Assembly: GCF_013343235.1 (NCBI RefSeq)
Contig: NZ_CP040094.1
Location: 2,232,501-2,296,500, forward strand
Source of the DNA: Nostoc sp. TCL240-02
GTDB taxonomy: Bacteria; Cyanobacteriota; Cyanobacteriia; Cyanobacteriales; Nostocaceae
Length of the DNA stretch: 64,000 nt
Direction of reading: 5' to 3'
The translations under genes and the position numbers were made by a program. Under the pieces are notes generated by a model, which searched no databases, was not told where the DNA came from, and saw nothing but the letters and a program-made list of their open reading frames with translations. Of the stretch, positions 1-64,000 are shown piece by piece (within the stretch, counting starts at the first letter, position 1; each line of letters opens with the position of its first letter).

Positions 1-416
1 TCGCAGAGGTCATCGCCTTTACCCAAAAAGCGATGCAACAATCAAATTATTACCTTTGGGGTGGTACGGTTGGGCCAAATTATGACTGTTCTGGGTTGAT
101 GCAGGCGGCGTTTGCTTCAGTGGGTATTTGGCTACCTAGAGATGCCTATCAACAGGAAGAATTCACCCAACCAATTACGATTGCAGAACTAGCAGCCGGG
201 GATCTGGTATTTTTTGGAACTAACCAAAAAGCAACCCATGTCGCACTTTATTTGGCCGATGGCTATTACATCCATAGTTCTGGTAAAGATCAGGGACGGG
301 ATGGAATTGGGATTGATATTCTCTCGGAACAGGGAGATGCTGTTAGTCTGTCGTATTATCAGCAGCTGCGAGGTGCTGGTAGAGTTTTTAAGAGTTACGA
401 ACCACAGAGACGCTGA
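1..416 (+). CDS. NlpC/P60 family cell-wall peptidase, C-terminal part
   Basis: The reading frame is open from the left edge, so the N-terminus lies outside the window; the ATG at 33 is internal, since the frame in front of it reads AEVIAFTQKA. What is visible is the NlpC/P60 catalytic domain: the nucleophile in NYDCSGL, a histidine in ATHVALYL and a third polar residue in YYIHSSG, the usual Cys-His-His arrangement. Cyanobacterial relatives are murein endopeptidases cutting the bond between gamma-D-Glu and a diamino acid, with SH3b domains at the N-terminus; I infer the same here but cannot see the SH3b part. A glycosyltransferase gene follows after 14 bases and may be co-transcribed. Confidence 0.9.
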   Translation, partial: AEVIAFTQKAMQQSNYYLWGGTVGPNYDCSGLMQAAFASVGIWLPRDAYQQEEFTQPITIAELAAGDLVFFGTNQKATHVALYLADGYYIHSSGKDQGRDGIGIDILSEQGDAVSLSYYQQLRGAGRVFKSYEPQRR

Positions 417-430
417 GGACACAGGGGTAT

Positions 431-1444
431 ATGAGGAGTGGGAAGGTTTATCAAGGGTTGAGTGAGGAGAATGGGGCGATTTCGGCTATTGTCCCAGATG
501 TTTCGGTGGTGGTGCCTATACATGATGAGGTGGAAAGTTTGCCGCTTTTACTAGAAGCGATCGCATCTACTTTATTTTCTAGTCAGGTAAATTATGAAAT
601 CATCTGTGTGGATGATGGTTCTACAGATGGTTCCGGGGATTTTCTGAAAAAAGAGGCGCAAAACCGCACTGATTTAAAGGCGGTGATTTTGCGTCGCAAC
701 TACGGACAAACTGCGGCGATGGCTGCTGGGTTTCATTATGCAGTGGGGAAAGCGATCGTTACCTTAGATGCCGATCTCCAGAATGACCCGGCTGATATCC
801 CCATGTTATTAGCAAAGCTGGATGAAGGTTACGATTTGGTAAGTGGTTGGCGGCAAAAGCGCCAAGATGGTGCTGTAAATCGGTTACTTCCTTCCAAAAT
901 TGCCAACTGGCTAATTCGCCATACCACTAGCGTGAATATTCATGATTATGGCTGTTCGCTGAAAGCTTATCGTGCAGAACTGTTGGCAGATATGAACCTC
1001 TACGGCGAACTACACCGATTTTTACCCGCTTTGGCGTACATCGAAGGAGCTAGAATTACTGAAATACCCGTGCGTCATCACGCACGTCGTTTTGGTCGCA
1101 GTAAATATGGGATTTGGCGGACATTCCGGGTGTTGATGGATTTGTTAACCATTCTATTTATGAAAAAATTCCTCACCCGGCCGATGCACGTTTTTGGGCT
1201 TTTGGGCTTGATTTCAATGGTTTCCGGCACAGCGATCGGAATTTACTTGACTTTCGTCAAATTAGCTTTAGGTGAGATGATTGGCAATCGCCCCTTGCTA
1301 AGTTTAGCTGTTCTCCTGCTAGTAACTGGGGTGCAGTTATTTTGCTTCGGTCTTTTAGCAGAATTGCTCATGCGTACATACCATGAATCTCAAGGACGGC
1401 CTATCTATCGCGTGCGAGAAGTAGTAGCAAAAAATGTTAAGTAA
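431..1444 (+). CDS. Family 2 glycosyltransferase, DPM1/GtrB-like, membrane anchored
   Basis: A 337-residue GT2 enzyme. The N-terminal GT-A domain shows VSVVVPIHDEVESLPLLL, the nucleotide-sugar motif CVDDGSTDGS and a metal-binding region TLDADLQNDP. Two hydrophobic helices near residues 237-265 and 275-302 anchor it in the membrane. This is the architecture of dolichyl/undecaprenyl-phosphate sugar transferases, so it probably charges a lipid carrier with a hexose at the cytoplasmic face; the sugar cannot be told from sequence. It begins 14 bases after the NlpC/P60 gene. Start: ATG at 431; the conserved domain begins near residue 24, so a later start is possible. Confidence 0.87.
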   Translation: MRSGKVYQGLSEENGAISAIVPDVSVVVPIHDEVESLPLLLEAIASTLFSSQVNYEIICVDDGSTDGSGDFLKKEAQNRTDLKAVILRRNYGQTAAMAAGFHYAVGKAIVTLDADLQNDPADIPMLLAKLDEGYDLVSGWRQKRQDGAVNRLLPSKIANWLIRHTTSVNIHDYGCSLKAYRAELLADMNLYGELHRFLPALAYIEGARITEIPVRHHARRFGRSKYGIWRTFRVLMDLLTILFMKKFLTRPMHVFGLLGLISMVSGTAIGIYLTFVKLALGEMIGNRPLLSLAVLLLVTGVQLFCFGLLAELLMRTYHESQGRPIYRVREVVAKNVK

Positions 1445-1458
1445 CGTAACAATAGTAA

Positions 1459-1568
1459 TGATTAGTCATTAGTCATTGGTCATTGGTCATTAGTAAATAG
1501 TTAAGAGTAAATATTGGTTGACTCTAAACAAAGGACAAAGGACAAAGGACAAATGACAAATGACAAAC
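1459..1568. repeat. Heptanucleotide short tandem repeats, two opposed blocks
   Basis: The gap holds two blocks of 7-base repeats. The left block is built from TAGTCAT/TGGTCAT units (about 1461-1494), the right one from AAAGGAC/AAATGAC units (about 1528-1568). The two are roughly reverse complements, so the transcript could fold. The same pair recurs at 52440-52510, and half-blocks occur at 27275-27295, 28462-28478 and 28670-28685. Such short tandemly repeated repetitive sequences are typical of heterocystous cyanobacteria. Confidence 0.8.
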
Positions 1569-1590
1569 AACTCATTAAATTGCATCTACC

Positions 1591-2844
1591 TTGAAAGCAC
1601 TTAATACTTTTGACACCGAACTACGGCGCAACCTGCTGATTTTATTTACAGCAGGTTTATTATTCTGGTCGAGTTTGTCTTCGCTCTTACCAACCTTACC
1701 GCTTTACATCAATGATGTGGGCGCAAGCAAGCAAGAAATTGGGATTGTGATGGGCAGTTTTGCCATTGGGTTATTGCTATCTCGCCCGACGCTGGGACGG
1801 TTAGCCGATGAACGTGGTCGAAAAATTGTCTTGTTAATTGGTACGATAGTAGCTGCGATCACACCCTTTGGTTACTTGGCAACCCAATTAATTGGGCTGC
1901 TGATCCTGGTACGAATTTTTCATGGTATTAGCGTTGCTGCTTTTACAACTGGCTACAGTGCCTTAATCGCAGATTTAGCTCCCGCAAAAACTCGTGGCGA
2001 AATCATTGGTTACATGACCCTAGCAACTCCCCTTGGTTTAGCAATTGGCCCTGCCTTGGGTGGGTATTTAGAAGCTACAAGTGGTTACGGAATATTATTT
2101 CTGGTATCTGCGGAATTGGGTTTTTTCGCTCTCTTGGGAATTGTACAAGTCATGAATCCACCAGTGCAGACACAAGAGCAAACTGAGGCAGAGGATCGCA
2201 ATTATTGGCAAATTTTGAACAGTCCACAGGTGAGAGTTCCAACTATAGTTATGTTGCTGGTTGGTTTGTCTATCGGTGCTGTACATACCTTTGTCTCGTT
2301 GTTTCTCAAATCCAGTCAGGTAGACTTCAATGGCGGACTGTTTTTTACAGCTTCGGCAATTTCTAGTTTTAGTATCAGGGTATTTGCTGGTAAGGCAAGC
2401 GATCGCTTTGGTCGTGGTTTATTTATCACCTTTGGTATTTTTTGTTATGTTTTAGCGTTAATACTGCTGTGGCAGGCTCACAGCTCGATGGTTTTCTTAT
2501 TGGCTGCGCTCGCTGAAGGTGCTGGTAGTGGTACACTAATCTCGATGATGATTGTAATGATGACAGACCGTTCACTGCCAGAAGAACGGGGGCAAATTTT
2601 TGCTCTATGCATAGCTGGACTTGACCTGGGAATTGCGATCGCTGCTCCTCTTTTGGGCATCATCGCAGAACAAGTCGGCTACCGCGATATGTTTGGCTAC
2701 GGTGCTGCGATCACTTCTGTTGCACTTGTCATCTTCGTCACCCAGTCGAGCAAAAACCTATCCAACTCCCTGCGCTTTGCACTAGGTCTAGCTCCAGATG
2801 CTTATGCCTTGAAAAACTTAAAAGTTAGGAGTGAAGAAATTTAA
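1591..2844 (+). CDS. Major facilitator superfamily transporter
   Basis: A 417-residue polytopic inner-membrane protein with about 12 hydrophobic segments. The loop between TM2 and TM3 carries the MFS motif A (GRLADERGRK), and a related loop appears in the second half (GKASDRFGRG). It resembles the drug:proton antiporter branch (bacterial multidrug-efflux type), but the substrate cannot be inferred. The start is a TTG at 1591, since no ATG lies in a good position before the first helix. It ends about 40 bases before the convergent tRNA-Arg gene. No obvious partner gene. Confidence 0.85.
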   Translation: MKALNTFDTELRRNLLILFTAGLLFWSSLSSLLPTLPLYINDVGASKQEIGIVMGSFAIGLLLSRPTLGRLADERGRKIVLLIGTIVAAITPFGYLATQLIGLLILVRIFHGISVAAFTTGYSALIADLAPAKTRGEIIGYMTLATPLGLAIGPALGGYLEATSGYGILFLVSAELGFFALLGIVQVMNPPVQTQEQTEAEDRNYWQILNSPQVRVPTIVMLLVGLSIGAVHTFVSLFLKSSQVDFNGGLFFTASAISSFSIRVFAGKASDRFGRGLFITFGIFCYVLALILLWQAHSSMVFLLAALAEGAGSGTLISMMIVMMTDRSLPEERGQIFALCIAGLDLGIAIAAPLLGIIAEQVGYRDMFGYGAAITSVALVIFVTQSSKNLSNSLRFALGLAPDAYALKNLKVRSEEI

Positions 2845-2882
2845 TTCCTCACTCCTAACTTTTGACTCTTAGCCTGATAAAA

Positions 2883-2956
2883 CGGGCGAGGAGGGATTCG
2901 AACCCCCGACACCGTGGTCCGTAGCCACGTGCTCTAGTCCACTGAGCTACACGCCC
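2883..2956 (-). tRNA. tRNA-Arg (anticodon ACG)
   Basis: The reverse complement folds as a tRNA: acceptor strand GGGCGTG pairs with CTCGCCC apart from one mismatch, the D arm contains GCTC...GAGC, the anticodon stem CGTGG/CCACG encloses the loop CTACGGA (anticodon ACG), and the T arm contains GGGGGTTCGAATCCC. ACG, with A34 deaminated to inosine, reads CGN arginine codons. CCA is not encoded. Confidence 0.95.
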
Positions 2957-2990
2957 TCACCGACAATCTATATTAACACGTTCTAACTAA

Positions 2991-3521
2991 ATGATGCAAG
3001 ATAATTTTCTATCTAATTCTGCCAGCTTAACCCATCTAGATCAACACGGGCAGGCACAGATGGTAGATGTGTCTGATAAAGCACCCACCATCCGCCAAGC
3101 AGTAGCTACTGCCAATGTGCGAATGTTGCCAACAACCTTTGCTGCTATTCAAGCCGGAAATGTCCCAAAAGGCGATGTGTTGGCAACTGCAAGATTGGCT
3201 GGGATTATGGCAGCCAAGCAAACAGCCGCTTTAATTCCTCTATGTCATCCGTTGCCTTTGCAAAAAATAGCAGTCGAAATTATACCCGACCCGCAACTAC
3301 CTGGTTATCAAATTCAAGCCACAGTCAAAACTAAAGCTGAAACTGGTGTAGAGATGGAAGCCTTAACTGCTGTTTCTGTGGCTGCGCTAACTTTATACGA
3401 TATGGCAAAAGCCTTAGAAAAGTCGATTCAAATTGAATCGATTCGTTTAATAAGTAAGAGTGGCGGGAAATCAGGAGATTATTCCCCGCCAGAGCAAGAA
3501 CCTAGATTATCTCACCTATAG
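2991..3521 (+). CDS. moaC: Cyclic pyranopterin monophosphate synthase MoaC
   Basis: MoaC, 176 residues; with MoaA it converts GTP to cyclic pyranopterin monophosphate, the first step of molybdenum cofactor synthesis, in the cytosol. Diagnostic segments are [18 protein letters not shown], the LCHPLPL active-site motif and [17 protein letters not shown]. Length fits the family. Two ATGs stand in tandem at 2991 and 2994. No other moa genes are in the window. The last 20 bases overlap the convergent DUF2795 gene, so the tails of the two mRNAs are antisense to each other. Cofactor is needed for nitrate reductase, relevant to a nitrogen-responsive cyanobacterium. Confidence 0.96.
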
Positions 3522-3699
3522 TTTTGTTGAGATCGGCTGGGCTATCAAACTCCTCATCATCTGGCAGTTTCTCTAACAGAGAAATAATCTCCTTATCTGC
3601 CCCTTGCTTTTTAGCGTGCTTAATCAAGTCTTTCTTTCCAGCAGGGTAGTCAACACCTTTTAAGTGTTTTTGCATTTCAACTGGGTTTGCCTTAGCCAT
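3502..3699 (-). CDS. DUF2795 domain protein
   Basis: A 65-residue soluble protein matching the DUF2795 pattern: an opening [20 protein letters not shown], a helix with [19 protein letters not shown], and a tail [19 protein letters not shown]2795 proteins are small, helical and of unknown function, common in cyanobacteria and actinobacteria. The start is the ATG at 3699, preceded by a purine-rich AGAGGTGG on the minus strand that suits a ribosome binding site. It overlaps the 3' end of moaC by 20 bases in convergent orientation. Confidence 0.85.
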
Positions 3700-4023
3700 T
3701 TTTATCCACCTCTAAAGGTTCTTTCCATATTCACAAGTGGATATATTTGCTCCCTCTATCAAACAGATGAATCATTTTTAACTGAGATAAATTAAAAGGT
3801 CATCCACTAGGTTGATGAATTATGTTTGGGGAATGGGGAATGGGGAATTGGGAATGGGGACAAGGAGAATTGGGGACAAGGGGAAAGACTTGTTTCAAGT
3901 TCTCACCTCTTGCTCACTGTGCCCCCTGCCCCCTGCCCCTTCCGGTTGTAAGGGTCTAATAGCAACCACTGCCACAAAAACCTTAGAATAAATAGGGTGT
4001 ATTTAAATCTGTAACAAATATTT
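3700..4023. other. Intergenic region with G-rich low-complexity repeats
   Basis: No gene seen. The part at about 3828-3945 is made of GGGGAATGGGGAATT-type repeats followed by C-rich CCCCTGCCCCCTGCCCC, so the two halves could pair. The same kind of sequence recurs at 46800-47040. The first ~110 bases probably hold the promoter of the minus-strand DUF2795 gene. Confidence 0.6.
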
Positions 4024-4281
4024 ATGCCTCCTCGTTGGCCTCGCAAACCCGATCGCAAAGACCCTGATTATCGTAAGATCGATGACCGGATGAATTTTGC
4101 CACCCATGTAGCAATCGCTGCTACGATTAACTCTGGCTTGTGGTTTTTCCACATTTTGAAAGGCACTACCTGGGAGTGGCTACCGTGGGTGACTTTAAGT
4201 TGGACAGGAATAGTGTTAGCGCATCTGATTTATATTAGTGCGATCGCTAACTACACCGAAACTCCACCCAAATCCACCTGA
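4024..4281 (+). CDS. Small two-helix membrane protein
   Basis: 85 residues. A basic, charged N-terminus (PRWPRKPDRKDPDYRKIDDR) is followed by two hydrophobic helices (about 26-46 and 52-74). The pattern resembles small cyanobacterial 2TM-domain proteins of unknown function. The charged N-terminus probably stays cytoplasmic. No functional partner nearby. Start: ATG at 4024. Confidence 0.75.
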   Translation: MPPRWPRKPDRKDPDYRKIDDRMNFATHVAIAATINSGLWFFHILKGTTWEWLPWVTLSWTGIVLAHLIYISAIANYTETPPKST

Positions 4282-4400
4282 AGACGGACTACTAATGCTG
4301 GGGCGATTGTAACCTGTGGTAGTGGAATCAGCCTTTTAATTGAGTGATAATGTAAAAAAGCCTGAGATTTCGCGCTCTTTCTTAATTTAGGGTTATTTTT

Positions 4401-4709
4401 ATGGCTAAGACTAACACCACAGAACTACTAGAAGCCCTAGCAGCTGAAATTGGCGAAAATGTCTACATAGACATTGCCAAATGGCATCTTTATTTATCTA
4501 ATGCCAAACTGCATACTCTTGTTGCCGAACGACTGTATCCTTTAATTACTTCCAACAGCGTAAATGAAGACCAAGTTTTAAAAGTCTTGGAATCAATTTC
4601 AGTAAAAATTGGCGGCGGTAGAAGTGAAATTCGTTTAATCGATTTACTGCCAGTACAATGCCAGGTTACTTTAGTTGATATTTTGGAAAAATATCAACGC
4701 GAGTTCTAA
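4401..4709 (+). CDS. DUF3181 family protein
   Basis: A 102-residue soluble protein that I recognise as the cyanobacteria-specific DUF3181 family: N-terminal helix TELLEALAAEIGENVYIDIAKWHLYL and a C-terminal IGGGRSEIRLIDLLP segment. Function unknown. A purine-poor upstream region (GGGTTATTTTT) gives no clear ribosome binding site, but the ATG at 4401 matches the conserved start of the domain. Monocistronic as far as can be seen. Confidence 0.85.
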   Translation: MAKTNTTELLEALAAEIGENVYIDIAKWHLYLSNAKLHTLVAERLYPLITSNSVNEDQVLKVLESISVKIGGGRSEIRLIDLLPVQCQVTLVDILEKYQREF

Positions 4710-4931
4710 GCGGTAAAACCAAGATTATCTTAGTTTGACAATTTTATTAATCAGCATTTCCTAATTCGATTTTATTTGCTGAATTAGGTAGGTGTTTGCT
4801 ATATCTATTTTATAAAAATTAACTTTACAGATACACACAGATAAATCTCGTGTAATTTCTGTGTGGATTTTTGATAAAAATTTCCTTTAACAATTAAGGA
4901 ATCTCCGCGTTCAAAATCAGTTTAGATTTGA

Positions 4932-4953
4932 GCGAGTTTATCTTAAAACTCGC
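4932..4953 (+). promoter_or_regulatory. Stem-loop in the leader of the 4990 gene
   Basis: GCGAGTTT and AAACTCGC form a perfect 8-bp stem with a 6-base loop, 36 bases before the start codon at 4990. A second 8-bp inverted repeat, CACACAGA/TCTGTGTG, lies at 4834-4865. Neither has a T-run, so they are more likely leader or operator structures than terminators; the role is inferred only. Confidence 0.4.
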
Positions 4954-4989
4954 TTTGAACTTTCATGCAAACTCACTGAGGCAATTTCT

Positions 4990-5205
4990 ATGCTTTTACA
5001 AGTCAAAGATAGTGGCGAATTAGTCAAGATTGTTGAAATTCAGGAATTACTTGACCCGAATAATGATGTTGTTCGCGCAAAAGACCAAGAAGGTCAAGAA
5101 GAACAGCAAGCTGAAACTTTTAAAAAAGAAAATCTCGTTTTCCCTTCAGGTGAAGTTTTACCACGCTGTTGGTTAGATGCCGACTATAGACACGACAACG
5201 GTTAA
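4990..5205 (+). CDS. Small acidic conserved hypothetical protein
   Basis: A 71-residue acidic, soluble protein with no signal peptide or membrane helix. It opens with a beta-rich stretch (MLLQVKDSGELVKIVEIQELL), has a glutamine/glutamate-rich middle (DQEGQEEQQAETFKKE) and ends in LPRCWLDADYRHDNG. I recognise it only as the kind of short protein conserved among filamentous cyanobacteria; no domain can be assigned. Two strong hairpins follow immediately, so it is probably a single-gene transcript. Confidence 0.65.
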   Translation: MLLQVKDSGELVKIVEIQELLDPNNDVVRAKDQEGQEEQQAETFKKENLVFPSGEVLPRCWLDADYRHDNG

Positions 5206-5222
5206 TGATTAATAGCTAAAAG

Positions 5223-5271
5223 CGCGGTTAAAAACCGCGTCTACACAAACAAAACCCACCTCCGTGGGTTT
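5223..5271 (+). terminator. Two consecutive hairpins
   Basis: CGCGGTT-AAA-AACCGCG (5223-5239) and AAACCCAC-CTCC-GTGGGTTT (5252-5271) lie just after the stop at 5205. Both are perfect stems; the second ends in GGGTTT but lacks a long T-run. They likely end the 4990 transcript and may also act on the opposite strand. Confidence 0.55.
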
Positions 5272-5381
5272 CATACCCTTAATTCTTTACTTAGTCTGGG
5301 TTCGCGTAGCGTCCCGCAGGAAAGGCGGACTTTGACTGCGTAGCCGCGATTTCCATTCGCTTGGGCTTATTATGTGCCAGA

Positions 5382-5852
5382 TTATGAAGCAGCTTTTTCT
5401 TCTACTGTCACCGTTTCATTCTGCTGAGAATTAGGGAAAAATGTCTTAGCAATCCAGTAAGTCAAGATATGAGACAGTAATCCCATAGGGCCAGCAAACA
5501 AACACAGTGCAAGTGAGTGAATTGTCCAAATACCTGTTTTTTGCCCTTCCCAATAAATCCAACGACCGACGAATAAATCCATCACTAAAAAATGAATCCA
5601 ACCCGTTGCAGCAGCCGTTTCATCTGCGAAAAATTTAGCAATATCAGCTAATTGAGGATTCGATAAAGCTTGGGCATTTTCTGGTGTAATACTGCTGATA
5701 AACAAATACAAATACGCTCCAGCCAACAGCACAAAGGGCAAATATGATGACATTATTTGCCGTGTAACTTTCCAGTTTGGCAATAAAATCATTAGCGCCC
5801 AAAATGGCAACACAAAAAGGTTGGCGAAGTTAAAAAGTTGAGAAATCGTCAT
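5382..5852 (-). CDS. ABA4-like family protein (DUF4281)
   Basis: A 156-residue integral membrane protein with four predicted helices. It has the ABA4/DUF4281 layout: an N-terminal helix pair (FANLFVLPFWALMILLPNW), the conserved HFLVMDLFVGRWIYWEG segment and GPMGLLSHILTYWI near the C-terminus. The plant relative ABA4 is needed for neoxanthin formation; the cyanobacterial role is not known, though a carotenoid or membrane function is a fair guess. The preceding minus-strand gene (CobW GTPase) is separated by a hairpin at 5930-5960, so it likely has its own promoter. Confidence 0.87.
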   Translation of the reverse strand: MTISQLFNFANLFVLPFWALMILLPNWKVTRQIMSSYLPFVLLAGAYLYLFISSITPENAQALSNPQLADIAKFFADETAAATGWIHFLVMDLFVGRWIYWEGQKTGIWTIHSLALCLFAGPMGLLSHILTYWIAKTFFPNSQQNETVTVEEKAAS

Positions 5853-5929
5853 AGTTTTGTAGAGTGAGGAATTTTCAGTTATTGTTTTGAATTAACTAAT
5901 TATTTATAACTCGAAACCTTAGCATTATA

Positions 5930-5960
5930 GATCCCCGACTTCTTTGAGAAGTCGGGATCT
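5930..5960. terminator. Strong hairpin between CobW and ABA4-like genes
   Basis: GATCCCCGACTTC pairs with GAAGTCGGGATC (one bulged C) around TTTG, eight bases past the CobW stop on the minus strand. A near copy with weaker pairing is at 13566-13594. This hairpin class is dispersed in Nostoc genomes, so it may be both repeat and terminator. Confidence 0.6.
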
Positions 5961-5968
5961 AGGTATAT

Positions 5969-7009
5969 TCACAAAGCTACAAGTTGCGATTCTATTTCTG
6001 AAGATTTCAAATCACGTCCGATGAAAACTAAGCGGGTTTGCCGTGCCTCTTCGGGTTTCCAGGGGCGATCGTAAAATTTATCAAATCGAGTTCCCACGCC
6101 TTGCATCACTAAACGCATCGATTTATTTTGTACTGCCACAAAGCCTTTAATTCGGTAAATTTCTTGTTGTTGTGCTAGTTTCTCCAACTGCTGTTGCAGC
6201 TTTTCTGGATCAAAGGTACGATCCAAAATTAAATTAGTTGAGGTAATTTCTTCGTCGTGATTGTGGTCTTCTTCCGTATCGTCATGACTCGGACGGCTAT
6301 CTAAATTGTCTTCGACTGCGGCTTGGAATCCTAATAATATAGATGCGTCTAGCTGAGAACGGTCGCTCTCGACAATTTTCACCACTCTGGGCAACTCTTG
6401 CTTAATTAATTCTTCAACTCTGGCTTTTGTCTCAGCATCCACCAAGTCAATTTTATTCAATACCACCAAGTCTGCACAAGCAAGTTGGTCTTCAAATAGT
6501 TCTTGCAAAGGTGTTTCGTGTTCTAGATTATCATCTGCCTGTCGTTGGGCTGCGATCGCATCTGGATTGCTAGCAAATGTCCCCGCCCCTACCGCCGCAC
6601 AATCTACCACGGTAATCACAGCATCTACAGTGGCGGCGTTGCGAATTTCTTGCCAGCGAAAAGCCTTCACCAATGGTTTTGGTAAGGCTAAACCAGAGGT
6701 TTCAATCAAAATGCAGTCAATACTATCTCGCCGCTTGATTAACTCTTGCATCGTCGGGTAAAACTCTTCCTGCACGGTGCAACACAAACAGCCGTTAGTT
6801 AATTCAAAAATATTAGTGTCGCCCTCAGCATCTTCGGGGCAAATTTGACAAGATTTTAACAATTCGCCATCAATACCAAGTTCGCCAAATTCATTGACTA
6901 AAATGGCAATGCGACGACCTTGGTTGTTTTGTAGCAGGTGGCGAATTAGGCTGGTTTTTCCACTACCTAAGAAGCCTGTAATCACTGTGACAGGAATTTT
7001 CGTAGCCAT
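5969..7009 (-). CDS. CobW/COG0523 family GTP-binding metallochaperone
   Basis: A 346-residue G3E GTPase. Visible: Walker A GFLGSGKTSL near residue 11, the metal-binding CLCC motif near residue 75, NKID for guanine recognition near residue 185, a histidine/acid-rich stretch (DDTEEDHNHDEE, about 243-254) and a CobW C-terminal domain. COG0523 proteins deliver metals, most often zinc or cobalt; which one cannot be told here. No cobalamin genes and no clear Zur box adjoin. Cyanobacteria usually carry several paralogues. Confidence 0.92.
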   Translation of the reverse strand: MATKIPVTVITGFLGSGKTSLIRHLLQNNQGRRIAILVNEFGELGIDGELLKSCQICPEDAEGDTNIFELTNGCLCCTVQEEFYPTMQELIKRRDSIDCILIETSGLALPKPLVKAFRWQEIRNAATVDAVITVVDCAAVGAGTFASNPDAIAAQRQADDNLEHETPLQELFEDQLACADLVVLNKIDLVDAETKARVEELIKQELPRVVKIVESDRSQLDASILLGFQAAVEDNLDSRPSHDDTEEDHNHDEEITSTNLILDRTFDPEKLQQQLEKLAQQQEIYRIKGFVAVQNKSMRLVMQGVGTRFDKFYDRPWKPEEARQTRLVFIGRDLKSSEIESQLVAL

Positions 7010-7192
7010 ATTTTTGCCTGATTTACTCAGTATGAGAAGTTTTACAAGTTACAAACTTAAATACTGAGATTAAGCTTGGTTTGAAGATTGACTTAGTTAT
7101 TTTAAGCTGAAAGTCTATAGTTAGCCTGAAAATATCTTCAAAATAAGAATCAACGGCAGTTTTTCGGGAAGCGCTACAAAGTGAAAGAATCG

Positions 7193-8386
7193 CTATGAAT
7201 AAAAGTTGGGTTTTGGCAGTTCATCATTTAACGCCCACTTTCCTATATCTTGGATTTTGTAATCTACTGGATCGTGCAGAGTGAACGTGCGGAGATTACG
7301 CCAATAACGGTCAAAGCCATATTTTGCACTAGTAGCGCGTGCGCCCATAACTTCAAATATCCGGTTGGTAATGTCTAAACCGACTTTAGTAGCAAAAACT
7401 TTGGCAGTAGCAACCAAAAGCGCACATTCTCCGCGTTGTTCAGAGGTAAGTGACCATTCCTGCTCCCAAGCTGCTTGTAGTAATTCTCCCGCCTGTTCAG
7501 TTAGATACACTGCTGCTTGGAGATCAACCCAGATTTTGCCATAGTGCTGAAGGATGTAAGGATCTTGGGTTGCACTCTCTACACCTGATGTCAGCCAAGG
7601 TTTGGTATTAGTGGAAGTATATGTTTTAGCAGCTTCAAATGCTCCCTGTGCAATTCCCAGGTAGATATTAGCAAGATTCAATTGAGTTAAGCAGGTGCGA
7701 ATAGTTTTGAAAGGTTGGCTGGGTTTGTCTCTACTACCAAGAATTTCTTCATGGTATACCAACACATTCTCAAAAGTAACACTACCACTATCTGTTTGGC
7801 GTTGCCCCATATTATTCCAATCATGATGAACTGTAACGCCTTGCCGTTGAGTGGGAATTGCCAGAATATTCAATTCACCAGTTTCTTGATGAATCGCACC
7901 GATTGGCAATATATCTGAATCTTGAGAGCCAGAGCAAAAGCTTTTAATCCCATTCAGACGGAAATAATCATTTTCTGCTGTCAAAGTAGTTCTTTTATCC
8001 AAAGGGTTGAGGGCATTGCACCAAAACCAATTGTTGTGAATAGTTTCTGAATAATATCGCTGTTTCTGCTCTGCCGAACCAAAGATATGAGGAATAACTA
8101 CACCTAAATGGTGGTAAGAAAAGACGTGAGCAATAGAACTATCAACCTTGGCAAACTCGCGGGTAATTTGCAGAACAGTAATCCAGCTTTGCCCTAAACC
8201 ACCGTACTCTTTAGGTATAATTAGTCTCAATAAGTTGCTTTGACGCAAGCGATCGCGTTCATGCTTTGGCGTTCCCCCTTGGGCATCCCGCTCTACAGCA
8301 GTTTGGGCAAATTCCTTTGCTAAAGACTTAGCTAAATCAAGATAATTTTGAGATTCTTCAGTTTCGATTAATTGCATATTTTGCAA
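7193..8386 (-). CDS. Acyl-CoA-dehydrogenase-fold flavoprotein, SfnB type (copy 1)
   Basis: 397 residues with the acyl-CoA dehydrogenase fold: an N-terminal helical domain with IPKEYGGLGQSW, a middle beta domain (NNMGQRQTDSGSVTFENV) and a C-terminal helical domain ending LRTFTLHDPVDYKIQDIG. The LHDPV...K ending is typical of SfnB/DszC-like proteins linked to sulfone and sulfonate use rather than fatty acid oxidation. The family binds FMN or FAD and may act as a monooxygenase or desulfurization partner. A second copy lies at 12218-13426. Its promoter must lie in the long AT-rich gap to the divergent porin gene. Confidence 0.82.
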   Translation of the reverse strand: MQNMQLIETEESQNYLDLAKSLAKEFAQTAVERDAQGGTPKHERDRLRQSNLLRLIIPKEYGGLGQSWITVLQITREFAKVDSSIAHVFSYHHLGVVIPHIFGSAEQKQRYYSETIHNNWFWCNALNPLDKRTTLTAENDYFRLNGIKSFCSGSQDSDILPIGAIHQETGELNILAIPTQRQGVTVHHDWNNMGQRQTDSGSVTFENVLVYHEEILGSRDKPSQPFKTIRTCLTQLNLANIYLGIAQGAFEAAKTYTSTNTKPWLTSGVESATQDPYILQHYGKIWVDLQAAVYLTEQAGELLQAAWEQEWSLTSEQRGECALLVATAKVFATKVGLDITNRIFEVMGARATSAKYGFDRYWRNLRTFTLHDPVDYKIQDIGKWALNDELPKPNFYS

Positions 8387-8985
8387 CTTCTCCTGCTAAC
8401 CTTCTGTGAGGAGCAACTATAAATTTGGCTGGGAAAATTTTAATCTACAGTTTTTTGATAAATATACTGTACTAATAGAAATAGTATTGCATATTTCAAA
8501 TAACAATGCAAGTTTAAATTAAATTAATTGTGATAAAGCTATAGATTATTAATGCAATATCAAAAAATATTTGGTTGAGAGCAAAAAATAAAAAATAAAT
8601 CTAATGTACTTGTTTTTCAAGAAGATATATGCAATATTAATAAGTTGAATACGATAATCTACATTAACTAGATAGTTTAACAGTAGATAATAAATGCTTT
8701 GCAAAAAAATCAGGTTTCTGTCTAAAGTTAAAATATTTTTTACAGATAGATATTCCCTTAGAAGATAGACCAGCTTATAGAGGGATTATCTTTTTGTAAA
8801 AACAAGTCTTTTCTCCACTGAAATATGCACATTTAAATGCCAGATATTCTTCGTGCGAATTTTTGAGTGTTAGAGTAAGTCAACATTTTTCAGGGACAGC
8901 CATAATGTTCTAGCTTGACAAGTCATTGAAATATCTGATGACTTGCACGAAATTTTTCAAACCAAAAATATGAGGAGTGATAGAA
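8387..8985. other. AT-rich divergent intergenic region
   Basis: About 600 bases with no gene, very AT-rich, between the divergent SfnB-type and porin genes. It must contain both promoters. I see no clear NtcA site or strong palindrome. The long untranslated leader of the porin may matter for its control. Confidence 0.5.
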
Positions 8986-10608
8986 ATGTTCAGTTCATTT
9001 CATAATTTATTCATGGAATCGATGATTGTGGGGGCGACTTTGCTAGCCAGCACATCAGCTTACGCTGAAGACAATAATTTAGTGATGGCTGGGACTCAAA
9101 CAAATATACCAACTGCGATCGCACAAACGCCTAAACTTCCTACAATCGATAGTGATGCAACGGTTCCACAGACAAACAAGATGTCTCAGGTAACATCTGT
9201 ATCTCAGTTTTCAGATGTACAGCCAACTGATTGGGCATTTGGCGCACTCCAGTCTTTAGTCGAGCGTTATGGATGTATTGCGGGATATCCAAATAGTACT
9301 TATCGGGGAAACCGCGCCATCACTCGCTATGAATTTGCAGCAGGCTTAAATGCTTGTTTATCTCGGATCAACGAGCTAATTGCAACAGCTACATCTGACT
9401 TAGTTAGCAAAGAAGACTTAACTACTGTACAAAGGCTGCAAGAAGAATTTACTGCTGAACTAGCAACTCTACGGGGTCGCGTTGATACTTTAGAATCTCG
9501 GACTGCGGAACTAGAAGCCAATCAGTTTTCAACAACTACAAAGCTTGCTGCAGAAGCCATTTTTGTGGTTACAAATGCCTTTCAAGGCACAGTTAATGGT
9601 GATAACACAGTTTTTCAAGATAGAGTTCGCCTCGTTTTCAAAACTAGCTTTACAGGTAAAGACACTCTAAATACTCGTTTAACTGCTGGAAACGCTGCTA
9701 TTTTGCAGCTTCCTGGTGGTTCAGCCGAAGGTTTACAAACCTTCAATCTTGCTCCTAGTAACAACCAAGTAGCCGTAGATTGGCTCTCTTACTATTTCCC
9801 AGTTGGTAGCAAAATCGATGCTTATATAGGAGCAATAAACGGAGTATATTTTGATTTTGTTCCTACCCTGAGTCCCTATCTTGATAGTGCTACAGGCGGC
9901 GGTCGCGCTTTAACAGAATTTGCTTCCTCTAGTCCTATCTACCGGATTGGTGGTGGTGCAGGTGGGGGATTCAATTATCGACTCAGCGACCAATTGGTAT
10001 TGAGCTTGGGTTACTTAGCAGGAGATCATGCCAGTCCTCAGCCAGACAGTGGTTTTTTTAATGGTCAATATAGCGCATTTGGACAAATAGCATGGAACCT
10101 AAATAATAACTCTGGTATTGGTTTTACTTATGTAAATGCCTACCAAAATCGGGGAGCAATATTTGACCTGGGTAGTGGTTTTACACTTGTTGGAACAGGA
10201 CAAGCTAATACTCCATTTGAGCGGATGATTACTAACTCTTACGGAGTCGAAGCTTTCTATAAATTTAGTTCTCGATTTACAGTTAATGGGTTTTTTGGCT
10301 ACACTAACGCCAAGAATCTGGCAGGTAGTGGTAGTGCAGATATTTGGTATTATGCTCTGGGATTGGCATTCCCAGATTTAGGTAAACAAGGCAACCTTGG
10401 TGGTGTTCTTGTAGGTGCAGAACCTTATCTGGGTGGTAATCCTGCGCCTGCCAATGATTCATCCTTACATATTGAAGGCTTTTACAAATATCAGCTTACA
10501 GATAACATTGCCATTACCCCTGGGGTAATTTGGATCACGGCTCCTGCCCAAAACAATGACAATGAGGATGCTGTAATTGGTACTGTGAGGACAACCTTCA
10601 CCTTTTAG
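8986..10608 (+). CDS. SLH-domain outer-membrane porin (OprB / iron-uptake porin type)
   Basis: 540 residues from the ATG at 8986. GAGGAG at 8972-8977, eight bases before it, supports this start over the upstream GTG at 8977. A signal peptide with probable cleavage after STSAYA, then an SLH domain (VSQFSDVQPTDWAFGALQ to TRYEFAAGLNAC) that binds the cell wall, a coiled coil (about residues 125-175), and an OprB-like beta barrel ending in aromatic TFTF. Cyanobacteria have many such porins, some tied to iron uptake; inside this sulfur island a role in uptake of organic sulfur compounds is plausible but inferred only. Confidence 0.9.
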   Translation: MFSSFHNLFMESMIVGATLLASTSAYAEDNNLVMAGTQTNIPTAIAQTPKLPTIDSDATVPQTNKMSQVTSVSQFSDVQPTDWAFGALQSLVERYGCIAGYPNSTYRGNRAITRYEFAAGLNACLSRINELIATATSDLVSKEDLTTVQRLQEEFTAELATLRGRVDTLESRTAELEANQFSTTTKLAAEAIFVVTNAFQGTVNGDNTVFQDRVRLVFKTSFTGKDTLNTRLTAGNAAILQLPGGSAEGLQTFNLAPSNNQVAVDWLSYYFPVGSKIDAYIGAINGVYFDFVPTLSPYLDSATGGGRALTEFASSSPIYRIGGGAGGGFNYRLSDQLVLSLGYLAGDHASPQPDSGFFNGQYSAFGQIAWNLNNNSGIGFTYVNAYQNRGAIFDLGSGFTLVGTGQANTPFERMITNSYGVEAFYKFSSRFTVNGFFGYTNAKNLAGSGSADIWYYALGLAFPDLGKQGNLGGVLVGAEPYLGGNPAPANDSSLHIEGFYKYQLTDNIAITPGVIWITAPAQNNDNEDAVIGTVRTTFTF

Positions 10609-11000
10609 ATCGTCAGCAAAGGTGTAAAGAATAATTCATCGAAAGTCGGTGAGTTTTTTACCTCATAATCAGCAATGCAGATATGAAAGTTAAAAACTCT
10701 CCGGCGTTGCATATTTGCAGGATGATTTTGCTAGTTTTGTGGGATGCACATCTTACCTGTCCCTTGTATTTCGGGGCGCTCATGTTATCCACCCTACAAG
10801 AATCATCCCTTGTTTCAGTAACACCAATTCTTGCACTGCTAAAAGGATAGAAGAAGCAGAGATATAGCAATTATATTTCAGTTATGAAAATAATCGAACC
10901 GCCAAGCCGCCAAGAGCGCCGAGAGAAGAAATAGAAAAGTTCATAAATCATTTAGGACTGCGATAACAACCTCACGATTAATTACGGATTACGAATTATT
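10609..11000. other. Intergenic region, no gene supported
   Basis: Between the convergent porin and membrane-protein genes. Near 10893-10925 it holds GAACCGCCAAGCCGCCAAGAG, a fragment of the dispersed repeat seen around 28570 and 30940. A 70-codon frame at 10658-10870 on the minus strand has no recognisable features. Confidence 0.5.
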
Positions 11001-12053
11001 CTAATGTCCTTCACGATTCAAGCTTAGGGGTTGCTGTTCTTCAACTAGTGGCGGTACATCCTGCCAAAGGCTAATTCCGTCGTATAATCCTGGAGCCATT
11101 AAGAATACTTGAACCCAAAGGATATTAAACCACCAGTAAAGCCCTTGGATAATATTTTCCTGACCTACTATAGATACTGTCACCAAGTAAAACAAGACCG
11201 AAATTATTAAACTTGCGACAGATGCAACAATGCCTTTTGTGGGCTGTGATAGCTCTGTGAAAGGCCACATATTGAATTGCCAAACAAATCCTAAACCAAC
11301 GGTTGTCCAAATAGCTGCAAAGGTTGGGCCTGTTGTTGTTGTAAATAAATCTAGTCCTAGCTGTTTGAGAAACAATTCTGTAATCAGAGTAAGTAACAAA
11401 ATAATACCTGTATGGAGTAACCCCAAACGTGGCATTCCTAGTTCCAATTTGCTTAACGGCCAACGTTCAAAGAAACTACCGAACACTGTTGAACAAGGAT
11501 ACCAATACCAAGGAATATAAAACGGTTGAAGTCCCCACATTTGCGGTAAAAATGTGAGGGCAGGGGCAATAAAGAAGACGGCAAAAAAGATATTGAGAAA
11601 ACCGCTCACTGGATGCCAGTTGCGTACTTCCTCAGTGGTGACAATCGTATTGTCAAAGAAGAATAAACTGGCGGCGGCGGCAATGATTGCTGTTTGTCCC
11701 CACAAACCTACAGATGTATCAGTAAGAATTTGTTTTGCAGAAATGAATTTCCAAGCTTCTCCAGTAATGTAAACTAGCGCTAATAGCATTACTAAATTTA
11801 CTGTTCCTCTTCCAAATCGGGTGGAGGAAAAGCGCGAACCTGGATAGCCGTTGAGGGAAAAACCGAGATGCCACCACCAGACGAAGCATATCGTGATGTA
11901 AGTCAATTTTGTTCCTACATTTAGCTGAATAATTTGACCAAAAATTAGTTCAAAAATATAGCTAATGACAGCAATCACAGCAATAAAAAGCAGCCCCTTA
12001 AATGGCTGATTTTTCCAAATGCTCCGCCTCTGAATTGGATTTGCAACACTCAT
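11001..12053 (-). CDS. Multi-pass membrane protein of unknown family in the sulfur island
   Basis: 350 residues with about ten hydrophobic segments (roughly 20-42, 50-66, 83-103, 114-137, 147-170, 178-197, 209-228, 236-262, 272-296, 304-327). It is rich in tryptophan (for example CFVWWWHLGF and FYIPWYWYP) and I do not recognise the family. The cluster has no SsuBC-type ABC permease or ATPase, so this protein is a candidate importer of the sulfur substrate, or a membrane partner of it. It lies 164 bases downstream of the second SfnB gene on the same strand and may share its transcript. Confidence 0.7.
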   Translation of the reverse strand: MSVANPIQRRSIWKNQPFKGLLFIAVIAVISYIFELIFGQIIQLNVGTKLTYITICFVWWWHLGFSLNGYPGSRFSSTRFGRGTVNLVMLLALVYITGEAWKFISAKQILTDTSVGLWGQTAIIAAAASLFFFDNTIVTTEEVRNWHPVSGFLNIFFAVFFIAPALTFLPQMWGLQPFYIPWYWYPCSTVFGSFFERWPLSKLELGMPRLGLLHTGIILLLTLITELFLKQLGLDLFTTTTGPTFAAIWTTVGLGFVWQFNMWPFTELSQPTKGIVASVASLIISVLFYLVTVSIVGQENIIQGLYWWFNILWVQVFLMAPGLYDGISLWQDVPPLVEEQQPLSLNREGH

Positions 12054-12217
12054 AGTATCAACTTAAATAATGTTTGATTTTCAGAGACAACGCATTCTGA
12101 TAAATATTACTTCTGAATGCTTCACCAAATTTTAGATTTTAGATTGAAAAGATTTTCTAATCCAAAATCTAAAATCTAAAATCCAAAATTGAGTCACCCC
12201 AGTAAAGAATGCAGCAA

Positions 12218-13426
12218 TTACAGCCAAGGATGGCGCGGAGGGTAGACACCATTGAGGAAGTAGTTACCAACAGCGTAGTATTTCCAGCGCACGGGATCGT
12301 GGAGTGTATGAGCGCGGGCATTTCGCCAGTGGCGATTGTAGTTGAATTCTTCCAATGTGGACTTAGTACCTGCTAGTTCAAACAACTTATTGGTAGCTAG
12401 TAATGCTGCTTCGGTTGCTAGTGCTTTGGCTTCAGCAACTGCGATCGATGCTTCAACTACCTTGGGTTCTTCTAAACCTGACTCGTTGGCGATGTCAAGA
12501 AATTCGCCTGCACGCCGCAGCAATGCTTCTGAAGCGTGAACTTGGATTTGCACATTGCCTAAGTTATAGAGCGTTAGAGGATCTTCGTAGCCTTTTTCTA
12601 AATTGCTGTCAACCCAAGGGCGAGTATATTTGCGGACAAAGTGGATGGTGTCACGGACTGCGGCTTTGGCAATCCCTACGTCTACGGCGGCTTGGATGAT
12701 TTGCGCGATCGCACCCATTGGTGTAGCCCGCTCAAAGGCTAAGTAGTGCGGTATGACGTGTTCTGCCTTAACTTTCACATTTTCAATAATGGTAGTGCCG
12801 CTAGCAGTGGTACGCTGTCCGAAGCTTGTCCAGTCATCGAGTAGGGTTAGTCCTTCTGCATCTCTTTCGACAAATGCCACCACTGTTTTACCATCTGTAT
12901 TGCTAGCAATGACGGGAACCCAATGTGCCAGTAATGCTCCAGCAGAGTAATATTTGCGTCCGTTAAGTACGAAGTCAGATCCATCTGGTGTTAACTTTGT
13001 CTGCACATCAGTAACAGACTTAGTGCCAATTTCTGAGAAGGCGTTACCAAAGCGTTTACCTTGTAGAGCCAAATCAAAGAAGAACTTCTTCTGAGCGTCA
13101 GTGCCATCCAACCGAACTGCTTCCACCATATAGAGGTGGTTTTGGGGAATTTGACCGAGGCTAGAATCGGCTTCGGAGATGATTTTAATTACTTCTGCAA
13201 GGGTGGCACTCGATACAAAAGCACCGCCATACTCTTTAGGAACTGTAATCCCCCACAATCCACTCTGGGAGAACTTTTGCACTTCCTCAGCAGGCAAACG
13301 CCGATTTTGGTCGCGTTCTGAGTCGCCTATGGCAAACTCAGCTGCTAGTTCGTGAGCGATCGCGATCGCTTCTTTATCATCCCGAATAATATGTGCCTTC
13401 TGTTCTGTATTAATTACTGATGTCAT
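12218..13426 (-). CDS. sfnB: Acyl-CoA-dehydrogenase-fold flavoprotein, SfnB type (copy 2)
   Basis: 402 residues, clear SfnB-type member: IPQNHLYMVEA and VPKEYGGAFVSSATLAEV in the N-terminal half, SFGQRTTASGTTIIENV in the middle beta domain, and the C-terminal RNARAHTLHDPVRWKYYAVG. In pseudomonads SfnB accompanies the dimethylsulfone monooxygenase SfnG; the exact reaction is uncertain. It lies 201 bases downstream of sfnG on the same strand. It is similar to, but clearly diverged from, the copy at 7193-8386, so the island holds two paralogues rather than a recent duplication. Confidence 0.85.
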   Translation of the reverse strand: MTSVINTEQKAHIIRDDKEAIAIAHELAAEFAIGDSERDQNRRLPAEEVQKFSQSGLWGITVPKEYGGAFVSSATLAEVIKIISEADSSLGQIPQNHLYMVEAVRLDGTDAQKKFFFDLALQGKRFGNAFSEIGTKSVTDVQTKLTPDGSDFVLNGRKYYSAGALLAHWVPVIASNTDGKTVVAFVERDAEGLTLLDDWTSFGQRTTASGTTIIENVKVKAEHVIPHYLAFERATPMGAIAQIIQAAVDVGIAKAAVRDTIHFVRKYTRPWVDSNLEKGYEDPLTLYNLGNVQIQVHASEALLRRAGEFLDIANESGLEEPKVVEASIAVAEAKALATEAALLATNKLFELAGTKSTLEEFNYNRHWRNARAHTLHDPVRWKYYAVGNYFLNGVYPPRHPWL

Positions 13427-13565
13427 GCTAAAACTCCTGGATGGTGATTGAGTGACTCATAATCGCCACTACTATGAGACATGGACATCTTGCCCATCTA
13501 ACAAAGTATGTTCCTGTTAATCTAATGTTCTGTTTCATTAATTCTGAGTGGTTAGCAGTAGTCAT

Positions 13566-13594
13566 ATCCCCGACTTCTTTAAAAATTCGGGGAT
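13566..13594. repeat. Hairpin between sfnG and sfnB-type gene
   Basis: ATCCCCGA (13566-13573) pairs with TCGGGGAT (13587-13594). It resembles the element at 5930-5960. On the minus strand it stands between the sfnG stop and the sfnB start, and may partly terminate or stabilise the transcript. Confidence 0.5.
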
Positions 13595-13627
13595 CTTGTA
13601 ACCTATCCAAATTAATGCGATAAACCA

Positions 13628-14725
13628 CTACACCCTAACCAACTCATCAGCTGTCCGACGATTAGCTTTAAGTTCGCGCACAATCGGAATTACTGTCTTA
13701 CCAAATGCTGGCAAATCATCCGAGTAGTGCAAGAAGCCACCGAGAATTAAATCGACTCCCGCTTCATGAAACTGGCGAATCTTTTCAGCTACTTGTTCAG
13801 CAGTGCCAATTAAGCCTGAACGGAAGCCATCGTTATATTGCACCAAGTCTTCAAAATTGGAATTCGCCCACATTCCCTGACGTTCACGAGTAGAAGCTCC
13901 CGCCTGTTTCACTGCTTCACCAAATCCTTTCACCGCCTCTACATCGGCTTGGGTAATAATATCGCGCAAAACTTCATGGGCTTCTGCTTCCGTATCTCGC
14001 ACGATGATAAAGGAATTCAGACCAAACTTAATTTTGCGTCCTTCAAGACTCGCTAATGCAGACACTTCTTCAATCTGCTCTCGCACCCCTTCTATGGTAT
14101 TGCCATTCATGAAATACCAATCAGAGACGCGGCCAGCCATCCGCCGCGCTGCCTTGGAGTTACCACCTTGGAATATCTCCGGGTGTGGATTCTGATTAAC
14201 TGGTTTAGGCTTCACCCAACCGCCATTAATCCGGTAAAAGTCGCCTTTAAAGTGAAACTCATCCTCAGTCCACAAACCTTTGAGAACGCGGATAAATTCT
14301 TCTGAACGACGATAGCGTTCGTCATGGTCTAACCAATGTTCACCATATATAGTGAATTCATCTTTGAACCAACCGCTAACTACATTCAGAGCGAAGCGTC
14401 CGTTAGAAAGGAAATCGATGCTGGCTCCCATTTTGGCAACTACTCCCGGATGCCATAATCCAGGATGAACTGCTGCAATTAGCTTTAATTTCTTAGTGAC
14501 AGGAGCCAGGGCTGACACGGTTGTTAATGCCTCTAACTGGTACTCAGCGCCATAGCTGGCGATAAATCTGGCTTGTGCTAGAGCATATTCAAACCCAACT
14601 TCTTCAGCCGTCTGAGCTAGTTGAGCATTATATTCATAAGTCCAATCTGTGCGTTGGGGAATTTTACTAACAACTAACCCACCACTAACATTAGGAATCC
14701 AGTATGCGAATTTAATATCTACCAT
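13628..14725 (-). CDS. sfnG: FMNH2-dependent dimethylsulfone monooxygenase SfnG
   Basis: 365 residues, a bacterial luciferase-like TIM-barrel monooxygenase. The sequence fits SfnG: FAYWIPNVSGGLVVSKIPQR at the N-terminus, NVVSGWFKDEF, EHWLDHDERYRRSEEF, and the EIFQGGNSKAARRMAG phosphate-binding region. SfnG converts dimethylsulfone to methanesulfinate using reduced FMN from a separate reductase, in the cytoplasm, releasing sulfur under sulfate limitation. No flavin reductase gene is in the window. First gene of the sfnG - sfnB - membrane protein run. Control probably comes from the intergenic region shared with the divergent SsuD-like gene and its fused regulator. Confidence 0.9.
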   Translation of the reverse strand: MVDIKFAYWIPNVSGGLVVSKIPQRTDWTYEYNAQLAQTAEEVGFEYALAQARFIASYGAEYQLEALTTVSALAPVTKKLKLIAAVHPGLWHPGVVAKMGASIDFLSNGRFALNVVSGWFKDEFTIYGEHWLDHDERYRRSEEFIRVLKGLWTEDEFHFKGDFYRINGGWVKPKPVNQNPHPEIFQGGNSKAARRMAGRVSDWYFMNGNTIEGVREQIEEVSALASLEGRKIKFGLNSFIIVRDTEAEAHEVLRDIITQADVEAVKGFGEAVKQAGASTRERQGMWANSNFEDLVQYNDGFRSGLIGTAEQVAEKIRQFHEAGVDLILGGFLHYSDDLPAFGKTVIPIVRELKANRRTADELVRV

Positions 14726-14864
14726 AATTGTGCGTTTGTAATTGAAACTGCTTGGTTATAAGAGAAGGCAGGAGGAAGTAGAGAAGGGAAGTAAGATTTA
14801 AAGCCTCTGTCCTTTCAGGCTATGGTGTAGACACAAGTTTTCTAGAGTTGCCTTATATGCTTTT

Positions 14865-14942
14865 AATCCCCCCAACCCCCCTTAAAAAGGGAGGCAAAAG
14901 CTTCTTAAAGTCCCCCTTTTTAAGGGGGATTTAGGGGGATCT
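14865..14942. repeat. Palindromic C/G-rich repeat element
   Basis: The left half, ATCCCCCCAACCCCCC then TTAAAAAGGGAGG, is matched in inverted form by CCCCCTTTTTAAGGGGGA then TTAGGGGGATCT. The ~78-base unit can fold as one long imperfect hairpin, a common dispersed element in Nostoc. It lies 140 bases upstream of sfnG. Confidence 0.7.
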
Positions 14943-15100
14943 CCAATGATTTTGGGTTTGTACAGAGATGTGTGTACACCGTAGACTTTGAGGAGAGAGG
15001 TCAAAGTATATTGCATCCAAGCGAGAATGATAGGGTAAAATCGAAAGCTTGAGAGCGGCTAGAAACCACTCTGAGTTTACAAGTAGACAATTTCAGATTC

Positions 15101-15122
15101 TTATGGTCGTAATATACCATAA
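15101..15122. promoter_or_regulatory. Candidate LysR operator 1
   Basis: TTATGGT-N8-ACCATAA is a perfect 7-bp inverted repeat in the sfnG/SsuD-like divergent region, and its inner part ATGGT...ACCAT fits the T-N11-A shape favoured by LysR proteins. A LysR-type regulator is encoded just downstream. Binding is inferred. Confidence 0.4.
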
Positions 15123-15215
15123 GCCGACTGAACTACCGTAGTTTTTGATGAATCAGACTTTATCACGAGAATTTTTCTGATGTCGTGACTCAATATACTT
15201 AAATTCCATTTCCAT

Positions 15216-15230
15216 ATTCCATTTTGGAAT
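15216..15230. promoter_or_regulatory. Candidate LysR operator 2
   Basis: ATTCCATTTTGGAAT is a 6-bp inverted repeat with a 3-base spacer. It is repeated in part by neighbouring ATTCCATTTCCATATTCC and by CTATTCCATATCG near 15325, suggesting clustered sites. Its use as an operator is inferred from position only. Confidence 0.35.
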
Positions 15231-15368
15231 ACTGGCCAATTTTGCTGAGTTTTATATTTGCTGCTTATCAACCTGATTCATTCAGAGCAACCAGAAATCA
15301 GGACTCAACTAAGTTTCGATACTATTCCATATCGTGATAAGCAACTGTACACAACAGAAATAAATGTG

Positions 15369-15412
15369 GTAGTGTGAACTACTAAACTACGGTAAAAAGA
15401 TATGCGTATAGT
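15369..15412 (+). promoter_or_regulatory. NtcA-type promoter candidate
   Basis: GTA-N8-TAC at 15369-15382 fits the NtcA consensus, and TATAGT at 15407-15412, 24 bases further, fits the TAN3T -10 box expected of an NtcA-activated promoter. It points to the SsuD-like gene at 15704, but an inverted-repeat element lies in between. A chance match is possible in AT-rich DNA. Confidence 0.4.
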
Positions 15413-15442
15413 AGTTTATTGAATGTCTCTTGAAGAAGAATT

Positions 15443-15672
15443 CAGAAGTCAGAATTCAGGAGTCAGAATTAAGACGCTCGTCCCTCGCTACCGCTACGCT
15501 ATCAGTCGGGGATTCAGACCCACGACTGAATTGTTGCACCACCAAATCTACGATTTGGTGGGGGTGCAAAAACTCCGGTTATTCAGACGCTCGCGGACTC
15601 GCTAACGCTGCGCTATCCGCTTTTTCATTCAGAAAACATTGCTGAATTCTGACTCCTGACTCCTGAATTCTG
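15443..15672. repeat. Inverted-repeat element (MITE-like), about 230 bp
   Basis: Left end CAGAATTCAGGAGTCAGAATT (about 15450-15470) and right end GAATTCTGACTCCTGACTCC (about 15643-15662) are inverted copies. The inside carries a strong hairpin (15534-15569: TTGCACCACCAAATC / GATTTGGTGGGGGTGCAA) and GC-rich pieces shared with other intergenic repeats. It separates the candidate promoter from the SsuD-like gene and ends about 30 bases before its start codon. Confidence 0.7.
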
Positions 15673-15703
15673 TTTGGTAAAAAAAGGCACAGGAAAAAGA
15701 TTT

Positions 15704-16753
15704 ATGGCACTTCAGTTTGGAATTTGGTCGCCTGTTTGTGGTGGATGGTTGCGAGTTGTCAACCATGAGGCTAATTTATCCGCTCAAGATTTGGTGAAGC
15801 TGGCAGTTCAGGCAGACGAGTTAGGTTATGACTTCTATTACATTCCTGAACATTACTTAAATGCAGTTCATGGGCCTAACTATAATGTCGCTGATGCTTG
15901 GATTACAGCAGCTTTAGCAAGTTTGAACACCAAGAATATCAAGATTGTTGCGGCTGTACAACCTGGTTTTAAATTGCCTGCGGTTATTGCCAAGCTGAGT
16001 GCAAACATTCAAAATCAACTTAGTAACGGCAGATTTGCTCTGAGTGGTATTGCAGGTTGGTGGAAATTAGAAGTAGAAAGCTATGGAGATATCTGGCTAC
16101 CCCATAGCGATCGCTATGCGCGATTAGAAGAGTACATTGATGTAATTAAGGGACTATGGACAGTCGAAGACTTTAATTACGTTGGCAAATACTACAATAT
16201 TACAGGTGGTATTCTCCCAGATAAGCCGACACTAACACCACCTATTTTCATTGCTGGCGAATCAGCTCGGGCAATTGACTTAGCGGCTCGTCAGGGAGAT
16301 TATCTCTTTATCAATGCAGATGAACCTGAAAAAACGGCTGCATTGGTGGAGAAAGTGAAAAGATTGGCTAGCGATCGCTACCAGCGTAATATTAAAGTAG
16401 GGATGAGTGCGTTTGCGATCGTTCGGGAACATACCGCTCAAGCCGAAGCCAGATTACAAGCGATTTATCGTTCTGCGGATGAGCCGCAGATTAACTACTT
16501 TCAAGAACAAATCGATCCTAACGTAGTTGCCCACAACAAACTAGATATCAGTCAAACCATTGAAGCTAACCTTGGTTTATCTGCTCAACTCGTTGGCGAT
16601 CGCTATACAATTATTCAACGCCTGAAAGAATACGAAGCCGTTGGCGTTGACTTAATAGTACTCAAATTTGAATCTATGTTGGAAGACACTATTCGCTTCC
16701 ACAATTTAGTGATTTCCGAATATGCACAGCAGAATAGCTTAATTCCGTTGTAA
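15704..16753 (+). CDS. LLM-class FMNH2-dependent monooxygenase, SsuD/SfnG-like
   Basis: 349 residues from the ATG at 15704, which follows AGGAAAAAGA and gives the expected start MALQFGIWSP; the upstream TTG at 15674 would add residues encoded partly by a repeat element. Luciferase-like fold: YIPEHYLNAVHGPNYN, a core strand with IVAAVQPGFKLPAVIAKL, GIAGWWKLEVESYGD, and IFIAGESARAIDLAARQGDY. Like alkanesulfonate monooxygenase SsuD it probably cleaves a C-S bond with reduced FMN and oxygen to give sulfite and an aldehyde; the substrate is unknown. It is divergent from sfnG and 23 bases upstream of the fused regulator. Confidence 0.87.
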   Translation: MALQFGIWSPVCGGWLRVVNHEANLSAQDLVKLAVQADELGYDFYYIPEHYLNAVHGPNYNVADAWITAALASLNTKNIKIVAAVQPGFKLPAVIAKLSANIQNQLSNGRFALSGIAGWWKLEVESYGDIWLPHSDRYARLEEYIDVIKGLWTVEDFNYVGKYYNITGGILPDKPTLTPPIFIAGESARAIDLAARQGDYLFINADEPEKTAALVEKVKRLASDRYQRNIKVGMSAFAIVREHTAQAEARLQAIYRSADEPQINYFQEQIDPNVVAHNKLDISQTIEANLGLSAQLVGDRYTIIQRLKEYEAVGVDLIVLKFESMLEDTIRFHNLVISEYAQQNSLIPL

Positions 16754-16776
16754 TTAAAAATCTTGCCCTACCTAGC

Positions 16777-18858
16777 ATGAATAAGATTAAACTCGAAGAT
16801 ATTACCCTAAACCACATCAAAATTTTAAAAGCAGTAGATGACTGTGGTAGCTTCTCTAAAGCAGCCCAAAAATTAGGGTATAGTCAAGCATTAATTAGTA
16901 AAAAAGTCAAACAAATAGAAAATTATTTCGGAGTAATTCTCCTAAATCGCTCTCCTGGCTCTATAAGTTTGACTAATAAAGGCAAGAAATTGATTTCCCA
17001 GACATTTAATGTAGTAGAAACTGTAGAAAATCTGCAAGAAGAATTTCAGGCAACATTTAGCGCTGAAGGCGAAGATTTGATATTGGGATCTACTAGTTTA
17101 ATTTTAGAAGTCTGGCTCAAACAATATTTACAGCGATTTCAACTTTGTTTTGCAGGCAGAAATATCAAAGAGATTGCGATTAAAGATAGCAGATTTTTTT
17201 CTAATTCTCAACTCATAGAAATGGATCTCCTGCTCAACAGTTGCGCTGGATATAAGGAAGAACACCACTGTACTAGATTAACAACTCATAGAATGCTGTT
17301 GGTTTCCTTTGGCGCAAGTAAATATTTAAATCAGTATAGTTTAGTTGAAATAAATGATATTGATTTGGCTGATATTGTGCTTCTAGATGAGGTTCATCAA
17401 GAACTATCTAAAAATAAATATTTGAGGAACAAATTAAGTGGCGTACAAGTACTACAAAGTTATCAAGATATTCTAATCTATGCTTCAGAAAATCAAAAAA
17501 TAACCATTTTACCTGACTTTTGTCAAGCTGAGATAATATCTCAATACGAAGTTTTAATTCTTCCTATTCAAGATGTTAATGAATATGGGATTTATCTGCA
17601 TGTTCCTCGCTTTAGCGAGTTGTTAATATCCGCAGAAGGTTTGGTGAGAAGTTTTAGACTCGATCAAGACAATTTGGAAAGCTTGCCTAATATAAACCTA
17701 ATTTTAGGTAGCTATTCTCCCAAAGAGAAAAATATTCTTAGAATAGGTGTTCAGAAAGATTCCATAGGACAGTTTATTGCTGGATATGGGACTAAGTATA
17801 TTTCTGATTTACAGAGAGCATCTTTATCACTTGAACAGCCTGTTTTAAAAAATATTGAAATCAATCGAAATTTTGAGTTACAAATTCTACCCTTTGACTC
17901 TGGGGAACAAATGAATCGGCAGATGAAACGCAAAGAACTAGATATTTGTATTTTAGATGATATTTCTCTCTTGAATAATGGTAGCCAATTCTTTGATGAT
18001 TTAAGTTTTGGTTCTAAATTAATAGGAATTGCTTCATATAACCTTTTAGGTCAAGATATAAATATTATTTTACATAAAGATTCTTCTATAAAGACTGTTT
18101 CGGATCTGAAAGGAAAACGAATTTCCACCTTATTTGGTTCTAATGCTCATAGGTTCATTATCACTCTTTTTGACCTCTATAATATGGATGTCAGTAAAAA
18201 TTGCAGATTAGTAAATGAAGATCCTCGTAAAGCAAGTAAGAGTTTGGCAAATAAAACTATAGATGCTTACGTGTGTTGTCATACTTTTGCCTCAATTTTA
18301 GAAGCTTATGCTTTTGTCAAAAAGCTGCCTTTATCTCAAACAATTAGTTTAAGAATTCCATCAATCAGAGGAATTGTTTGTCGTTCACAGTTCATTAAAG
18401 AAAACCCTAAAATTGTAGTTGCTTATTTACACGATCTAGTAGTTGCTAACTATTGGTTTAATTCATCTCCAATTAAGGCAGCAGATTTATTAACTAAAGT
18501 GATTGATGTGAGAAAAACTCAAGTAAATCAGTTTTTTAATCCTGTATTTGGCAACCGCATCGATCCCACCCTCAAACCTCAATGGTCTTGGTTACTCAAA
18601 ACTTTAAATCGTAGGTTGGAAGGAAAATATGGTATTTCACTATTTGATGTAGATTTTTGGATCGATGATTATTTTTTAAGACTTGTCTACAATCTGCTGA
18701 ATCTAGATTATCACTTTCACCAAGTTTCTTTTGCAAGTGAATTTTCTAGCAGCTATTTTGTCGAGGAGCAGTTTAACCGACATATAAAAGTTCTCTATGA
18801 TAAATACGATTTACCCTTGCAAAATGAAGATAGCAACTACACAGCAATATCCTTGTAG
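16777..18858 (+). CDS. Fusion regulator: LysR-type protein joined to an SsuA-like binding domain
   Basis: 693 residues, about twice the length of a normal LysR regulator. Residues 1-65 are a LysR winged helix (LNHIKILKAVDDCGSFSKAAQKL..., SQALISKKVKQIENYFGVIL). About 90-300 resemble the LysR effector domain (LILGSTSLILEVWL... ITILPDFCQAEII). From about 328 (ILRIGVQKDSIG) to 600 it matches the SsuA/NMT1 class of ABC substrate-binding proteins: IILHKDSSIKTVSDLKGKRI, GSNAH, NEDPRKASKSLANKTIDAY, SQFIKENPKIVVAYLHDLVV. The end is helical. There is no signal peptide, so the binding domain should be cytoplasmic. Placed 23 bases after the SsuD-like gene, it likely senses an organosulfur ligand and controls the island. 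Confidence 0.85.
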   Translation: MNKIKLEDITLNHIKILKAVDDCGSFSKAAQKLGYSQALISKKVKQIENYFGVILLNRSPGSISLTNKGKKLISQTFNVVETVENLQEEFQATFSAEGEDLILGSTSLILEVWLKQYLQRFQLCFAGRNIKEIAIKDSRFFSNSQLIEMDLLLNSCAGYKEEHHCTRLTTHRMLLVSFGASKYLNQYSLVEINDIDLADIVLLDEVHQELSKNKYLRNKLSGVQVLQSYQDILIYASENQKITILPDFCQAEIISQYEVLILPIQDVNEYGIYLHVPRFSELLISAEGLVRSFRLDQDNLESLPNINLILGSYSPKEKNILRIGVQKDSIGQFIAGYGTKYISDLQRASLSLEQPVLKNIEINRNFELQILPFDSGEQMNRQMKRKELDICILDDISLLNNGSQFFDDLSFGSKLIGIASYNLLGQDINIILHKDSSIKTVSDLKGKRISTLFGSNAHRFIITLFDLYNMDVSKNCRLVNEDPRKASKSLANKTIDAYVCCHTFASILEAYAFVKKLPLSQTISLRIPSIRGIVCRSQFIKENPKIVVAYLHDLVVANYWFNSSPIKAADLLTKVIDVRKTQVNQFFNPVFGNRIDPTLKPQWSWLLKTLNRRLEGKYGISLFDVDFWIDDYFLRLVYNLLNLDYHFHQVSFASEFSSSYFVEEQFNRHIKVLYDKYDLPLQNEDSNYTAISL

Positions 18859-19407
18859 CAACTGGCGCAGCGCAGAGAATAAAGTAGAGATTATCCCCCT
18901 AACCCACGCTAGTTGCTCCATTACAGCGCTTCGCGCATCCTGCGGTGAGACCCCATACGCTCGATAGCGAAGCGTTAGCGACGTAGGAGCGTCTGACTCG
19001 CTATCGCGCAGCGTCTCGCAGAGAAGACCGCGCTGGCTGCCCGATAAATTGGGGGAAGAATCAAAGTCCTCCAATTTATCGGAGGATTTAGGAGGATCTA
19101 GAACCTTTTGATACCGACAAAAGGACTTTTAAAACATCCTCTAAATAAAGGCGTTTATTGTTCTGAACCTAGTTACATAATACATAAACTATAAATTGAG
19201 GGGCAATCTCCCTATGCTTGCTTTCACGAATACAAAAGCAGTCACAGGGCTATTGCCCCTAAATATTTTGAGCGTTAATCGCTCTTTCTCCACAAACACC
19301 TATGAATTATCCTTCATCAGGCTTTCTGAACTTATGACTCCACACACCATACTTTGCACCCTGTACTCAGCACGGGTCAAACTATAGCTATCCGTTAACC
19401 GCACTTA
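18859..19407. other. Repeat-rich intergenic region
   Basis: No gene supported. Bases 18860-19035 are GC-rich dispersed repeat (CGCTTCGCGCATCCTGCGG, GCGAAGCGTTAGCGACG). A perfect hairpin, CCGATAAATTGGGGGA (19041-19056) with TCCTCCAATTTATCGG (19067-19082), follows and could end the regulator transcript. The 62-codon frame near 19196 has no recognisable features. Confidence 0.55.
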
Positions 19408-20124
19408 TTACTCAGCTGTCACGAGTTCAGTACTACCGCGAGTCCGTCGCCGTGTGATGCTGTTGAACACCATTACACCGATCGCTTTAATCAAATTGCC
19501 TTCCAATTCTTGGAACATCTTCATGTTCGTGCCAAAGGCGGCGTTTGCTTCATCAACAATGCGATCAGTTGTCGCCTCGTCAAGAGGCAATTCATCCAAA
19601 ATTTGACGATACTTTGCTTTGAATGCCTTCTCATCAGGAATTTCTGGAAACTCATAAAAAGCCGTTCCTTGCCCATCAGACAAATTCATCGCCGTTACAG
19701 CAATGTTTTTGAGAATTTGTCCCCCAGATAAGTCACCCAAGTAACGAGTATATGAATGAGCGATTAACAGTTCTGGTTCTGTGGCAGAGATTTCTCGGAT
19801 GCGCTTTACATAAGCTTCACCTGCGGAAGATAGTTTGATTTGCTCTCTCCAGTTGGCACCAAAATAATAACTCAGGTCTTGCTCTAAGGTATACTTGCGG
19901 TTTAGCTGGGGAAAGTTGATTTTAGAAATAATTGGGTGCTGGCGGTGCTTTTCCATTTCTTCTTCCATCGCTGAGTAGACGAAGTAGAAGTTAGCAACTA
20001 GTTTCCGGTAAGAGTTTTTTTCGACTACTCCTTTTAAAAAGCACTTGACAAAACCTACATTTTCTGCCATTGTGTGGGCTTTCTTAGTGCCTACACGTAA
20101 TTTGGTTGCTAAATTGCTGCTCAT
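19408..20124 (-). CDS. ho1: Heme oxygenase (biliverdin-producing)
   Basis: 238 residues. It opens a heme ring with ferredoxin as donor, giving biliverdin IX-alpha, CO and iron; biliverdin is the precursor of phycobilins and phytochrome chromophores. The proximal histidine is in KKAHTMAENVGFVKCFLKG near residue 16; LIAHSYTRYLGDLSGGQIL is the distal helix with the conserved glycines over the heme. Length fits cyanobacterial HO1. It stands alone, with a 560-base AT-rich upstream region. Cyanobacteria may carry a second, low-oxygen copy; I cannot tell which this is with certainty, but it resembles the constitutive one. Confidence 0.95.
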   Translation of the reverse strand: MSSNLATKLRVGTKKAHTMAENVGFVKCFLKGVVEKNSYRKLVANFYFVYSAMEEEMEKHRQHPIISKINFPQLNRKYTLEQDLSYYFGANWREQIKLSSAGEAYVKRIREISATEPELLIAHSYTRYLGDLSGGQILKNIAVTAMNLSDGQGTAFYEFPEIPDEKAFKAKYRQILDELPLDEATTDRIVDEANAAFGTNMKMFQELEGNLIKAIGVMVFNSITRRRTRGSTELVTAE

Positions 20125-20683
20125 GCTAAATTTCTCAACTTTAAAAAGTTAACTGCCGAGTTTTAATTCACTAACGGCTAAAAAAGCCATTAAAACGTTA
20201 CCTTAAAACTATTTGATGAGAATTTATATTAAAATTTTTTAAGCTGCGATGATTTTGTAGTTTTTTACACAGCAACAACACTACGTTAATATAACTTTAC
20301 ATTGCGGTGTTTTGATTTTATGTTGTTATAAGCTAATTTTTGCTTTCATTATTAGTTTTCCTAAAAATATTCATAATGAAATCTAGGTAATATTCATTAC
20401 ATTGTATTTCTTGTTAATAGCATTGCAAAATGTGAACTAAATACAGATAAAAATCAAGACTCAAGTTAATGGCATAAAAGAAATAATTAGCTAAAATGTG
20501 GAGACTTTACTAATAATGTAAAAACCAATACTGACTTCATGAAATATTTACAATTGTAAATTCTTTAATTCAGTATAATTACGTAAAAACAGATGAATTT
20601 CTAAAGAGAAAAATCGTGTCAAAATTGCTGAATAAAGTCTTAAGTGCTATTTTTCAGTGTGATTGTGTGGAGTGTTTAAATAT
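20125..20683. other. AT-rich divergent intergenic region
   Basis: 560 bases between divergent heme oxygenase and glmM, very AT-rich and without a gene. It must hold both promoters. I see no strong palindrome or consensus regulator site. Confidence 0.5.
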
Positions 20684-22156
20684 ATGGTTTCATCTATAAC
20701 TCGGATACCAGGCATTCCTGGAGATTCTCCTTCCGAAGCTGAAGGATTGGGCCAAGGGATCGAAAGCAGTTTTGGGCTTAATTTAATTCCACTACCGACA
20801 AATCCTTTATTTGGTACAGATGGGATTCGCGGACGAGTCGGAGAATTACTAAATGCACCCCTGGCATTACAAGTTGGTTTTTGGACGGGGATTGTTTTAC
20901 GTAACCATGCGACTCAAATAGGGCCAGTCATTCTCGGACAGGACTCTAGAAACTCCAGCGATATGCTGGCGATGGCTTTGAGTGCAGGCTTAACAGCAGC
21001 AGGATTAGAGGTTTGGTATTTGGGATTATGTCCCACTCCTTGCGTTGCCTATCTCACCAGCATCAGTGATGCGATCGGTGGAGTAATGATTTCTGCTAGC
21101 CACAATCCCCCAGAGGACAATGGAATTAAGGTTTTTGGTGCAAATGGTGGAAAGTTACCGCAAATATTACAGGCAGAAATAGAAGCGGGACTGCGTGGGA
21201 AAATATCACCTATTGCTAAAGTCAGTAATTGCGGACGGCATTACTCACGTTTTGAGTTAGTGGGGCATTATGGCGAGGCGTTGAAAAAACCCTTGAACGG
21301 TGCGCTAAATCTTCAGGGAATGAAGATTGTTTTAGACTTGGCGTGGGGTGCAGCTGTTGGGTTAGCGCCATCAGTCTTTACAGAAATGGGGGCAGAGGTG
21401 ATCTGCTTGCATAACGAAGCAGATGGCGATCGCATTAATGTTAACTGCGGTTCCACTCATTTAGATATTCTTGCCGCCACAGTCCAAGAACACAACGCCG
21501 ATATCGGCTTTGCCTTCGATGGCGATGCTGATCGCGTCTTAGCAGTAGATAATACTGGCAGGCAAGTTAACGGCGATTACATTCTCTATCTGTGGGGACA
21601 GCATTTACAAAAAAACCAACAACTACCAGACAACCTGATTGTGTCTACAGTCATGGCCAACTTGGGCTTTGAAAAAGCTTGGCAACAAATTGGTGGTAAA
21701 TTAATTCGTACCGCCGTCGGCGATCAATACGTGCAAGCCGAAATGCAGCGAACTGGGGGAATGTTAGGCGGCGAACAATCAGGTCATATTCTTTGCCGTC
21801 ATTATGCTGTAACTGGAGATGGCTTGTTAACAGCCTTGCATATAGCAGCTTTGGTCAAAGTTGCGGGTGTTTCTCTAGGAGAATTAGTAGATCAAAGCTT
21901 CCAAACATATCCGCAAATATTGCGGAACGTGCGAGTTACAGATCGCGATCGCCGTTTGGGGTGGCAAGATTGCGAACCGGTACAACAAGCGATCGCCCTT
22001 GCTGAAGCCGCAATGGGTGATTCTGGTAGAATCTTGGTTCGCGCCTCTGGTACAGAACCAGTAATCAGAGTCATGGTAGAAGCCGCCAATGCCGAACTTA
22101 CCAACTACTGGACAAATGAATTAGTTTCAAAAGTCCAGCAACATCTGATGGACTAA
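20684..22156 (+). CDS. glmM: Phosphoglucosamine mutase GlmM
   Basis: 490 residues from the ATG at 20684 (GGAG 11 bases before); the TTG at 20663 is less likely. It interconverts glucosamine-6-P and glucosamine-1-P on the way to UDP-GlcNAc for the cell wall. Seen: [15 protein letters not shown], the phosphoserine loop [14 protein letters not shown], the metal-binding loop FDGDADR, the sugar-binding GGEQSGHI, and [15 protein letters not shown] at the C-terminus. An unusual N-terminal extension of about 36 residues ([18 protein letters not shown]) precedes the domain, as in some other cyanobacteria. Confidence 0.95.
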
Positions 22157-22196
22157 TTTAGCTATTATCTCAGCTTTTAACAAACGCCAATTTCCT

Positions 22197-22247
22197 GTCA
22201 CAGCTTCTACAAATTAACCAGCCTTGGTTATCTGTAGAAGCTGTGAC
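22197..22247. terminator. Long perfect-armed inverted repeat after glmM
   Basis: GTCACAGCTTCTAC and GTAGAAGCTGTGAC are exact 14-bp arms around a loop that itself pairs (AACCA/TGGTT). It starts 41 bases after the glmM stop and is followed by TTTGTATTTGTATTG. It may act as terminator, or be a small dispersed element. Confidence 0.6.
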
Positions 22248-22487
22248 ATTTGTATTTGTATTGTTATATAATATCCGCCTAATTAATTATCAAAAAACTC
22301 GCCACGCTATCACATCAGTCTGAACGTGTTATTATTTACTTCGAGATTCTTCGCTATAAAAGTCATATTTAATTTTTGAACAAACTCAGCAATACTCAAA
22401 AATGCTTCTTTTACTATTGCCTCTTAAGCAAATTAACTTTAAAACTCAAAGCAGATTCCTATACTTGAGCTAAAGATAATATCTATC

Positions 22488-23255
22488 ATGCTTGTTTTTG
22501 TTATCCCACTTAAAAGTGCAAAAGTTTCCAATTCCTGGGAACGTGTTACCCAATTATTTGAAAGATGCATTAAATCAGTTTGCAATCAAACCTCACCTAA
22601 CTTTCACGTTATTGTTGTTTGTCACGAAAAGCCAAAAATCGAATTCACCCATTCTCATATTACATACGTTACAGTTGATTTTTCTCCTCCCAACGAGACT
22701 AACCCTGTAGCCAAAGGAGACACAGATAAAGGGCGTAAAATCCTGAAAGGATTGATTTATGCTCAACAATTTTCTCCGACTCACACTATGGCAATTGATG
22801 CTGATGATTGCGTCAGCAAAAAGTTAGCCCAATTTATTCAACAACATCCTGATTCAGATGGATGGGTTATTAACAAAGGTTATAAATATCAGGAAGGTAG
22901 TAAATATGTATATATTAAAAGAAGGGATTTTTATAAAATGTGCGGTAGTTGTAACATTATTCGCTACGATCTGAACTATTTGCCCGAAAGCGCAGAGTAT
23001 AATCGTGGCTACGGATACTATAGATATTATATAGATCATGGCAAAGTTAGGGATATTTTAGAGAATCAAGGAAAAGCTATTAAATCACTACCATTTCCAG
23101 GAGCAGTTTATATCCTGGATACAGGAGAAAACCTTTTTGATAATTCAAAAAGATTAAAATTTAACATTTTTAATCGCAAATTATTAAATCAATCAGTTAA
23201 AGACGAATTTGGATTGTACAACTTACAGCAATCCCAAAATATTTGTCAAGTATAA
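22488..23255 (+). CDS. GT-A glycosyltransferase-like protein, start of the polysaccharide cluster
   Basis: 255 residues. The N-terminus LVFVIPLKSAKVSNSWERVT and CIKSVCNQTSPNFHVIVV resemble the GT-A fold, and AIDADDCVSKKL supplies a DxD-type metal site near residue 106. The C-terminal half is rich in aromatic residues (YNRGYGYYRYYID) and unlike the classic family 2. I take it to be a glycosyltransferase of the adjoining exopolysaccharide cluster. AT-rich composition differs from neighbours such as glmM and may reflect transfer. It ends 36 bases before the hpsL-like start chosen here. Confidence 0.72.
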   Translation: MLVFVIPLKSAKVSNSWERVTQLFERCIKSVCNQTSPNFHVIVVCHEKPKIEFTHSHITYVTVDFSPPNETNPVAKGDTDKGRKILKGLIYAQQFSPTHTMAIDADDCVSKKLAQFIQQHPDSDGWVINKGYKYQEGSKYVYIKRRDFYKMCGSCNIIRYDLNYLPESAEYNRGYGYYRYYIDHGKVRDILENQGKAIKSLPFPGAVYILDTGENLFDNSKRLKFNIFNRKLLNQSVKDEFGLYNLQQSQNICQV

Positions 23256-23291
23256 TGTATTACCTTGATGCTGATAGGCTACAGCGCTACT

Positions 23292-24947
23292 ATGCCGAAA
23301 ATAAAGTCAAAATCCAAGACATCTAAAAAATCGAAAAAGCAGACTTCTAAGGAAACTTCTACTCTTAGTCTCAAAGAACAGTTAGCCCAAAAACGCAAAG
23401 CAGCCTTAGCACGTAAAGAACTCATTAGTTTACTCACCACCGCCACTTTTGGCGGTTTATTCATTGGCGTTGTGCTTTTTTTCGTAGGTGGAATTAAAGC
23501 AGCAGTCCCCGGTGTTTTAGGGATAATCATCATGTCCCTTTCTTACAAATATCCGCGCCAAGCGCTATATGCATTCATCATTTACGTACCTGTTGGGGGT
23601 ACTATCACCTACTACTTGGGCAGTAGTCCCATACTCCAATTAGCTAAAGATGCCTTTTATGTTCCAGCGCTAATTGGACTTTGGCAAACTTGTCGAAAGC
23701 AGGGATTACCTTTAATTATTCCCCAAGGCATTAAAATTCCGCTTTATATTGTCTTGGGTTGCAGTGTACTAACACTATTATTTGTCAATGGTGGACAGCA
23801 GTTTAACCCGCCTAGCGTCGGACTATTAGAAAAAGCAGAGAAAGAAATACCTTTAGGTATGGGAATTTTGGGGCTAAAAGTATTTTTAGGCTATGTCCCT
23901 CTGATTGGTTGTGCTTACTATCTAATTCGAGATAAGCGGGATTTTCTCTTTTTATCGCGCCTCCAAATTGTTCTCATACTGTTTTGTTGTGTGTTGGGAT
24001 GTATCCAATACCTCTTACTGCTAACTGGTATATGTCAAGGCACTAGAGGTCTTGAAGGAAATGCCCTATTTGTCACATCACTAGAAGCCCGGTGTTATTT
24101 TGGTGGAGCGCTCTTATATAGTCCCGAAGAAGGAGTGATTCGTCTCCCAGGAACATTTGTAGCCCCTTGGCAATGGGCGTGGTTCTTAATTTCCAGTACC
24201 TTTTTTACCTTTGCCACCGGCTTCACCGATCCCTCTTTTATTTGGCGGATAGTCGGTTTAGGTTCTTTAGTGACAGTCTTTATCAATGCTGTAATTTCTG
24301 GACAGAGAATCGCCTTAGCCTTAGTACCAACCTGCTTTGGGATTTTGCTATTGCTGACTGGTCAAATTGGCAACCTGAAACGATTTATCCCCATAGGTAT
24401 AGGACTGGCTATAGTTTTAGGAATTGTGATGGTTACTAACCCTACCGTCGTCCAAGAGAGAACCGAGAGTTTTACCAGTCGCTGGGACGCTTCACCACCT
24501 CAAGATTTCATCGTCCAGCAATTTGAAGAGAATTGGAAAAATGTAGATGGGCCTTTAGGAAGTGGCTTAGGTCGAGCAACTAACTCTGCTCGTGCAATGG
24601 GTCAAACTAAACTGGTAGAAACCTACTACCCCAAAGTCCTTTTTGAAGTTGGAATTATTGGAGTACTAGCTTTTCTGGGTTTGGTAACAAGTTTAACAAT
24701 TATTGGCTTTAAAACCTATCGTTCCATAAAGAACCGTAATTTCCGTAGTTACGGAGCAGCTTTGTGGGTGTTTATATTGTTTATTAGCTACAACACCTAC
24801 TACTATCCTCTGGATGTTGACCCGGTTGCTGTCTATTATTGGTTTTTTGCGGGAGTTCTTTTTAAACTGCCAGAACTGGAGAAACAAGATATAGAAGATG
24901 CCAACCCTCAGCAAAAAAACAAGAGAAAACGTCTAAAAACAATTTAA
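23292..24947 (+). CDS. hpsL: O-antigen-ligase/polymerase-like membrane protein, HpsL type
   Basis: 551 residues from the ATG at 23292; ATG 23268 and TTG 23265 are alternatives, and no ribosome binding site decides. A lysine-rich tail (PKIKSKSKTSKKSKKQ) precedes about 11-12 membrane helices. A large periplasmic loop is consistent with Wzy polymerases and O-antigen ligases (roughly residues 400-450, LGSGLGRATNSARAMGQ). The sequence and the following glycosyltransferases match the Nostoc hormogonium polysaccharide gene hpsL as I recall it. It would join or export polysaccharide repeat units used in gliding. Confidence 0.8.
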   Translation: MPKIKSKSKTSKKSKKQTSKETSTLSLKEQLAQKRKAALARKELISLLTTATFGGLFIGVVLFFVGGIKAAVPGVLGIIIMSLSYKYPRQALYAFIIYVPVGGTITYYLGSSPILQLAKDAFYVPALIGLWQTCRKQGLPLIIPQGIKIPLYIVLGCSVLTLLFVNGGQQFNPPSVGLLEKAEKEIPLGMGILGLKVFLGYVPLIGCAYYLIRDKRDFLFLSRLQIVLILFCCVLGCIQYLLLLTGICQGTRGLEGNALFVTSLEARCYFGGALLYSPEEGVIRLPGTFVAPWQWAWFLISSTFFTFATGFTDPSFIWRIVGLGSLVTVFINAVISGQRIALALVPTCFGILLLLTGQIGNLKRFIPIGIGLAIVLGIVMVTNPTVVQERTESFTSRWDASPPQDFIVQQFEENWKNVDGPLGSGLGRATNSARAMGQTKLVETYYPKVLFEVGIIGVLAFLGLVTSLTIIGFKTYRSIKNRNFRSYGAALWVFILFISYNTYYYPLDVDPVAVYYWFFAGVLFKLPELEKQDIEDANPQQKNKRKRLKTI

Positions 24948-24958
24948 ATCAAACAAAA

Positions 24959-26119
24959 ATGGCAAAAGTTATCATAGGAGGTCAAAAACACCTCAGCATT
25001 CCAAATCTACCTCGAAATTCTCGGCATACACTCATCTACCCCAAGCCTTTCCCCGCAGGCAGATATCCTATAGAAAAAATTTGGTATCCTTTAGCCAGTT
25101 TTATGGCTTGGCAACCTGTATGGCAAAGATACCAAGCAATTCATTCTTTCAACAGAATTTTATATACAAATAAACCTTGGTTTCTCACCTTTGAGGATCA
25201 TCGTGTTTTATATAGAAATCCTCAAAATCAAGTTGAAGCAGCAATTTATGAGTTATTAAATAATCGATTAGCACTAGACAATTGTCAAAAATTTATTGCA
25301 ATTTCTGATTATGCCAAGTTGAGACTTATTAACAGGATAAAAGGTTGGAAAATAGAAGAAAAAATAAGTAAAAAAGTGGATGTTATTCATCCCAACTTTC
25401 CAATAAAAGTTAAGCAATCTAAACTTTATCAGGAACAACAAAATCTCCAGCTTGTATTTATCGGAAATCACATTGCCCGTAAAGGTGGAGTTGTAGCTTT
25501 AAGATTAGCCCAGAAAGCTGAAAAACTAGGTTTGCCGATTACTGTACATATAATATCGGGACTGGAACATGGTTCAGGAGTTCCAACTGATTTCCCAGAT
25601 CGCAGTAAATATGTAGAGGATTTAAAGTTACTAAAATTAAATAACGTTGTCTTCCATAGAAATATTCCTAATGACAAAGTTATTGAGCTATTATCGCAAA
25701 GCCATTTTCAATTAATGGCAACATTACATGATACTTATGGCTATAGTATCATCGAAGGTTTTTCTGTTGCAACTCCTGCAATTACGACAAATGTATGCGC
25801 CTTACCAGAGTTTGTTCGTAATGGTGAAAATGGCTATATTTTAGAGTTACCAATTAATGAAATTAGGCACTGGAGTAATTGGCTACATGGAGAGAAAACT
25901 AAAACTGATGAATATTGGGAAATTGTCGATAGCACTTATGACTATTTAGCAGAACAAGCATTGCAACGAATCATGCAATTTCTTGATAGAAGTGATAAAC
26001 GAGAACATTACGAATTTCTAAGTGCAGGAGCATTAGCTCAAGCGCAACTTGTACATAACTCCGAAAAGCAAAATGAGTTATTTGATAATCTCTATGCGGT
26101 TGCGGCGGAGGGAATATAA
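24959..26119 (+). CDS. GT-B glycosyltransferase (GT4-like), polysaccharide cluster
   Basis: 386 residues. The C-terminal domain is GT4-like: LQLVFIGNHIARKGGVVALR, LNNVVFHRNIPNDKVIELL, and the donor-binding helix DTYGYSIIEGFSVATPAITT with E in the EX7E position. The N-terminal domain is less typical. It begins 11 bases after the hpsL-like gene, so the two are surely co-transcribed. By position it would be the hpsM-equivalent, but I do not assign the name. Codons are AT-rich compared with the next gene. Confidence 0.8.
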   Translation: MAKVIIGGQKHLSIPNLPRNSRHTLIYPKPFPAGRYPIEKIWYPLASFMAWQPVWQRYQAIHSFNRILYTNKPWFLTFEDHRVLYRNPQNQVEAAIYELLNNRLALDNCQKFIAISDYAKLRLINRIKGWKIEEKISKKVDVIHPNFPIKVKQSKLYQEQQNLQLVFIGNHIARKGGVVALRLAQKAEKLGLPITVHIISGLEHGSGVPTDFPDRSKYVEDLKLLKLNNVVFHRNIPNDKVIELLSQSHFQLMATLHDTYGYSIIEGFSVATPAITTNVCALPEFVRNGENGYILELPINEIRHWSNWLHGEKTKTDEYWEIVDSTYDYLAEQALQRIMQFLDRSDKREHYEFLSAGALAQAQLVHNSEKQNELFDNLYAVAAEGI

Positions 26120-26255
26120 AGAATTAAAAGCAATTTTAACCAGTTCTTCGGTTCTTGACTGACTGTAAATTAAGGTAAGAGTAGCTTAGTAAAGTTAATG
26201 AAAATTAATTTTTATAAGGTTATTATCAAAATAGAAAAATTACTTAATAAAAATC

Positions 26256-27236
26256 ATGGATAATTATCCTTTAATTTCTGTAGTTATCCCGACTTATGGT
26301 AGGGAGGAAGCGCTACGAGATAGTATTGTAGATGTCCTGAAACAGGATTATCCCAATTTTGAAGTTTTAGTAGTAGACCAAACCCCAACGCACCAACCAG
26401 AAATTCAAGCCTACTTAGAAGAGATGGCAGATGTAGGTAAAATTAAATGGTTGCGATTAGATTGGGCAAGTTTGCCAGGGGCGCGAAATTATGCTGTGCG
26501 GCGGTCTTCTGGTGAAATAATATTATTTATTGATGATGATGTTCAGCTAACCCCAGAATTATTAACAGCCCATGCGAAAAATTATTTGCAAAATCCAGAA
26601 GTGGGGGCTGTGGCCGGACGGGTATTTGACAGAATGAAATTAGGTGATTCTGGAGGAGATTTACAGATTGAATATCTGCCTCCCGAAGCTATGGACCCAG
26701 GAATTGCTTGGTATCATATTGATTTAGTACATACCATCAAACCCCAGCAAGTGCTGACAGCAAGGGGTTGTAATATGTCATTTCGTCGCGAAATCTTTAC
26801 TAAGTATGGGTTGAGGTTTGATGAGAGGTTTCGCGGTAGTGCAGTGCGCGAAGAGTCAGATTTTTGTTTGCGGGTGCGACAAACCGGATATAAAATTTGG
26901 TACGACCCAGAAGCCCATTTGGTGCATTTAGGCGAAGAAACAGGGGGTTGTCATGATATTAGTATGCGATCGCTAAAATATCAACTCACCTTTTATCACA
27001 ACCATTTCCTACTAGGGCTGAAAAACCTGACTGCGACTCAAGCTTTACGCCTATACGGTCGTTTATTTGACTGTCACGTTCTGGGACGACCACCTTGCCA
27101 TAAAAGTGGTTCCCCCATCAAAATTGCCACTCGCGCTATTTTTTACATTTTGGGTTTTTTCAAAGCCTTGGGTAGTGTCATCCAATCACTATGGAACGAT
27201 GGCCAAGTTTACACCCGATTGGATAAACAAGTTTAG
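26256..27236 (+). CDS. hpsN: Family 2 glycosyltransferase, HpsN type
   Basis: 326 residues. Clear GT2 enzyme: ISVVIPTYGREEALRDSIVD, the DQTPT nucleotide loop, the DDD metal site in LFIDDDVQLTPELL near residue 92, GCNMSFRREIF and an REESDFCLRVRQTG ED-like motif that supplies the catalytic base. A C-terminal hydrophobic segment may contact the membrane. Position in the cluster and overall sequence fit hpsN of the hormogonium polysaccharide genes. The gap before it is 136 bases, so a separate promoter is possible. Confidence 0.82.
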   Translation: MDNYPLISVVIPTYGREEALRDSIVDVLKQDYPNFEVLVVDQTPTHQPEIQAYLEEMADVGKIKWLRLDWASLPGARNYAVRRSSGEIILFIDDDVQLTPELLTAHAKNYLQNPEVGAVAGRVFDRMKLGDSGGDLQIEYLPPEAMDPGIAWYHIDLVHTIKPQQVLTARGCNMSFRREIFTKYGLRFDERFRGSAVREESDFCLRVRQTGYKIWYDPEAHLVHLGEETGGCHDISMRSLKYQLTFYHNHFLLGLKNLTATQALRLYGRLFDCHVLGRPPCHKSGSPIKIATRAIFYILGFFKALGSVIQSLWNDGQVYTRLDKQV

Positions 27237-27302
27237 TTATTGGGTATTGGGAATTGGTAATTAGTTATTTAAAAAATGACAAATGACAATTAATAAATAT
27301 CA

Positions 27303-28478
27303 ATGAAAATCTTAGTTGCTAGTCACACTTATATCGTAGACCTCAACTGTGAGAAATTACGCGCTTTATCTCAACTAGAACCTGACATTGAAGTGACAGT
27401 TGTAGTCCCAAAACGCTGGAAACCAGGCGGTGTACAAAACAGAATTATTGAAACTGAATACCGTGATGAAGGAAGATTTAGAATAGTTCCAGTTTCTAAT
27501 TTTAGCCAAAATCATCAGGGACTTCTTACCTTTGGCGCTGATTTGATATCTTTGTTAAAACAATTTCGCCCGCAAATCATCCAAGTAGAACAAGGGTCTA
27601 GAGCCTTGGCTTATACTCAAATGATTGCCTTAAATCAGCTATTAGGACTCAAGGCAAAAAATCTATTTTTTACCTGGTGGAATCTTCCTTATGAACTAAA
27701 ACTGCCAATTTCTTTATTAGAAAAATATAACCTTAACCACAGCCACGGCATTATTTCTGGTAATCAAGATGGAGCAGAGGTTTTGCGACAACGAGGATAT
27801 ACAGGTGCAATTAAAGTTATGCCGCAACTGGGCGTAGATGAAAGTTTATTTACTCCCAAAGCTCAACCAGAGTTAGCAGCTAAGTTGGGCGTTGAAAAAG
27901 AAGATTTTGTAGTAGGTTTTGTAGGGCGCTTTGTGCAAGAAAAGGGTTTGTTAACGCTTTTACAAGCTTTAGCTACTTTGAAAAATAAACCTTGGAAATT
28001 ACTATTATTAGGACGAGGAGAGTTGCAAAGTGAATTAATGAAAATTGCGGCAGAAAACAATATTAAAGAACGATTAATTTTGATAGAAAGTGTTCCCCAT
28101 GATGAGGTTGCAGACTATATCAATTTAATGAGTACTTTGGTACTGCCTTCAGAAACAACTTACAAGTTTAAAACCTTAACTTCTGCTGGCTGGAAAGAAC
28201 AATTTGGCCATGTGCTAATTGAAGCGATGGCTTGCCAAGTTCCTGTTATTGGTTCTGATTCCGGGGAAATTCCCTATGTCATTGGCGATGCTGGCTTAGT
28301 ATTTCCTGAAGGTGATGTTCAAGCTCTTGCTAATTGCTTAGTTCAATTAATGGATAAACCAGATTTTGCTCATAGTCTCGGTGAAATGGGTTATCAAAAA
28401 GCAATGATTCAATATACCAATAAAGCTTTGGCTAAACAGCAATTTGAGTTTTATCAAGAGTTGGTCATTAGTCATTAA
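27303..28478 (+). CDS. hpsO: GT4 glycosyltransferase, HpsO type
   Basis: 391 residues, GT-B fold. The first domain opens MKILVASHTYIVDLNCEKL; the second shows FVVGFVGRFVQEKGLLTLLQ, KLLLLGRGEL and the nucleotide-sugar motif GHVLIEAMACQVPVIGSDSG. It transfers a sugar to the growing lipid-linked polysaccharide at the cytoplasmic face. The heptamer-type repeat AAATGACAAATGAC fills the short gap before it and another TTGGTCATTAGTCATT ends it. Named by its place between hpsN- and hpsP-like genes. Confidence 0.82.
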   Translation: MKILVASHTYIVDLNCEKLRALSQLEPDIEVTVVVPKRWKPGGVQNRIIETEYRDEGRFRIVPVSNFSQNHQGLLTFGADLISLLKQFRPQIIQVEQGSRALAYTQMIALNQLLGLKAKNLFFTWWNLPYELKLPISLLEKYNLNHSHGIISGNQDGAEVLRQRGYTGAIKVMPQLGVDESLFTPKAQPELAAKLGVEKEDFVVGFVGRFVQEKGLLTLLQALATLKNKPWKLLLLGRGELQSELMKIAAENNIKERLILIESVPHDEVADYINLMSTLVLPSETTYKFKTLTSAGWKEQFGHVLIEAMACQVPVIGSDSGEIPYVIGDAGLVFPEGDVQALANCLVQLMDKPDFAHSLGEMGYQKAMIQYTNKALAKQQFEFYQELVISH

Positions 28479-28483
28479 TAAAT

Positions 28484-28647
28484 CAATACGGTTAAGTTAA
28501 GGTTAGCAGTATTTCTAAAAGTTATTTTTTAACGTAGACGCTTCTCTACGAGACGCTACGCGAACGGCTTGGCGCAGGGTACCACAGAGGCGCAGAGAAC
28601 ACAGAGAGAAGAAAGAGAAGGAAAAGTTTTCTTAACTGAACCTTATT
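28484..28647. repeat. MITE-like element, copy 1
   Basis: Ends AATACGGTTAAGTTAAG and CTTAACTGAACCTTATT are imperfect inverted repeats. The inside contains GACGCTTCTCTACGAGACGC and a purine-rich CAGAGAACACAGAGAGAAG run. A related shorter copy, in the other orientation, is at 30883-31007. It lies between the two GT4 genes. Confidence 0.7.
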
Positions 28648-28688
28648 AATTAATAAATAACAAATAAAAAAGTACAAATGACAAAAGA

Positions 28689-29861
28689 ATGAAAATATTA
28701 CAAATTGTCCCCTCTATTTCTCTGATTTACGGCGGGCCTAGTCAAATGGTACTAGGATTAGCTCCAGCGTTAGTAAAAGAGGGAGCGGAAGTTACAATTC
28801 TCACAACTGATAGTAATGGCGATAATGGTCAAACACCTCTAGATGTTCCTTTAAATCGCCCAATCAAACAAGATGGCTATGAAATAATTTACTTTCGTTG
28901 TGCGCCGTTTCGCCGCTACAAATTTTCCCTCGATTTATTAAATTGGCTAAAACGTCACGCTCATGAGTTTGACATAGCACATATTCATGCTCTATTCTCC
29001 CCAATAATTAGCGCTGCTGCTATTGTGTGTCGTCAGCAAAAGCTACCTTATATTTTCCGTCCTTTGGGTACTCTCGATCCGGCTGATTTACAGAAAAAAA
29101 AGCAATTAAAAGAGCTTTATGTTGCAATAATAGAACGTCAAAATTTAGCTGGTGCGGCAGCTATTCATTTTACCAGCGACCAAGAAGCTAAAATATCAGA
29201 ACGATTTGGAGTATCTACGCCAGATTTGGTGATTCCCTTGGGTGTGATTCCCCGTCAATCACCTCTTAAAAATGTATGTAGTCAGTTAGAATTACCAAAA
29301 GATGTACCGTTGGTGCTGTTTATGTCACGAATTGACCCGAAAAAAGGGTTAAATTTGTTGATTCCGGCGCTTGAAAAGCTATTAACGGTCGGTTATAAGT
29401 TTCATTTTGTCTTAGCTGGGACAAATCCTCAAGATCCAGATTACGAACAAAAGATAATATCCCAAATTCAAAATTCACCACTGCGATCGCACACTACAAT
29501 TACAGGCTTTGTTACTGGTGAACTTAAAGTTAGTTTACTACAAGCTGCTGATTTATTTGTCTTACCTTCCTACTACGAAAATTTTGGGATTGCTGTAGCT
29601 GAAGCGATGGTTGCAGGTGTACCCGTAGTCATTTCTGACCAAGTGCATATTTGTCAACAGATACGTGATAGCGAGTCCGGTTGGGTGGGCGCAACAGATG
29701 TCCAAGTACTGGTAGAGTTAATGCAAGAAGCTTTGGAAAATCCCGCAGAACGCCAACGACGCGGATTAAACGCCCAAAAATATGCCTTAGAAAATTTTAG
29801 CTGGGATGCGATCGCAAAGCAAACAATCCAAGCCTACCAAAAAATCCTGGCAAACAAATGA
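28689..29861 (+). CDS. hpsP: GT4 glycosyltransferase, HpsP type
   Basis: 390 residues, GT-B. N-terminal domain MKILQIVPSISLIYGGPSQM with the acceptor-side GGP loop; C-terminal VLFMSRIDPKKGLNLLIPAL and the donor motif FGIAVAEAMVAGVPVVISD. It is the last glycosyltransferase of the run. The stop at 29861 lies two bases from the stop of the convergent membrane-protein gene at 29864. The MITE-like element between it and hpsO makes an independent transcript possible. Confidence 0.82.
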   Translation: MKILQIVPSISLIYGGPSQMVLGLAPALVKEGAEVTILTTDSNGDNGQTPLDVPLNRPIKQDGYEIIYFRCAPFRRYKFSLDLLNWLKRHAHEFDIAHIHALFSPIISAAAIVCRQQKLPYIFRPLGTLDPADLQKKKQLKELYVAIIERQNLAGAAAIHFTSDQEAKISERFGVSTPDLVIPLGVIPRQSPLKNVCSQLELPKDVPLVLFMSRIDPKKGLNLLIPALEKLLTVGYKFHFVLAGTNPQDPDYEQKIISQIQNSPLRSHTTITGFVTGELKVSLLQAADLFVLPSYYENFGIAVAEAMVAGVPVVISDQVHICQQIRDSESGWVGATDVQVLVELMQEALENPAERQRRGLNAQKYALENFSWDAIAKQTIQAYQKILANK

Positions 29862-29863
29862 AT

Positions 29864-30592
29864 TTAACCCAACGCAGACAACAGCAGTTTTTGCCAAATA
29901 GGTGCTAGAACTGCTTTGACAACGATATCCGCAATCACAAAACCAATCCCAATTAACATATAAGTTTTCGGAAAGGGAGATTTAGGAACTTCGCCTCTGA
30001 TGCGAGTTACTAAATTTAATCCTAATGCAGCTAAAGCTACCCCAGTGGCAATAAACCCAATTATCCGCAACAGTGACCACGGATACCACCCTAAAATAGC
30101 TGCTAACCAAGGTTTAGCACTCATTTTCACCAATTCAGCAACATAAAAATTCATGTAGTTTAGCATCCAAGTACCAAATATCAATGCTGCGCTACTCAAG
30201 GTGACAACGCAGAGAATACAAAAAATTCCGTATTGCAATAAATGGTCTGGTAAAAATAAACTGATTGAACCTTCCATACCTTCTGCCGTGCGAATCCAGT
30301 GCAACATCTCTGTAGTGTATGATTGTCCACGGAGGATGACTTTTGCTGCTGTTTCTGGTGCGACCCTTGTTGCTACAATTACGGCAATACTCTGCAAAAC
30401 TCCCCACAGTAGCATCCACCAAAAAGCGCTTTTATATTGTTGACGACGCACTTGTAAAAAGAAAATGGGATAGGGAACAGCAGCACCTAAAATCGGCATC
30501 AACCAGGGAATTCCAAAAACAAAACTCGTAGTTGTGCTGAGGATAACACCAATCACCAAAAAGATTACTATCATCATTAATTCAAATTTCAA
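29864..30592 (-). CDS. Multi-pass membrane protein, function unknown
   Basis: 242 residues with about six hydrophobic helices: an N-terminal pair (residues 5-50), one near 58-78, one near 118-143, one near 168-190 and a C-terminal one near 212-232. No signature motif that I recognise. It is a conserved-looking cyanobacterial protein, convergent with the polysaccharide cluster by two bases, so a role there is not implied by operon structure. Start: ATG at 30592. Confidence 0.7.
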   Translation of the reverse strand: MKFELMMIVIFLVIGVILSTTTSFVFGIPWLMPILGAAVPYPIFFLQVRRQQYKSAFWWMLLWGVLQSIAVIVATRVAPETAAKVILRGQSYTTEMLHWIRTAEGMEGSISLFLPDHLLQYGIFCILCVVTLSSAALIFGTWMLNYMNFYVAELVKMSAKPWLAAILGWYPWSLLRIIGFIATGVALAALGLNLVTRIRGEVPKSPFPKTYMLIGIGFVIADIVVKAVLAPIWQKLLLSALG

Positions 30593-31151
30593 AAATAATA
30601 AGCAGATTTGTAATTTTTATTCTCACTACTTGCTTTATAAAAATTCGATTTGTAATAACTTATAAGCTTCTCACAATATTGCATCTATGCGAAAAAGTTT
30701 ATCCTAATTCTGCAATAATGTGGAGATGTGGCAACTTAATAATCCTAGATGTGCAATGGCTTCTAGTCGGATATCGCCCTGATATTTGCAATTCTCTATC
30801 CCAAGAAAAACCTGGAGAGGCAAATAATCAACCTATTCATACAGGTGTACTTTAGTCAATAGTTTTTACCACCTTTTAATCTAATACAGTTCAGTTAAGA
30901 ATTTCTTCCTTATTTCTTCCTTCTCTTCCTTTGCGTACTTTGCGTCCTTAGCGGTTCGTTAAAAAAATTTACTTTGACACGGCGTTAAGCCTTAACTGAA
31001 CCGTATTGCCTTTTAATCCTTTATCCGAGAGTCTTAACAACCTAAAATTTTGTTTCAAACTGCTAAAGCCCGATTGGGAAATGGGGGTTTTATGTCATGA
31101 TGACATAGCATACTAGAATATATATGCTTTTCTAACTACAGGGAATCTCTC
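30593..31151. other. Intergenic region with a MITE-like element
   Basis: No gene. It contains the second MITE-like copy at 30883-31007 and the upstream region of the peroxiredoxin gene, in which TATGTCATGATGACATAGC at about 31091-31109 forms a GCTATGTCATCATGACAT-like palindrome (TATGTCAT/ATGACATA), a candidate operator about 45 bases before the start codon. Confidence 0.5.
30883..31007. repeat. MITE-like element, copy 2
   Basis: Ends AATACAGTTCAGTTAAG (30883-30899) and CTTAACTGAACCGTATT (30991-31007) are nearly perfect inverted repeats. The inside has TTTGCGTACTTTGCGTCC and a pyrimidine-rich run that mirrors copy 1 at 28484-28647. No coding capacity. Confidence 0.75.
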
Positions 31152-31790
31152 ATGGCTCTCCGTCTAGGTGACACAGTACCCAACTTTACGCAAGCCTCAA
31201 CACACGGCGACATCGATTTTTACCAATGGGCAGGTGACAGCTGGGTTGTGCTGTTCTCTCACCCTGCTGATTTTACACCTGTTTGTACAACAGAACTCGG
31301 CACAGTTGCCAAGCTAAAACCAGAATTTGACAAGCGCAATGTCAAAGCGATCGCACTCAGCGTTGATGACGTAGAATCTCACAAGGGCTGGGTAGGAGAC
31401 ATCGAAGAAACTCAAAGCACCACCCTTAACTACCCAATTTTGGCGGATGCAGATCGCAAGGTTTCTGACCTTTACGACATGATCCACCCCAATGCTAATG
31501 CAGCTGTGACAGTGCGATCGGTCTTTGTGATTGACCCCAATAAAAAACTCCGTCTAAGTTTCACCTATCCTCCCAGCACGGGGCGCAACTTTGACGAACT
31601 TTTGCGGGTGATTGATTCTCTGCAATTGACTGATAACTATAGCGTGGCGACACCAGCGGACTGGAAAGATGGAGAGGATGTTGTAATTGTTCCCTCACTC
31701 AAAGATCCAGAAGTGCTTAAAGAGAAATTCCCCAAAGGTTACGAGGAAATCAAACCCTATCTGCGGATGACTCCTCAGCCTAACAAGTAA
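31152..31790 (+). CDS. 1-Cys peroxiredoxin (Prx6 type)
   Basis: 212 residues. It reduces hydrogen and organic peroxides in the cytosol. The active-site loop is HPADFTPVCTTELG near residue 46, and that cysteine is the only one in the protein, so it is a 1-Cys enzyme that needs an external thiol. The C-terminal PRX domain (TPADWKDGEDVVIVPSL) is present as in Prx6. A palindrome about 45 bases upstream may be an operator, and a strong terminator follows at 31818-31849, so it is a single-gene transcript. Confidence 0.94.
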   Translation: MALRLGDTVPNFTQASTHGDIDFYQWAGDSWVVLFSHPADFTPVCTTELGTVAKLKPEFDKRNVKAIALSVDDVESHKGWVGDIEETQSTTLNYPILADADRKVSDLYDMIHPNANAAVTVRSVFVIDPNKKLRLSFTYPPSTGRNFDELLRVIDSLQLTDNYSVATPADWKDGEDVVIVPSLKDPEVLKEKFPKGYEEIKPYLRMTPQPNK

Positions 31791-31817
31791 ATCTGAAAAT
31801 GATTTCGGATAAAAAAG

Positions 31818-31849
31818 CAAAGACGCAAAGTTATATCTTTGCGTCTTTG
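31818..31849 (+). terminator. Rho-independent terminator of the peroxiredoxin gene
   Basis: CAAAGACGCAAAG pairs perfectly with CTTTGCGTCTTTG around TTATAT, followed by TTTCTT. The stem is 13 bp and starts 28 bases after the stop codon. Confidence 0.85.
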
Positions 31850-31878
31850 TTTCTTCGGGTGAGAATATAGTCAGTCGG

Positions 31879-32073
31879 CTATGCATCTGAAGCTGGAGGA
31901 AAACTTATAAATAATGATGTCTGGAAAAATATAGCGATTTTTGTTTTTTTACCGTAATGTGAGAAAAAGGTGTTTAAACTACCTTGCTGTGCCTGAATAA
32001 TTGCCTGAGCGATCGCTAATCCTAATCCAGAACCGCCAGTTTTACAAGAGCGATCGCTGCTAAACTCATGGAG
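31879..32073 (-). pseudogene. Histidine kinase remnant (HATPase C-terminal piece)
   Basis: On the minus strand a frame of about 65 codons reads CKTGGSGLGLAIAQAIIQAQ and ends in TAG at 31879-31881. GGSGLGLAIAQAI is the G2 box of a histidine-kinase ATPase domain, with the usual QQG after it. Upstream the frame is closed by TAA (32074-32076), there is no start codon, and nothing of the N, G1 or H boxes can be found, so this is a leftover of a deleted kinase. Confidence 0.75.
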
Positions 32074-32202
32074 TTATAGACAATTGGCAACCCAAAGATT
32101 AACAGAATTTGTTACCTACCACTGCGTGAAATAAGTCTCAAGATAGTGTGTGCCTCATCACAGAAGGACTTAAGCTTGGCTTATAAGTTTTGGGAAATAG
32201 TG

Positions 32203-32400
32203 ATGAATAAGGAAACAGTTCCTAGTCAAGCTGAAAAATCGAATCCAGAAGGTGAACCGTTGCAACTAAGTCCAGAGGTACTCGACAAAATTAAACACCC
32301 TGCCAGAATCGACGATGTTATTCGGGAGCAATCGCCAGAAGAACGCAAGAGTAACCCAGCTTTAGTACCAGAAATGATTGATGATTCAACCGAGCAATGA
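32203..32400 (+). CDS. Small hydrophilic conserved hypothetical protein
   Basis: 65 residues from the ATG at 32203; an upstream GTG at 32146 would add a stretch unlike the rest. The protein is acidic and proline-rich (LQLSPEVLDKIKHPARIDDV, REQSPEERKSNPALVP), without membrane helices, and is probably partly disordered. No domain recognised; similar short proteins occur in Nostoc. Coding status rests on length, composition and a plausible start only. Confidence 0.5.
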   Translation: MNKETVPSQAEKSNPEGEPLQLSPEVLDKIKHPARIDDVIREQSPEERKSNPALVPEMIDDSTEQ

Positions 32401-33365
32401 GCAGGTTTGCGATGGAGCAATCTAAAAGCTCAGGTTCCTAAATTTTTAGAAAAGTTGTAATCTTGTTAGTAATCGGTTGCTGCCTAAGATTAGGTAGTTA
32501 TTATTGATATACTTCCGGCGTGCTGATGCCTAATAGCACCGCCGGAATATTATGTTTCGCTTGATGAAGTAGTGGATAGAATTATCTGGTTTTTTGTAAC
32601 TGCGTTCACGTAGTGTGTTGTAGACATTCGCATCCCATTACTGAATAAAAATGGATGCCTCATTTTACCTTTCTAGCTGGCTTCATTAATCAAACCTAAG
32701 TTGTCTTTTCTAAATTAAAAATAAGCTAATTTTTCTCAACCCACAATGCTTAAGCTGTAATCCATAATTTTGCTAACTAGATTCAGCCTAATTCACTATA
32801 CATAAAACTAAGTATTAGTTGATGAGTAAAGATTGCTGGACACATGCCCAAATTCTTCAAGAACGAGGAATCTAAATCTAGCTTCAGAAACTTCATTCAA
32901 CTCTATATTACTTCTTAATCTAAGATTACTTGTTGTCATCTATACTAAGTTAGATTATACAGAAGTCTATTTTATAACCAAGGTTGTATATACAAGAGTT
33001 ATCACAAAGTAATTTAATATTCAAATATTACCTGATTTATGAAGAATAATACTTCAGTGAATAAAACCTGTCTAAAAATATAAATTTTCCCGAGTAAGTT
33101 CTAAATAATCCTTATAACCCAAGCGAAATTTATAAATTTGAAGACGATAAAATATTCAGAAATTATGCAAGATTATGAAATAACATGAAACATTTACAAA
33201 GCGTGTCGTTGGGGCAGCTTCTCCTGGAGAATATAAGCAGCTTGGCGCAAAGTTCTTGCAGAAGTTCTCATATTATGAAACCATAGCTTGTAACTTGCTG
33301 ATACAACTGCGGCTAGCCTGTCTCTCGGCTCACTCCAGAAAACAGTACTGGTACTAGTAACGATA
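32401..33365. other. Long gene-free region before the tamB-like gene
   Basis: 965 bases, strongly AT-rich, no gene seen. A hairpin at 32513-32546 (TTCCGGCG...CGCCGGAA with inner TGCT/AGCA) stands out against the AT-rich background and may terminate the preceding transcript or be a small RNA. The last 150 bases are less AT-rich and should hold the tamB-like promoter. Confidence 0.5.
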
Positions 33366-36300
33366 ATGACGCGCTCTCCAAATTCAAAAAATAATCAGGA
33401 ACCATCTAATCCTCGTTTATGGCTCCTCCTTTTAGGACGTACCAGTTTGGCTCTCGGTGTAGTTTTGCTGGTTGGAATTGCAGTCGGTGCTTGGTGGGCT
33501 AGAAGCTATGTATATAAGGATTTAGCGCCATTAGTGCAGCAAAATCTCGAACAATTGCTTGGGCGGCCAGTAAAAGTAGGCAAAGTTGAACGTTTTTCGC
33601 TCTCTAGTCTGAGATTTAGCTCTTTATCCATACCAGCAACAACCACCGATGCAGACCAGGTGGTTGCACAAGCCTTGGATGTGCAGTTTTCGCCCTTGCA
33701 AGTTCTCTTAACTCGAAAACTGGCATTAAATGTCACGTTAATTAAACCCAATGTCTACATCCAGCAGGATCGAGATGGCCGTTGGGTTACAGCCCAAGTG
33801 AAGGCTGGGGAAGGAAAAGGTGCTATTCAAACCGAATTGCAAACACTTCAAATTCAAGATGGAAATGTGGAGTTGATGCCGTTCGGCGCACCAACTAGAC
33901 CAAAAGGGTCAGTAATATTAAATCAATTTGGTGGCATCGCCCGATTTTCCGATCAAAATCAAAGAATTGGTTATGACATCAATGGTCAACTCACTAGGGG
34001 AGGTGGAGTTAAAATCTCTGGTGAGACACAACTAAAGGCTCAACAAACTAATCTCAAGCTGCAAGCACAAAATTTACAAGCATCTGATATAAGTCGATTA
34101 ATTGAGTTACCAATTACCTTGCAAGCAGGGCGTTTAAATGCTGATTTGGGAGTTCAGATTCCACCCAAACTATCAGAAATAGCCGTTACGGGAACGGCTA
34201 CTGCCAATCAAATCACTGCAAAAATTCCAAATATCCCTCAGCAGGTTTCTAATTTTAATGGAAGATTTACATTTCAAGGTCAGACAGTTACTTTAGAAAA
34301 TTTGAATACCAATTTTGGTAAAGTTCCAATTTTGGCTAATGGAACAATTAATACTAAAACTGGTTTTAATGTCTCTGCTCAGATAAAACCAGTTAGTGCT
34401 AAAAATATTTTAGATACATTGAATGTAAATTCGTCAGTCCCAGCTAGTGGCGAAATTCAAGCAAATATTAAGGTGTTAGGCGCACTTCAGAAACCAGTGG
34501 TTAGCGGTACAGTAACCAATATAAAACCTATTCAAGTTGACCGCATTCTCTTCAACACTTTCAATACTGATTTCCGCTTGAATGCTTCTCAAACTGCATC
34601 TCAACTTGCTGTCTCCAATTTGAAAATAGTCCCCGCAGCCGGTGGTCAAATTACAGGAGGCGGTGAAGCTAATTTAGGAGGCAAAAAAGACGTAATATTT
34701 AATGCTCAAGTTGATGGTGTATCCGGGGATATACTAGCGCGTAGCTATAACGTTACTTTACCGATCGCAGTTGGGAATGTTTCAGCAAAGGCACAAATTG
34801 CTGGCTCACTTGGACAACAGCCATTAAACCTTGATATTTCCAGCGTTCAAATTACACCGCCAACAGGTGGGCAAATTACAGCCAGTGGTCAAATTCAACT
34901 AGCTCCCCAAGGTCAAGTAGGGGTCAATATTCAAGCTCAAGGTTTGCCAGGAAATGCGATCGCTCAAGGTTACAATATTTCAACTCCCCTGAATCTTGGT
35001 GATATATCTGCAAACGCCAGAGTTTCTGGTTCTTTGGGTACACCCTTAAACGTCAATGTGGCTCGCGTTCAAGCAAATCCAGAGGTGGGAGGGCAAGTTA
35101 CAGCTAGTGGACAACTTAAGCTTGCACCCCAAGGTAGGGTAGCGTTGAATGTCCAAGCCCAAAATTTACCAGGAGATGCGATCGCACGAGCGTACAAATC
35201 CTCACCCAGCATTACCATTGGGAATGTATCGGCAAATGCCAATATTTCCGGCACTCTGAGCAACCTGCAAGCAGTGGCGCAGGTGCAAGCACCTACAGCT
35301 ACCTATCCCACTACCGGACGGGTTGTTGTTGCCAAACAAGGAGAGAATATCCTGTTACCAGGTGCGGTGTTGAATGTGGCAGGCGGGACAATCGTAGCTC
35401 AAGGTCAACTTGCACAACAACGCTGGCAAGGATCTGTCAAGACTTCTGAAATTCAACTCAACCGTTTCTCACCACAACTGCGAGGACGGCTCAATAGCAA
35501 TATTCAGTTATCAGGCACAACACAATCTTTCCAGCTTGCAGATATTCGCGCCGCCGGGAAAATCCGCCTTTCCCAAGGGGTATCATTGCTGGCAAAACCT
35601 CTGACGGCTCAATTTCAATGGAATGGACAGCAGATTATAGTTGAAAACGCAAGTACCCCAGGATTGAGTGCTAATGGTGCGATCGCAATTCAAACTCCAC
35701 CAACAGGCGCACCCCAAATTGCCGGCTTTGATTTAAACGTACTGGCGCAGAATTTCAACTTAAAAAATACTGGCTTTCAAATTCCTGGAGACGTAGCATT
35801 AGCGGGGCTAGTTGATTTTAATGGAAAAGTTACAGGTACTCCAGATGTACCGCAAGCTAACGGCAATATCCGGCTGCGGAATTTCCAGGTTAGTAGTTTA
35901 GCGTTTGACCCACTTTTAACCGGAAACGTGAATTTTCAGGGAGGACAGGGAGCAAGTCTGCGATTAGCTGGGAAGCAAGACAGGATTGCGCTTAACCTGG
36001 GTGCAGATTATCGTCCAACCTCATTTTTAGTCAAGCGGGATGAGGCAGTTACTACAGGTAGAACCGAAGGAGAGAACTTACTCATCAACGCCCAACAGTT
36101 TCCGATAGCTTTGATTGGGGGCTTTTTACTTAACAATCAGTTGAAACCTTTAGGAGGGCAATTATCAGGAAATTTAGTTGTCAATCTTAATAATTATGCA
36201 GTTGCGGGAGACGTTGCGATCGCAGGGCCTCGCGTTGCCAGAGTTGCAGCAGACGAATTTCGCGGCACCATCAATTATGCAGATGGTACTGCTAGCTTGG

Positions 36301-38762
36301 CTAATGGTCTATTGCGGATTGGAGATAGCAACATCGCCCTCAGTGGAAATGTGCAAACAGGGAATGACCCGCAATTTCAACTCCAAGCTAACTTAGACCA
36401 AACCAGAATTGAGAGACTTTTACAAGCATTTAATATCTTCGACTTTCAAGACCTTAGTACAGGGTTACAGCCTCCAACATTAGCTGGATCAGAAGTACTT
36501 GATACCAATCCGATCAGTTTGCCCAATGCAGATTTGCTAACACAACTAAAATATTTTTCAAAAATTGCAACATCGATAGTACAACAACAGCAAGCAGAGG
36601 CAAAAAAAGACGCATCTTTGCCCACCCTTGCAGAATTAACGGGTGTTTTGAGCGGAGGAATTACAGCTAACGGCTCGTTGAAATCTGGGTTGAATGTCGG
36701 CTTTAATTTCCAAGGTGCGAACTGGCAATGGGGCGAATACTCTATTAATCAAGTCGTTGCTCAAGGTACTTTTGCCGATGGAATCGTCACACTTTCGCCC
36801 TTGAGTGTTGGAATCAATCAAGGACTAGTGGCTTTTTCAGGACAGTTAGGAACTGAACAACTATCTGGAAAATTGAATGTCGCAAGTCTACCTCTATCAC
36901 TTTTACAACCTTTTATAGAAAAATATCCTGTAGATATCACTGGTAATGTAAATGCTGATGCCACATTAGGAGGTAGTTTACAAGATCCCAGAGTGCAAGG
37001 GAATGTGACGCTGGCAAATGCGACTCTCAACCAGCAACCTGTGCAAAGCGGACAGGTGAACTTTGACTACAACAATGCTCGTCTGAATTTTGACAGTACC
37101 TTATTAGTAACAGGAACCCAGCCAGTTACAGTTACAGGTAACATCCCGGCTGCATTACCTTTTGCCACAGTGCAACCAGATAGTAATCAAATCAGCATTA
37201 ATGCCAATGTGAACAACGAAGGATTGTCACTATTAAATCTATTTACCAATAATCAAGTTACTTGGGTAGACGGTCAAGGAAAAGTAGATTTAAATGTTCA
37301 GGGTACTTTAAACGAACCAATTATTAATGGAAACGCCACAGTTAACAATGCAACTATTCGCGCTCAAGCTTTATCTGAACCCCTAACCAATATCACAGGG
37401 ACAGCGCAATTTAATGGCAATACGGTCAGCCTTGAAAACATTCAAGCTACTTACAATAAAGGGCAAATCACTGCATCAGGCATTCTGCCAATACTTAATC
37501 CTCAACCAGCCGTAGCGAATCCCCTGACAATATCAATAGCAGACAAACTCAACTTTAAACTTGCAGGATTGTATGAAGGCGGTGTCGGTGGTGATGCTGT
37601 AATTCGCGGAACAGCCTTAAAACCAGTAATTGGTGGAGAGATTCGGCTAAGTGATGGTCGAGTAATTATAGGAAACTCTACTGCGAAGACAAAATCAGCA
37701 GCGACAACAGAAGCTAACACTAACGTCATCAATAGAGAAGAGATTAACATTAATGCTACATCTACACCAGAGAGTAGCACCAACCCAGCGACTACAGTAG
37801 AAAATAACGCTAGCCCAGTGACTACAGCAGGTAGTAATGCTAGTACAGGAACTCCAGTCAATTTACCTGTAGAGTTTGCAGATTTAAGGTTGATTCTAGA
37901 CAACGATGTTCATGTTACCACTGAGTCTCTACTGAGCTTTGTACCAGGAGGAGCCGCATTAAGTCAGCCGATATTGAACTTTGAGGCAAAAGGCGACTTG
38001 ACTATCAATGGTACATTAGCCAAACCGCTTCCTGAAGGATTGATTCGTTTAACAGGAGGACGACTGAGTTTATTTTCGACTGAGTTTGCACTAGCGCGAG
38101 GCTACGAACAAACGGCGCGATTTACTCCAAGTCAAGGACTTGACCCTACTCTAGATGTCCGACTTACTGCGATCGTACCGGAAGCGTCAGCAACGAACAG
38201 CCGAATTTTGGAATCCCCATTGTCTTCTGAAGTCAGCGATGTTTCTGTAAATAGCTTTGGGACTTTACGTACCGTTCGCGTTCAAGCAAGAGTAGACGGG
38301 CCAGCTAGTGAATTGGGCGACAATCTGGAACTGACAAGTGAACCTAGCCGTAGTAAAGGAGAAATAGTTGCTTTGCTGGGAGGCTCGATTCTTGGTTCTT
38401 TCGGTCAAGCGGATGCAGGACAAGGGCTGACTAATTTCGCTAGTTCTACCATTTTAGGTGGTTTGCAAGGAACTATCACTGCGATCGGGCAGGCTGTTGG
38501 CTTCAGCGAATTTCGGATATTTCCCACACCTACTACGAGTAATGAAACATCAAGAGCTTCAGTTCTAAATTTATCAGCAGAAGGTGTGTTTGATATTAAT
38601 AAAAATTTCTCTGTCTCTTTATCCGCGCCTTTATCTACATCTACAAATCAGTCCTTGGGTTACAACGTTCTTTATCGACTCAACGACCAAATTTTGATGC
38701 GAGGCTCAACTAATTTGGGGGATGAAAATCTATTCCAAGTTGAGTATGAAACTCGATTTTAG
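33366..38762 (+). CDS. TamB-like translocation/assembly protein (DUF490), giant
   Basis: 1798 residues. A single N-terminal helix (about 26-46, LGVVLLVGIAVGAWW) anchors it in the inner membrane; most of the rest is a long beta-rich repeat region (for example GQITASGQIQLAPQGQVGV, GQVTASGQLKLAPQGRVAL) that would form a periplasm-spanning groove. The C-terminal TamB domain is seen at the end (GLDPTLDVRLTAIVPEA, RSKGEIVALLGGSIL, LGYNVLYRLNDQILMRG). Such proteins carry lipids or help assemble outer-membrane proteins; plant TIC236 is a relative. A low-complexity insert (about 1440-1500, TTEANTNVI..., NASPVTTAGSNAST) interrupts it. A 21-bp minisatellite starts right after the stop. Confidence 0.92.
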   Translation: MTRSPNSKNNQEPSNPRLWLLLLGRTSLALGVVLLVGIAVGAWWARSYVYKDLAPLVQQNLEQLLGRPVKVGKVERFSLSSLRFSSLSIPATTTDADQVVAQALDVQFSPLQVLLTRKLALNVTLIKPNVYIQQDRDGRWVTAQVKAGEGKGAIQTELQTLQIQDGNVELMPFGAPTRPKGSVILNQFGGIARFSDQNQRIGYDINGQLTRGGGVKISGETQLKAQQTNLKLQAQNLQASDISRLIELPITLQAGRLNADLGVQIPPKLSEIAVTGTATANQITAKIPNIPQQVSNFNGRFTFQGQTVTLENLNTNFGKVPILANGTINTKTGFNVSAQIKPVSAKNILDTLNVNSSVPASGEIQANIKVLGALQKPVVSGTVTNIKPIQVDRILFNTFNTDFRLNASQTASQLAVSNLKIVPAAGGQITGGGEANLGGKKDVIFNAQVDGVSGDILARSYNVTLPIAVGNVSAKAQIAGSLGQQPLNLDISSVQITPPTGGQITASGQIQLAPQGQVGVNIQAQGLPGNAIAQGYNISTPLNLGDISANARVSGSLGTPLNVNVARVQANPEVGGQVTASGQLKLAPQGRVALNVQAQNLPGDAIARAYKSSPSITIGNVSANANISGTLSNLQAVAQVQAPTATYPTTGRVVVAKQGENILLPGAVLNVAGGTIVAQGQLAQQRWQGSVKTSEIQLNRFSPQLRGRLNSNIQLSGTTQSFQLADIRAAGKIRLSQGVSLLAKPLTAQFQWNGQQIIVENASTPGLSANGAIAIQTPPTGAPQIAGFDLNVLAQNFNLKNTGFQIPGDVALAGLVDFNGKVTGTPDVPQANGNIRLRNFQVSSLAFDPLLTGNVNFQGGQGASLRLAGKQDRIALNLGADYRPTSFLVKRDEAVTTGRTEGENLLINAQQFPIALIGGFLLNNQLKPLGGQLSGNLVVNLNNYAVAGDVAIAGPRVARVAADEFRGTINYADGTASLANGLLRIGDSNIALSGNVQTGNDPQFQLQANLDQTRIERLLQAFNIFDFQDLSTGLQPPTLAGSEVLDTNPISLPNADLLTQLKYFSKIATSIVQQQQAEAKKDASLPTLAELTGVLSGGITANGSLKSGLNVGFNFQGANWQWGEYSINQVVAQGTFADGIVTLSPLSVGINQGLVAFSGQLGTEQLSGKLNVASLPLSLLQPFIEKYPVDITGNVNADATLGGSLQDPRVQGNVTLANATLNQQPVQSGQVNFDYNNARLNFDSTLLVTGTQPVTVTGNIPAALPFATVQPDSNQISINANVNNEGLSLLNLFTNNQVTWVDGQGKVDLNVQGTLNEPIINGNATVNNATIRAQALSEPLTNITGTAQFNGNTVSLENIQATYNKGQITASGILPILNPQPAVANPLTISIADKLNFKLAGLYEGGVGGDAVIRGTALKPVIGGEIRLSDGRVIIGNSTAKTKSAATTEANTNVINREEININATSTPESSTNPATTVENNASPVTTAGSNASTGTPVNLPVEFADLRLILDNDVHVTTESLLSFVPGGAALSQPILNFEAKGDLTINGTLAKPLPEGLIRLTGGRLSLFSTEFALARGYEQTARFTPSQGLDPTLDVRLTAIVPEASATNSRILESPLSSEVSDVSVNSFGTLRTVRVQARVDGPASELGDNLELTSEPSRSKGEIVALLGGSILGSFGQADAGQGLTNFASSTILGGLQGTITAIGQAVGFSEFRIFPTPTTSNETSRASVLNLSAEGVFDINKNFSVSLSAPLSTSTNQSLGYNVLYRLNDQILMRGSTNLGDENLFQVEYETRF

Positions 38763-38768
38763 ATGACT

Positions 38769-38936
38769 GCAATAGCATTGCCAGTCGATGCAATAGCATT
38801 GCCAACCGATACAATAGCATTGTCAGTCGATGCAATGGCATTGCCAGTCGATGCAATGGCATTGCCAGTCGATACAATGGCATTGTTAGCCAATGCAATA
38901 GGATTGTCAGTCGATACAATGGCATTGTTGCCCAAT
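38769..38936. repeat. 21-bp minisatellite, eight units
   Basis: Eight contiguous 21-base units related to GCAATAGCATTGCCAGTCGA followed by T, varying at the sixth, thirteenth and sixteenth to nineteenth bases. It starts six bases after the tamB-like stop. Because 21 is a multiple of three, one forward frame (ATG at 38763, heptapeptide DAIALPV-like) and two reverse frames stay open across it, which is a by-product of the repeat rather than proof of a gene. Confidence 0.9.
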
Positions 38937-38956
38937 AGACATCCCCGAAAAAGAAT

Positions 38957-38984
38957 GTAGAGACACAAAATTTCGCGTCTCTAC
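38957..38984 (+). terminator. Hairpin after the minisatellite
   Basis: GTAGAGAC (38957-38964) and GTCTCTAC (38977-38984) form a perfect 8-bp stem. It is the first strong hairpin after the tamB-like gene and may end its transcript. No T-run follows. Confidence 0.45.
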
Positions 38985-39054
38985 AAGGGTTCTGAATAAC
39001 GCATATTTAATTTCTGGAGATGCCCAATAGTTTAGTTTGTCACTGATGATTAAA

Positions 39055-39972
39055 CTAATGGTCTGGATGTTCATGATTTGTGACTACAGATGATACTGGC
39101 GTTACTGCACTTTCTTCTTGAGCTTGCATGTCCAGTAATTGGGGAATTGTTACAAATCGATAGCCTTGGGCCTTCAAACCTGCGATCATTTCTGGTAAAG
39201 CTTTGACAGATTTAGAACGATTACCGCCCCCATCATGCAACAGTACGATTGCACCTGGTTTTGCATATTTCAGCACATTTTTAACTAGCATTGGCACTTG
39301 AGGCGAACGACGTTCAGCATCTCCCGACTGTTCTGACCACATCATGACAGTGTACTTCTCGTTTCTAGCATATTTGGCTAGTCCATTATTCAGAAAGCCG
39401 CCAGGGGGACGAAACAGAGTCGTTTTCTCTCCTGTCGTCTTATAAATAATATCTGCTGTGCGGTCAATTTCACTAGCCGCAGTCGCTCCATCCATTTGAA
39501 AATACCAATGATGCCATGTATGATTACCAATTACGTGACCATCAACAGCCACTTGCTTGGCAATCTGGGGAAAATATTTCACCATTTCTCCAACCATGAA
39601 GAATGTTGCCTTAATATTATTTTTCTTCAAAATTTCTAAAACCTGCACCGTATTTTTTGGGCCAGGGCCATCATCAAAAGTTAAGGCGATGACTTTCTCA
39701 TTTGCTTTTAGTTTTGCTTGATAAACAATTGTTCCCTGAAAAGGCTTTGGTACTTCATTCATCTGGTCTGTAGCCGGAGTGATAGAATGTGCATCTGCAC
39801 TCATTGCCCTACCTAAACTCGTTTTAGTACTCTCACCTTTTGGCTTTTGAATTCCCAACAGACGGTCAAGTTTAGTTGTGCCTGCAAGCAGACTGATACC
39901 CACACTACTTACACCAGCAATCAATGCAATAGTTATTACCTTTAGGAACGGCGATAATTTACGATTAGACAC
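39055..39972 (-). CDS. Polysaccharide deacetylase (NodB homology domain)
   Basis: 305 residues. An N-terminal hydrophobic segment (about 9-29, VITIALIAGVSSVGISLLAG) is a signal anchor, then the carbohydrate esterase 4 domain: TFDDGPGPKNT (general base and first metal aspartate), GNHTWHHW (two metal histidines), LFRPPGGFLNNG and IVLLHDGGG. It removes acetyl groups from peptidoglycan or an exopolysaccharide outside the cytoplasm; which is unknown. It is not in an operon. An ABC permease remnant lies upstream. Confidence 0.93.
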   Translation of the reverse strand: MSNRKLSPFLKVITIALIAGVSSVGISLLAGTTKLDRLLGIQKPKGESTKTSLGRAMSADAHSITPATDQMNEVPKPFQGTIVYQAKLKANEKVIALTFDDGPGPKNTVQVLEILKKNNIKATFFMVGEMVKYFPQIAKQVAVDGHVIGNHTWHHWYFQMDGATAASEIDRTADIIYKTTGEKTTLFRPPGGFLNNGLAKYARNEKYTVMMWSEQSGDAERRSPQVPMLVKNVLKYAKPGAIVLLHDGGGNRSKSVKALPEMIAGLKAQGYRFVTIPQLLDMQAQEESAVTPVSSVVTNHEHPDH

Positions 39973-40092
39973 ATTAAATCTCCTTAAATATTAGTTGTTG
40001 AGCATTGGGAAGAAGAGGCAGAGGGGTAGGGGGAAGGGTGCAGAGGAGAGGAGAGGAATTTTCCCCTTTCTCCTTGCTTCCCTACTCACCAC

Positions 40093-40430
40093 TTATATCA
40101 CTCGTACTCGGTTGTAAATTAACATATCTGCTGCTAAAAGAAAAAAGAATAAAATACCTTGAAACATCCTAGCTAAAGCTAAAGGAAGTCTTAATTTAAT
40201 CTGCACTAATTTGCTGCCTACTTACAAAAGTGCCATAAGAAGACTGGATAAAATAATACCTGATGGGTTTAACCAACCAATAAAAGCAGCAATGATGGCA
40301 GTATAACCGTAACCAGGAGAAATGCTAGGGCAGAATTGACCAATAGAACCGAGACTTAGCACACACCAGCTAAATCTGATAATCCACTGCTAATTAAGAA
40401 AGTTAGCCAAATGATGCTTAAGCATAGGCC
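40093..40430 (-). pseudogene. Nucleoside/sugar ABC transporter permease remnant
   Basis: On the minus strand three blocks resemble the C-terminal part of the BmpC/YufQ-type nucleoside ABC permeases: LISSGLSDLAGVC, then after a frameshift LGSIGQFCPSISPGYGYTAI and LNPSGIILSSLLMALL, a TAA at 40222-40224 within the frame, then LVQIKLRLPLALARMFQGIL and LLAADMLIYNRVR before a final TAA at 40093-40095. Frame break plus internal stop show decay. The upstream half of the gene is missing. Confidence 0.75.
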
Positions 40431-40563
40431 ATCTTAGACATCGCTATTTATCCCAGCATACACCGCAGCCTTTAGACTAGAATGGTTGCTTTGACAGTTA
40501 ATTCTGACATCTTGGTGAAGCTTCCCCGGCTCTGCTTCTGAATTCTGCTGTAAAATATGTTAG

Positions 40564-41076
40564 ATGAAGCGAAAATTTCAACAATATTTTTGGCGTTGTG
40601 CCTTAATAGTGTTTTTAACATTAACTGGATGTGGATGGGGTGTGGAGTCAGCACAAGCACTATTGCGTCAACATCATGATTATCCCGGTATCTTACGCTA
40701 CCATTCACAAGTATCTATCAAAGATGAAAAAGGATATGCTTGGCAAGTACTGCTGTTCAAACAGAATTACACCAGTGCAGTAAAAGATTTACGGTTGCGC
40801 TTAGTTGCTTTTCCGGGTGTCGTTGAAATTGCTCACCCCCAACCATTGTTAATTGAGACAGTAGCCGGAAAATTACTCAGTGCATCGGATGCTTATGCTT
40901 TAACTGCACCTGTCCCCAATGTGGGGGAATATAACTTAACTGATATCTTACCGAAATTGCCAACAACTGATGCGCTCAAAGTCTATGTGCCTCTCTCTAA
41001 TGGACAGCAATTGATTCTCAACATATCCAACACTGTAGTCACTGAGTGGCAATGGCTAGTTACAGAAATTGATTAG
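40564..41076 (+). CDS. DUF3122 family lipoprotein
   Basis: 170 residues. The N-terminus MKRKFQQYFWRCALIVFLTL ends in a lipobox-like LTGC at residues 20-23, so it is probably lipid-anchored in the periplasm or outer membrane. The rest (LRQHHDYPGILRYHSQVSIK, LLFKQNYTSAVKDLRLRLVA) matches DUF3122, a cyanobacterial family without known function. Single gene; a decayed IS5 transposase follows. Confidence 0.85.
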   Translation: MKRKFQQYFWRCALIVFLTLTGCGWGVESAQALLRQHHDYPGILRYHSQVSIKDEKGYAWQVLLFKQNYTSAVKDLRLRLVAFPGVVEIAHPQPLLIETVAGKLLSASDAYALTAPVPNVGEYNLTDILPKLPTTDALKVYVPLSNGQQLILNISNTVVTEWQWLVTEID

Positions 41077-41178
41077 TAAAAGCATTCAATAGAAGAAGAA
41101 CCCAATAGTGATGGGGGCATAATTACTGCCTGCGGAGGCAAAAATCCTGTCATATACTTATAGAAACCATTTGACATC

Positions 41179-41500
41179 TTAGGAAGGGTCTGCAAGCCTC
41201 TTAATCATTAGCCTGATGAAGCAGAGGTTGAGTTTGGTAGTGGCACCAGTCAGGGTTCGTTCAAAGTTCTTAACCAGAATTTTACAACGCTCCATCCAAG
41301 CATTGGAGCGCTCGATCACCCCGAAAGGCTACTGCCGGAACAAATCCACATTTTTCTTGTGCAGCTTTCTCTTGTTTTGAGGGTTTCGTAGAAAGTTGAA
41401 ACTGGATTTTGGTCATGATCTCCGGGTAAATCTGCTCTAACTCCTGAGTCAAATATTCTGGGTGATACCCGTGGTCTAGTAGGATTGGTAAAATGAATAC
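41179..41500 (-). pseudogene. IS5-family transposase remnant
   Basis: On the minus strand ILPILLDHGYHPEYLTQELE is in one frame, continuing to EKCGFVPAVAF, and VIERSNAWMERCKILVKNFE to IRLMIKRLADP with a TAA at 41179-41181 in the next frame. ERSNAWMERCKIL is the region with the last catalytic glutamate of IS5-type DDE transposases. A frameshift joins the two blocks, and the N-terminal two thirds are missing. No terminal inverted repeats were identified. Confidence 0.75.
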
Positions 41501-41564
41501 TCCTCACTACTAATATAGGGTAGGCAATGCCCACCCTACTAATGTTGATTACTTTATGTGAAGA

Positions 41565-43154
41565 CTATAGCGGACGGTAGACGCGATAGTTGATTTCGGG
41601 GAAGATATTATCCATTAACTCGACTTTTTCCAACCAACCACTGTCAACTTTGCCGACTTTCACATCTTCGTAAAGCTTGTTGAACCGCATCAGGTGCGAT
41701 CGCGTCCGTCTAATTGCATAGGGTACCATTGTTCCCGTCCGCATAATAAATGCCCAGTCAGAAGATTGTGCTAATAACAATTCCCGCGCCGCTTGGTTGA
41801 GTGCTTTCCACTGCAATTCATCCTCTGGTTCCAAATGCGATATTTCAATCATCCGTTCCGCAGCTTTGTGCAAATGCGGATAAATCCATGCATTGGTTTC
41901 GTTCAACCAATATTCGTGGAAACCCTTGAAACCCCAACTTGACTGCGAAGGACGACAGACTTGCTGTGTCGGCTGATCTCGCAAATAGTCTGCTAAATGA
42001 GTCATTTGATATGTTTTTTGGTCATACCACGACTTGCGGAATAAGTAATCGATAAACCAGGGGCCTTCATACCACCAATGTCCAAATAACTCTGCGTCAT
42101 AAGGCGAAACGATAATTGGCGGGCGCTGCATTATACCATAGAGATGCTCAGATTGCCGCTCTCGGTTATACATAAAGTTGTCAGCATGTTCTGCTGCCTT
42201 TTCCCTAGCCCAATAAGGATCGTAGAGTGCCTTATCTGATAAACCTAAGCCACGCCCCGTAATTTTGTGATACTTAATGCCCGTGTTTTTCCGTTGTCCA
42301 TTGGGCATAATGTAGGGCTTGATGTACTCATATTCTGCTTCCCAGCCCAAATCTTTGTAAAATTCTCGATATTCTGCCGCCCCAGGATAGCCCACCTCAG
42401 AAGACCATACCTGTTGGGAGGATTCATGATCTCGACCAAAGACAGCAACACCAGTTTCTGTATAAATTGGCGCATAAGTCCCAAAGCGCGGACGGGGACG
42501 GGCGTAAAGAATGCCATGCCCATCTGTGAGGAAGTAGCGTAATCCAGCATCAGCTAGCATCCGGTCTAAACCTTCATAGTAGGCGCATTCCGGCAACCAA
42601 ATGCCTCTGGGTGCTTGTCCAAAGTTTTGTTCGTAATGCTCACAGGCTACCTGGATTTGCGCCCACACCGCCTCTGGATACATTTTCATCAACGGTAAAT
42701 AGCCATGGGTAGCGCCGCAGGTGATAATTTCCAGGTTATTACTGTCTTGGAACCCCTTAAAAGCTGTCACCAAGTCACCGTTGTAGCGTTCCCATAGCTG
42801 ACGCGCTTCGCTAAACTCAGTAGCGTAATGTTCGGCTAAATAACGAAGATGCCCGTTATTGACATTATGTTCTGCTTCTAGTTGTATAAGTTCTTCTAGT
42901 TGGGCTAGGTGTGCTTCATAGCGTTCTTGAAGCAGAGGATCGCGAAGCATTGACACCAAAGGGGGTGTCATACTCATCGTGATTTTAAAGTCAATACCGT
43001 CTCGCTTTAAGCCTTCAAATACTTTCAATAAGGGGATGTAAGTTTCTGTGATGGCTTCATAGAGCCATTCTTCCTCCAGCACGTAGTCACTTTCTGGGTG
43101 ACGAACGAAGGGCAGATGTGCGTGGAGTACAAGCGCGACGTAGCCGATAGACAT
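41565..43154 (-). CDS. GH57 family alpha-glucan enzyme (branching-enzyme type, DUF1957)
   Basis: 529 residues. A GH57 TIM-barrel-like fold: YVALVLHAHLPFVRHPESDY (catalytic-domain start), GIWLPECAYYEGLDRM with the nucleophile glutamate, SPYDAELFGHWWYEGP with the acid aspartate, and the C-terminal DUF1957 helical domain. Relatives in Thermus and Pyrococcus are 1,4-alpha-glucan branching enzymes, so a role in glycogen structure is likely, though amylase activity is possible. Cytoplasmic, no signal peptide. Start: ATG at 43154. No glycogen genes adjoin. Confidence 0.9.
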   Translation of the reverse strand: MSIGYVALVLHAHLPFVRHPESDYVLEEEWLYEAITETYIPLLKVFEGLKRDGIDFKITMSMTPPLVSMLRDPLLQERYEAHLAQLEELIQLEAEHNVNNGHLRYLAEHYATEFSEARQLWERYNGDLVTAFKGFQDSNNLEIITCGATHGYLPLMKMYPEAVWAQIQVACEHYEQNFGQAPRGIWLPECAYYEGLDRMLADAGLRYFLTDGHGILYARPRPRFGTYAPIYTETGVAVFGRDHESSQQVWSSEVGYPGAAEYREFYKDLGWEAEYEYIKPYIMPNGQRKNTGIKYHKITGRGLGLSDKALYDPYWAREKAAEHADNFMYNRERQSEHLYGIMQRPPIIVSPYDAELFGHWWYEGPWFIDYLFRKSWYDQKTYQMTHLADYLRDQPTQQVCRPSQSSWGFKGFHEYWLNETNAWIYPHLHKAAERMIEISHLEPEDELQWKALNQAARELLLAQSSDWAFIMRTGTMVPYAIRRTRSHLMRFNKLYEDVKVGKVDSGWLEKVELMDNIFPEINYRVYRPL

Positions 43155-43763
43155 AGTGATTTTGGGGTGATACTTGTAAGTTGAAGGTCGAGAGGTTTGG
43201 CTGAAATTAACAATATTTTAAGACTTTATGGGAATCGTAAGAATAGTTTTCAATTGAGTTCAATGCAGTATTTGTGAGAGTACAACATTGTTGTGCCTTC
43301 ACCGCCTTTTATTATTAACTAGTTGTATAGCAAGGGACTGGGGACTGGGTGAAAAGTCTTTTTGCGTCTAAGTTTCATCATCTGTTGATGTCCTAACCAC
43401 CTTGGCTATTGCTATAAAACCTGCCTATTTGTTTATTGTATAATTTTGTATTGAAAATATTTACTCAGGTTCAATGCCTGCTGATCATAAGCGTTCTGCC
43501 AATTTGTCAGCTAATGCACCATCAACAATTCAAGGTGCGTTAATCTACTGCATAACACACCCTCTTTCTACTTAAAATTTATATTTCTTCATATAAATTG
43601 AATTTTTATATCGCCCACTTAATTTGACTCTGGGCTTGCTTCTTCTTCTGGGTTAAAAAACGTAATTCCTCAGACAAAATAGTTTTTCTGTTTGTATCCA
43701 AACTATGGCGACAACCCTTTTCATAGAAGGGCGTAGCGCAGCCCGTCGTAGACATTGCACCTT
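43155..43763. other. Intergenic region, repeat fragment only
   Basis: About 600 bases between two minus-strand genes; no gene is supported. A dispersed repeat fragment, GGGCGTAGCGCAGCCCGTCG, lies near 43728-43747 just past the rsgA stop. A 33-codon frame starting at 43474 on the plus strand has no supporting evidence. Confidence 0.5.
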
Positions 43764-44861
43764 TTATTCTTCATCCCGATATAACTCTTGCAAGTCTTGT
43801 AACTGAGTCTTCCGAGAAATCCGGCGATATTTTTTACTTTCTAGCTTGGGTTCGTATTGACTCTGCCCTTTGCCTTTGCTTTTGCTTTTTAACTTCATGG
43901 TAGATTCTGGATCGGCTTGTTCGTGTAGCTGTGTTTGATGAGCGATCGCCGCGTCCAAAAATTCTAAATAATGTTCATATCGTTCCCAGTCTCCCCGCAC
44001 CGCACACTCAGGCTCGTCTCGATGCAGACAATCACTAAACCGACAGCTAGCAACTGCTAACCGCTTTCTAGCTTCTGGGAAATAATGGATTAATTCTTCT
44101 GGTATACAATCCATATCCGGCTGATTAAAGCCGGGAGTATCTGCCAGTAAACCACCCTTAGGTAACTCAAATAATTCTATATGGCGAGTGGTATGGCGAC
44201 CACGAGCTAATTTACCAGAAACTTCTCCGACTCGCAGCTTGGCAGAGTCAATCAGCGTATTAATCAGGCTGGATTTACCCACGCCAGAAGGCCCAGCAAT
44301 TACAGTAATTTTATTACTCAAATATCTGGCGGCTTGCTCAGTATTTATACCATCTTTAACACTGATAAATATTGGTTGATAGCCCCATCCAAGAAGGCGA
44401 TCGCTAACTTTTTGCTGTTCTGGCTCTGAAATTAAATCACTTTTATTCAAACATAAAAGCACATCCAACCCAGTAGACTCAGCCTTAATTAGAAACCTGC
44501 TCAGTTGATAGGGTTCCAAAGGCGGATCGGCTACGGCAAATACCAAAAGGATTTGGTTGACATTGGCGATCGCGGGACGATCTAATTCGCTGTGACGGGG
44601 TAACACCTCAGCGATCGCTCCGCGTCCCCCAGCCCAATCTGGCTCTTCAACCACAACGCGATCGCCTACCATCACCTGTTGTCCGATTTTTTTCAGGCGT
44701 GTCCGGCGAGTACAGAGGAGGAGAGGGGGATAAGGAAGATGAGAATCGCGATCGTTCATCTCCCTCATCTCCCCCTGTTTTTGATCCAGCTGTACTCGGT
44801 AAAAATTAGCCTGTACAGCCACCACCGTACCCAATAACTGTCCAGTTGCGGCATCTGTCAT
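43764..44861 (-). CDS. rsgA: Ribosome small-subunit biogenesis GTPase RsgA
   Basis: 365 residues. RsgA helps late maturation of the 30S subunit. Order of features: N-terminal OB-fold (RVQLDQKQGEM), circularly permuted GTPase with NKSD before the P-loop (GPSGVGKSSLIN) and DTPGF, then a zinc site CRFSDCLHRDEPECAV. The C-terminal tail is rich in lysine and serine (KLKSKSKGKGQSQYEPKLESK). The start codon overlaps the tusA stop by four bases (ATGA at 44858-44861), so translation is coupled. Confidence 0.94.
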   Translation of the reverse strand: MTDAATGQLLGTVVAVQANFYRVQLDQKQGEMREMNDRDSHLPYPPLLLCTRRTRLKKIGQQVMVGDRVVVEEPDWAGGRGAIAEVLPRHSELDRPAIANVNQILLVFAVADPPLEPYQLSRFLIKAESTGLDVLLCLNKSDLISEPEQQKVSDRLLGWGYQPIFISVKDGINTEQAARYLSNKITVIAGPSGVGKSSLINTLIDSAKLRVGEVSGKLARGRHTTRHIELFELPKGGLLADTPGFNQPDMDCIPEELIHYFPEARKRLAVASCRFSDCLHRDEPECAVRGDWERYEHYLEFLDAAIAHQTQLHEQADPESTMKLKSKSKGKGQSQYEPKLESKKYRRISRKTQLQDLQELYRDEE

Positions 44862-45118
44862 TGGCTAACAACTGGACGGCGCACTAACAGAGAAAAATAA
44901 CTAGTGCAGTCTGTAATTTCTTCAACCTGATAACCTGCCATTGTCAGACTATCAGGAACCTGCTCAATCGGCTCACCAGGGTCTAGCCAGACTTCTAGTA
45001 AACCTCCCAATGGCATTTTTTCCAAACATAATTTTGTCCGCACGAAATTAATCGGGCAAGGGGTGCCGCGTAAATCAAGTTGAGCATCGGGAGTTGAAAC
45101 AGAAGAGGGCTTCATCAC
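44858..45118 (-). CDS. TusA-family sulfurtransferase-like protein
   Basis: 86 residues with the SirA/TusA/YeeD fold: [20 protein letters not shown] with the CPxP cysteine, and the conserved [18 protein letters not shown]. TusA-type proteins pass persulfide sulfur to tRNA-thiolation or cofactor pathways; here the partner is unknown. It overlaps both dnaJ (45115-45118) and rsgA (44858-44861) by four bases, giving a tight three-gene run. Confidence 0.9.
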
Positions 45119-46242
45119 TTAAATAAATTTCCCAAGAATCCTTCTAGACCACCTTTACCAGTGCGATCGCCCTTAATTTTAGCTAGCTTCTCCAATAGTT
45201 CCCTCTCCTCTGGGGTGACTTTGTTGGGAATATCAATTAATACGTTTAGCATGTGATCCCCACGACTGACTGGATTACCTAAGCGAGGTACGCCGCGATT
45301 TTCCAACTTCATCACCGTATTCGGCTGAGTTCCGGCTGGAATAATCAATTCTACAGGGCCATCTACCGTATCTACCTCTAATCGGCAACCTAAAATCGCT
45401 TGCAGGTAGCTAATTTTGATTTCCGAGAGAATATTAATGCCATCCCGTTGGAATTCTTCGTCCTCATTTACGAACAAGTAAACGTACAAATCTCCAGGAG
45501 GACCACTACGTTGACCGGCATCTCCTTCACTAGAAATCCGCAAGCGAGTGCCATTATCCACCCCAGCCGGAATGGTAATTTTGAGTTTCTTGGTGACTTG
45601 ATTTGCGCCCTTCCCATCACAGGCATCACACTTGTCTTCGATTACCATCCCTGTCCCATTACAGGTGGGACAAGTCGAGACTTGAGTGAAACTGCCAAAG
45701 GGTGTTCTCGTGACACGGCGAACTTGACCCGATCCGCTACAAGTCGAACAAGTCCGGGGGCGGGTTCCAGGTTTAGCACCAGAACCGCTACAGACTTCAC
45801 AATTTTCTAAATGTGAAATACGAATTTCTTTTTCGCCACCAAATACCGCTTCCCGAAAGTCTAACTTCAGGTCTAGTCGCAGATCATCGCCCCTCGCAGG
45901 CCCACTGCGCCGTCTTTGTTGCGTGGGACTACCCATACCGCCAGCAAAGCCACTAAAAATGCTTTCAAAAATATCGGCAAAACCACCCATATCGCCGACA
46001 TCTTGGAAGCCAGCGCCAGCACCTGACACACCCTCTGGCCCAAAGCGATCGTAACGAGCGCGGGTTTCTGGTTCCGAGAGTACCTCATAAGCGCGGTTAA
46101 TTTCTTTAAAGCGATCCTCCGCCCCCGGCTCTTTGTTCACATCTGGGTGATACTTCCGGGCTAAACGGCGATAAGCTTGCTTGAGTTCTTCTTTGTCGGT
46201 GTCACGAGAGACACCCAGGATTTCATAATAGTCGCGGGCCAT
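45115..46242 (-). CDS. dnaJ: Chaperone DnaJ (Hsp40)
   Basis: 375 residues. Domain order: J domain with HPD ([28 protein letters not shown]), a glycine/phenylalanine-rich stretch (about 75-105), the zinc domain with four CxxCxGxG-type repeats (for example [10 protein letters not shown] and CPTCNGTG), and the C-terminal substrate domain. It stimulates DnaK ATPase and delivers clients. The dnaK gene lies about 800 bases upstream on the same strand with a hairpin-rich block between them. Start: ATG at 46242. Confidence 0.96.
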
Positions 46243-46479
46243 ATAGCAAAGGTAAAAGTTAGAAGGAAGAAAGCAGAAGTCAGCAGAACATCACTCACGG
46301 TCACTTGCTACTTTACGGTAAGGCGTTTTGCTTTACAGAATATGTAAGAGCAATACACTATCCTTTAAAGGGCGACTTGCCGGAGGTCAGGCAGAAGGTA
46401 AAATTAATTTTTGTTAATAACTGATTTTACCCTTTACCTTTTACAAAAATCACCGACAAATCTTGAGCAACAGGTGCTT

Positions 46480-46730
46480 TCCTCGTGGGAGACGACAAAA
46501 GCTATAGAAGTTCTGATCAGGGGAAGCCGCTGCTCAGACTTCATCACTGCCGAGTCGGTTGTCTCTTTTACAATTGTGCTACGTAGGAGAGGAAAACCCC
46601 GCCCATTAACCAGAGGTGCTAGCCGCACCATTCGGTGTGGAAAACCACCCTTATGCAATGGAAGTGCATCTGAATCGGCATACTGCCTAGCAGTAATTTG
46701 CTTCTACAATCTAGCAAACCCCTGGGGTCT
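46480..46730. other. Hairpin-rich gene-free block between dnaK and dnaJ
   Basis: A region of balanced base composition within otherwise low-complexity DNA. Several short stems lie in a row: GGTGCTAGCCGCACC (46616-46629), GTGG-AAAA-CCAC (46637-46648), ATGCA...TGCAT (46653-46669) and TACTGC-CTA-GCAGTA (46681-46695). Frames on both strands are open but carry no recognisable domain. A structured RNA or leader of dnaJ is possible. Confidence 0.35.
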
Positions 46731-46794
46731 TGTGAAACTTCGCTAAATCTATAATCAATATTAAGTATTTTAAAATGTCTTAATAAAAATCTGC

Positions 46795-47044
46795 AACTTA
46801 GGGGAATTGGGAAGAAGCAGGGGAGCAGGGGGAAAAGAGGCATTGGGAATTGGGAATTGAGAATTGGGCATCGATAAGAGATAGGGGCGACAAGGAAGAG
46901 GGGGGAGACTTGGGAGAGACTTGTTGAATAATTCTCCCTTTATCCTCCCTGTCCCGCTTGTCCCCCTTGTCCTCCTTGTCCTCCTTGTCCCCCTCATCCT
47001 CCTAATCTCCCCTGCTCCCTGCTCCCTGCTCCCCTACCTCTTCC
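46795..47044. repeat. G-rich / C-rich low-complexity tract
   Basis: Runs such as GGGAATTGGGAATTGAGAATT and, later, TCCTCCTTGTCCTCCTTGTC make the two halves complementary. It sits between the dnaK stop and the hairpin-rich block and resembles the tract at 3828-3945. No coding function. Confidence 0.7.
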
Positions 47045-49003
47045 CTAATCTATCGCCTCATAATCAACCTGTGTAGTACTTTCTTCGTCAAAATCAAAGT
47101 TGAATTGTGGTATTAGTGTACCGTTCATTGGTGAGTCTACTTCTGGGGTAAAAAGACTAGCTGAAGCCTCCTCAATCTCATCTGTTTGGCTGTTAGCTCG
47201 GTTATAGACATCAGCACCAATTGCAAACAGTGTTTGTTGGAAGTCGTCTAAGCGCTGCTTAAACTCCACAGTCGAGATAGCGGAGTCAATCATTGCAGCT
47301 TGGAGTTGTAAAGCTTTTTCACTAGCCAAAGTCTTCATCTGCTCGCCGATAAAGTTGCTATTATCCTTAATCGTAGATTCGTAACTAAACAACAGATTAT
47401 CTGCTTGGTTTTTGAATTCAACCAGTTCTTTACGTCTTCTATCTTCTTCAGAAAATAGTTCGGCCTCTTGGCGCATCCGTTCAACTTCGTTAGTACTCAA
47501 GCCACCTGTATTGGTAATCCTGATACTCTGTTCTCTACCTGTGCCTTTGTCTTGGGCAGAAACCTTCAGGATGCCGTTGACATCAATTTCAAAAGATACT
47601 TCAATTTGCGGCACACCACGGGGCGATGGCGGAATTCCTGCTAGCAGAAACTTGCCAAGACTCTTGTTATCCCGTGACATTGCCCGTTCACCTTGGAGAA
47701 TGTGAATTTCTACCGAGGTTTGCCCATCAACTGCTGTGGAAAAAATTTGTGACTTACTAGTAGGAATTGTGGTGTTGCGTTCAATAATTTTGGTGAATAC
47801 TTCACCCAAGGTTTCAATCCCTAAAGACAGGGGGGTGACATCCAATAGTAAAAGATTATCGACTTCCCCACCCAAGACTCCTGCTTGGATAGCTGCTCCC
47901 AATGCTACCGCTTCGTCAGGGTTGATAGAGCGATCAGGAGCTTTGCCGTTGAAAAATTTAATCAGCGCGTTTTGGACTGCGGGAATTCGGGTAGAACCAC
48001 CTACTAAAATAATCCGATCTATGGCTGATGGTTTGAGCTCCGCATCTTTGAGTGCTTGGATCATTGGTTCGATGGTCGCTTCAATTAATTGTCCTGCAAG
48101 CTCTTCAAATTTAGAGCGACTGAGTTCCATTTCCAGATGCTTTGGACCGGTTTCATCAGCCGTGATAAACGGCAAGTTGATGGAGGTATTTACCATGCTG
48201 GAGAGTTCAATTTTTGCCTTTTCTGCTGCTTCCCGTAGGCGTTGCAATGCCATCTTATCTTTGGAAAGGTCGATTTTCTCGTCTTGCTGAAAGCGTTCCA
48301 TCATCCAACGCACGATCGCATTATCAAAGTCGTCTCCACCCAAATGGTTGTTACCACAAGTTGCCTTAACTTCAAAAACGCCATCCCCAAGTTGCAGGAT
48401 CGATACGTCGAAAGTCCCGCCTCCCAAGTCGAATACTAAAATTAGCTGCTCTTGGTCTTGCTTTTCCAATCCGAAAGCTAAAGCCGCAGCTGTTGGTTCA
48501 TTGATGATTCGCAGGACTTCTAATCCGGCAATTGTGCCAGCATCTTTAGTGGCTTGTCTTTGAGCATCCGTAAAATATGCGGGTACCGTGATCACTGCTT
48601 GCGTGACTTCTTCACCCAAGAAGTTTTCCGCATCCTGCTTCAGCTTTTGCAGGATCATGGCGGATAGTTCTTGTGGCGTGTAGTTTTTTGAGCGAATTTG
48701 AACATCGACGGTATCATCTCGACCTTTGACACAGTTGTAGGGGACGCGATCGCGTTCTATGTCAGTGTCTTCCCAACGTCGTCCGATAAATCGTTTAATA
48801 CTGTAAATTGTGTTTTCCGCATTGGTTACGGCTTGGCGCTTTGCCAATTGACCAACCAAGCGATCGCCACTCTTCCCAAATCCCACAATACTTGGAGTAG
48901 TTCGTCCACCTTCAGAATTGGAGATCACCAGTGGTTGACCGCCCTCCAAAACTGCGACGCAACTGTTGGTAGTGCCTAAATCGATTCCAATAACTTTTCC
49001 CAT
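47045..49003 (-). CDS. dnaK: Chaperone DnaK (Hsp70)
   Basis: 652 residues from the ATG at 49003 ([20 protein letters not shown]); the frame extends upstream but without homology. Nucleotide-binding domain with [20 protein letters not shown] and [13 protein letters not shown], then the beta substrate domain ([20 protein letters not shown]) and a helical lid (about 520-605). The tail lacks the EEVD-like or conserved acidic end of some homologues and ends in [10 protein letters not shown]. Upstream, grpE lies 225 bases away on the same strand; no HrcA/CIRCE element was found. Confidence 0.96.
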
Positions 49004-49228
49004 ATTAGCCAGTATTTTTACTGAGTCTTTCTGCTTTAGTATGTCGCGGACTGACTTTTTTATATGAACCAAGGCTAGCGGATAACATCTGTGGAACCCA
49101 TATTGCTGGTAGCAAGAGAGAAGTTGAAACACAGAGAGTTATCCAAAGCCTTGTCCAAGTTTTAGGCACGCGATGCCCGTCCTTGCTATAACCAGGCACT
49201 TTTGGTCAGCGAGACGAGCGACTACAGC

Positions 49229-49978
49229 TTAACTGAAGGCTTGACTCGACTGATCTTCCTCCGTAGAAGGTGTATCTTCCTTTGGAGCAGCTACTTTGAC
49301 CATTGCATGGCGTAGCACGCGATCGCCCAAGTAATATCCGCGCACTAACTCTTCTAACACTGTTCCTTCAGGATGTTCATCCGTAGGTTCCCGCATTACT
49401 GCTTCGTGCAGGTTAGGATCGAATTCTTGACCTTCAGGACGCATTGGTGACACACCCAACCGCTTGAGGCTATCTACTAATTGTTTGTAAACGCCTTGGT
49501 AGCTTTTGTGCATGGTCATTTCGCCATCAGATTGTGGTTTGAGGTGCGATCGCGCCCGCTCAAAATTATCGACCACTGGCAGCAATTCTAGAATCGTGTT
49601 CCGCTTCATCTGCGTCTCTAGCTCTTCTTTTTCTTTGCTAGTGCGTTTCCGGTAATTCTCAAAATCAGCAGCAATCCGCATATATTGAGTACTACGCTCT
49701 TCTAGCTGTGTTTTGAGAGACTCAATTTGTTGAGTCAGTTCTGCCAAAGCTGCCGTTTCCACTCCAGTGTTCTCGGTTGCAGCAACACCAGTTTCTGGAT
49801 TGAAAGTAGCTGCATCTCCCGATACATTAGTTTGGGCTGACACTTGCTCTGTCACCTCGCTACCAGATTCATTGAAATTAATTTGGGCTGGGAAGTCACT
49901 CTTCATTGCTTGCTTTACCTCTGTTGGTTCACCCAATTGCTGGCTAGTATTGTTTATCTGTTTATTTTCATCCATCAT
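49229..49978 (-). CDS. grpE: Nucleotide exchange factor GrpE
   Basis: 249 residues. A low-complexity, probably disordered N-terminus (about 1-75, acidic, rich in T, V and N) is followed by a long coiled coil ([20 protein letters not shown]) and the GrpE core [18 protein letters not shown], ending in the beta domain with [20 protein letters not shown] and [19 protein letters not shown]. It releases ADP from DnaK. It heads the grpE-dnaK-dnaJ group. Start: ATG at 49978 or the next ATG three bases in. Confidence 0.95.
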
Positions 49979-50429
49979 TGTCCACTCATTCCAGATGCTT
50001 GCTATTTATGGCAGTGTATCTCCATTGCTTGCAACCGTCCTCATCCACGACTTGCAACTGAGGCTGATTTTATTGCCGACAAGTTTCTGGAAGTGATGTA
50101 ACCATTTTCTTATTGTGACAAATGGTGAACACGTTAGCGTAGGCACTATTAAGGCGGGAACCCGAACGAGTAGTGTACCTCTAGGAGTGAGTAATTTGAA
50201 GGAGTGGCGCTTAATCTCATTCGCCCCTATGACTAAAAATTTGTTGATTGAGTGAGTCAAGAATTGATATTTTCTCTACTATTACTTATTTTTCACTCAC
50301 CATTTAGCGAGAACTCCGAATAACAGTTTTCGTTGCTCAGAAGTTCAATGACTTTTTTGGCAAATGAGAATTCTATCTCACAGGCTGGGAATACTTTAAG
50401 CAGAGGTTCCCCTACTCATTCGCTCATTT
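49979..50429. other. Divergent grpE/pilB intergenic region
   Basis: 450 bases with both promoters. I looked for the CIRCE inverted repeat (TTAGCACTC/GAGTGCTAA) and did not find it, so heat control, if any, is by another route. No other strong palindrome was seen. Confidence 0.5.
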
Positions 50430-52436
50430 ATGACTTACTCGTCACCACAACGGCGCAGTACCGCTCTAACTACCAGAACAGAGTTTTCGCCCTTTGGCAA
50501 CAAGCTAGTGCAATCTGGCTATGTCAATACCGAACAGATGAGGCAGGCACTAATTGAAAGCCGCAAATCTGGCCGACCCTTAACGGAAGTACTAGAGTCA
50601 ATTACTGGGCAACAACTATCACCTGAGTTGCTCAGGCAATACAAAAAACAGCAGCTATTTGAACTTAAAATACTATACGGTGTTGAATTTCTAGATCCGG
50701 AAGTCAACTCCATTGGCAACACGATGATGGGGAACCTGATTGAAACCCTCATCCCAGTAGATATCTGCCGTCGCCATCGTTTAGTACCACTGTCGAAACA
50801 CGAAGACCAAACCCCGCCCTCAGTTTTAGTGGCGATGGTCGCTCCAGATAATCTAGAGGCTTCCGATGACCTGAACCGCATCTTGCGCCCCCAAGGTTTG
50901 GCATTGCAGCGCATGGTGATTACACAGGAAGACTACCAGCAGCTAATCAACCAATATCTGGATGAAATGGCTGTTAAGCAAAAGCATCTGGAACAAGAAA
51001 AGTTTACAGATATTAATCAGGATTTAGAAAACCTTGGAAATCTCGATATTTCGGATGCTCCTGAAGAAATGGAGGCCGATCTAGGAGCAGCGATGAAGGG
51101 TGCAGAGGATGCTCCAGTCATCAACCTAGTGAACAGAATCCTGGCTAAAGCCTTGCATGAGGGCGTTTCTGACATTCATATCGAACCACAAGAAGAAAAC
51201 TTACGCATTCGCTTTCGGAAGGATGGGGTACTCCGTGAAGCTTTCGATCCCCTACCGAAAAAAATCATCCCGGCGGTGACAGCCCGATTTAAAATCATCT
51301 CGAATCTAGACATTGCCGAACGCCGTTTACCCCAAGATGGACGCATCCGGCGGCTGTTTGAGGGACGTAAGGTGGATTTCCGCGTGAATACCTTGCCCAG
51401 TCGCTACGGGGAAAAGGTGGTGCTGCGGATTTTGGATAACTCTTCAACACAACTGGGATTAGATAAGTTAATTACCGATCCAGAGACTTTACATATTGTC
51501 CAGGATATGGTGAGCCGCCCCTTTGGTCTAATTTTGGTGACTGGGCCAACTGGTTCTGGGAAAACAACCTCGCTGTATTCTGCACTATCAGAAAAGAATG
51601 ATCCCGGAATTAATATCAGTACTGTGGAAGACCCAATTGAGTACAGTCTTCCAGGGATTACTCAAGTACAGGTGATTCGGGAAAAAGGGCTGGATTTTGC
51701 GACTGCGTTGCGGGCTTTCTTGCGGCAAGATCCAGATGTGCTACTGGTGGGTGAAACGCGGGATAAGGAAACGGCAAAAACAGCAATTGAGGCTGCCTTG
51801 ACTGGTCACTTGGTATTAACTACCTTACACACCAATGATGCCCCAGGTGCGATCGCTCGTTTGGGAGAAATGGGCATTGAGCCTTTCATGGTTTCTAGTT
51901 CTTTAATTGGCGTTCTAGCTCAACGTTTGGTGCGGCGCGTATGTTCTGAATGTCGTATTCCCTACACTCCTACAACCGAGGAACTGGCTCGGTATGGTTT
52001 ATCAGCTTCTTCTGATGTGGGAGTCACCTTCTATAAAGCTAACACCTTGACATTAGATGCGATCGCAGATGCCAAAGCCAAAAATCAGCTTTGCTCAAAA
52101 TGTAATGGTGTTGGCTACAAAGGTCGTTGTGGTGTTTATGAAGTCATGCGAGTCACCGAAACCCTGCAAACTCTGATCAACGAAGATGCACCCACGGAAC
52201 GCATCAAGGAAGTGGCAATAGAAGAGGGTATGAAAACCTTGCTGGCTTACAGCTTGGACTTAGTGCGCGAGGGTTCCACCACTTTAGAAGAAGTAGAACG
52301 AGTGACGTTTACTGATACTGGTTTGGAAGCCGAGTTAAAAGCCAAACGCAAGACTGGCCTTACCTGCCGCAGTTGTGATGCCACATTGAAACAAGAATGG
52401 CTGGATTGTCCTTATTGTATGACATCTCGATTTTGA
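50430..52436 (+). CDS. pilB: Type IV pilus assembly ATPase PilB
   Basis: 668 residues. PilB powers pilus extension at the inner membrane, needed for gliding and DNA uptake in hormogonia. Seen: the N-terminal GspE/MshEN domain (QMRQALIESRKSGRPLTEVL), Walker A GPTGSGKTTSLYSAL, the Asp box (INISTVEDPIEYSLPGITQ), Walker B region RQDPDVLLVGETRD, His box LTTLHTNDAPGA, and zinc cysteines (CSECRIPY, CSKCNGVGYKGRCG). A further cysteine motif ends the protein (CRSCDATLKQEWLDCPYC). First gene of a pilB-pilT-pilC run. Confidence 0.95.
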   Translation: MTYSSPQRRSTALTTRTEFSPFGNKLVQSGYVNTEQMRQALIESRKSGRPLTEVLESITGQQLSPELLRQYKKQQLFELKILYGVEFLDPEVNSIGNTMMGNLIETLIPVDICRRHRLVPLSKHEDQTPPSVLVAMVAPDNLEASDDLNRILRPQGLALQRMVITQEDYQQLINQYLDEMAVKQKHLEQEKFTDINQDLENLGNLDISDAPEEMEADLGAAMKGAEDAPVINLVNRILAKALHEGVSDIHIEPQEENLRIRFRKDGVLREAFDPLPKKIIPAVTARFKIISNLDIAERRLPQDGRIRRLFEGRKVDFRVNTLPSRYGEKVVLRILDNSSTQLGLDKLITDPETLHIVQDMVSRPFGLILVTGPTGSGKTTSLYSALSEKNDPGINISTVEDPIEYSLPGITQVQVIREKGLDFATALRAFLRQDPDVLLVGETRDKETAKTAIEAALTGHLVLTTLHTNDAPGAIARLGEMGIEPFMVSSSLIGVLAQRLVRRVCSECRIPYTPTTEELARYGLSASSDVGVTFYKANTLTLDAIADAKAKNQLCSKCNGVGYKGRCGVYEVMRVTETLQTLINEDAPTERIKEVAIEEGMKTLLAYSLDLVREGSTTLEEVERVTFTDTGLEAELKAKRKTGLTCRSCDATLKQEWLDCPYCMTSRF

Positions 52437-52439
52437 GAC

Positions 52440-52515
52440 TAGTCATTGGTCATTGGTCATTAGTTGATGCTTAGTAACTTTAAACAAATGACAAAAGACA
52501 AAGGACAAACAATAA
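52440..52515. repeat. Heptanucleotide repeat pair between pilB and pilT
   Basis: TAGTCATTGGTCATTGGTCA at 52440-52459 and ACAAATGACAAAAGACAAAG at 52484-52503 repeat the two blocks seen at 1459-1568. They can pair within the pilB-pilT transcript. Confidence 0.7.
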
Positions 52516-52536
52516 ACATTAAAAGGAAGCAGAACT

Positions 52537-53664
52537 ATGGAAATGATGATTGAAGATTTGATGGAACAGTTGATTGAACTGGGTGGCTCGGATATGCATT
52601 TATCCGCAGGTTTGCCTCCCTACTTCCGCATCAGTGGCAAACTCACTCCCATCGGTGAGCATGTATTGACAGCCGATCAATGTCAAAGGCTGATTTTTAG
52701 TATGCTCAACAACACCCAGCGTAAAACCTTAGAGCAAAACTGGGAACTGGATTGTTCTTATGGGGTTAAAGGTTTAGCACGTTTTCGGGTCAATGTTTAT
52801 AAAGAACGTGGTTCTTATGCTGCTTGCTTACGGGCATTAAGTTCTAAGATTCCTAACTTTGAAAAATTAGGTCTGCCAGATATCGTAAGGGAAATGACAG
52901 ATAAGCCCAGAGGACTAATTCTGGTGACAGGCCCTACAGGTTCCGGTAAGACAACTACCCTAGCGGCGATGATCGACTTGATTAACCGCACTAAAGCAGA
53001 GCATATTTTAACGGTGGAAGACCCAATTGAATTTGTCTACGAACCAATTAAAAGTTTAGTTCACCAACGACAACTGGGTGAAGATACTAAGAGCTTTGCT
53101 AATGCTTTGAAAGCAGCTTTGCGGGAAGATCCAGATATTGTTCTGGTGGGAGAAATGCGCGATTTGGAAACGATTTCTTTGGCGATTTCCGCAGCAGAAA
53201 CAGGACACTTGGTATTCGGTACTCTCCACACCAGTTCTGCCGCCCAGACAGTTGACCGGATTATCGACGTTTTCCCCCATGAAAGACAAACCCAGGTGCG
53301 GGTACAGTTATCTAACTCGTTAGTGGCAGTATTTAGCCAAACCTTGGTGTCCAAGAAAAACCCTAAACCTGGTGAATATGGTCGGGTGATGGCTCAAGAA
53401 ATTCTGATTGTCACTCCTGCTATTTCCAACTTGATTCGAGAAGGCAAAACATCTCAAATTTACTCAGCTATTCAAACTGGCGGAAAATTGGGGATGCAAA
53501 CTCTGGAGAAAGTTTTAGCTGATTTTTACAAATCAGGAACGATTTCCTTTGAAGCCGCGATGTCTAAAACTTCTAAGCCAGATGAAATCCAACGTCTCAT
53601 TGGGAATTCTACACCGCAAGCAGCCGCAGGTGCAAAACCCGGTGCAGCGGCCAAAGTGCATTAA
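52537..53664 (+). CDS. pilT: Type IV pilus retraction ATPase PilT
   Basis: 375 residues, PilT-type: MEMMIEDLMEQLIELGGSDM, Walker A GPTGSGKTTTLAAMIDLIN, Asp box (LTVEDPIEFVYEPIKSLVHQ), Walker B (REDPDIVLVGEMRDLE) and His box (TGHLVFGTLHTSSAAQT). It powers pilus retraction and so twitching/gliding. AAGGAAGCAG before the ATG is a fair ribosome binding site. It ends with an alanine-rich tail (PQAAAGAKPGAAAKVH). Separated from pilC by about 115 bases. Confidence 0.96.
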   Translation: MEMMIEDLMEQLIELGGSDMHLSAGLPPYFRISGKLTPIGEHVLTADQCQRLIFSMLNNTQRKTLEQNWELDCSYGVKGLARFRVNVYKERGSYAACLRALSSKIPNFEKLGLPDIVREMTDKPRGLILVTGPTGSGKTTTLAAMIDLINRTKAEHILTVEDPIEFVYEPIKSLVHQRQLGEDTKSFANALKAALREDPDIVLVGEMRDLETISLAISAAETGHLVFGTLHTSSAAQTVDRIIDVFPHERQTQVRVQLSNSLVAVFSQTLVSKKNPKPGEYGRVMAQEILIVTPAISNLIREGKTSQIYSAIQTGGKLGMQTLEKVLADFYKSGTISFEAAMSKTSKPDEIQRLIGNSTPQAAAGAKPGAAAKVH

Positions 53665-53779
53665 AGGAACTAGGGAGATGAAGGAGATAACGGGAAAAGA
53701 TAACTAAAGAGTAATAACTCCTCACTCCTAACTCCCCACTCCTCATGCCAAATGAATAACAACTATTTTGAATTTATTT

Positions 53780-55003
53780 ATGCCAAACTTCGTTGCCCGT
53801 GTTCGTGATTCTCAAGGAAAATCTCGAACAGAAAAAATTGTTGCCGAATCCTTAGTACAAGCTCGTACTAATCTGAGAGATCAAGGTTTTGTCATCCAAG
53901 AACTCAAGCAATCTCAAGGATTTCAACCAGATATTGCCCTAAAAAAATTCCAGAATTCCTTAGTTAAGGTTTCTGTGAAAGACAAAGCCGTTTTTTCCCG
54001 TCAATTTGCCGTTTTGATGAATGCGGGTGTTGCGATAGTTAGAAGTTTAGGGGTACTTTCCGAACAGTGTAGTAATACTAAACTCAAACAAGCCCTGATT
54101 GAGATTAGCAACGATGTTCAAAGCGGAATGAATCTTTCAGAGTCAATGCGAAAGCATCCTGACTGTTTTGATGGATTATATGTGAGTATGATTCAAGCTG
54201 GTGAAGTTGGTGGTGTTCTAGACGAAGTATTAAATCGTTTAGCCAAGTTGTTAGAGGATGTTGCTCGTCTACAAAACCAAATTAAATCAGCATTGTCTTA
54301 TCCAACTGTTGTGGGTTTTATAGCAGTTTCCATCTTTCTCGGTATGACCATTTTTCTTATTCCCGTTTTTGCAAAGATTTTTACAGAAATTGGAACTGAA
54401 TTACCACCTCTAACCCAATTTTTGATGGACACTAGTCTATTTCTCAGAAGTCCGAAGGTTTTCGTGCTTCTCGGTATTCTTGTAGGAGGGAAAGTTGCTT
54501 TTACACAATACGGTAAAACTCCTGTTGGCCGCATAACAATTGATCGTCTTTCCCTCAAAATGCCGTTGTTTGGTGACTTAATTCAAAAATCTTCGGTTGC
54601 CCGCTTTAGCCGGACTTTTGGTTCTTTGACTCGTTCAGGTGTGCCAATTTTAACTTGCTTAGAAATTGTCAGAGATACATCAGGAAATCAGGTAATTGCC
54701 AATGCCATAGACGCAGCCCGTATGGAGATTCAACAAGGAGGTATGATTAGCCTTGCTTTACAAAGAGATAGTGTTTTTCCGGCTATGGCAATTCAAATGA
54801 TTAGTATTGGAGAAGAAACTGGAGAATTAGATGCAATGTTGATGAAGGTTGCCGATTTCTATGAAGATGAAGTCGAGCAGGCAGTAAAAGCAATGACTAG
54901 TATTTTAGAACCAGTGATGATTGTAGTTCTAGGGGGGATGGTTGGAACCATTTTGCTAGCAATGTATTTGCCTATGTTTAAGGTCTTTGAAAAGCTAGGA
55001 TAG
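53780..55003 (+). CDS. pilC: Type IV pilus inner-membrane platform protein PilC
   Basis: 407 residues from the ATG at 53780; the family start MPNFVARVRDSQGK supports it over the upstream TTG at 53768. Two GspF domains (about 65-190 and 270-400), each with a helix pair; membrane segments near 174-198, 225-245 and 376-400. PilC forms the platform on which PilB and PilT act. Conserved CFDGLYVSMIQAGEVGG and MAIQMISIGEETGELD are the repeated GspF signatures. The last gene of the pil group. Confidence 0.95.
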   Translation: MPNFVARVRDSQGKSRTEKIVAESLVQARTNLRDQGFVIQELKQSQGFQPDIALKKFQNSLVKVSVKDKAVFSRQFAVLMNAGVAIVRSLGVLSEQCSNTKLKQALIEISNDVQSGMNLSESMRKHPDCFDGLYVSMIQAGEVGGVLDEVLNRLAKLLEDVARLQNQIKSALSYPTVVGFIAVSIFLGMTIFLIPVFAKIFTEIGTELPPLTQFLMDTSLFLRSPKVFVLLGILVGGKVAFTQYGKTPVGRITIDRLSLKMPLFGDLIQKSSVARFSRTFGSLTRSGVPILTCLEIVRDTSGNQVIANAIDAARMEIQQGGMISLALQRDSVFPAMAIQMISIGEETGELDAMLMKVADFYEDEVEQAVKAMTSILEPVMIVVLGGMVGTILLAMYLPMFKVFEKLG

Positions 55004-55124
55004 AGGATTAAGAATGAAGAGTTACGAGTTAGAAGTTAGGAGTTTAAACTCTTTATTTCTGAATCCTCATTTTTAACTCTTAACTACTTAATTTTATTTC
55101 TAACTCCTAACCATTTAAAAAACT

Positions 55125-55685
55125 ATGACTGTGCAAAAATCTCACTACGAAGCGAGTTTGGCAGAGTACAGCAATCATTTAGCTGCGATCGCCTTACTAA
55201 AGCAATATCGGCCATACTTAGAGATGATTCCCAGTCTGCGCCGTCCCGATGAAAGTGTCATTACTATCCCCTTGCCAATTGTCCGTCTTCGCAACACAGC
55301 TACAACGACTCCACAAACAGTCTGTTTACCCTGTGATGTAGCAATTTTGATGTGCGATCCAGAATGGAAAATCAAAACCGGAGCCGAAATTTTAATCTTT
55401 ATTCATCGCGCTCACGAAGACTTTTCTGATTTGTTAGGACGTTGGCGACAAACCCAAGTTTTCCTAGACAATGATTATGAGTGGTTGATGCCTTTGCGTC
55501 ACAGTCATATTTTGAGTGAGGGAGCTAATACAATATATCCTCTGTTTGTTGTTTTTAGTGATACCTTAGAACGCATCCAACGAGGACTTGTAGGAGCCGA
55601 ACTTCCATTTATTATCCAAACTTCAGATTTGCTGCTTGAGGAAAATTTTACAGACACTTTTTGTCCAGAAATCCCACCAGCTTAG
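55125..55685 (+). CDS. Conserved hypothetical protein
   Basis: 186 residues, soluble, no signal peptide. I do not recognise the family. Features: hydrophobic-acidic N-terminus (ASLAEYSNHLAAIALLKQYR), a possible beta-rich centre (VCLPCDVAILMCDPEWKIKT), and a conserved-looking WLMPLRHSHILSEGANTIYP. It contains four cysteines, two in a CxxC-like VCLPCDVAI. It follows pilC by 121 bases of repeat-like sequence on the same strand, but a link to pili is not shown. Confidence 0.65.
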   Translation: MTVQKSHYEASLAEYSNHLAAIALLKQYRPYLEMIPSLRRPDESVITIPLPIVRLRNTATTTPQTVCLPCDVAILMCDPEWKIKTGAEILIFIHRAHEDFSDLLGRWRQTQVFLDNDYEWLMPLRHSHILSEGANTIYPLFVVFSDTLERIQRGLVGAELPFIIQTSDLLLEENFTDTFCPEIPPA

Positions 55686-55818
55686 AAAAAATTAGGAGTT
55701 AAGAGTTTTCAATTGCAAGTTTTAAACAAAACCAGAGATTTTTAAGTCTCAAATTTAATTTTTAACTCTTAACTCCTAACTCCTGTACAGACGCGATTAA
55801 CTGCGTCTCTCCTAATTA

Positions 55819-56823
55819 TTACCTAACAAACTGCGGCATAATTTCGGCAGCAGTGAATATTCCATAGATGCCGCGTTGGTGCAATTGCTTACCAGCTTTG
55901 AGATATCCAAAAGCAGGGCCGCAGACATTAGCTGCCATGCTGGTTTCATCTCCCAAAGTAAAGGTATGGGTGGAAATCTTCCCTTCAAAAGTGCGCCCTG
56001 TTACCTTAACGTTAGTGCTGAGGGGCTTTTTCGGATTGCGAGTATCAACTACACCACCAACTGTAACGCGATCGCGCCCCACTATTCCCGCTACCTCTAG
56101 CATCACATCATCAGCGTGTTCCATATTCTTCAAGGTAAGCACGCCATTAGTTTTATCTAGTAGTGCTTCTACTTCTGCGTCAGTCATCGCCCTAGCGGTT
56201 TCCACTGTATAACCAGGGATATGGCCAATGTCTTCTCGCACAGTGGCTCGGTAAGCTTCCCAGTTGGCAATTCCTACTCCAAAGGTAATTTCGACTTGAT
56301 GAATTTCGGCGTAGCTTTGGGCTGCTAATGCGGCGGCGGCGGTTAACAGTCCGGGTGTAGCACCGCAGCCTGTCATATAGGTAATTCCGGCTGCAAGGAG
56401 TTCTTCTTTCATCGCCAGTAATTGTTCTACGGCAGTGGTGCGCTTAATTGCATCCACTAGCACTCCACGCCAACCAGATTTGATAAACTCCTTGGCTACA
56501 GAGGGGATAAAATCATTTGGTAGGTTAGGTAAAGCCAGAAAATACCCATCCACAGGTTGAGCTATTGCAATTACATCCTGAATACTTTGATTTGTTAATG
56601 TACCAACTGGTTCTAAATAACCTACAGAACCTTGGGACTGGTAGGTTGCAATGCATTGTTGAGTATTTAAACCTTCAGCAGCATAAGCGTAACCTTTTTG
56701 ATCTGCTACTGCGACTAAAACCATTTCCTGTTTAGCAGCAAGTACTTTGGCGGCGGCTTGTCCGAGTCCACCGAAACCTAGTACTCCTATACGTATCGCT
56801 GACAAGATATTTGCTGTACTCAT
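55819..56823 (-). CDS. bioU: BioU-like (S)-8-amino-7-oxononanoate synthase, saccharopine-dehydrogenase-like
   Basis: 334 residues from the ATG at 56823. Rossmann-fold N-terminus [20 protein letters not shown]. The [16 protein letters not shown] segment holds a lysine at about residue 127, where the cyanobacterial biotin enzyme BioU has its suicide lysine (Lys124 in Synechocystis); [17 protein letters not shown] follows. BioU replaces BioA, making 7,8-diaminononanoate from its own lysine nitrogen, one turnover per protein. I base the call on remembered family features; a generic saccharopine-dehydrogenase-like oxidoreductase is the alternative. No other bio genes are in the window. Confidence 0.68.
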
Positions 56824-57419
56824 AGTCAATTACTGAAGTTGAATCACAAGCCTTAAAACTTTACCATCTCAGCTTGTGGCTGAAGGCTGACAGCTTTTAG
56901 CTATAAAGGTTAATTATGCTTCATTATCCTGGTTTGTTCTCTAAGCAAATCAGTTTATTCACCAGAAATTCTTGCTGAGTGATTTAGGCTTGAGCAAATT
57001 TTCACGCGAAGTAGCAGCAAAAATCTGAATATGCTTTAAAGCAATCCTTTTTATCACTACTATTTTAAGCAGCTTGGGCATCGCCACAGTGATAATCAGG
57101 TAAACTTGCTGTTCACGCGTAAATATTATTTTAAGTATAAAATTATAACTAAAATAGGATTATCTTACTTAGTTAAAGATATAAGGCATATCCAACTCAG
57201 AACATTTTTAGGTGCAAAAACATTGCGAGATGCGGTAGGAGAAGCATTAGAAATTCAGATTGATGCTCAATGTCACAAGGATTGAAAAATGGACGTTGAA
57301 GTTCCGGAAATGGTGACAGCGTAAGCGATAGAAAGCTTGCTATACATAATATACATAAAAGATCATGCGATCGCTTATTGTATTGACGAGTGTGTAAGCG
57401 TAACCAACCGTGGGCATTG
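56824..57419. other. Intergenic region with no intact gene
   Basis: 600 bases, AT-rich. A frame near 57185-57285 reads RTFLGAKTLRDAVGEAL, faintly like a tryptophan synthase beta segment, but it is too short and unsupported to call a remnant. Nothing else seen. Confidence 0.4.
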
Positions 57420-57689
57420 CTAACTTACCACTTTGGTTCTTGGTGCAGGTGCGCCACGCAGCATTCCTTCTGTACTAAGGTCTTCATCAATTTCTTCCCA
57501 ATGAATACCGTAGCCACCTCCGCACGTTTCCCATTTTAATCGTTGTTCAAGGGTAGCATTGAGCAGCCTGGGATACCAAACTAATGGCACTGTGATTGTT
57601 CGCCCGTCCATCAAGTCAACACTGATCGTTTCTTCAGTAAAACGTACATCTTAAACTCTTTCATCTGCCCGAACTGCCAAAATACCCAT
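57420..57689 (-). pseudogene. DUF2442 family protein with nonsense codon
   Basis: From the ATG at 57689 the frame reads MGILAVRADERV, then TAA (57651-57653), then DVRFTEETISVDLMDGRTIT continuing without break to TAG at 57420-57422 (QRLKWETCGGGYGIHWEEID, STEGMLRGAPAPR). Homology on both sides of the stop shows one interrupted DUF2442 gene. The family occurs next to DUF4160, in pairs that look like toxin-antitoxin modules. Translation could restart at an internal TTG/ATG near 57614. Confidence 0.75.
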
Positions 57690-57864
57690 CCCAAGCCTCC
57701 AAAAGTTTTACTTGATTTTCTTGTACTAACTCTTCTAATTTTCGCAGTTCTTTGGGGCTAAAGCCAATGCTACTTGATAAACTGACTCGCTCAAGCCAAA
57801 ACTTAGCTGTTGAGTCATCCCGATCAATATGAATGTAGGGTGGCTCATTACTATCTGGGAAAAC
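57661..57864 (-). pseudogene. DUF4160 family protein remnant
   Basis: The minus-strand frame ending in TGA at 57661-57663 reads DSNEPPYIHIDRDDSTAKFW, then VSLSSSIGFSPKELRKLEEL and LLEAWDGYFGSSGR, the core of DUF4160. The N-terminal part (usually MPxVxR...YF) is missing: a TAA at 57865-57867 closes the frame and there is no start codon. It overlaps the DUF2442 start by 29 bases. Confidence 0.7.
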
Positions 57865-58229
57865 TTAAGAAAATAAGGCAAATTTCATGATGGTGATAAA
57901 GTTTTCCAAGAATTTTTATATTTTTGTAAATTACCTTGCTGGGTATATTGCCTCTAATGCTTGTTCTTAGGGCTTTTGCCGTTTACCTAGCAAGCTCAGT
58001 TTTTACCTTGACTAATCAAGGAGGTTAAGAGAAACTAACTAAATACTGATGTGACTGCTTATAAATTTAATAAGTTTTGTAAAGATTCTGAGATATATAT
58101 ATTGAAAGATGGAACATTATTTAACAAATGGCAAGTTTGTATCTAAGTAAAAATGTTCCTACGGCTATATTTATAGCCTTCTGCTAAGGCAGTACAATTT
58201 AAGCGTACTTATCCTGATTGGCCAAGAGC

Positions 58230-58439
58230 ATGGAGACATTAGAGTTCATAATCTATCCAGACGGTCGGGTACAAGAGAAAGTCACTGGTATTGTGGGGGC
58301 CTCTTGCGCTGAGGTTACAGCAGCAATAGAGGCACAATTGGGGCAAGTACTTAATCATGAGCCAACCTCAGAATATTTCGCCGCGAAGTTGCAGCAATCT
58401 AATGTGGCGAATACGCACACCACTTACAGCGATTGGTAA
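58230..58439 (+). CDS. DUF2997 family protein
   Basis: 69 residues from the ATG at 58230; the earlier TTG at 58218 is unlikely. METLEFIIYPDGRVQEKVTG and SCAEVTAAIEAQLGQVL are the DUF2997 signature. Function unknown. It is the first of three tightly spaced genes (DUF2997, Ycf35/DUF1257, ferredoxin), an arrangement conserved among cyanobacteria, so the proteins likely work together. Cysteine 26 is the only cysteine. Confidence 0.87.
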   Translation: METLEFIIYPDGRVQEKVTGIVGASCAEVTAAIEAQLGQVLNHEPTSEYFAAKLQQSNVANTHTTYSDW

Positions 58440-58478
58440 GTTTTCACAGTAGTTTAGTGTTATTAATTCACAACCACC

Positions 58479-58865
58479 ATGTCACACTTTAGCCAAATTA
58501 AGACTCAAATCCGTAACCTTGATTCTTTGAAAGATGCTTTGACCGAATTGGGCGTAGACTGGAAACCCGGCCCACGCGAAGTCCGTGGCTATCGCGGTCA
58601 AACCCATCCTGCGGAAGTTAGTATTGAGCAGGAAAATGGCTATGACATCGGCTTTAGATGGAATGGCAAGGAATATGAATTAGTAGCTGATTTGCAATAT
58701 TGGCAGCAAGACCTTTCTGTCGATGGATTTTTGCGCCAGGTAACGCAGCGATATGCTTACCAAACAGTTGTGAAAGAAACCGCTCGTGTTGGTTTTCAAG
58801 TCTCTGAACAACAAAAAAATGAAGATGGTTCCATTCGTCTGGTAGTACAACGCTGGAGTGCGTAA
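58479..58865 (+). CDS. ycf35: Ycf35 / DUF1257 family protein
   Basis: 128 residues, MSHFSQIKTQIRNLDSLKDAL and GYRGQTHPAEVSIEQENGYD mark the family; homologue of plastid ycf35 of red algae. Function unknown. It follows the DUF2997 gene by 39 bases and its stop overlaps the ferredoxin start by one base (TAATG at 58863-58867), so the two are translationally coupled. Soluble, no signal peptide. Confidence 0.92.
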   Translation: MSHFSQIKTQIRNLDSLKDALTELGVDWKPGPREVRGYRGQTHPAEVSIEQENGYDIGFRWNGKEYELVADLQYWQQDLSVDGFLRQVTQRYAYQTVVKETARVGFQVSEQQKNEDGSIRLVVQRWSA

Positions 58866-59326
58866 TGGCTGATTTTCTGCCGTCGCCGGAAGAACAAGTT
58901 GACAATCGTTCCGGTTTAGAACCAGAATTAGGGGGTTTTTTAAGGGATGCCCCAGAACGTTCTGGTTTAGAACCGGAATTGGGCGGTTTGTTGCGCCAAA
59001 ATGGTGTTTATGTTGATGAAATTACCTGTATTGGTTGCAAGCATTGCGCTCATGTTGCACGTAACACCTTTTATATTGAACCAGATTACGGGCGATCGCG
59101 CGTGGTTCGGCAAGATGGAGACGCTGAAGAAATTATCCAAGAAGCAATTGATACTTGCCCGGTTGATTGTATTCACTGGGTTGATTACACTGAATTGAAA
59201 AACTTAGAAGAAGAGCGCAAATATCAAGTAATTCCCGTAGTGGGTTATCCGGTAGAACAAGCCGTTGCTGCTAGCGAACGTCGGCGTAAAAAGCAAAAGT
59301 TAAAGACCAAAAAATCTCGTTATTAA
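58865..59326 (+). CDS. Single-cluster [4Fe-4S] ferredoxin with repeat extension
   Basis: 153 residues. CIGCKHC at about residues 57-63 plus CPVDC near 98-102 supply one [4Fe-4S] cluster (bacterial-type ferredoxin fold VDEITCIGCKHCAHVARNTF). An N-terminal extension repeats RSGLEPELGGFLR/RSGLEPELGGLLR, and the C-terminus is a basic tail (RRRKKQKLKTKKSR), both unusual for a plain ferredoxin and suggesting protein or nucleic-acid contacts. Partner electron acceptors are unknown. Last gene of the DUF2997-Ycf35 operon; a terminator follows. Confidence 0.9.
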   Translation: MADFLPSPEEQVDNRSGLEPELGGFLRDAPERSGLEPELGGLLRQNGVYVDEITCIGCKHCAHVARNTFYIEPDYGRSRVVRQDGDAEEIIQEAIDTCPVDCIHWVDYTELKNLEEERKYQVIPVVGYPVEQAVAASERRRKKQKLKTKKSRY

Positions 59327-59350
59327 CAAAAAACATTAAATCAATAGAAT

Positions 59351-59381
59351 AAAGGACTGACTATATCCAGTCCTTTTGTTT
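59351..59381 (+). terminator. Terminator of the DUF2997-Ycf35-ferredoxin operon
   Basis: AAAGGACTG (59351-59359) pairs with CAGTCCTTT (59368-59376), followed by TGTTTTT. It starts 25 bases after the ferredoxin stop and has the classic rho-independent form. Confidence 0.85.
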
Positions 59382-59544
59382 TTCTTAAATATAGTTAATT
59401 TCTGACAGCTTTTCGGTAAAGTCTATTAATCCAAAATCGTTATGGTTGACTTCATTTGAAATTTAGAGGGTCGTGTTGTGAAAGTAATTTTTCTACTTTC
59501 GCCTCGTCTAACCTAGCGGTTAATCTTCTATTGAAGTAAATAGA

Positions 59545-59571
59545 AACTGGCACAAAGTTTGTACCAGTTTT
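59545..59571 (-). terminator. Terminator candidate for the DUF4335 gene
   Basis: AAACTGGCACAAA and TTTGTACCAGTTT are near-perfect inverted repeats, about 30 bases past the stop of the minus-strand gene at 59600. On the minus strand the stem is followed by CTATTTACTTC, a weak T-run. Confidence 0.5.
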
Positions 59572-59599
59572 ATAGGTGACATTAAACAGATTAATTTAC

Positions 59600-61261
59600 T
59601 TATTCATCTGGAAAAGTCTGTACCTTGCCATCAGGACTGAGAACAACTCGAATTCTGACATCTTGTCCGCGTGTATTGGCGGAAACAAAAGGTTTACCAA
59701 CTTCAGGCATCCCAGTGCTATCAACGAATTCTCTTGCTGCCTTATTAAGAGGAAAAATTCGTTCAACTGTGCCGTCAACACTGACTATCAGACTGTACTC
59801 TAATGTTTGTCCTAGTCCAGTAGGTGGTTGCCAACGCTTTTTTAGGTATTCCCTAGCTTCTGCTACTTGAGGTGTATCAAATAATGTACCAGTAGCCACT
59901 TCTGTAGATTTAGGGGTTTTGCGTGCATCTCCTAATTGGTCGATGAATGGATTGTTCTCCGCAGTTCTAGACGAAGGAAGTTGTGAAGCGGGTTTTTCTC
60001 CAGTAGAAGGTTGCTGTAGGGAATTGATTCTTTCGTCTAGCTGTTGTGAGTTTAGTGCAGAGGTATTGCCACGATTATTATTGGGTATGCTCTCAAGAGA
60101 CGGAGGGAGAACTGGTGAGATATTAGTTGGTAAGCTGCCTGGGTTAGAAGATAGTCTGGGTGGCAAATTCCGCAACTGAGGGAGAGTTCCAGCTTGGGGA
60201 TTTGACCCTGTAGGGTTCTGTCCAAGATTTGGTACTATGGCTATTTCCTGTCCTGGGATTTTATTTGATGGTGCCTTAGCGTTCGCGGAGCGCCTCGTAG
60301 AGAAGCTCGCCGTTCGCGTAGCGTCTCCCAGAGAAGGCATCGCTGGATTACTAGGAAGGGTTGCAGTCTTGCTCTGGGTTGTTGTCAGTGCATTATTGGG
60401 AAATAGAGGTTGCGGTGCAGAAAAACTAGAACTAGGGGCTGTTAAAGGTGCTTGGGGCAAAGTAGATGTGGAAAGTGGAGGAGTGGAACCTAGCAAATTA
60501 TCCGATGGAGGGATAATTCCAGGTTCAGGCGTAGGAAAGTTTAGTGAGGTTGAAGGTTCTAAGGCAGTCTTTACTGCTGCTGGATCTGATGTTTTGGCTG
60601 TTTGCTGTTCTTTTCCCCTAATGCTGTTAGCATATTGCCAAGTAACAGGTAAGAAACCTACACCTAATACTAATACTGCGGCAACAGGTGCCCAAGCGGG
60701 GAACCTCAGAGTCGAACTCGTGCTGTTAAGAGTTGGGAGTGCCATAACATCAGTTGAGTATTCATCTAAAGCGCTGGCCAAATCGAATAGTTGCAGCAGA
60801 CTGAGTTTAATTACGGGGCCGGATGAGTAGTTGGCGAGAGAACCGAGAAATAAATTGTGAGTTAAATAGCTGCTTGGTTCTAAGCGGATATTTGCCCCAG
60901 GAAGTTGGGTGCTAAAGGAATTTAATGTTTTTGTTGAGGACTTTAATTCCGGCTCACCCAGTGCTGTGGTTGATTCCTGGGTACCGGAGAAACTAACCCA
61001 AAAGCTTTCTGGAGGCTGTTGGAGGAATTCCTGTACGTAGTTTGTGACTGCATCACATAAAGCTTCAAGTTGCTCGCGATCGCCCCGAATTGGAACTCTG
61101 TGTTCTTCTGGGAGTCGGGGATCATCAAAGCGTAGTTCAAAGCTTAGGTGTTTGAGGACAGTTTTCCCCATCCAACGGGACAGAGGCGAGCTTTGGGCGA
61201 ATACTTCTAGCGTGCAAGTAGGTGGTGTGTAGCGACGAATTACAGAATTTGATAGAGGCAT
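59600..61261 (-). CDS. DUF4335 domain protein
   Basis: 553 residues. The N-terminal DUF4335 domain (about 1-185: IRRYTPPTCTLEVFAQSSPL, LRFDDPRLPEEHRVPIRGD) is followed by one membrane helix (about 200-220, WAPVAAVLVLGVGFLPVTW), a long proline/serine/threonine-rich, presumably periplasmic linker, and a C-terminal domain (about 470-553, LKKRWQPPTGLGQTLEYSLI) like a TonB C-terminal fold. The DUF3038 gene lies 252 bases upstream on the same strand, a pairing found across cyanobacteria. Function unknown; cell-envelope role is a guess. A dispersed repeat forms residues ~306-328. Confidence 0.85.
   Translation of the reverse strand: MPLSNSVIRRYTPPTCTLEVFAQSSPLSRWMGKTVLKHLSFELRFDDPRLPEEHRVPIRGDREQLEALCDAVTNYVQEFLQQPPESFWVSFSGTQESTTALGEPELKSSTKTLNSFSTQLPGANIRLEPSSYLTHNLFLGSLANYSSGPVIKLSLLQLFDLASALDEYSTDVMALPTLNSTSSTLRFPAWAPVAAVLVLGVGFLPVTWQYANSIRGKEQQTAKTSDPAAVKTALEPSTSLNFPTPEPGIIPPSDNLLGSTPPLSTSTLPQAPLTAPSSSFSAPQPLFPNNALTTTQSKTATLPSNPAMPSLGDATRTASFSTRRSANAKAPSNKIPGQEIAIVPNLGQNPTGSNPQAGTLPQLRNLPPRLSSNPGSLPTNISPVLPPSLESIPNNNRGNTSALNSQQLDERINSLQQPSTGEKPASQLPSSRTAENNPFIDQLGDARKTPKSTEVATGTLFDTPQVAEAREYLKKRWQPPTGLGQTLEYSLIVSVDGTVERIFPLNKAAREFVDSTGMPEVGKPFVSANTRGQDVRIRVVLSPDGKVQTFPDE
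60278..60343. repeat. Dispersed repeat inside the DUF4335 coding sequence
   Basis: GC-rich GTTCGCGGAGCGCCTCGTAG and CCGTTCGCGTAGCGTCTC are copies of the intergenic element seen at 28533-28570 (reverse complement, exact over 18 bases), 5300-5313 and others. Here it keeps the frame and encodes SLGDATRTASFSTRRSANAK in the low-complexity linker. Confidence 0.75.
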
Positions 61262-61513
61262 GGCAGGAACTGCGAGGAAGACTATTTGAGATTTTGCAAA
61301 AAGTTAAGCCAGTTGCTTGCAAAGAAAAGTTGAAACGGTGGATTCCTTCTGAGTGAAGGAAGTTGGTCAGGTTTCTCTTGTTATGTAGTCTTGTACTAGG
61401 AGGAAGCATTGCTGATAGTGCATCGCTCAAGAGCTAATGACGATCAAAAGAGTTTCCCGATCTAGCAAACAAATCACAAGCAAATTTTGATTGAGGAATT
61501 TCAAATTTCACAT

Positions 61514-62119
61514 CTAAAATTTTGTCGAACCGTCTATAAGTGCTAGCCAGAGACGGCGATGTCCACCAGGGGCGCTGTAAAAAAGTAAATCTACAAGCAG
61601 TTTTAGTGCCAGGTTGGTAAGTAAATCTGTTGAGATTTTCTCATCCTCTTCCATCCGCTCTTGGTAGGTGTTGCAAAAAGCATCAATATAGTCTCCAAGT
61701 AAGGCAGCCTGGTGAGGTTCCCGGTTATTTTCTGCCATTTGTTCCAACAGACCGACAGCGCGGCGAATCAATTCCTGGTGCTGTTTGGCTAAGTAGCAGA
61801 TGATCAGAACAAGCGATCGCGCTTCTTCGACATCTAGCTTTTTTCGCCCTCCTTGACCTTTACGTAGGGGATTTGACTGGCGCAGTCGCCATAAAGCTAC
61901 GCGGTCTGGCACTCTTGACTCTAAATTCAGATCAGTTGCCGCCGAAAGCATAGCCTCTGAACCAATCCCAGTTAAGGTTTCTAACGCCAACAGCACCAAG
62001 TCTAATTGGGTTTTGATATTGTCCCATTGAACTGTGTTTGGAGCTGGAAGCTTGATTAAATCCTCCCACTGAGAATTTGGCGTGGCTGAGTTGGCGGCCG
62101 AGTGCATAACTTTTAGCAT
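61514..62119 (-). CDS. DUF3038 family protein
   Basis: 201 residues, soluble and mostly helical. The sequence DNIKTQLDLVLLALETLTGI, SRVPDRVALWRLRQSNPLRK and GGRKKLDVEEARSLVLIICY identify DUF3038, a cyanobacteria-only family without known function. It usually stands next to DUF4335, as here (252 bases downstream, same strand), so the two are probably functionally linked. Start: ATG at 62119; an alternative is the ATG at 62107. Confidence 0.87.
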   Translation of the reverse strand: MLKVMHSAANSATPNSQWEDLIKLPAPNTVQWDNIKTQLDLVLLALETLTGIGSEAMLSAATDLNLESRVPDRVALWRLRQSNPLRKGQGGRKKLDVEEARSLVLIICYLAKQHQELIRRAVGLLEQMAENNREPHQAALLGDYIDAFCNTYQERMEEDEKISTDLLTNLALKLLVDLLFYSAPGGHRRLWLALIDGSTKF

Positions 62120-62834
62120 AGGTGATCAAGCTGATAGGGGATGTTGCTGTTACCCATTTTGAAACCAGACTCTCAAGCCTCAAACTTGGTTTCCCATAGC
62201 TATGAGCTAGAGACTTCAGCTAGATTTTTCTATGTGGTAAACAGCATGTATCTTTGTCCTACTCTAGATGAAAATTTATTTTCAACAAAGTAGAAAAGTA
62301 TCAATTCTAATTAAGGTTTACCTGACTTTCACTGCTAATTCCGTACAAGAGTATAAATAAACTATTGTTTTGAATGCTAACTGCTAATTATGTAGAATAC
62401 CTCCTACATTTATTTGCGGTTTGAGATTTTGAAATTTCTTGATGTTTATTACTTGTTCTGAATGTATACATAATTACTATACAAATCTTTTACCTGTTTG
62501 CTAAAGGCGCTTCTTACTGCTTTCCCTTTCCATCATCCCATCTATGTGTAGCGTTTGATTTCAGGACATCGTGGACAACATCAGGATGATTGATATCTTC
62601 TTGAAACTAATTAGGACTTACGCAAAACTACACGCGGTAGGGGCAATTTATGAATTTCCCTAAGATGAAAATCTTTCTTTTCGGCTATTGTTTGCCTAAG
62701 TAACGCGATGTGCGACTTATTCTTAAAACTGACTTTTCCCGTTAAGTCTTGAAAGACTTGCTGGCAAAGGGTTTAAGAAACAGCACAGCAAATACGGTAC
62801 AGTAATTGAAATTGGGTGCTAAAGGTAACAAGCA
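62120..62834. other. Intergenic region and probable left end of the IS4-like element
   Basis: No gene in 700 AT-rich bases. GGACTTACGCAAAACTAC near 62613 is a sequence type common at repeat and IS borders in Nostoc, and CTGACTTTTCCCGTTAAGTC at 62729-62748 leads into a perfect palindrome AAGTCTT-GA-AAGACTT (62743-62758). The IS left end probably lies here but cannot be fixed without the right end. Confidence 0.4.
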
Positions 62835-64000
62835 ATGCTGGACTGGTGGGAAAAGAATTTTGCAACCATATCTCTAGGCGATCGCCGATTGAATGAGCGT
62901 GCAATGTCAATCGGGTATGCTCTAAGTTTGGGATTCGGCAAAGCGCTGTCGGAAGTTTTCAGTAATGGAACCGTACTTAAAAGGGCTTATGAGTTTTTGC
63001 TAATCCAAAAGTGCAATTTCCCAGCGTGATTGAGCCGCATTGCCAAATGACTGCGGAAACTGTTGCAGAGTGCGACGTAGTGCTGTGTGTTGGAGACACG
63101 ACTTTTTTTGATTATGGCAGTATTGAGGCTAAAAAAGAAGGTTACGGCCCAATTGGTAAGGGAGGTAACGGTTTAATATTACACAGTGCTTTAGCCATAG
63201 AATCGGACAAAGGCCAGTCCCTTGGTCTGTTGTGGCAAAAACTTTGGAATCGAGAAGCAAAACAGAAACCGCCAAAAGATGAAACTCCAACACAGAAGAA
63301 AAAACGGCAAGCAGCAGCACGTAAAGAAGCCCGAAACCGTCCCTTTGAACAGAAAGAATCTTACAGGTGGGTAGAAGCGCTCACCACTATAGAAAACCTT
63401 GTGAGTAAGCACACGCAAGTGATTCATGTTTTCGACCGAGAAGGTGATATCACAGAAGTTTTCGATAAAGTTCGCCAACTCCAGCACACCGGAGTTCTTA
63501 TTCGCGCGGCTCATAACCGCAGTTTAGATTCCGAGAGCGAGCGTCTTTGGTCAAAACTCCTTGCACAACCTACCAGTTTTGAACAGGAAATCGAATTACC
63601 CCAGACTGGACAGCGTTCTGCCCGTAAAACCAAGCTGGCTGTGCGATTTTGTCCGGTCAATCTCCGTACTCCCTATCGTTTTGATAACCGTGAGCCTCTA
63701 CCCGTATATGCTGTTTATGCCACTGAGATTGATTGCCCAGATGGTGAAACACTTGTGGAGTGGATGTTGTTGACTACGGAAGTTATTGCAGATGTCCAGA
63801 TGGCTTCTACAGTTTTACGCTGGTATACTTATCGTTGGCGTGTTGAAGAATACCATAAAATTTTTAAGTCTGGATGTCAGGTAGAAAAATATAGGCTTGC
63901 TGCTGATGGGATGAAGACCCTCATTGGTTTTTTTAGCGTAATAGCTGTTGAGCTTTTGCGCTTAACTTATCTCCACCGCACTCAGCCCTTAGCCCCTGCC
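62835..64000 (+). pseudogene. IS4/Tn5-like transposase, frameshifted, cut by window edge
   Basis: The first frame (MLDWWEKNFATISLGDRRLN... to LKRAYEFL) stops at 63029. Homology continues in another frame from about 62999 (ANPKVQFPSVIEPHCQ) to the window end. A run of five T at 62994-62998 where six would restore EFFANPKV explains the break. Catalytic parts are intact in the second frame: GDTTFFDYGS (first Asp), VFDREGDI (second Asp) and YTYRWRVEEYHKIFK, the Y-(2)-R-(3)-E-(6)-K signature of Tn5-type enzymes. Either a dead copy or, less likely, one expressed by slippage at the T-run. Confidence 0.85.

Follow-up and report, generated by a model that had tools for sequence, protein, structure and literature searches.

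A LysR-type regulator fused to an SsuA/NMT1-type binding domain lies among organosulfur genes in cyanobacteria

LysR regulators form a very large bacterial family and are viewed as proteins with one DNA-binding and one sensor domain. CbnR, BenM and OxyR are LysR-type regulators, and CysB and Cbl are LysR-type regulators of sulfur metabolism. The protein studied here, encoded in the window (the whole stretch of DNA that was analysed, 64,000 nucleotides), has in common with CbnR, BenM and OxyR a winged helix-turn-helix, a linker helix, the effector fold, a TAT-N11-ATA box and a divergent promoter, but it differs from ordinary members of the family by an extra SsuA-type domain and a divergent effector domain. 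With the SsuA, TauA and NMT1 proteins it shares the fold, the sulfonate-site Gln and the GSxxH loop. Unlike them it has no signal peptide, is joined to a DNA-binding protein, carries Asp at the position of SsuA Gly86 and has no ABC partner beside its gene in the window. PMC11349869 treats the cytoplasmic SBP-like domain of CmpC as a presumed solute sensor in cyanobacteria; the C-terminal regulatory domains of CmpC and its relative NrtC are joined to an ABC ATPase and act on transport rather than transcription. This precedent makes a sensor reading of our protein plausible and limits any claim of novelty.

Among free proteins, those closest to the binding half are SBPs that also contain a NosL domain. 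They are ABC transporter subunits encoded beside an AprA-like flavoprotein, a ferredoxin and a HEAT protein; unlike the fusion regulator they are secreted, carry NosL and serve transport. As for the pathway, titles cited in PMC13352529 name SfnR of Pseudomonas putida as a regulator of sfnFG that depends on sigma54. It resembles the role that we propose in that it controls dimethylsulfone genes (PMC13352529), but it is a sigma54-dependent activator and not a LysR protein. The literature searched, with most subscription papers outside its scope, held no description of the LysR-SsuA architecture, in line with the earlier note on this DNA, which knew of no such family; the automatic JGI name of some members already joins the LysR and SsuA halves.

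The regulator is a 693-residue protein (16777..18858, + strand) defined by its ORF, homologue clusters and structure models, and we refer to its family as subfamily A. It begins with a winged helix-turn-helix (HTH) at residues 8-70 (16798..16986, +; PF00126 E 1e-16, present in 37/37 aligned members), followed by a predicted linker helix at residues 67-93 (16975..17055, +), a divergent LysR effector domain at residues 98-300 (17068..17676, +) and a variable inter-domain linker at residues 301-318 (17677..17730, +). The second half consists of an SsuA/NMT1-type type-2 binding domain at residues ~319-651 (17731..18729, +), whose end overlaps a predicted C-terminal helix at residues 645-676 (18709..18804, +) with pLDDT below 50 from residue ~661 onward. 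In the structure model the effector domain keeps an intact LysR_substrate fold and the binding half is a type-2 SBP with two full lobes; the full-length model has a low mean pLDDT (68) and pTM (0.39) and is silent on the relative placement of the halves. The SsuA_fam profile scored 67.2 bits against the protein, below its curated cut-off of 163.5, and no ABC ATPase domain was matched by Pfam at E<=1. We found neither an export signal nor a hydrophobic segment, the binding domain being internal and behind the HTH; export or membrane anchoring was ruled out for want of a hydrophobic segment. Profile matching of the separate halves and structure prediction, both suggested in the earlier note, bore out its proposal of a cytoplasmic LysR and SsuA/NMT1-type fusion: at E<=0.01, HTH_1 was found in 37 of 37 members, NMT1 in 35 and LysR_substrate in nine, the effector domain being too divergent for PF03466 in the other 28, and both folds were recovered in the models. 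The fusion is confirmed as real and conserved.

Homologues formed at least 111 clusters by protein search and at least 113 by profile search (E<=0.001), each search having scored only the 7999 candidates that shared most words. Of the 113 clusters, 106 hold proteins of 600-713 aa and seven hold shorter pieces. Many clusters are nameless; the organism names that are visible all belong to cyanobacteria (Nostoc, Aulosira, Egbenema, Elainellaceae, Leptolyngbya, Phormidesmis, Synechococcaceae and others). The domain order stays constant down to members that share 44-50% identity with the window protein. The spread is patchy: the gene was found in 5/386 genomes of a phylum draw, 13/388 of an order draw (one with a C-terminal remnant only) and 10/388 of a class draw made with a distant query, the draws overlapping one another. 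It is single-copy in the window genome, and none of the 398 plasmid records matched by the window protein reached 80% coverage.

Conservation is uneven along the protein. Among 35 aligned members (two shortened rows were left out), mean top-residue frequency was 0.81 in the HTH, 0.56 in the effector domain, 0.30 in the linker, the lowest value, 0.68 in residues 319-600 and 0.81 in residues 601-675. The last segment is the most conserved together with the HTH, with 47% of its columns at >=95%, and the end of the effector domain (residues 266-300) reaches 0.77. Compared with six relatives, the window gene gave a dN/dS of 0.07-0.12 in the HTH, 0.09-0.16 in residues 319-600 and, across the short junction (301-318), 0.18-0.51; five values, the sixth being saturated, gave 0.16-0.30 for residues 71-300 and 0.02-0.05 for residues 601-675. 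Mean identity was likewise lower in the effector domain, the least conserved domain, than in the binding domain (0.44 and 0.57 in one pairwise comparison, 0.43 and 0.59 in another). The effector domain is thus retained as a fold, yet it is the fastest-drifting domain. This drift is not peculiar to subfamily A, because in the second subfamily described below (subfamily B) the effector domain (mean identity 0.50) also lies under the binding half (0.57).

The gene neighbourhood points to organosulfur metabolism. An SfnG-like FMN-dependent monooxygenase gene (15704..16753, +; TIGR04021 E 3.5e-60, 204 bits, short of the cut-off of 383) ends 23 nt upstream of the regulator gene; its ORF opens at TTG 15674, and ATG 15704 is suggested as the start by 349-aa homologues. 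This pair is divergent from the genes of the SfnG dimethylsulfone monooxygenase (13628..14725, -; TIGR04021 623 bits, cut-off 383) and of an SfnB-family sulfur-acquisition oxidoreductase (12218..13426, -; TIGR04022 629 bits, cut-off 431). That a second SfnB/DszC-like flavin oxidoreductase gene (7193..8386, -; NF043015 E 1e-114 and TIGR04022 E 4e-92, both under cut-off) belongs to the same regulon is only a guess. Beside sfnB lies a conserved 350-aa membrane protein with no significant Pfam match (11001-12053, -), which also adjoins sfnB in L004-L007, L010, L012, L014, L016, L020, L044, L045 and L047.

The earlier note had placed the regulator in an organosulfur setting and suggested a survey of the fusion and its neighbours in other cyanobacteria. 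Both the setting and the fusion recur: at least 106 full-length clusters were found, with cyanobacterial hosts where named, and organosulfur genes (SfnG, SfnB, SfnG-like, SsuD, SsuE or DmoA-type, BLASTP E<=1e-20) lie within 5 kb of the fusion gene in 32/34 loci, or 30/32 distinct loci once the duplicate contigs L018/L061 and L019/L062 are merged, many of the 34 being close Nostoc relatives. The two exceptions are a locus whose contig ends 391 bp upstream (L015) and one with a 121-residue remnant (L022). The operon of distant relatives (L058, L060-L062) differs from the window cluster and is still organosulfur, encoding a sodium symporter, a small membrane protein, the fusion regulator, SsuE and a DmoA-type monooxygenase. 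SsuD is additionally present in the L044-L046 loci, so that SsuD-type enzymes adjoin the fusion gene both there and in L019/L062, and the L063 locus holds an additional transporter with 27-40% identity to SsuA/B/C. A recurring pair in these clusters is a sodium:solute symporter and a 135-190-aa small membrane protein (L018:2761-4873, L019:5953-7959, L012:2867-4994, L063:12172-14232); none of three small proteins tested had a Pfam match above cut-off, and the two are possibly a two-part uptake system for an organosulfur substrate. C-terminal remnants of the fusion gene (~121 residues) lie beside a heme oxygenase gene (L022:4241-4606, L035:1489-1854, L043:1540-1905), and the G376 genome has a remnant plus a full fusion gene on another contig, a hint of cluster relocation.

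The typical LysR operator has the form TAT-N11-ATA (the T-N11-A rule), and a dyad box of this kind is present at the presumed target promoter. Motif scans and an eight-lineage comparison show two such boxes, both TAT-N11-ATA: a palindromic one, TATTCCATTTTGGAATA (TATTCCA-TTT-TGGAATA), at 15215..15231 (no strand assigned), which is also visible in aligned Nostoc and L044-L046 promoters, and a composite one, TATTCCATATCGTGATA, at 15323..15339 (+). The operator region that the earlier note had proposed, 15101-15230, was thus close, the conserved boxes lying at its end and beyond it. The stretch from the start of sfnG to the first box also contains an inverted repeat at 15163-15188, TCACGA-N14-TCGTGA, which recurs with some changes in many Nostoc promoters. 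A sigma-70 promoter scan of 14726-16800 was uninformative (two matches against a shuffled mean of 4.5).

Six of the eight lineages have the composite form at 0-1 mismatch; L061 and L063 are without a close composite form and have the palindromic one with one mismatch. In 200 shuffles of each promoter region the better of the two box scores was never reached. When the window was shuffled, 7/100 shuffles gave as many matches with one mismatch allowed, the real boxes having none. Random stretches of equal length (~40 draws each) contained sites with 0-1 mismatches once in L044, twice in L058 and once each in L060 and L062; we attribute these to overlap with the promoter, because outside it neither the 64-kb window nor the seven other loci hold a second composite site at <=1 mismatch. 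A looser pattern, TATTCCANNNYGNNATA, has three sites in the 7.9-Mb genome. Two are at the divergent promoter; the third (G000:C1:5387876-5387892) is contained in the end of a 785-aa ORF (L068) and was taken as chance. The four strand matches of this pattern in the window genome were equalled by a reversed control, so the argument for the box rests on where it lies and how well it is conserved, and not on how often it occurs.

We extended the comparison to 37 genomes: all 19 found with an intact fusion gene, plus 18 that lack it, among which one retains a remnant. In this set the exact composite box occurs 12 times, always ~0.2-3.1 kb upstream of the fusion gene, and in 0/18 genomes that lack the intact gene. 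With one mismatch allowed there were 25 matches, 16 beside the fusion gene and nine elsewhere; the reversed control gave 13. Three gene-bearing genomes have no near composite match: in G894 the contig ends beside the gene, and G739 and G764 have the palindromic form. Since the motif was derived from eight of the scored loci, its fit to them is partly circular; its placement in further genomes and its absence from all seven subfamily B promoters (5-7 mismatches) are free of that circularity.

Next, we considered the ligand site of the SsuA half. The residues that coordinate the sulfonate are Gln36, Gly68, Gly86 and Ser141 in X. citri SsuA (PMC3839906), and Gln30, Gly61, Gly79 and Thr132 in TauA (PMC6906117). 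Counted along the profile alignment, the equivalents in the fusion regulator are Gln326 (codon 17752..17754, +; Q in 37/37), Gly376 (G in 32/37, A in two, and I, D and S in one each), Asp394 (codon 17956..17958, +; D in 37/37 members of subfamily A) and Asn456 (codon 18142..18144, +; N in 32, H in 2, S in 2 and C in 1 of 37). In the surrounding loops Gly454 and His458, like Gln326, are identical in all 37 members, as are the neighbouring Asn401, Gly402 and Arg459, and Ser/Thr455 is kept in 36. Position 394, the equivalent of SsuA Gly86, is Gly in 7/7 subfamily B proteins, Gly in 16 and Ala in one of 17 free SBP+NosL proteins, and Gly in six and Ala in three of nine other SsuA-like proteins. 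The acid that all members have at the anion site is a signature of subfamily A, and it weakens the suggestion of a simple sulfonate as ligand. Asp394 argues against such a ligand without excluding it, because SsuA contacts the sulfonate through main-chain NH groups at the glycines; the change could also mean that binding was lost. With Asp394 in place a plain alkanesulfonate becomes less likely, and the first ligand candidate is a methylated sulfur compound that is uncharged or cationic, such as dimethylsulfone or DMSO; the uncharged substrates of SfnG and DmoA would be natural choices.

A plasmid search with an SBP+NosL query returned LysR proteins of 678 aa (Leptolyngbya sp. BL0902) and 666 aa (Pseudanabaena galeata), with HTH_1 followed by PF03466 (E 2e-27 and 5e-27, respectively) and an NMT1-type C-terminal half that scored above cut-off in the former and below it in the latter. 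Five more members from 386 genomes bring subfamily B to seven loci (L071:11313-13349, L072:12447-14447 and L080-L084; 652-678 aa). In all seven the gene is flanked on one side by an SBP+NosL-type/permease/ATPase transporter and on the other by genes for an AprA-like flavoprotein, a ferredoxin (ORF not found in L081 only) and a HEAT-repeat protein. Subfamily B resembles A in domain order, sulfur-type locus and cyanobacterial hosts, but it has a canonical PF03466 effector domain (2/2 tested), Gly at the Gly86 position and different neighbours, and it lacks the subfamily A box. An inverted repeat, TTTAT-N6-ATAAA, precedes the AprA-like gene in five of the seven promoters (L072, L080-L083) and is perhaps subfamily B's own operator. 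In the tree of binding halves, a 100/100 branch separates both subfamilies and the free SBPs from nine SsuA-like proteins, which drew long-branch warnings. A single A+B clade was not rejected (p-AU 0.287 for the binding half, 0.195 for the LysR half), although the best trees separate the two.

The computations show the fold, the fusion, its conservation, the neighbourhood and the box; we infer that this protein binds the box, in which direction it regulates, that the SsuA half binds a ligand and that the effector domain has a reduced role. Our main reading, to which we give a probability of about 0.6, is that the protein is a local LysR-type regulator of the surrounding organosulfur cluster that senses through its fused SsuA-type domain, with the effector domain mainly a scaffold. 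It would bind both TAT-N11-ATA boxes between sfnG-sfnB and the operon of the SfnG-like gene and the regulator; because the boxes lie in the divergent promoter and the regulator gene is in one arm, both arms and its own gene would be controlled. The ligand sensor would most likely be the fused cytoplasmic domain: an intracellular small organosulfur compound, one that the SfnG/DmoA/SsuD-type enzymes consume or form as an intermediate, would close its cleft. By way of the conserved last segment of the effector domain (266-300) the movement would reach the box-bound LysR core, which would switch the divergent enzyme genes. The old effector domain would remain mainly as scaffold and dimer interface. 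Sensing instead of transport, as the earlier note had supposed, is the likeliest reading of a binding half that has no signal peptide and is fused to an HTH.

The same note had also suggested that two potential ligand sites would allow, for example, sulfate status and organosulfur supply to be integrated. A two-input sensor, with the effector domain reading a sulfate-assimilation metabolite and the SsuA half an alkanesulfonate, would suit the intact effector fold, the retention of Gln326, Gly376 and Ser/Thr455 and the SsuD-type enzymes beside the gene at several loci; we consider it unlikely, given that no domain is less conserved than the effector domain (mean pairwise identity 0.44, compared with 0.57 in the binding domain), that the Gly86 equivalent is always Asp and that a ligand in either site is hypothetical. 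Equally doubtful is a broader scenario in which a transport-type SBP, now a cytoplasmic SsuA-clade domain, took over sensing of an uncharged or cationic organosulfur ligand, as marked by the invariant Asp, the effector of subfamily A decayed to a scaffold, and such fusions were made repeatedly beside the pathway or transporter that they sense; it loses ground because the subfamily B effector is also the less conserved half and the number of fusion events is unsettled. If the SsuA half bound no small molecule now and served oligomerisation or protein docking, the strong conservation of residues 601-675 (0.81) could mark an interface, and the change at one sulfonate-coordinating position would fit, but the full two-lobe SBP fold and sulfonate-site loop residues that are invariant even in members only 43-50% identical to the window protein make this improbable. 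LysR boxes resemble one another among regulators, and binding of the fusion protein to the box is a prediction, so the box might be the operator of another regulator, such as a CysB-like global factor, with the fusion protein acting elsewhere. We hold this to be decidedly improbable, as the exact composite box occurs only upstream of the fusion gene in the 37 genomes, whereas a global factor would be expected to have many sites. An enzyme of the same fold, a DszB-like desulfinase or Thi5-like synthase, is very unlikely: DszB Cys27 (mutated in 2de3), presumably the catalytic residue, falls on the invariant Gln326, assuming a gapless alignment there with the register taken from the ends of the aligned ranges, and the loop that holds Gln326 has no invariant Cys. 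A misassembled junction, which the earlier note had named as a finding that would refute it, or chance read-through from one gene into the next has nothing in its favour and is practically excluded by the same unbroken ORF in many independent assemblies, single-contig chromosomes among them.

A built-in second domain of transport type is a new layout for a LysR regulator, and it comes with a testable site and operator. The fusion regulator also offers a handle on how cyanobacteria control the use of organosulfur compounds. This control may matter for symbiosis: PMC7784912 reports that a mutant in Npun_F5882, a putative alkanesulfonate monooxygenase of Nostoc punctiforme, was deficient in feathermoss colonisation, with confounding factors not ruled out by its authors. 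If the ligand were dimethylsulfone or a relative, the fusion regulator would also be a ready biosensor.
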